A stretch of DNA of 23,057 bases, taken from positions 1 through 23,057 of IMG/VR virus record IMGVR_UViG_3300043313_000144. The stretch is one strand, 5' to 3'. The position numbers were made by a program, and so were the translations under genes. Under the pieces are notes generated by a model that ran no database searches, was not told the origin of the DNA, and saw only the letters and a program-made list of their open reading frames with translations. Within the stretch, counting starts at the first letter, position 1. Each line of letters starts with the position of its first letter. Of this stretch, positions 1 to 23,057 are shown in pieces. Source of the stretch: a virus.

Positions 1-1256
1 ATGGACGAAATAGCCAAGGTGCTGTTGAACCCGTTGAAGAGTATAATAAAATCGCTCACCGCCGAGACACTAATCGTCGGTGATGCGCGTTTTCGTACTT
101 TATACGGAAACAACAACAATCCCGTATTCGCTCCTGATGCGGTACCAAAGGCAGCAGTTGAATTTGCACCACCACCTTCATTTGACCAACTCTCGAAATA
201 CCTCTGACACGTCACCAACTCCTGATCGAACGGCCTCATGATCAGCGGCGAGCGTTCGGCGGATGGCGCTTCGATGCCGGGGAGAACGACGAGGCCGGCG
301 AGGTAGATGTAGCTGGTACTGGTCGCAAGAAGGTTGCTCTGCACAGACGACGCAAAGAAGTTACCGGCGGTCCAGACCCCGGCTGGTGTTTGCCGGGTCG
401 TCCCCCCGGCGAACGCAAACGACAGGTTGATGCCCGTCGTGTTGCCCTTCGCCCATGTGCCGGTGACGTCGCCGGGAATGGTGACCGTCTTGTACTCCCA
501 AGTGTTCGCCGCGTTGATGGTGAAGTCGGCCACATAGGTTCGATCATTGGCCGCGTTGCGCGCGGACAGTGAGCCGTGCCCGGCGTTGACGCCCGAGAAA
601 ATCCAGAACCCGACAGTCAGTGGTCTAGCGCCAGCGGTGCCCCACCCCAATCTGGCGACGCGGTAGCCCTCCATAAAATTAGATGCGACGGCAAAATCAC
701 TCGCCCCGCTGAAAACCGCGGTGGAGGCTGACACGGTCAAGACATTGTTGAAATACGGCCCCCCGCTACCCAGCGCCCCGCCGGGGACTTGTTGAGCGCC
801 TGCCGCGCCCGATGCTGCAGCAGCCGCAGCCGCCCAGCCATCGACAATATACCTGTAGGCACCACCACTGAGGGCAATCGCCGTACCGCCATTTTCCTGA
901 CTAACCTCGAACCCGCCATTGACCTGCATCCCGCTGTACGAAAGCGCATCGAACGGCGCGGCGTAGATGTTCTGTCGACCCTGCACCTTCTGCGCCTCGG
1001 TCAGCACTTGCGGGACGCTGTAGAGCACCGCCTCGGCGGCCGACACTGCCCCGATATTCTCCCTGCCCTGCGCCTTCTGCCCCTCGGTGAAGGTCTGGTC
1101 CTCGGCGACCGAGACGTCGGTGGCGTCCTCGGCAGCGTCCGACGCCAGCCACGCGGTGCCGTCCCAGCGATACTGCGGCTGGCCGGTAACTACCGGGTCG
1201 GGGTAGCGTTGATCCAGTACGGGCGAGGCCGGGAAATTCAGCACGGGAAGTGCCAT
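1..1256 (-). CDS. Tail fibre / receptor-binding protein, second paralogue (3' end beyond window)
   Basis: The frame is open from an ATG at 1256 to the left edge: 418 codons plus two bases, with no stop seen. The start is supported by GAGGAG six bases upstream. The first 40 residues are unlike the other fibre. Residues about 48-97 hold two stem modules of the form LTEaQKvQgRqNI, and residues 97-115 (IYAAPFDALSYSGMQVNG) are almost identical to fibre 1. From about 130 onward the C-terminal domain matches fibre 1 (GYRVARLGWG, WEYKTVTIPG, LPGIEAPSAERS, LIMRPFDQELVTC) and then diverges completely, as receptor-binding tips do. It lacks the N-terminal GGTGA-type region of fibre 1, so it probably attaches to the particle differently or through fibre 1. 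The fibre role is inferred from these features and from its place at the end of the tail module. Confidence 0.82.
   Translation of the reverse strand, partial: MALPVLNFPASPVLDQRYPDPVVTGQPQYRWDGTAWLASDAAEDATDVSVAEDQTFTEGQKAQGRENIGAVSAAEAVLYSVPQVLTEAQKVQGRQNIYAAPFDALSYSGMQVNGGFEVSQENGGTAIALSGGAYRYIVDGWAAAAAAASGAAGAQQVPGGALGSGGPYFNNVLTVSASTAVFSGASDFAVASNFMEGYRVARLGWGTAGARPLTVGFWIFSGVNAGHGSLSARNAANDRTYVADFTINAANTWEYKTVTIPGDVTGTWAKGNTTGINLSFAFAGGTTRQTPAGVWTAGNFFASSVQSNLLATSTSYIYLAGLVVLPGIEAPSAERSPLIMRPFDQELVTCQRYFESWSNEGGGANSTAAFGTASGANTGLLLFPYKVRKRASPTISVSAVSDFIILFNGFNSTLAISS
898..1028. repeat. Tail-fibre stem repeat, copy in fibre 2
   Basis: This segment aligns without gaps to 2196-2326 in fibre 1, about four bases in five identical by hand count. 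It includes a 23-base exact match (949-971 with 2247-2269) and a 17-base exact match (916-932 with 2214-2230). It encodes the end of the stem and the linker IYAAPFDALSYSGMQVNG. The two copies are direct repeats 1298 bp apart. Confidence 0.85.
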
Positions 1257-1322
1257 CTATGTCTCCTCGGTGCGAATGACGGCGCAGGGTTCTTCGGTTG
1301 CGGTGAGTTGATAGTCTGCCAT
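1257..1322 (-). CDS. 21-codon mini-ORF between the tail fibres, probable remnant or coupling peptide
   Basis: An ATG at 1322 overlaps the TAA of fibre 1 by one base (TAATG) and opens a 21-residue frame beginning MADYQLTATEEP. Its TAG stop directly abuts the ATG of fibre 2 (TAGATG). The beginning resembles, from memory, a family of short phage tail-module proteins that start M-x-YQLT and continue with R-T-x-DGA-x-IP; here the frame stops just after RTEET. The last codons contain the GAGGAG that serves as the ribosome-binding site of fibre 2. It may be a decayed gene kept as a translational bridge. Whether the peptide has any function of its own cannot be told. Confidence 0.5.
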   Translation of the reverse strand: MADYQLTATEEPCAVIRTEET

Positions 1323-3046
1323 TAGAGCCTCGCGTCCAGTTTAATGTTTTGGTACGCTTTGAACGTTTGATAACACGTCACGGTAGCGTTTGTGATAGCG
1401 CCAAGCCCGAACCCAACGCCGCCTCCCGTGACTGCCGGAGTGGCCCGCATTTCAACAGGAAAAATTGATGTGATAGCTGTTACGCTGTCGTAAACGAGCA
1501 GACTGGGTATTTGCTGCCAGTAACGCTTGCACGTCACCAGTTCCTGATCGTAAGGCCGCATGATCAGCGCGCTGCGTTCGGCGGATGGTGCTTCGACGCC
1601 GGGGAGGACGACGACGCCGGTGATGCGGAAAACGTCCGAAGTGGCGGCGACACCATTTACCTGTCCCGGTGCAGCAACATAGTGAGCGGCATGCCAGACA
1701 TTCGCAGACGGTGCGGTATAGGTTGTGCCGCATGCAATCGCAAAGCTAACCACCATTCCAGTTAAATTGGCGCCCTCCCAAACACCATCAGTGCAGCCGG
1801 GAATAGTAATGGTCTTGTATTCCAGAGTGTCTGCAACATTTTGCGTATAGGTCGCAACATAGCTGCGTGTTGCAGCCGTGTTTCGCACCATGAGACTGTA
1901 TGTCCCCGCCCTGTGGTGTGCTGAGTTGAATGCGATGGTGATGGGTTTGGCTGCGCCACTACCCCACGCCAAGCGCGCGATACGGTAGCCCTCAACATTT
2001 TGGTAGAACCGATACAGATCGCCAGCGCCCAACGTCGGTTGCGCGGTTGTGGTTAGGATTGCTATGATACTAGAAAATCCCGAAGCACCGCCGTAAACAT
2101 ACTGCGCTGAGTTTGTTACCGCCGTCCCGGCATATGCAAGCGCCCAACCATCAACAATATAGCCCGGCACCGTCGTCCCCACCGTGCCACGCTCTTGACT
2201 AACCTCTATCGACCCATTGACCTGCATCCCTGAATACGCCAGCGCGTCGAACGGCGCGGCGTAGATGTTGCTGCGGGCCTGAACCTTCTGGGCCTCGGCC
2301 AGCATTTGCGCGATGTCGTAGCGCACAGCCTTGCCGGCGACCGCAGCATCGACCGCGATGTTGGTGCGCGCCTGCAGCTGCTGCGGCTCCGTCAGTGCCT
2401 GCGCCACGTCGTAGCGCACGGCACTGGCCGACACCGCGTCGATGATCTCGTCGACATCGACCTCCGGCACCGCCACCGCCTCGACCCACTGCGAGCTGTC
2501 GGCGTCGGTGTAGCGCACGAACAGCTTGCCGCGCGCCGGATCCCACCACAGCGAGTTGTCGGACGCGGGAGAGGGCGGTGTCGTGCTGGAGGCCACGCCG
2601 GCCGATTTCAGCCAGCCTGACCACACGCCGGCCTTCTTCTGCCTCACATAGAGCGCGCCCGGCTGGGTGATCTCGTCGCGGTCGCGCACCTCGATAAACA
2701 TATCCGATGTCGCCACGCCGGATACCACCGCCGGGTAGCAGATGCCGGCGAAGGCGTGGCCCGGCACCGGCGGCGCGGTGGCGCTGGCGAGCGAGTAGAA
2801 CGAGCCTGCCGTAAAATTGTGGCTGTCGTAGTTGACGACCTGTATCTTGGACCCCTCGCCGCCGAGGTTGCTCATGGCGTCGGCGGCGTTGTTGGCGCCG
2901 GTGCCGCCGGCCACGATCGGGCGTGGCGTATTGAGGTCGATCGAGACGTCGGCGGTGTAGCCGTTGTAGACCGCGCTCTCGATCGTGGTGCCCTCGACCA
3001 CCGGCGGGAAGGGCTGGGTGTATTGTCCTGATCCGTCGCGCGGCAT
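1322..3046 (-). CDS. Tail fibre protein, first paralogue (574 aa)
   Basis: The ATG at 3046 follows AGGAG at good spacing and lies three bases after the preceding stop. Residues 41-62 (PRPIVAGGTGANNAADAMSN) carry the GGTGA-type motif seen at the N-terminal side of many phage tail fibres. Residues about 130-190 hold a tryptophan-rich part (GVWSGWLKSAG, SLWWDPARGKLFVRY). Residues 210-230 and 241-261 are two copies of a stem module, VRYDxAQxLxExQxxQARxNI. Residues 261-278 are the linker shared with fibre 2, and about 290-574 form a beta-rich C-terminal domain (YRIARLAWG, YKTITIPG, LPGVEAPSAERS). The terminal 75 residues differ from fibre 2. It probably binds the host surface. Base composition is lower in G+C downstream of the linker than in the stem, suggesting an exchanged tip. 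Confidence 0.85.
   Translation of the reverse strand: MPRDGSGQYTQPFPPVVEGTTIESAVYNGYTADVSIDLNTPRPIVAGGTGANNAADAMSNLGGEGSKIQVVNYDSHNFTAGSFYSLASATAPPVPGHAFAGICYPAVVSGVATSDMFIEVRDRDEITQPGALYVRQKKAGVWSGWLKSAGVASSTTPPSPASDNSLWWDPARGKLFVRYTDADSSQWVEAVAVPEVDVDEIIDAVSASAVRYDVAQALTEPQQLQARTNIAVDAAVAGKAVRYDIAQMLAEAQKVQARSNIYAAPFDALAYSGMQVNGSIEVSQERGTVGTTVPGYIVDGWALAYAGTAVTNSAQYVYGGASGFSSIIAILTTTAQPTLGAGDLYRFYQNVEGYRIARLAWGSGAAKPITIAFNSAHHRAGTYSLMVRNTAATRSYVATYTQNVADTLEYKTITIPGCTDGVWEGANLTGMVVSFAIACGTTYTAPSANVWHAAHYVAAPGQVNGVAATSDVFRITGVVVLPGVEAPSAERSALIMRPYDQELVTCKRYWQQIPSLLVYDSVTAITSIFPVEMRATPAVTGGGVGFGLGAITNATVTCYQTFKAYQNIKLDARL
2196..2326. repeat. Tail-fibre stem repeat, copy in fibre 1
   Basis: This is the partner of 898-1028, in the same orientation. 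Within fibre 1 it lies between the variable receptor tip (downstream on the minus strand) and the G+C-rich stem (upstream). Recombination between the copies would join the fibre 1 N-terminus to the fibre 2 tip. Confidence 0.85.
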
Positions 3047-3049
3047 TGC

Positions 3050-5020
3050 TTACTCTCCTGCCCGGTAGCGTGGCGGGCGATTGACGAAGGGATTGACGCC
3101 GCGGCGGCGCAGCTCGTAGTCGGCGACCCTAGCAGCCATTTCCTTGACCTTGTCGGGCCGGCTGTTCAGCAGGGCGCGGGCGATCGCGGCGCGCTGCGCC
3201 TCGCTCTCGCCCTGCGCCACCCGCTTGAGCATATCAGCACCGCCGCGCAGCGCGCCCATGAAATTGCCGCTCAGGGCCTGCCCCGCGATGCCGAGTGCCT
3301 CCGAGCCGCCGGGGGCGGCGTTGATGTCGGCCAGCCTGCCGGCGGTCTGCGAGCCGCCCATGACGCCGCGGCCCATACGCTGCATCTGCTCCTCGCGCGC
3401 CAGAAACTCGCGCAGCGTAGCCGGGCCGTAGGGCGACATCGCCTCCAGCTCGGCCTGCCCCTTGGGCGATTTGGCGCGCAGCATGGTCGGGAAGTTGCCG
3501 GTGCGCTCGAGCGGCTCCAGCACGCTGTCGGCCCAGCCGATGCGGACACCCTGCTGCTCCGGCGCGTTCAGGGCACGAAAGGCTGGCACGGTGTCGCGCG
3601 GGCTGCCGCGGCGCGCCATGTCCTTGCCGGTCTGCACCGCCTCGGTGATCCGCATCGGGTCGGAGAACAGCTTGTTGGCGGTGGCGTAGTCGGGGCGGAA
3701 GGCGGCGATCTGCTCGTTCAGCCGGTTCTTCAGGCCGACCAGCGCCGCGCCGTACTGCGTCATCTTGCCGGTGACGGCGTCGGTCTGGGCCTGGATCATG
3801 CTGTCGAGGCCGATCTTGGCAGTCTGCAGCGTCTTGAAATTCGGCACGCCCTTGATGATCGGGTCGCCGGCCTCGTTGAAGCCGGTGATGGCGGCGTCGG
3901 TCGGGTTGAACGGCTCGCCGCCCATCGCGCTGCGGGTGCGCTGGATCTTGACGCCCTGCGCGATGCCCTTCAGCACGTCGGGGTGCTGCAGCCCCTCGGC
4001 GATCGTGTCGTTCCAGATCGCGCCGGGCTGCGCCTCGGCGGCCTTGTAGAACGGCCGGGCGTCGTCGCCGGCCTTCTTGATCAGGCGCTGGGTTTCCTGC
4101 TGCGCGGTGCCCGGCGCATTGAACTTGGTCAGCACACCCTCGACCACGCGCTCCGGCATGTTGGCGTCGCGGGTGGTCAGGAACTCGGCGATGCGCTCGC
4201 GCGGCCCGCCGGGCACCTTGTGGATGGCGTCGAGCTTGCGCTCGGCGGCGTGGCCGATCGCGTCGGCCACTGTGTAGTCGGTCTGGCCGGCGGCGCGCGC
4301 CGCCGCCATCCGGTTACCCAGCTCCTCCATCGAGACGCCGGCCTCGCGCGCCAGCCGGGCGGTTTGTTCGGTGGCGATCTTCTCAGGGTCGCGCAGCCGC
4401 GGCATCTGGGCCGCTCTGGCGACGTACTGCGCGCCGCCGAGCAGTGGCGGTATAGCGGCTCCCAGCGCGCCGCCGAGGGCGCCGCCGACGATCGCGCCCC
4501 TGCCGCGCTCCTCGAGGCTGTCACCCTCGCCGGCGCCGGTCAGGGCACCCAGCCCGGTCGCCTTGGCGACGTTGGTGCCGTAGTTGACCACGTTGGCCGG
4601 GATGGTCTTGCCGCCGATCGTCACCGCCGCGGCGCGGGTGCCGGAGCCGAGCACGCCGGCGCCGGTGGCCAGCCCGCCGCCGATCTCGGCCAGCGTGCCG
4701 CCGACGCCCTTCGTGTTCTCGCGGGTCTGTTCGTTGGAGAGGTTCTCTCTGGCCTTGGCGTAGCGGTAGCCCTCGACCGGATTGACGCCGCGCCGGATCG
4801 CCTCGATCGGCGCCAGGCCCGCCGCCATGATCTCGTCCGACCACGGGATGCCCATGCCGGCGCGCTGCGTGTAGCCGCGCGTGCCGTAGGGCTGCGGCCG
4901 CGCCAGATCCGCCTCGGCGGCGGCGCGGTACTTGTCGACCGTGGCCGGCGGGTCGGCCCAGCCGGGGTCGGTCGTCTGCGCGATGACGGGAGCGTCAGCC
5001 CATGAGGGTGCGTCAGTCAT
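3050..5020 (-). CDS. Internal virion / DNA-ejection protein (656 aa)
   Basis: The ATG at 5020 overlaps the end of the transglycosylase gene by eight bases. The ribosome-binding site is weak, so translation is probably coupled. Residues 1-100 are polar. Gly/Ala-rich hydrophobic segments follow at about 105-133 and 174-198 (GRGAIVGGALGGALGAAIPP), preceded by GEGDSLEERGR, a pattern I know from large internal proteins of podoviruses. The rest, about 210-640, is a long charged, mostly helical region. Such proteins are packed in the capsid and leave with the DNA to build a channel across the cell envelope. The role is inferred from composition and from its place between the transglycosylase and the fibres. 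No enzymatic motif was seen. Confidence 0.72.
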   Translation of the reverse strand: MTDAPSWADAPVIAQTTDPGWADPPATVDKYRAAAEADLARPQPYGTRGYTQRAGMGIPWSDEIMAAGLAPIEAIRRGVNPVEGYRYAKARENLSNEQTRENTKGVGGTLAEIGGGLATGAGVLGSGTRAAAVTIGGKTIPANVVNYGTNVAKATGLGALTGAGEGDSLEERGRGAIVGGALGGALGAAIPPLLGGAQYVARAAQMPRLRDPEKIATEQTARLAREAGVSMEELGNRMAAARAAGQTDYTVADAIGHAAERKLDAIHKVPGGPRERIAEFLTTRDANMPERVVEGVLTKFNAPGTAQQETQRLIKKAGDDARPFYKAAEAQPGAIWNDTIAEGLQHPDVLKGIAQGVKIQRTRSAMGGEPFNPTDAAITGFNEAGDPIIKGVPNFKTLQTAKIGLDSMIQAQTDAVTGKMTQYGAALVGLKNRLNEQIAAFRPDYATANKLFSDPMRITEAVQTGKDMARRGSPRDTVPAFRALNAPEQQGVRIGWADSVLEPLERTGNFPTMLRAKSPKGQAELEAMSPYGPATLREFLAREEQMQRMGRGVMGGSQTAGRLADINAAPGGSEALGIAGQALSGNFMGALRGGADMLKRVAQGESEAQRAAIARALLNSRPDKVKEMAARVADYELRRRGVNPFVNRPPRYRAGE

Positions 5021-7292
5021 GTTCTTTTTTCACCCTGACAACGTCCGGTCCGTCACCCGGCAGGCGATACTTGCGGCCGCGCGGCAGGGCGTCCTTTTCC
5101 GCTTTCGAGCTGATGACGACAGGCGGCAGCGTCGATGCTACTTCCTTCTCCTTGACCACCTTGCCGTCCTTGAGCGCCTCCGCCTTGGCGGCGGTGACCT
5201 TGTTGACCTCGTCGGCGAACCGGGCGTCGAACGGGTCCAGCACACGCTTCTTGTTGCCGAGGCTGTCTCTGATCCCCTCCAGGATGGCCTCGCGCTCCTT
5301 CCGCATCTGCTCGATCAGCTCGGGCGACGAGCCGGGCTTGGGAATAAAGCGCCGGATGGTCGAGGCGATTTCACTCGGCAGCGCGCCGGCGCCGGTTTCG
5401 CCGCGCAACACCAGGTTGGTGAACACGTCCGCGGCCTGGTATTGCGTCTGAAATTCCGGGCTCGACAACAGATTGCCGACGACGGGGATGCCGCTGCCGT
5501 ACCAGTCGGTCCAGCTGTGCAGGGCCTCGCCGGCGCCCATATTGTAGAGCGCGCGCTTGCCCTTCTGGTAGCTCTGCACCAGCTTGGACTGCGCGTCGTT
5601 CAGGTCGGGGGCGGAGCTGGTCTGCACGCCCGGCGCGGTCGGCGGCATGATCCAGTTGCCGGTCTTGGGATCGTACTGCAGGTCGGTGTCGTTGAGCTTG
5701 CGGGTGGTCGGGATCCGACCGGCCTCCGCCTTGGCCTCGAGATCCTTTGCCTCGGCCTCCAGCTTGCGGATCTCGCTCGGGGCCTTCCGCAGCTTGATGT
5801 CGGTCTCGGGGGCCTTCTCGAGCTGCTCCTGCCGCTTCAGCTCGAGCGCGGCGCGCTGGGTTTCCTTGGTCTTGTACTCCTCATTGATCTGGGCCTGCAG
5901 GAACGCGCGCTGCTCCTGCGCCTGCTGCAGGTAGGGCGCCAGTCCTTGGGCGACGGCCTCGCGGTCGGCCGGCGGAGTGCTTTCGATCTTCTGCCGGATC
6001 CGCCGCTCCAGCTCCAGCATCGGCACCTGCACCGGGCGCGGGGTCGGTGGCAACTCCGGCATGACATAGGGCGCGTCAGTGCGCGGCGGTGCTGCCGTAA
6101 TTGGCCTTGCCGGCGGCGCTGATCTAACGGGGAAACCAGTCGCCGAAGGCGACGGGGAGCCGTCGAACGCCATTATCGGGGCGTCGACGGGCGGCGTAGG
6201 GTTTGCTTGCGGACCTCCGGCCGTGGCCTGCTGCTGCATTACGGTGGCCGCCAGCGCGTCGCGCGGGTTCACCGGCCGCTCCGGCATGCCGTAGTAGCCC
6301 TTCACCGCCGCGGTGGCGGCATCAGGTCCGGCGCCAGCCGGCACGTTATTGAGCGCCAGATTGCGTGGGCTGGCATTGCCGGTGCCGGACAGCATGTTTG
6401 CTGCCGTTCCGGCACCCTGCTGGTGCGCCAGCGCCAGATCCGCCATGGTCGGCGGTCGCTGCAGCCGGCGCTCCAAGGTCGCCGCGTTGTCACCTGTCAG
6501 TGCCCTCAAGGCGTCGGCCGAGGCCATGTCATCGTCTGGGTTGGCGAGGCCATACTGCCGGGCAGTGCCGGGCACGAACTGGTAGAGGCCGCGGGCGCCT
6601 GTCGGCGAGGTGTCGCCGGGCCGGGTCTGCTCGCCGGCCGCCAGCTGCGAGGCGTAGGCCTGCATGTCAGGATTGCCGGGAAAGGCGCGCTCGGCGCCGG
6701 CCTGGCCGCGGGCGGTGCCCATGCGCTTCATGCCGGCCTGCGCGTCGAGGATGTTGTAGCCGCCGTCCATGACACCAGCCTGCTGCCGAGGTGCAACGGC
6801 CGGCGGCCGTGCCATCGCGCGCGGGTCCAGCATCGAGGCCGGCTGGTCAGGCGTGTTCAGGCCCGGCGCGCGGGCGTCAGGCTGGAACATGCTCGGTGCC
6901 ATCGCGTCGGGCGGCGTGGTGACCAGCGGAGGCGGTGGCTGCACGTCGACCGGCGCCGGCGCCGGCACGATCGCGCGGTCGATGGCGGCGACCGCGGGCG
7001 GCACGTCCGAGGGCGGGGCGTAGGGCGTCGCGGTCGCAGCGCCGCCACCGACGACGTCGGCGATCGCGGCCTTGCGGGCGGCCTCGCTGGCGCCCTCCTG
7101 ATCGCCGAGCCGCTTCATCCTGAACCGCTCGCCCAGCGCCTCGCCGATCGCGTTGATGCCCTCGCCGAGGTTCTTCGGCGCGCCGCGCTTGTTCGCCAGC
7201 ATCTGCAGGGCGATGCGCTGCCGCAGCTGCTGATTGATGTTGGGGTCGTTCTGATTGTAGATGAACGACATCAGATCGTCTTGCCCTGCCAT
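5013..7292 (-). CDS. Virion-associated lytic transglycosylase, ejection protein (759 aa)
   Basis: The ATG at 7292 directly follows the stop of the upstream gene (TAGATG), with GAGGG about nine bases before it. An SLT-type domain spans about residues 205-330. TSPTGARGLYQFVPGTARQYG at 228-248 is the family's signature after the catalytic glutamate, and ADLALAHQQGAGTAANML at about 284-301 is the second signature. Glu221 in AAGEQTRPGD is the likely catalytic acid, though the usual E-S/A-G context is altered. Residues 85-175 and 355-420 are Pro/Ala-rich linkers. About 420-560 is charged and coiled-coil-like, and the tail is basic. It probably cuts peptidoglycan locally during DNA entry. Its neighbours fit an ejection-protein cassette. 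Confidence 0.85.
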   Translation of the reverse strand: MAGQDDLMSFIYNQNDPNINQQLRQRIALQMLANKRGAPKNLGEGINAIGEALGERFRMKRLGDQEGASEAARKAAIADVVGGGAATATPYAPPSDVPPAVAAIDRAIVPAPAPVDVQPPPPLVTTPPDAMAPSMFQPDARAPGLNTPDQPASMLDPRAMARPPAVAPRQQAGVMDGGYNILDAQAGMKRMGTARGQAGAERAFPGNPDMQAYASQLAAGEQTRPGDTSPTGARGLYQFVPGTARQYGLANPDDDMASADALRALTGDNAATLERRLQRPPTMADLALAHQQGAGTAANMLSGTGNASPRNLALNNVPAGAGPDAATAAVKGYYGMPERPVNPRDALAATVMQQQATAGGPQANPTPPVDAPIMAFDGSPSPSATGFPVRSAPPARPITAAPPRTDAPYVMPELPPTPRPVQVPMLELERRIRQKIESTPPADREAVAQGLAPYLQQAQEQRAFLQAQINEEYKTKETQRAALELKRQEQLEKAPETDIKLRKAPSEIRKLEAEAKDLEAKAEAGRIPTTRKLNDTDLQYDPKTGNWIMPPTAPGVQTSSAPDLNDAQSKLVQSYQKGKRALYNMGAGEALHSWTDWYGSGIPVVGNLLSSPEFQTQYQAADVFTNLVLRGETGAGALPSEIASTIRRFIPKPGSSPELIEQMRKEREAILEGIRDSLGNKKRVLDPFDARFADEVNKVTAAKAEALKDGKVVKEKEVASTLPPVVISSKAEKDALPRGRKYRLPGDGPDVVRVKKEHD

Positions 7293-8690
7293 CTACGCGG
7301 CCCTCAGTATGCTGCCCATCACCCGTTCGGGGTAGATCCGCTTGGCGCCGTCCGCGCCGGTAGTGACCGCGCGGCGATCGATCCTCTCGACGTCCTGCGC
7401 CATCGGGCCGACGTGCCGGGCGGGGTCGCCCTTGTAGGACCACTCCGAGATCGGCAGCTGCTTGCGCTTGCCATCCTCGCCGGCGGCGAACACCGTGCCC
7501 ATCGGCACCACATTCTCCTTGGCGCGCTCGTCCGACAGGATGCTGGCACCGGCGCCGAGAATGCCGCCCATGGTCTGCTGCCAGTTCTGGTTCTGGGCCT
7601 GATAGTTGCCCATCTGCTGGTTGAAATTCTGATTGATCAATCCCCCAATATCGGTGGTGGCGATCTGGCTGCCCGGCGTGTTGATCCAGTTAGGCTGCGA
7701 CACCTGCGAGCCGGACATCAGCGCCGAGATCTCGTTGAGCGGCTGGTTGCGGCCGGCGTACTGCTCCTGCAAATAGGCGTTGCGGGCGGCGTTGGAGGCG
7801 TTGAAGCCCGACTGCGCCTGCGCCAGCTGCTGGGCGAGGCCGGCATTGTTGAAGCCGGCCTGCGCCGCGTTCTGGGTGAACTGCTGGCCCTGCCCGGCAT
7901 TGGCGAAGGTGCCGCGGCCGAGCTGCTGCTGATACTCCTGCCCCTGGGCGGCGTTCTGGAAGGCGGCGAGGCTGCCCGCCATCTGGTTCATGCGCTGCTG
8001 CTCGGCGCCGGCCTGCCCGACCGCGGCGAAGCGGGCGTCGGTAGCCTGCCGGTTATAGTCGTCCATTGCCGAAGTGTAGGCCTGCGACCCGTACCTGATG
8101 CCCTGATCTGCCAGCCGCTGCTCGATGTTGCTGCGCTCGCGCTCCAGCTGCGGGTTCATCCGCGCCATCAGGCTTTCCTCGACCCGCTGCCGGTCGGCCG
8201 AGAAATTATCCTCCGGGCCGTAGGTACGGGTGATAGGACCAGCGTCGCCGAACTGGGTCTGGATCTGGCCGCCCGGATCGAACGAGGTCTTGGCCCGTTG
8301 CGCGTTCAGGATGGTGTTGGGATCGCCGCGGGCGGGGCCGCCGGCGTTCGGGTCGAACGGCGTCGACAATATGTTGGAGACGCGCCCCGACTGCGCGTTC
8401 GCCATGCCGGCCAGATTGTAGGCCGCAGCCTCCTGCTGGCCCTGGATCGCCTGCTGCTGCGCCGACGGCGTCTGCGTCGCAGTAAACGACGGGATGTTGT
8501 AGACCTGCCCCGAGGTCGGGTCGGTCCACGCATAGTTGCCGGTCTGGTTGTAGGTCAGGCTACCTTGCGGCGTCACCTGATTGACCTGGTTCAGGTACTT
8601 GTTGGCGATCGCGGTGCCGACATTGGTGCCGGTCGCGGCGGCAGCTGTCGCGTATGGATTGGGCGGCTGCGGGGGATCTGGTTTTGACAC
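7293..8690 (-). CDS. Tail/ejection-module protein with C-terminal S74 chaperone domain (465 aa)
   Basis: The start is a GTG at 8690 with GGAG six bases upstream, just after the stop of the Pro-rich gene. Residues 1-110 match a widespread phage family (NPYATAAAATGTN, NQVTPQGSLTYNQTG, PSAQQQAIQGQQ). Residues 180-370 are Gln/Ala/Asn-rich and helical, with repeats such as AGQGQQFTQNAAQAGF. Residues 386-465 form an intramolecular chaperone/peptidase S74 domain. Ser386 and Lys391 in LSDERAKEN match the Ser-Lys dyad that cuts just before the Ser in phage spike chaperones, and HVGPMAQDVE is the second signature. The protein probably trimerises and releases the last 80 residues, leaving a 385-residue product. 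Its exact place in the tail is unknown. Confidence 0.82.
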   Translation of the reverse strand: MSKPDPPQPPNPYATAAAATGTNVGTAIANKYLNQVNQVTPQGSLTYNQTGNYAWTDPTSGQVYNIPSFTATQTPSAQQQAIQGQQEAAAYNLAGMANAQSGRVSNILSTPFDPNAGGPARGDPNTILNAQRAKTSFDPGGQIQTQFGDAGPITRTYGPEDNFSADRQRVEESLMARMNPQLERERSNIEQRLADQGIRYGSQAYTSAMDDYNRQATDARFAAVGQAGAEQQRMNQMAGSLAAFQNAAQGQEYQQQLGRGTFANAGQGQQFTQNAAQAGFNNAGLAQQLAQAQSGFNASNAARNAYLQEQYAGRNQPLNEISALMSGSQVSQPNWINTPGSQIATTDIGGLINQNFNQQMGNYQAQNQNWQQTMGGILGAGASILSDERAKENVVPMGTVFAAGEDGKRKQLPISEWSYKGDPARHVGPMAQDVERIDRRAVTTGADGAKRIYPERVMGSILRAA

Positions 8691-8699
8691 GGTTAGCTC

Positions 8700-9035
8700 C
8701 TATTGCCGTGGCGGCTGGCCGCCCGGCTGCATCTGCGGCGGCATCATCGGCGGCTGGCCGGCCGGCGGCACGCCGCCCGGCATCGGCGGCTGGCCTGCCT
8801 GCGGCGGCATGCCCGGCTGCAGCGGCATCGCGGTTGGCGGCAGCCCGCCGCTGACCGGCGCGCCCTGCGGCGGCGCGCCAGGCGGCGGCGTCTGCGGCAT
8901 CTGCAGTTGCGGCGGCGAGGCCTGCGGCATTTGCGGCATCGGGGTCTGCGGCGGCGGCGAGGCGATGTTCATCAGCGCCCGCGTGATCGCATCACGCTGG
9001 TCGTTGACGCCTGTGTTCAGGTACGGGCTGGGCAT
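8700..9035 (-). CDS. Pro/Met/Gln-rich low-complexity tail-module protein (111 aa)
   Basis: The ATG at 9035 follows AGGAGG, which overlaps the stop of the HNH gene (GACTAGGAGGGCGTAATG). Residues 1-26 are ordinary (MPSPYLNTGVNDQRDAITRALMN). The rest, about 27-111, is built of degenerate PPQxPxMPQ and GxPPxxGQPPM units. The QRDAITRA motif at 13-20 also occurs in the Gly-rich protein two genes upstream. No known domain was recognised. It may be a flexible linker or a small structural component; the antiparallel frames are shadows of its composition. Function unknown. Confidence 0.65.
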   Translation of the reverse strand: MPSPYLNTGVNDQRDAITRALMNIASPPPQTPMPQMPQASPPQLQMPQTPPPGAPPQGAPVSGGLPPTAMPLQPGMPPQAGQPPMPGGVPPAGQPPMMPPQMQPGGQPPRQ

Positions 9036-9044
9036 TACGCCCTC

Positions 9045-9512
9045 CTAGTCGTGGATCTGTGAGAGGGATGTCCATCTGCGCCTGGTAACAATGTCACCTA
9101 CCGCTTGTCGCGAAATGCCATTCTCTGCCGCCAGTTTTCGATGCGTCTCCCTGGCCGCTGCCTGCCACAATATGGCGAAGGCCTTTTCCGGGGTGATTTT
9201 ACGCCTGTGTTCGCCGATTTGCGCGCGACCCTTGCGGATCATATCTCGCACGTTGTCGGCAGCGGTGCCTAAAAAGAGGTGGTCGGGGCGAATACATCCG
9301 GGGTTGTCGCAGGTGTGAAGCACGTTCGTATTGTCGGGTATCGGGCCGCAGAAAAGTTGATACGAAAAACGGTGTGCGGCCACTTTTTTACGGCCCGGCA
9401 TTTTAAGCTGGCCGTAACCCTTTATCTTCCATGCCGTCCATTCCCAACAGCCATCTCCACGCCTGACGTGTTCGTTAAAACGATCCTCGGGGGGTCTTGG
9501 GTGACGGGGCAT
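9045..9512 (-). CDS. HNH endonuclease, HNH_3 type (155 aa)
   Basis: I chose the ATG at 9512 rather than a TTG three bases earlier: AGGAGG lies about eight bases upstream, and TGATG overlaps the stop of the GNAT-like gene by one base. Residues 21-29 (GCWEWTAWK) and 45-90 give the HNH core: AHRFSYQLFCGPIPDNTNVL, then HTCDNPGCIRPDHLFLGT, with the His and Cys residues of a metal-binding beta-beta-alpha fold. The C-terminal part, about 105-150, looks like a helix-turn-helix (HRKLAAENGISRQAVGDIV) for DNA binding. This is a free-standing homing-type nuclease inside the tail operon. Its lower G+C sets it apart from its neighbours. Confidence 0.85.
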   Translation of the reverse strand: MPRHPRPPEDRFNEHVRRGDGCWEWTAWKIKGYGQLKMPGRKKVAAHRFSYQLFCGPIPDNTNVLHTCDNPGCIRPDHLFLGTAADNVRDMIRKGRAQIGEHRRKITPEKAFAILWQAAARETHRKLAAENGISRQAVGDIVTRRRWTSLSQIHD

Positions 9513-9994
9513 CAAGCGGCCTCCTCGAGCTTCTGTTCGGTATCAGGCCGCCTTCGATTGATATTGTAGCGGCTTTTCTCCCAGTCCTCCACCGTCAAGG
9601 TGCCGACCACGCCGTCACGGTCGCGACCGCCGAGCCGCTTGATGTAGTGCAGCGAGAAGCCGACCGCGGCCATGATCCGCAGCACGATGGCGTTGTCGGC
9701 CATGGTGGTCTTGATCACCATCTGGCAGCCGACCTGATAGAACGGGTAGTCATACATGATCTGCACGGTTCGCCGGCTCAACCAGTTGGTGCCGGGGATT
9801 GCGGCGCCGGAGATCTCGATGGTGCCGACCTCGGGGCACCAGTTGCGGTAGACCAGTCCGCCGACCAGCCTGCCCTCGGCATCGATCACGCCGATCGCGG
9901 CGCACTTGCCGAAGCCGCGCTCGCGGCACTCCGGGATCAACTGCGCCACGAAATTGGCGACCGCCTCGTCGTGGCCGAAGATGTAATCAAGCAT
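9512..9994 (-). CDS. GNAT-fold acetyltransferase-like protein (160 aa)
   Basis: The ATG at 9994 is preferred over a GTG at 9997: GGAGG lies six bases upstream, and TGATG overlaps the stop of the Gly-rich gene. The fold is suggested by a central strand VGGLVYRNW, then VGTIEISGAAIPGTNWLSRR, and the motif DNAIVLRIMAAVGFSLHYIKR at about 100-120, which fits the GNAT B motif. Similar small GNAT-like proteins are often found between tail and ejection genes of podoviruses. Whether it acetylates anything is unknown; the acetyl-CoA loop is not a textbook R/Q-x-x-G-x-G/A. Confidence 0.65.
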   Translation of the reverse strand: MLDYIFGHDEAVANFVAQLIPECRERGFGKCAAIGVIDAEGRLVGGLVYRNWCPEVGTIEISGAAIPGTNWLSRRTVQIMYDYPFYQVGCQMVIKTTMADNAIVLRIMAAVGFSLHYIKRLGGRDRDGVVGTLTVEDWEKSRYNINRRRPDTEQKLEEAA

Positions 9995-11508
9995 CACCAG
10001 CCTCCGTCGCCACCGCCGCCATCACCGCCGCCGCCATCACCGCCGCCGCCATCACCGCCGCCATCGCCGGGGCCTCCGCCACCTACGCCGCTGGCGCCCT
10101 CGCCACCGCCAATGCCGCCCTCACCGGGTCCGCTGCTGCTGGAGCCGCCAACGCCGCTGGCCCCCTCGCCGCCGCCAATGCCACCTTCGCCGGGAGAGCC
10201 GCCGACGCCGCTGGCGCCCTCACCGCCGCCGATGCCGCCCTCGCCGGGAGAGCCGCCGACGCCGCTGGCGCCCTCACCACCGCCGATGCCGCCCTCGCCA
10301 CCGACACCACCACCAATGCCACCATCACCGCCGATGCCGCCCTCGCCACCGACACCACCACCAATGCCGCCGCTGTCGCCCGACGCGCCAGCGTCGGATC
10401 CAATGCCGCCCATGCCGGAAGGCGCACCACTATCGGAGGTCGAACTCTCACCGAGGCCAATGCCGAAGCCGGCGGCGGGGCTGTCGGCAGCGACGTCTGC
10501 CGCAGTGGTGTCGGGGCCGACCGTGTTCATCGCCTGATTGGTGGCCTCGTCGTAGCCGAACACCGCCATGTTCATGTTCGCCACGTCCTCGGCCATAACG
10601 GATGGCGGCGTATTGGCAAAGGCGTTCAGGCCTTGGTTCATGGCGGCGGTGACTGCCGCCGCAATGGCGGGGTCCGACACTGCGGATACCATACCGGGCG
10701 GTGACGGCGCATCCGGTGGAGCCGGCGGGGCCGGCGCGGTCGGTGCCGCCATGTTAGCGGCCATGTCAGCGATGTCGCTGATGGTGTTCTGCTGGTTAGC
10801 CACGGCCTCAGCTACGGTGTTACCAAGATCGTTGTTCATGGCCTGTGCCGCGTCGAAGCCGGTGGCTTCCGTAGGCGCTGGTCCGGGGGCCGGTCCGACG
10901 GCTGCCGAGGGCTGCCCCTGCGGCCCGACTGTGCTGTTGGGCGCCGCGCTGCTGACGCCCATGTCCGGGTTGCTCTCCACGCCTACCGTCATGCCGGGGG
11001 TCATGCCGGGAACGCCAACCGTTTCGAAGCCGGGCACGTCCGAGATTGGTGCACTGGAAACCACGCCGGTCGGCGTGGCCGGCCCTTGTGTAACGCCCAC
11101 GTCGGTGGCGACCGCCGAATTGTGCGCGGAAGGCGCCCCTGGCGGCGAGCCGGGAGGTGCGCCGGGGTCGCCCTCGACGCCGACATTGGAGTTGGGGTCG
11201 CCATATCCTATGGCAGGGCCGGTGGGGCCGCCTACCGTCGCGTTGCCCATGCCCTCGCTGTCGGAGCTGCCGCCGCCAGAGCCTATGATCGCGCGCGCGA
11301 TGGCATCACGCTGCGGGTTGTTGGACGCCAGCGAGGCGTCCAGACCGACCGACGGCGCCCGATAGACGTTGTAGGGGTCCGGCGCCGGCGGGCGCCGCAG
11401 GTTGCGCGCGTTCCAGTCGGCAACGGCCGCCATCTGCGCCTCGTCGCCATAGATCCACGCCGGCGCGAACAGCCCACCCAATGCGCCTGTACGGTCCTGA
11501 ACCGGCAT
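9994..11508 (-). CDS. Gly-rich repeat protein of the tail module (504 aa)
   Basis: The ATG at 11508 has GGGGA upstream, and the gene follows the nozzle gene by 11 bases. Residues 1-75 look folded (GLFAPAWIYGDEAQMAAVADWNARN) and include PQRDAIARAI, shared with the Pro-rich protein. Residues 80-230 are Pro/Gly/Ser-rich with GVE/GVP motifs. About 230-345 are helical and Ala/Asn-rich. Residues 378-504 are almost pure glycine repeats: an 18-residue unit close to GGIGGGEGASGVGGSPGE in about four copies, then GDGGG units ending in GGW. I do not recognise a family. A long flexible or fibrous appendage is plausible from composition and position between nozzle and ejection genes. Confidence 0.7.
   Translation of the reverse strand: MPVQDRTGALGGLFAPAWIYGDEAQMAAVADWNARNLRRPPAPDPYNVYRAPSVGLDASLASNNPQRDAIARAIIGSGGGSSDSEGMGNATVGGPTGPAIGYGDPNSNVGVEGDPGAPPGSPPGAPSAHNSAVATDVGVTQGPATPTGVVSSAPISDVPGFETVGVPGMTPGMTVGVESNPDMGVSSAAPNSTVGPQGQPSAAVGPAPGPAPTEATGFDAAQAMNNDLGNTVAEAVANQQNTISDIADMAANMAAPTAPAPPAPPDAPSPPGMVSAVSDPAIAAAVTAAMNQGLNAFANTPPSVMAEDVANMNMAVFGYDEATNQAMNTVGPDTTAADVAADSPAAGFGIGLGESSTSDSGAPSGMGGIGSDAGASGDSGGIGGGVGGEGGIGGDGGIGGGVGGEGGIGGGEGASGVGGSPGEGGIGGGEGASGVGGSPGEGGIGGGEGASGVGGSSSSGPGEGGIGGGEGASGVGGGGPGDGGGDGGGGDGGGGDGGGGDGGW
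9997..10377. repeat. Tandem repeats encoding the Gly-rich C-terminus
   Basis: A 54-bp unit is repeated in tandem at 10147-10200, 10201-10254 and from 10255 (partly). A fourth copy at about 10079-10146 is lengthened by a Ser-rich insert. On the right (to about 10377) a shorter GGEGGIGG(D/G)GGIGGGV unit occurs twice. On the left (10010-10065) a 15-bp unit encoding GDGGG is repeated. All units stay in frame. Confidence 0.85.
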
Positions 11509-11519
11509 CTCTCAGTCCC

Positions 11520-13322
11520 CTAGACGTTGACACCCACACGTTCGAAAGTCGCCGCGATCGAGATCAGGTCGACCTCGGGCTTGGCGTTCTGTGCCACCGT
11601 GACCTGCACCACCGGCGCATGGCTGTAGCCGGTCATGCCGATCGACACCCAGCCGGTATTGCGCACCACAGGCTGCGGCGGCGTGCCGGCGTCCCAGACC
11701 GCGGTGTCCCACAGGCCCTCGTCCCACAGATCCAGCAGGCCGGTGTCGGCCCCTGCGGGCGGCGGCGGCGGCAGCGTCACGACGTAGTCTGTGGTGGCCG
11801 ACACCTGCGGCTGGAACGGCTCGCCGGCGCGGGCGCGGAACGAAACCCGCGACTGCCGCCACGTGATGGTCTGCGAGGGCGAGGCAAACATCTCCCAGCC
11901 GCCGACCAGCACAGCAACATACGGCAGCCCGAGATCGTAGCCGGTGCGGTCGGCCTGCACGATCTGCCCGGTCTGGGTGCCGAAAAACATGTCGCCGCGC
12001 ATCCGCATGAAACACATGGCGTCCCAGCCGGTGAAGCGCGCCCACGCGCCGGTGGCGGCATTGACAACGAGGCAGCGTTGCTGGCCGGTCTTGCCGCCGG
12101 GCAATGTCGTGAAGATGCCGCCATACTCGTCCCACTTGAACATCGACCAGTGGTGCTCGCGCTTGTCTAGCACCTCGACGCGCCACATTTTCTTGATCTG
12201 GCGGGTGATGGCGGCCAGCTCCAGTTCGGCGCGGTCCTTGGTGATGGCGCCCGACATCGGCAGGATGCCGTCGACGGTGGCGACCAGGAGATCGCCGCCG
12301 ATCGCCAGATGCGCGTTCATGCCGAGTGGCGGCGACAGCATGTAGCGGCCCTCCTGCCGCCAGTTGGCGGCACTGGAGGGATCGCCGCCGGTGAAGATGA
12401 TGGCCTCGCCCTCGTTGGTGACGAAGCAGATCTTGTCGTCGATGCCGTCGCCGGCGTCGATCGACCACGAGGCGCAGAACATCAGCCGGCCGCCCTTGGT
12501 GGCGGCGCCCGACAGCGGGATCATCTGCAGCGTGCCGCCGACCGCGTTGAGCGGCAGGTACCACGCGTTCATCGAGTTCAGCTCGACGAAGAAGTAGCGG
12601 TTGCGATACTTGCAGACGTAGGAGAGGTTGGCGCCGTTCTCGACCCGCGAACCCGGCGGGCCGGTGATCCAGCTGTTGTCATCACCCGCCATGCTGATGA
12701 TCCAGTGGCCGGGATTGGCGGTGCGATATGCCGCGAAGGTGCCGCTGGCCGGGCTGGTGTGCGCTACCGTGTTCTCCCAGCGGCCAGGCGCGTCGGGGTC
12801 GGTGACGGTGGCGCCGACCGCGTAGGGCGTGCCGACGCTCCAGTCGGCCGGCGTCGTCGTCGCCAGTGAGGTCCACGTCACGCCGTTGTAACGCAGCAGC
12901 GGGTCGCCGGCGTCGTTCGCCACCAGCATGAAATCGCCGCCCTGGTTGGCAAGTTGCGAGGCGACGTTGTTGCCGGAGTTGCGGCCGGAGGCGACCTCGA
13001 GCGGCACTGTCGTGGAGACGTTGTAGATCTTGTGCAGGTTGGCGGCGAACATCTGGTGATTGACGCCGCTGACATAGTCAAAACCGGAAATCACCGGCGT
13101 GGTCTCCGGCAGCTGGCACCACTCGTCGCAGCCGCCGCGCAGCGATACGCCGTTCATGGTCGGCTTCCAGTTGTCGCACACTACTGCCGCGCCGGGCTGG
13201 GTGTAGGCCTCGTTCTCGTTCAGGATAATGCCGCGGGTCGGTGCCGCCAGCGTCACCGTCTCCAGCTTCGCCGCCACCTGCGCCGGCACCGCAACCCGCT
13301 TGAAGGCCTGATGCTGGCTCAT
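11520..13322 (-). CDS. Tail nozzle / DNA-stabilisation protein (600 aa)
   Basis: The ATG at 13322 overlaps the adaptor stop by four bases (ATGA). Residues 24-65 (LAAPTRGIILNENEAYTQPG, then CDNWKPTMNGVSLRGGCDEW) match the N-terminal pattern of podovirus nozzle proteins, where a DNW-x-P segment precedes an RxG strand. The remainder is beta-rich with many short Trp/Gly strands (DGILPMSGAITKDRAELELA, AATGAWARFTGWDAMCFMRM). It has no transmembrane segment. By position directly after the SU10-type adaptor it should close the portal-tail channel, the role of T7 gp12 and P22 gp10. The assignment rests on position and pattern, not on alignment. Confidence 0.75.
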   Translation of the reverse strand: MSQHQAFKRVAVPAQVAAKLETVTLAAPTRGIILNENEAYTQPGAAVVCDNWKPTMNGVSLRGGCDEWCQLPETTPVISGFDYVSGVNHQMFAANLHKIYNVSTTVPLEVASGRNSGNNVASQLANQGGDFMLVANDAGDPLLRYNGVTWTSLATTTPADWSVGTPYAVGATVTDPDAPGRWENTVAHTSPASGTFAAYRTANPGHWIISMAGDDNSWITGPPGSRVENGANLSYVCKYRNRYFFVELNSMNAWYLPLNAVGGTLQMIPLSGAATKGGRLMFCASWSIDAGDGIDDKICFVTNEGEAIIFTGGDPSSAANWRQEGRYMLSPPLGMNAHLAIGGDLLVATVDGILPMSGAITKDRAELELAAITRQIKKMWRVEVLDKREHHWSMFKWDEYGGIFTTLPGGKTGQQRCLVVNAATGAWARFTGWDAMCFMRMRGDMFFGTQTGQIVQADRTGYDLGLPYVAVLVGGWEMFASPSQTITWRQSRVSFRARAGEPFQPQVSATTDYVVTLPPPPPAGADTGLLDLWDEGLWDTAVWDAGTPPQPVVRNTGWVSIGMTGYSHAPVVQVTVAQNAKPEVDLISIAATFERVGVNV

Positions 13323-14044
13323 GGGGTCGCCCCCGGAAAGTAGATGGTCTGGGTCGGGATCGCGACGCGGGAATTAGCCGACAGCGGCCGCCGCCCGATG
13401 ATGATCGGCGCCGGCTGGTCGTGGCCCATCGCGACTGCCAGCGCGTCGCCGTAGGTGCCCATGTCCTCGGCGTAGGGCGAACCCTTCTGCGCCTTCCACT
13501 GCCAGATCATCGCGAGTTTCAAGAGCCGCTCGTCGAGCCTGAAGCTGTCGCCGTCGGCCTGGAAGCTGTCGCCGTAGCCGCCAGAGGCCAGCGCCACGCA
13601 GTTCTTGTCGAGGTAGGCGAAGCTGACGACCTCGTCGAGCAATAGCACCGGCGCCAGGTGCAGCTGGCCACCGGAGAAGATCCAGCTGCCGCCGCCGATC
13701 GCGCTGTCCCACGCCTCGTTGCGGCTGTTACGGACCCACTCATCGTGGTCGGCGACGAACGTCATCGGCTCGGTGTAGGTGCCGCGCCACATATTGGAGG
13801 TCAGCATCAGCCGCTTGAAATTGGCCGGCAGCGGGAAGCTGCCGGCGACGCCGTCGCCGACCATGGTGGCGGTGGCGCGCAGCGCCTGCCAGTCGCGGCT
13901 GTCGTAGGCGATGCGCTGCGCCATCTCGTTGGCGAGCGACACCATCTCCTGCATGGTGCGGTTGCCGGCGATCCCGGAGAATACCGACTGCGGCAGCGAG
14001 ACGCCGACAGTCGCGCATACGTCCTTGATCACCTGCAACAGCAT
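13319..14044 (-). CDS. Head-tail adaptor, SU10-like (241 aa)
   Basis: The ATG at 14044 is one base after the TAA of the upstream gene. The N-terminus (MLLQVIKDVCATVGVSLPQS, then a helix LANEMAQRIAYDSRDWQALR) follows the pattern of phage adaptor proteins: a helical pair, with a D-W-x-x-L motif at about 51-55, followed by a beta region with FPLPANFKRL. The C-terminal helix RLLKLAMIWQWKAQKGS is also typical. The protein would form a ring under the portal and receive the nozzle. Length fits the family. Confidence 0.75.
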   Translation of the reverse strand: MLLQVIKDVCATVGVSLPQSVFSGIAGNRTMQEMVSLANEMAQRIAYDSRDWQALRATATMVGDGVAGSFPLPANFKRLMLTSNMWRGTYTEPMTFVADHDEWVRNSRNEAWDSAIGGGSWIFSGGQLHLAPVLLLDEVVSFAYLDKNCVALASGGYGDSFQADGDSFRLDERLLKLAMIWQWKAQKGSPYAEDMGTYGDALAVAMGHDQPAPIIIGRRPLSANSRVAIPTQTIYFPGATP

Positions 14045-14045
14045 T

Positions 14046-14765
14046 TTACGCTACCTTTTCGATCGGCCGCACGCTCTCCGCCATCCGCACCAGTGTCTTG
14101 CGGTTCATATTGCTGGCGCCGATCGGCATCTGTCCCGAATGCGTCGCGATGTACTCGCGCAGCTGGTCGAGATCCATCCGCTCGAACTCGAGGTCGCCGG
14201 CGGGGTCTGCGGTGGCCCGCTTGCGCTCGGCGTCCTCCTCGAGGATGACGTTGCGGGCGCGCAGCTGCTCCAGCTCCGCCATCATCATCTTGTTCGGCGC
14301 CGATGACTTGCTCTCGGCGATATACTCCTCGGCCTTGTTCTTCATCTCGCGGCCACCGGGGCCGAGGTTCTTCAGCTCGGCGCCGTCGATAGCGGCGAGC
14401 TGCTCGACGGTATAGACATTGAGCGCGCGCATTTCGGCCTTGCGCGCGTCGGACAGGAACGGCGCGATGTCGATCGGCATGCCGACCTTGGTCTGCACAG
14501 CATCGCGCTTGAACTGCTGGTACTGGTGCCGGAAGCGTTCGGCGTAGCTCTCCTTGCGCTGGCTGCCGGTGAACGGATCGTCGACCCAGCGGCAGGTGTC
14601 GGTCGAGGGGAATACCTTGACGTCCTTGGAGCCGGCGGAGCGGATCTCGCAGACCTCGACGTCCTCGTAAACCGGGCGGCCCTCGCCGAGGCTGCGCGTC
14701 TCGTTGTGAATAGCGATATGCTTGAACGTGACGACCAGAAGATCGTCGGGATCTCGTACTGCCAT
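14046..14765 (-). CDS. Conserved phage head protein of unknown role (239 aa)
   Basis: The ATG at 14765 has GGAAGGA upstream. Residues 30-80 read PVYEDVEVCEIRSAGSKDVK, then SYAERFRHQYQQFKRDA. Residues 92-150 read GMPIDIAPFLSDARKAEMRA, then NVYTVEQLAAIDGAELKNLG and a KNKAEEYI helix. I know this order from a common phage family located beside capsid genes; the VEQLAAI...LGPGG part looks like a helix-hairpin-helix. The C-terminus, about 195-232, has a short helix-loop-helix (LDQLREYIATHSGQMPIGAS) reminiscent of SAP/LEM folds. It may help complete the head. Its specific function is unknown. Confidence 0.65.
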   Translation of the reverse strand: MAVRDPDDLLVVTFKHIAIHNETRSLGEGRPVYEDVEVCEIRSAGSKDVKVFPSTDTCRWVDDPFTGSQRKESYAERFRHQYQQFKRDAVQTKVGMPIDIAPFLSDARKAEMRALNVYTVEQLAAIDGAELKNLGPGGREMKNKAEEYIAESKSSAPNKMMMAELEQLRARNVILEEDAERKRATADPAGDLEFERMDLDQLREYIATHSGQMPIGASNMNRKTLVRMAESVRPIEKVA

Positions 14766-14868
14766 TTAGCGTCCTTCCTTGGTTAGAATGGTCAGGGGCC
14801 GCCTTCATGGAAGGAAGGCGTGAACCTACACGTCGACGGCCCCGTCACCTGCTGCCTGCCTGACAGGA
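14766..14868. other. Intergenic region with nested inverted repeats
   Basis: This gap lies between the HNH gene and the downstream head gene. An outer 7-bp stem pairs 14795-14801 (GGGGCCG) with 14837-14843 (CGGCCCC). An inner 7-bp stem pairs 14800-14806 with 14814-14820 around a 7-base loop; the two share bases 14800-14801, so they compete slightly. No U-run follows, so a classical terminator is unlikely. A processing site or remnant of the HNH insertion is possible. Confidence 0.45.
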
Positions 14869-15441
14869 TCAAGCCGCAGGATGGTTTATTGCATCTCGTC
14901 CATGGTTGGCGTGAAAACCGAGTGAGGCTTCAACTATTTTTCTGGCCTTTACTGCATCTTCCATCTTGTCAAACGTCCCGATCGTAATCGAGGCGACCCA
15001 TTTTTGCTGCTTCTTGCTGAAACTGACGCCGTGATGACCGGATGTATTGGTTCGCCGCAAAGCGAGATTTCTAAAATTATCGGAGCGAGAGCCATTACGC
15101 AGGTTTGACCATTTATTGTTGCTGCGGTTGCCATCAATATGATCGATCTCTACAGGATCTTCACCAGTCATAATTTTATGCGCGACACGATGCACCAGTT
15201 CAGTGCGATAATTCAGGTGCATGTAGCGGTAACCATCGGCTTTCAGACACGCCGCCGACTTACCTGCCCAGCGGCTATTCCACTGATTGCAGGCGTGTTC
15301 TGCAGAACGTGGGCGGTCCTTTGATTTGCCGACTGTGAACAGTGTCACGGGTCGCACTCTCCAGTAGATTTCGCCTGTGTCCGGGTCGTATTTCAGAACC
15401 TGATCTAAAAACGCTTTCGAAGGCAGTTCACGTACTTTCAT
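14869..15441 (-). CDS. HNH endonuclease with AP2-like domain (190 aa)
   Basis: I chose the ATG at 15441 (MKVRELPSKAFLDQVLKYDP), because GGAG lies seven bases upstream and the frame further upstream runs through the leader hairpin. Residues 9-30 (DPDTGEIYWR) are the usual N-terminal strand. The HNH core is at about 81-119: VHRVAHKIMTGEDPVEIDHI, then DGNRSNNKWSNLRNGSRSDN. Residues 130-160 (NTSGHHGVSFSKKQQKWVAS, then ITIGTF) are an AP2-type DNA-binding repeat. It is a free-standing homing nuclease between capsid and head genes. Base composition is much lower in G+C than around it. Its translation is probably gated by the leader hairpin. Confidence 0.87.
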   Translation of the reverse strand: MKVRELPSKAFLDQVLKYDPDTGEIYWRVRPVTLFTVGKSKDRPRSAEHACNQWNSRWAGKSAACLKADGYRYMHLNYRTELVHRVAHKIMTGEDPVEIDHIDGNRSNNKWSNLRNGSRSDNFRNLALRRTNTSGHHGVSFSKKQQKWVASITIGTFDKMEDAVKARKIVEASLGFHANHGRDAINHPAA

Positions 15442-15498
15442 TGGAAGTCTCCGGTCTGGTTTGGTTAACCAGACCAGACCACCAGACCGGAGCCTCCA
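15442..15498 (-). promoter_or_regulatory. Leader hairpin that buries the HNH ribosome-binding site
   Basis: On the minus-strand RNA the arm TGGAGGCUCCGGUCUGGU (15498-15481) pairs with ACCAGACCGGAGACUUCCA (15460-15442). This gives about 18 bp with one bulged A, one G-U pair and a 20-base loop. The 3' arm contains the GGAG ribosome-binding site and ends at the base before the AUG. The inner 12 bp are perfect. An alternative inner hairpin (15453-15461 with 15467-15475, 9 bp, 5-base loop) would also cover part of the site. Confidence 0.7.
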
Positions 15499-15534
15499 CG
15501 TCAACAGATATAACCTGATAAAGATATAGACGGG

Positions 15535-16572
15535 TTATGCTGCCGGGTTCGAGTCATATAAACGCCAATTAAACATAGGATTGGTCATCGTCATTTCACC
15601 CATCCACCCGATGAACTGAGCAATAGCGTCCTTATCTATTGGCATCTGGCCGTCGCCTTCGAATAATTTGTCGAAGTTACGCGAGGGGTGATAGCGCAGT
15701 CGCAGCGTGTCGGTGTTAAGTCCAAACGTGGTGTTCGCCGGCATGTTGGAGCCGATACCGCCGTCGAGCACGATCTCGGCGCGCTTGCCGCCGCCGATGT
15801 ATTCCAGCGCCGAGAACCCGAGGCTGCCCAGCGAGGTATTGCTGGTCTGGCGCTGGATCGCGACAGTGGCGGCGTCATACGCTGCATAATGCTCCGGCGA
15901 CATGATCAAGAGGTCGGCGTAGTCACGGCCGCGCGACTGCTTGGTCATGGCGTAGTTGAGCATCGGCCGGATCGTGGTGGAGTTGATCTGCGTGCCGATC
16001 GGCGACAGCGACACGGTGCCGGCCGCGCCGGAGGCGTCGAAGGTCTTGGTCTGCCAGATCGTGGCAGTGGCGCGGTCGATGCCGCCGTAGATGCCGGTGT
16101 TCGGCAGCACCGGCACGGCGGTGGCGAGGCCAGTGATCTGCTTGTTGCCGTTGGCGGTGCCGTCAGAGTAGATGCCGGCGTCCATGGCATCTTCCAGCGC
16201 CTTCTCGGCCGCCGTCAGATAGCTTTCGAACACGTCCATCAGCTGGGCTTCGCCCTGGTTGTTCAGGATCTCCTGCAGCGACAGGATGATCGGAATGACA
16301 ACCATTTTAGGCGTGTACACAGCGTCGTTGAACAGGTCGATCGCCGGGTTGAGCAGCTGGTCATAGCCGGAGTACCACTGCGCCACCTGCTTGCCGATCT
16401 GCAGGGTCTGGCGGATGGTGGGACCGGAGTAGGTCTGCCACAGGCCCTTGCGCTTGAGCACGGCCAGTAGCGCGTTGTTGTTGGAAACCATATCCTCGTA
16501 GCTGGCGGATCGATCTTCGACCGCCATGGACAGTACCTGCTGGTACTGCGCAGCAGTAGCGATGTTGGGCAT
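15535..16572 (-). CDS. Major capsid protein (345 aa)
   Basis: The ATG at 16572 has GGGAGAGG upstream. The protein begins MPNIATAAQYQQVLSMAVED and contains IRQTLQIGKQVAQWYSGYDQ, FESYLTAAEKALEDAMDAGIYSDG, and RDYADLLIMSPEHYAAYDAA followed by IQRQTSNTSLGSLGFSALEY. This pattern and length match capsid proteins of podoviruses with P22-like portals, which have the HK97 fold. It directly follows the scaffold gene. No protease gene or cleavable N-terminal arm is seen, so the scaffold is probably separate. The last 60 codons have distinctly lower G+C and other codon choices than the rest, next to the HNH gene. Confidence 0.88.
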   Translation of the reverse strand: MPNIATAAQYQQVLSMAVEDRSASYEDMVSNNNALLAVLKRKGLWQTYSGPTIRQTLQIGKQVAQWYSGYDQLLNPAIDLFNDAVYTPKMVVIPIILSLQEILNNQGEAQLMDVFESYLTAAEKALEDAMDAGIYSDGTANGNKQITGLATAVPVLPNTGIYGGIDRATATIWQTKTFDASGAAGTVSLSPIGTQINSTTIRPMLNYAMTKQSRGRDYADLLIMSPEHYAAYDAATVAIQRQTSNTSLGSLGFSALEYIGGGKRAEIVLDGGIGSNMPANTTFGLNTDTLRLRYHPSRNFDKLFEGDGQMPIDKDAIAQFIGWMGEMTMTNPMFNWRLYDSNPAA

Positions 16573-16608
16573 AATGCCTCTCCCACGGGTTCAGATTGAA
16601 AACAGATG

Positions 16609-17892
16609 TCAGCTGTTCAGACGCGCCATCGCGTTCTGAAGGGCCTCTCTCGGAGAACCGCTGGGCTTCTGCTTTCGCGACGCTCCGTTTGAGGGAGCCA
16701 CGCCGGGATTGCCAGAGATCGAGCGGTCAGTCTGTCGGGTCTGAGCCGGTGGGTCGCGGGTCTGAGCCGCATGGGTGGCGGGGTAGAGTAATTCCGCCCT
16801 TCGATACGCTGTCTCGAGGTCGAAGCCTAGTTTCAGCTCCTGCTCGATCGGCACTCCAAGTTCATCCAGTCGCGGGTGCGTGTCGGCGAAGATGTCGAGC
16901 GCACTGCGCACGTGAGTGAACTGCTGCTGAGTATGCATCTGTTGCACGGCCTGTTTCAAGCCCGTAATTTCGTTATAGAGCGCCCCGATCTGGTGCGCGG
17001 CGGCCTGCTGCTGGTTGCCCTGCTGGACTTGCCTGAGCTGCTCCGGGCTGGAGTTGAGCACGTAATGGGCGATGTCGCGCAGCCCGATCTTCTGCCCGGT
17101 CTTGGGATCCTTGAGGCCCAGATTGTTGACGATCTGGTCGAGGCCGGCGATCGGATCCTGTCGCAGCTTGTTTTCGATGGTGGTGTAATTATGCAACGCC
17201 TGCTCCAGCGTGGTGCCGTGCTGCAGCGCCATCTGGTGGAAGCGAGCTACGGGGCGGAAGGCCTCGGCGACGCCCTGGTACTGCTGGATCGCCTTGGAGA
17301 ACTCGCCGTTCATGCGGTCGACTTCGCCGCGCACCGTCTCCGGCGTATTGGCCCAGTCCCGCTTGCCGTGCTCGGCCATCCGGGCCGGCGGCTCGGCGTA
17401 GGGCGCGTGCGGCGGCAGCCGCCTGTACTCCTGCTGGCCGGGTTGGGCGCCATTTTGCGCGATGTTCCCTGCCTGTTCCGGTGTTTTAGTGGCGTTTGCT
17501 TCGGGTGTAGGGGATGTCGCGGATGCGGAACGTGGCGCGAACCGGCCCTTATCGCGCGGGATCTCCTGCGCGTCCGGCGCCTTGCGCAGGTTCAGCTTGG
17601 GGGTTTCCTCCGGCGGGTTGTTGTGGCCGGCCTTGGCCTCGGCGGCCTTCGGCGCCGGCTTGGGTGCCGGTTTATCCTTTGGCGGCGGGCTGTTGGCGCG
17701 GTCGAAGGCGGCCTGCAGGCTGCCGCGGATGGTGTCGGAGCGGCTCCTGCCTTCGGGAGCCGGCGCGGTCTGCGGCCCGACCGGGTTCGGCAGCGTCGGC
17801 TGGCTCGGGTTGATCGGCGTCTCGTTCGGGGTAGCGGCGGGGGCAGGCGAGTTGGCTGGCGCGCTGGGCGCGGGGGCGCTGGTGTCTGACAT
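16609..17892 (-). CDS. Scaffolding protein (427 aa)
   Basis: The ATG at 17892 follows AAGGAAGG, although the spacing is about 11 bases. Residues 1-180 are Pro/Ala/Lys-rich and probably disordered. About 183-320 is a long helical, partly coiled-coil part (EVDRMNGEFSKAIQQYQGVA, LRQVQQGNQQQAAAHQIGAL, EITGLKQAVQQMHTQQQF). About 321-360 holds FADTHPRLDELGVPIEQELK. The C-terminus is basic (SRKQKPSGSPREALQNAMAR), suited to binding the capsid interior. Disordered start, coiled middle, basic end and location just upstream of the capsid gene are typical of scaffolds. No protease motif. Confidence 0.82.
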   Translation of the reverse strand: MSDTSAPAPSAPANSPAPAATPNETPINPSQPTLPNPVGPQTAPAPEGRSRSDTIRGSLQAAFDRANSPPPKDKPAPKPAPKAAEAKAGHNNPPEETPKLNLRKAPDAQEIPRDKGRFAPRSASATSPTPEANATKTPEQAGNIAQNGAQPGQQEYRRLPPHAPYAEPPARMAEHGKRDWANTPETVRGEVDRMNGEFSKAIQQYQGVAEAFRPVARFHQMALQHGTTLEQALHNYTTIENKLRQDPIAGLDQIVNNLGLKDPKTGQKIGLRDIAHYVLNSSPEQLRQVQQGNQQQAAAHQIGALYNEITGLKQAVQQMHTQQQFTHVRSALDIFADTHPRLDELGVPIEQELKLGFDLETAYRRAELLYPATHAAQTRDPPAQTRQTDRSISGNPGVAPSNGASRKQKPSGSPREALQNAMARLNS

Positions 17893-17916
17893 GGTGAGTT
17901 AAATCCTTCCTTCTGG

Positions 17917-17956
17917 GGACATGTTGTCCGCACTTCGGACGTTATGTCCGCACTTT
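17917..17956. promoter_or_regulatory. Two tandem 20-bp dyad repeats ahead of the scaffold gene
   Basis: Units 17917-17936 and 17937-17956 match at 16 of 20 positions. Each starts with a palindrome-like 13-mer, GGACATGTTGTCC and GGACGTTATGTCC, followed by GCACTT. The pair straddles the stop codon of the 101-aa gene and lies 24 bases before the scaffold start. A hairpin GTCCGAAGTGCGGAC (minus strand) also forms. It could be an operator, a processing site or a weak attenuator; nothing in the sequence decides. Confidence 0.4.
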
Positions 17957-18247
17957 GCTGATCGCCTTCTGCAGGGCCGCGCGCCGGGCCGCCTTGGCGG
18001 CCGGTGTGAAGGCGCCCTGTCCTTTCGGTTTTGCCGGGATCTTCTCGTTGCCGACCTCGGTCAGGCCGAGCGACCGACCGACCGCCCGGAACGCGCTTTT
18101 CGAGGTGTAGAAATTGCCGTCGACCTGCTCGACCGGGTCCATGGTGTCGCTGATCACCATAGGTGTCGGCAGGTCGGAGCGCGGCGGTGCCAGAACGGCC
18201 CGCTTAACCCGCCATTTACCGGGCGCCACTTCGACCAGCTCGACCAT
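17942..18247 (-). CDS. Conserved small phage head-module protein (101 aa)
   Basis: The ATG at 18247 follows AGGGGGG closely. The middle, residues 33-68, is the recognisable part: SDTMDPVEQVDGNFYTSKSA, then FRAVGRSLGLTEVGNE. I have seen this pattern in small proteins encoded before scaffolds in many phages, usually listed as hypothetical. The last 25 residues are Ala/Lys/Arg-rich and probably helical (AAKAARRAALQKAISKVRT). No metal-binding cysteines. Function unknown; the position suggests a head-assembly role. Confidence 0.7.
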   Translation of the reverse strand: MVELVEVAPGKWRVKRAVLAPPRSDLPTPMVISDTMDPVEQVDGNFYTSKSAFRAVGRSLGLTEVGNEKIPAKPKGQGAFTPAAKAARRAALQKAISKVRT

Positions 18248-18255
18248 CTGCCCCC

Positions 18256-18459
18256 CTAGACCGGGTAGCCGCCCGTGGTGGAAACCACCACGAACGTCAC
18301 CGGCACGCCGTTGGCGGCCACCTTGGTCACGGGGATGCCGGCCTTGTTGGCGCCGACCGCGATCGCCTCCGACACCGGGATGCCCAGTTTCGGAGCCGTC
18401 GCGGTGACGTCAATCACCGGCAGGCCGCCCGCCGCGACCGTGATGACCGCCACAGCCAC
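18256..18459 (-). CDS. 67-aa protein of G-x-P-V repeats
   Basis: It starts with GTG at 18459, overlapping the stop of the TIG protein by one base (TAGTG). It consists of degenerate repeats headed by GLPV (12), GIPV (26), GIPV (41), GVPV (51) and GYPV (64), each followed by hydrophobic and small residues. The spacing of 10-15 residues suggests short beta strands and turns. No charge clusters, no signal peptide. It may be a small capsid-surface or decoration component, as it lies between TIG proteins and scaffold, but that is inference. Confidence 0.65.
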   Translation of the reverse strand: MAVAVITVAAGGLPVIDVTATAPKLGIPVSEAIAVGANKAGIPVTKVAANGVPVTFVVVSTTGGYPV

Positions 18460-19520
18460 TAGCGTTTGCCCTTCTTCTGGCTGGCCTTGCCCTTGCCCTT
18501 GCCGGGCGGTTTCGGCTTGGCGCGCTTGGTCTGGCGAGAAGCGGCCGGCACCTCCGGCTCGAGGAACTCGAACTCGACCGGCTCGCTCTCATAGGCGCCG
18601 TTCTTGACCGTGACGTCGACCACGTCGGCGACCGTGAACAGGCTCGGCTTGACGATCGTGGTGACCTCGCTCTCGCTGACGAACACCGTCGGCTCGTCGA
18701 GGTGGTTGAACGTGATCACCGATTTGTCGGTGAACCCGGAGCCGTGGACGTGCATGGTGATGTCCGCGGCGGAGCCGGCCTCGACCTCGTCCGGTTCCAG
18801 TTCCTCGATCTCCGGCGTCTCGTACTCGGTGCCGATGCCGCCGGCCCCCCCGCCAGCGCCCTGCCCGGCCCCCTCAGGGATTACTTGGCTGCCGGGGGGC
18901 TCATTGATGCTCCCCTGCCAACCCGCACCAGCGGCCTCCTGAGTGCCGGGGCGAGGCCCTGTGGCGCCCTTGCCCGGTTTTACCCCCTCCGCCGACCGCT
19001 GCGGCCAGTTCTGGTCGACGTGGGACGGCTCGTTGATGCTCTCGTAGCGGCCGGTGCGGTCGACGCCGGGTCCGTTGATGGAACCGGCCGGCGCGTCGGG
19101 ATTGACCTGCCGGTGGCCGGGGTTGCCAGTGATGTCCTCCAGATCGAGCCTGGTGGCCTTGTCGATCTTGGTGGTCGGCTCCGGCTGGTTGGCCGGGTGC
19201 ATGCCCGGCGCGTTCTTGTCGTACTGGCGCTGCGGCTTGGTGGCCGGGTTGTTGCTCTTTTCGCGCTCGGCGGCGAGATCCCACGCATCCTGCTGGCGTT
19301 TGCGCATCATCTCGCGGTCGTCGTCGGTGAACTGCTGCTGCGGCCACTGGCCCTGCTGCTGGTTCTGGCCCGGCTGGCCCTGCTGGTTCTGCGGCGTGTC
19401 CTTGCTGCGGTCCATCGAGCCCTGCTTGACGATGTCACGCTGGCTGCCCTGCCCCTCGCTCTGGTTCTTGGGGTGGCTGCCGCCGCTGCTGCCGCCTTCA
19501 CGCTGTGGTATATTCGCCAT
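18459..19520 (-). CDS. Disordered protein with IPT/TIG domain (353 aa)
   Basis: The ATG at 19520 has GAGGAG upstream. Residues 1-120 are Gln/Ser/Lys-rich and disordered. Residues 146-209 carry three SINEP-like motifs (GSINGP, ESINEP, GSINEP). About 237-321 form one IPT/TIG Ig-like domain: EELEPDEVEAGSAADITMHV, then HGSGFTDKSVITFN, and VTVKNGAYESEPVEFEFLEP. The last 25 residues are strongly basic (KRAKPKPPGKGKGKASQKKG), perhaps to bind DNA or an acidic surface. Phage TIG-domain proteins often decorate the head and bind surfaces. Its neighbour upstream carries the same kind of domain. Confidence 0.75.
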   Translation of the reverse strand: MANIPQREGGSSGGSHPKNQSEGQGSQRDIVKQGSMDRSKDTPQNQQGQPGQNQQQGQWPQQQFTDDDREMMRKRQQDAWDLAAEREKSNNPATKPQRQYDKNAPGMHPANQPEPTTKIDKATRLDLEDITGNPGHRQVNPDAPAGSINGPGVDRTGRYESINEPSHVDQNWPQRSAEGVKPGKGATGPRPGTQEAAGAGWQGSINEPPGSQVIPEGAGQGAGGGAGGIGTEYETPEIEELEPDEVEAGSAADITMHVHGSGFTDKSVITFNHLDEPTVFVSESEVTTIVKPSLFTVADVVDVTVKNGAYESEPVEFEFLEPEVPAASRQTKRAKPKPPGKGKGKASQKKGKR

Positions 19521-19571
19521 GGTCGTCTCCTCGGGTTTGCGCCTTGTCGGAGTAACGCGCGAACGGCGGTT

Positions 19572-20153
19572 TTAGGTCAGTGTCCAGTTTACCGACGCGG
19601 TTTGCACCACGCCGCCGGTGATAACGGTCACCGGCAGCGTGCCGGGCGTGGTTTTCTTGGTGACGTTCGCCGCCGTCAACGAGGTCGAGCTGACGTAGGT
19701 CGTCGGATAGTCAACGCCGGCCACTTGGATCTTGCTCTGTCTCGTGAAGCCGACGCCGGTCGCGGTCAGCGTTGTGGTGCCGACGCCGGAGACGTTGCTG
19801 GCGCCGGTGGCCGATGTCAGCGTCGGGTTGGTTGCCGGCGAAAGGCTGGATGCGTGGTCGCGGTTCGGATTGGTCGTGTACGCGCCCAGATCCGAGAACG
19901 CGATCGTCGGTGCCTCCGGGCGACTGCCCGGCGCCACCACGGTGACCTCGGTGCCCTTGGCCTCTGCCGTCGCGCTTGGAAAGTTCGCCGCATCTGCTGA
20001 TGCTGTGCTTGCAGCGAACACAGTGAGTGTCCCAGCTGTCCCATCATCTGCCACGGGTTGAGCAGGAGCCGTAGGCGGCGTCGTCCCCAAGAACGACATG
20101 TTTGTGGGAGGCGTGGGATTGGGGGGAGTGGTCGTTAGCGCGCTCTGGGCCAT
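19572..20153 (-). CDS. IPT/TIG (Ig-like) domain protein (193 aa)
   Basis: The ATG at 20153 has AGGAGAG eight bases upstream. Residues 1-35 are Pro/Thr-rich. Residues 40-90 are Ala/Thr/Val-rich and probably beta. Residues 108-192 are a TIG domain: NPTLTSATGASNVSGVGTTT, then LTATGVGFTRQSKIQVAG, YPTTYVSSTSLTAANV, and PGTLPVTVITGGVVQTASVN. It is likely a head-surface or fibre-like decoration protein, inferred from the domain and its place in the head module. The 5' part has slightly lower G+C next to the oppositely oriented HNH gene. Confidence 0.75.
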   Translation of the reverse strand: MAQSALTTTPPNPTPPTNMSFLGTTPPTAPAQPVADDGTAGTLTVFAASTASADAANFPSATAEAKGTEVTVVAPGSRPEAPTIAFSDLGAYTTNPNRDHASSLSPATNPTLTSATGASNVSGVGTTTLTATGVGFTRQSKIQVAGVDYPTTYVSSTSLTAANVTKKTTPGTLPVTVITGGVVQTASVNWTLT

Positions 20154-20189
20154 ATTTTCTCTCCTGAAGGTTTGTGTTACGAAAGCGCA

Positions 20190-20217
20190 GCGACCAGACC
20201 TTGCCGGGTCTGGCCGC
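20190..20217 (+). promoter_or_regulatory. Hairpin in the leader of the plus-strand HNH gene
   Basis: A 7-bp stem, CCAGACC (20194-20200) with GGTCTGG (20207-20213), has a 6-base loop and is extended by three more pairs beyond an A-C mismatch (20190-20192 with 20215-20217). It lies 33 bases before the chosen ATG and does not cover the ribosome-binding site. The same heptamer pair forms the core of the leader hairpin at 15442-15498. Confidence 0.5.
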
Positions 20218-20249
20218 CACTTAACACAGCAACCTGTAGAGGGGGTGCC

Positions 20250-20738
20250 ATGCTCAAGATTGATCTTAGTGGACGTCGCTTCGGTCGCCTAATTGTTATC
20301 AAAGATGCAGGAAGAACGAAGATAGGCGCAGTTGTTTGGCTCTGCCGATGCGACTGTGGAGCAGAAACAAACGTACCCAGTTGGGATCTAAAAAGCAGCA
20401 ACACAGCCTCCTGTGGGTGCGGCGTTGGCGTAAAGCATGGTCACACCAGCAATGGGTTTCGTTCGCCGACCTATTACTCGTGGCTGAACATGATCCAACG
20501 CTGTACCAATTCTGCTAACACTTACTTTCATAACTACGGTGGACGCGGCATTACAGTTTGTGAACGCTGGCGCAATTTTGAAAACTTCCTTAGTGACATG
20601 GGCGAGCGGCCTCCCCACCACACGATTGATCGCATCGATAACGAACGCAGTTACCAACCCGATAATTGCAAGTGGTCGACCAGAAAAGAACAGGCTAAAA
20701 ACAAGCGTAAGCGTCGTCCTCATCTCCCATCCTCGTAA
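20250..20738 (+). CDS. HNH endonuclease on the opposite strand (162 aa)
   Basis: I chose the ATG at 20250 (MLKIDLSGRRFGRLIVIKDA), which follows AGGGGG at five bases; the longer frame upstream runs through the leader hairpin. Residues 28-62 hold a Cys-rich pair (WLCRCDCG, SCGCG) typical of a small zinc ribbon. Residues 75-150 hold YYSWLNMIQRCTN, YGGRGITVCERWRNFENFLS, and HTIDRIDNERSYQPDNCKWS, the HNH-like part of a family widespread in phages. It is the only plus-strand gene. Its end overlaps the convergent 428-aa gene by 19 bases. No promoter could be identified. Free-standing mobile gene. Confidence 0.82.
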   Translation: MLKIDLSGRRFGRLIVIKDAGRTKIGAVVWLCRCDCGAETNVPSWDLKSSNTASCGCGVGVKHGHTSNGFRSPTYYSWLNMIQRCTNSANTYFHNYGGRGITVCERWRNFENFLSDMGERPPHHTIDRIDNERSYQPDNCKWSTRKEQAKNKRKRRPHLPSS

Positions 20739-22006
20739 CGATCCTGTGCCGCGATCGCGCCCATGATTGGGGGTACGGTCAGTAGTGGAGCCTTCCCGCG
20801 AATAAAATCCTTCAGAACTTTTTTCGGTGCTTCGCCGCGCTTCTCGGCCGTGAGATTAACGCGGTCCTCGAAAAACCGCAGGAACGGCTTGCTCTCATCG
20901 GACGCCAACCCCGTGATCTTGCCGCCGCCGACCCACGCCGATGCCTGTGTCTGCGCCGGCGTCAGGCCCAGATCCTTGCCCAGCGATTTGTAGTAGTTCT
21001 CCATCGCGGCGTACTCGTTTGCCTTGGGCTGCGCCTGCCAGTAGGCGGCGCGCGCCGCGGCGTCATCCATTGAAATCTCCCCGCCCTCCAGCATCTTCTG
21101 GATGTTCTGCTTGGGCGCGTCCTTGTTGACCTGAAAAGCCGTTTCCATGAAGCGCGGGTCGCGGCCGAGAATAGCCGGCAAGCGGAAGGCGTGCGTGTCG
21201 ATCGTAGCAGGCGCTTGATTGCCCACAAGGTTCTCCACGAACGACGCCGGCTTCGGGTTGTTGAGGGGATCCCAGCCAGGCCCCGCCACCCGCTCCGCGT
21301 TCATCTGGTGCAGCCGCTGCGCCATGTGGCCGTATGGTTGCGGATTTCTGTCGCCCACTGCCGGCATCGGCTCGCCCCTCACGGCGCGGCCGTAGTAGTA
21401 GGACGCATTGCGCACGTTGCTGCCGACATCCGACCGGGGCGAGGTGGCCGCGACCATGTCCATGTACTTGCGGAACGCCGTGTCGCCACCGCTGCCCAAC
21501 TCCGCGTTGAATGCCCCGCGCAGCGGCTCCGCGTTGTACCAGTTGGCGCCGCCCATCTTCTGGCCTTGCGAAATCACATCCAGCATCCGCTCCCGCACTG
21601 CCGGGTCGGTGGTGATGTCGAGCGTTCGCTGCGGCACGCCCCGCGGCGGGATGTTACGCGGCAGGTCGAACTGCGTCACCGCCGGCACTTCGTGCAGGCG
21701 GGAGTAGTCGAACAGGTCGCTCGCAGCCGGTTTCAGCACGTCGGCCATCTTGCCTTTGATGCCTTCGACCTTTAGCCCGCCGCCGGAGACGCCCATGCCG
21801 ATGTCAATCGCGTTGCCGATATCGGCCTCGGTGATGTCGCCGGCCTTGGTTTTGAACAGCACCGGCGACGGCGGCAGTGGAGCCGGGAAGCCCTGCCCTG
21901 GCGCCGCGGGCGTGCCTCGCATGGTGTTGGTCCACGGGTCATTGCCGAGCGGCTGATACTCGTCCTGCGCGGCCAGCGCGCCCATCATCCAGTCGCGATC
22001 GGCCAT
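20720..22006 (-). CDS. Phage protein with DTH motif, next to portal (428 aa)
   Basis: The ATG at 22006 overlaps the portal stop by one base (TGATG). Residues 145-215 read GGANWYNAEPLRGAFNAELG, then FRKYMDMVAATSPRSDVGSN and NASYYYGRAVRGE. Later come SFVENLVGNQAPATIDTHAF (about 255-275) and GLTPAQTQASAWVGGGK (about 350). I know this order of GxxWY, ATSP, D-x-H and QA-x-x-W from uncharacterised phage proteins (DUF7178-like, from memory). The TIDTHAFR motif recalls the D-T-H segment of helix-hairpin-helix glycosylases, but no catalytic role can be claimed. The last 17 residues repeat the beginning (MGALAAQDEY and MGAIAAQDRY). Confidence 0.65.
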   Translation of the reverse strand: MADRDWMMGALAAQDEYQPLGNDPWTNTMRGTPAAPGQGFPAPLPPSPVLFKTKAGDITEADIGNAIDIGMGVSGGGLKVEGIKGKMADVLKPAASDLFDYSRLHEVPAVTQFDLPRNIPPRGVPQRTLDITTDPAVRERMLDVISQGQKMGGANWYNAEPLRGAFNAELGSGGDTAFRKYMDMVAATSPRSDVGSNVRNASYYYGRAVRGEPMPAVGDRNPQPYGHMAQRLHQMNAERVAGPGWDPLNNPKPASFVENLVGNQAPATIDTHAFRLPAILGRDPRFMETAFQVNKDAPKQNIQKMLEGGEISMDDAAARAAYWQAQPKANEYAAMENYYKSLGKDLGLTPAQTQASAWVGGGKITGLASDESKPFLRFFEDRVNLTAEKRGEAPKKVLKDFIRGKAPLLTVPPIMGAIAAQDRYEDGR

Positions 22007-23057
22007 CAGACCAGCCCCCTGCTGTTGCGCTGCTGCGCCGCGACCTGCCGCTCGTTGGCCTTGTTGACGGCGTCCTGCTGCTTGATCTGGATCGCGGCCT
22101 GCGCCTTCTGGCGATCGAGCGCCATCTTCTGGCTGTTCTCCATCATGTGGGCCTGATGCGCCTCGCGGTTCTCCATCGCCTTCAGGTTCTGCACCTGCGC
22201 CTTGCCCTGCGCGTCGTTCTGCTTGGCGGCCAGCTCGGCGGCCTTGATGGTGCGCTCGTTCTCCAGCTCGGCGGCCTTGTGCGCGTCCTTCTGCTCCATC
22301 TCCTTCATCTTGAGCAGGATGTCGGCCTTGTTCTTCTGCCGCGCGGTGTCCTGCTTCATCTGCTCGATCTGCAACAAAATGCGGTGCTGCGCGGTGGTCG
22401 GATCCTCGCCCTGGCCCTGCTCGCCCTTGGCCTTCATCTGCTCGACCAGGCCGTCGATCTGGCCCTCCAGCGTGCGGCCGGCGCGGTAGGGCGCGGTCGA
22501 GAATTTCAGGATCTCACCGCAGAACTCCGCAGTCTGCGGTGCCGCTGTTATCATCGAGGAGAGTTGCGGCAACAGCGTCGCCAGCATGCCGACGAACTCG
22601 GTGCGGCGCTGCTTCTCGGCGTTTTCATCCGCCATGATGGTGCTGTCCGTCTCGATGTCCAAGACGAATGATTTGGCGCGGTTGTCCTTGAGAAATTTCA
22701 GCACCTGATCGGTGGTCGGCTCGTCGGCCAGCTTCTGCAGCTCAGCCACCTGCTGCTGGATCTTCTGCTGCAGCGGCGCGGTCGGGTCCGGTGGCGCTGC
22801 CGCGGACGGCGGGCCACCCTCCGGCTGCTGCTCCGGCGGCGCCATCTGCTGCTGCTGCTCGATCTGCTGCAGCTGCATCATGTTCTGCTGCAGCTCGTTG
22901 TGCATCTGCTGCGCCTTCTTGCGCTGCATCTCCCTGGTCGGCAGCTGGGTCTGGCTCATCTCGATGATGGTGACGTCAGAGAATTTCTCAGTAATAATTT
23001 CCGAGGTGATCTCGACCAGATCCTTGGCGAACCGCACCATCTCCTGCTGCTTGTCCC
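22006..23057 (-). CDS. Portal protein, C-terminal part (5' end beyond window)
   Basis: About 350 codons are visible and the frame is open to the right edge. It contains TREMQRKKAQQMHNELQQNM, a Gln/Pro-rich stretch, QQKIQQQVAELQKLADEPTT, then DQVLKFLKDNRAKSFVLDIE followed by TDSTIMADENAEKQRRTEF. The DIETDST...EKQ-x-R-x-EF segment is a hallmark of P22-like portals of podoviruses. The last 150 residues are a long Glu/Lys/Gln-rich coiled coil (barrel-like helices) ending RNSRGLV. The Gln-rich part is encoded by CTG/CAG runs (about 22850-22925). The portal ring is the packaging and ejection gate, so the terminase is expected further right. Confidence 0.85.
   Translation of the reverse strand, partial: DKQQEMVRFAKDLVEITSEIITEKFSDVTIIEMSQTQLPTREMQRKKAQQMHNELQQNMMQLQQIEQQQQMAPPEQQPEGGPPSAAAPPDPTAPLQQKIQQQVAELQKLADEPTTDQVLKFLKDNRAKSFVLDIETDSTIMADENAEKQRRTEFVGMLATLLPQLSSMITAAPQTAEFCGEILKFSTAPYRAGRTLEGQIDGLVEQMKAKGEQGQGEDPTTAQHRILLQIEQMKQDTARQKNKADILLKMKEMEQKDAHKAAELENERTIKAAELAAKQNDAQGKAQVQNLKAMENREAHQAHMMENSQKMALDRQKAQAAIQIKQQDAVNKANERQVAAQQRNSRGLV

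Follow-up and report, generated by a model that had tools for sequence, protein, structure and literature searches.

The locus examined here raises the question of how a nuclease gene lying directly behind a major capsid gene is expressed, and whether the stable hairpin between the two genes governs it. In the window, i.e. the whole 23,057-nucleotide stretch of viral DNA that was analysed, the capsid gene (capsid_maj_Podo; 15535..16572, minus strand; NCBIfam NF033394, E=6e-81; PHROG 9953, major head protein) is followed on the same strand by a gene for a 190 aa HNH endonuclease (14869..15441; Pfam HNH_3, E=1.6e-11; PHROG 99, E=7.5e-51). The spacer between them is 93 nt long (15534-15442), and its minus-strand segment 15498-15442 forms one hairpin with a computed energy of -34.0 kcal/mol. 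A first-pass annotation of this DNA had described a 57-base leader between the capsid and HNH genes; 57 nt is the length of the hairpin proper, whereas the entire spacer is longer. Its description of the hairpin itself (about 18 bp with one bulge and one G-U pair, at 15442-15498) was correct in both coordinates and pairs. The outer helix comprises 18 pairs between the 5′ arm (15498-15481) and the 3′ arm (15460-15442), with A15448 bulged and a single G-U pair (15494-15446), and encloses four further inner pairs. The Shine-Dalgarno (SD) sequence GGAG (15449..15452) lies entirely within the 3′ arm, 7 nt upstream of the AUG of the HNH gene (15441-15439), and the arm ends directly before this codon, so the proposed overlap of hairpin and ribosome site is borne out by the sequence and the pairing.

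The annotation had staked its reading on a fold better than that of shuffled sequence. None of 200 dinucleotide shuffles of 15498-15442 was as good (mean -18.6 kcal/mol, sd 3.2; z -4.86), and the same hairpin was recovered in the wider minus-strand RNA 15540-15400, which the annotation had proposed for folding (z -2.78). When masking was quantified as the free-energy cost of opening the SD region, the capsid-linked HNH gene was the extreme among 21 start sites in the window, at 21.4 kcal/mol compared with 1.0-9.9 kcal/mol for the others, and the two other HNH genes of the window were unmasked (5.7 and 6.2 kcal/mol). The hairpin begins 36 nt after the capsid stop codon, which, judged from the usual ribosome footprint, would be too distant for it to be melted by a terminating ribosome. 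An upstream in-frame TTG start (15504), from which translation would run through the hairpin, was also considered and rejected, as the frame is closed in one relative (L084, TGA before the ATG) and the extension is not conserved.

Comparison with capsid relatives drawn from IMG/VR indicates to which of the two genes the hairpin belongs. In most of these relatives a spacer of roughly 90-260 nt separates the capsid gene from the next gene with no HNH gene between them, and the others have an HNH gene; the closest relative (L002, capsid 94% identical) is among those without it. The gene is thus present or absent at one site in close relatives, as is typical of mobile genes. The hairpin core was absent wherever the HNH gene is missing, in all capsid loci that were fetched, which assigns the hairpin to the inserted gene and not to the capsid gene.

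The boundaries of the insert are also informative. The capsid protein of the window ends in DSNPAA before its stop codon, and the 3′ end of the HNH gene (14869..14886, minus strand; N-HPAA and stop) resembles a displaced capsid tail; in the window and in five further loci (L090, L095, L099, L100, L190) the HNH protein ends in NPAA or HPAA. In two loci (L060, L040) the same capsid-tail DNA directly follows the HNH stop codon. Three loci without an HNH gene (L042, L054, L072) have kept a second capsid-like tail downstream of the capsid stop codon, and L054 also retains an HNH remnant of 27 C-terminal residues. The insert thus appears to replace the capsid tail, and the simplest reading of these sequences is that the element enters the last capsid codons, supplies a tail copy of its own and, when lost, leaves a scar. 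The three scars and the remnant in L054 suggest cycles of insertion and loss. The first-pass label of a homing-type gene is in line with the presence or absence at one site, the capsid-tail arrangement, and the HNH_3 and PHROG 99 matches, which are those of a nuclease putatively capable of cleavage and homing. The possibility of a group I intron-encoded endonuclease was rejected, as no Rfam intron match was obtained in the window at E<=1 and the capsid frame is intact upstream. A third HNH gene of the window (PHROG 374; 20250-20738) is located on the plus strand, opposite to the operon, and a weak PtaRNA1 match on the other strand (20183-20257), far below the gathering score, covers its start.

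In this family of soil phages, masking of the ribosome site is shared by the relatives in which an HNH gene occupies this position. The annotation had proposed a search for the same leader in related phages; the SD was masked in 27 of 27 distinct HNH leaders at the capsid-downstream site, with opening costs of 11.3-21.4 kcal/mol (median 15.9). The median was 5.0 kcal/mol for the other starts in the same loci (n=317; p 2e-17 against the same-site leaders) and 4.3 kcal/mol for HNH homologues elsewhere (n=78; p 5e-13). As the homologues elsewhere are mostly unmasked, masking as a general trait of HNH_3 genes was rejected. About 6% of ordinary genes in these loci are masked to a comparable degree. 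The positive control, I-TevI of phage T4, had an opening cost of 11.2 kcal/mol, and nine of its T4 neighbours had costs of 0.4-3.6 kcal/mol. In three loci the start of an upstream gene of the same operon is also masked by a hairpin (L006 316, L012 452 and L016 1659; 15.7-15.9 kcal/mol).

However the stem sequence differs, the 3′ arm always contains the SD, immediately ahead of the AUG. In six distant loci (L098, L099, L108, L190, L163, L204) the stem sequences are unrelated and still complementary. Many stems show no resemblance by eye, as with CTCCGGTCTGG, CTCCTGTTCTGG, TCTTATGTTGG, CTTCTCAGTTGG, GTCCTCCTTG and CATCCTATCCTCTT, all of which have their complementary strand across the SD. In a sister family (L037), 6 of 17 pairs are changed on both sides and still paired, which was matched in none of 500 shuffles. 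Within the subfamily of the window, pairing of the variable outer arms is better with the native partner than after partners are exchanged (p 0.0028); the 12-bp core stem is near-invariant in the ten closest leaders and hence uninformative for covariation. The masking rule is not universal for capsid-linked HNH genes, because in two Sulfitobacter phages, in which a related HNH gene lies behind a head gene, the hairpin leaves the SD uncovered. The earlier proposal that the hairpin hides the nuclease ribosome site on read-through RNA of the capsid gene is strengthened by the folding energy, the compensated and replaced stems, the restriction to loci with an HNH gene at the site and the I-TevI control, all of which make a function in silencing the nuclease probable.

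The leaders also contain a candidate route by which such a block could be avoided. A conserved TTGAC(G) motif (15499..15504, minus strand), a candidate -35 element, lies immediately upstream of the hairpin, and a candidate -10 element (TGGTCT, 15476..15481) lies 17 nt from it at the inner end of the 5′ arm, with a predicted transcription start near 15469. In the close family the TGAC of the -35 candidate is invariant and its first T is present in 9 of 10 members, amid variable surroundings. In all 27 leaders the best sigma70-like pair is placed with the -35 element 55-66 nt and the -10 element 32-42 nt before the AUG, at a spacing of 16-18 nt, and the predicted starts fall near the loop. The summed promoter score, obtained with a weight matrix that is a textbook approximation, was 181 (69.7 +/- 11.1 in shuffles), and a fixed-position scan, which covered only the stretch where the -10 element would lie in the hairpin, gave a median of 7.2 against 0.1 at random positions. 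The pattern was noticed in the same leaders that were used to test it, with only L169, L192 and the cultured Rhizobium phage RHph_Y1_10 added later; L169 and L192 agree with the arrangement. The second HNH gene of RHph_Y1_10 (L245 4791), unrelated in sequence to that of the window, has the same hairpin and a candidate internal promoter (TTGAAA-17-TACATT). Truncating the RNA at the candidate start lowers the median SD opening cost from 15.9 to 2.5 kcal/mol, and from 13.1 to 2.9 kcal/mol in the RHph_Y1_10 leader. The -10 element of the window itself is poor (p_random 0.05), and a standard, stricter scan of the window leader found no promoter. The candidate elements (TTGAC-17-TNNNNT) do not fit the T4 late promoter type. 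A search for T7-type RNA polymerases that detected the T7 positive control returned none in 15 relatives, which fits the use of the host polymerase.

We propose that the hairpin acts as a translational lock, which would be carried along by a mobile, free-standing HNH_3 gene inserted at the 3′ terminus of the capsid gene. On capsid read-through RNA, the 5′ arm is predicted, from computed and compared structures, to pair with the SD region, and ribosomes would be unable to start the nuclease. RNA from the sigma70-like promoter would begin near the loop and lack the 5′ arm, so that the SD would be exposed; this step draws on the family-wide pattern, and the promoter would be weak in the window. 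The nuclease would then be made in small amounts from a host-polymerase promoter and probably not during massive late transcription of the capsid gene. We assign this explanation as a whole a probability of roughly three in four.

The same hidden ribosome site could also operate with no internal promoter, the low level of nuclease coming from rare breathing of the stem, RNA processing or, as the annotation had suggested, a switch to a shorter hairpin. Such a hairpin exists as an alternative pairing (GGUCUGGUU-AACCA-AACCAGACC; 15453..15475, minus strand) in competition for the 3′ arm of the long one: with GGUCUGGUU (15475-15467) paired to 15461-15453, the corresponding sub-RNA folds at -17.1 kcal/mol and GGAG is left outside. 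The close family shows no variation in the 5′ arm of the short hairpin, and this, like the weak -10 element and the empty standard scan in the window, speaks for regulation of this kind. However, the long hairpin is about 17 kcal/mol more stable than the short form, which makes an unaided switch unlikely; of the earlier suggestion, the second hairpin is borne out as an alternative pairing. In three loci (L091, L092, L081) the segment aligned to GGUCUGGUU is the main 5′ arm, lengthened to mask the SD. An explanation lacking a promoter also leaves aside the conservation of TTGAC amid variable sequence and the family-wide pattern with 16-18 nt spacing and the -10 element in the hairpin. We regard it as rather unlikely, and release by a transcript that starts inside the hairpin is better supported than a switch via the second hairpin.

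Two further explanations assign the hairpin another role altogether. The palindrome could be a DNA site for the HNH protein or another regulator, with the RNA fold incidental; auto-repression has reportedly been seen for I-TevI, the sequence TGGTTAACCA is perfectly palindromic, and the core is near-invariant in the close family. The unrelated stems and compensated changes, however, point to selection for pairing and not for sequence, and the outer arms co-vary, so that we consider this improbable as the main function; a protein-binding site may nevertheless exist alongside control at the RNA level. Even less probable is a role chiefly in ending, stabilising or processing the capsid mRNA, as a terminator, 3′ shield or RNase III site. 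The position of a long, stable stem right behind the capsid gene would suit it, and relatives without the HNH gene also have hairpins between the capsid gene and the next gene; yet the hairpin lacks a U-run and the terminator scan was empty at this position, the SD lies in the 3′ arm by the AUG regardless of stem sequence, the hairpin core is missing where the HNH gene is missing, and many HNH-less loci, like the window, have a different conserved element near the next gene. An Rfam search returned no family match at the leader.

Downstream of the HNH gene, the window contains a conserved GC-rich stem (14772-14843, minus strand) before the following gene. Its loop holds CCUUCCUUCC, which is complementary to the SD of that gene (AAGGAAGGA). 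The element occurs in 37 of 113 capsid loci (32 distinct) and has no Rfam match; six of its stem pairs are changed on both sides (0/500 shuffles). It may form a pseudoknot between loop and SD that controls translation.

Control of homing genes by hairpins over the ribosome site was previously described for T4-type phages. Here, in another group of phages, masking is the rule at a single insertion site, and the stems have only their shape in common. This suggests that a nuclease placed beside a highly transcribed gene generally needs to stay silent on read-through RNA. The approximately 27 leaders are a natural series for studying how such locks evolve, and RHph_Y1_10 provides an example in a cultured phage, in which an HNH gene of separate sequence is arranged alike. 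Our wider proposal is tentative, and we hold it at slightly less than even odds: masking hairpins with a built-in host-type promoter would have arisen, or been formed anew, on several occasions among HNH genes linked to capsid genes in phages outside the T4 group, with a timing the reverse of that in T4 (early nuclease from its own promoter, locked during late capsid transcription) and with insertion by swapping capsid tail codons for the element's own copy.

Among known systems, the T4 genes I-TevI, I-TevII, I-TevIII and segB have hairpins at their ribosome sites, which late transcripts avoid owing to the position of their promoters (PMC2988022). The likeness to I-TevI, which the first-pass annotation had pointed out, is closer than it stated, as the leaders also carry a candidate promoter overlapping the hairpin: in both cases read-through RNA is predicted or known to fold into a very stable hairpin over the ribosome site, and RNA from the T4 promoter cannot form it (PMC2988022), as would hold for RNA from the promoter candidate of the leaders. 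In T4 these promoters are late ones and the I-Tev genes are located in group I introns, whereas the gene of the window is a free-standing HNH_3 gene behind a podovirus-type capsid gene with a sigma70-like promoter candidate; because this candidate is not of the T4 late type, the timing is likely reversed. According to the account of Aeromonas phage Aeh1 cited in PMC2988022, mobE is also a free-standing HNH homing gene with a masking hairpin and a promoter that escapes it, and differs in being embedded in the ribonucleotide reductase gene of a T4-like phage. A stable hairpin likewise directly precedes seg43(25) of Aeromonas phage 25, with the ribosome site outside the stem (PMC2988022), a type to which the leaders of the Sulfitobacter phages come close. 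PMC10448857 describes HNH homing genes that stand free next to essential genes of phages, capsid genes among them, and the words "hairpin" and "promoter" do not appear in its main text; the gene of the window is likewise free-standing beside an essential structural gene. The reading of the first-pass annotation is thus largely supported and extended: the control would follow the design known from T4-type phages, and it differs in phage group, insertion site and type of candidate promoter, and hence in the likely timing.
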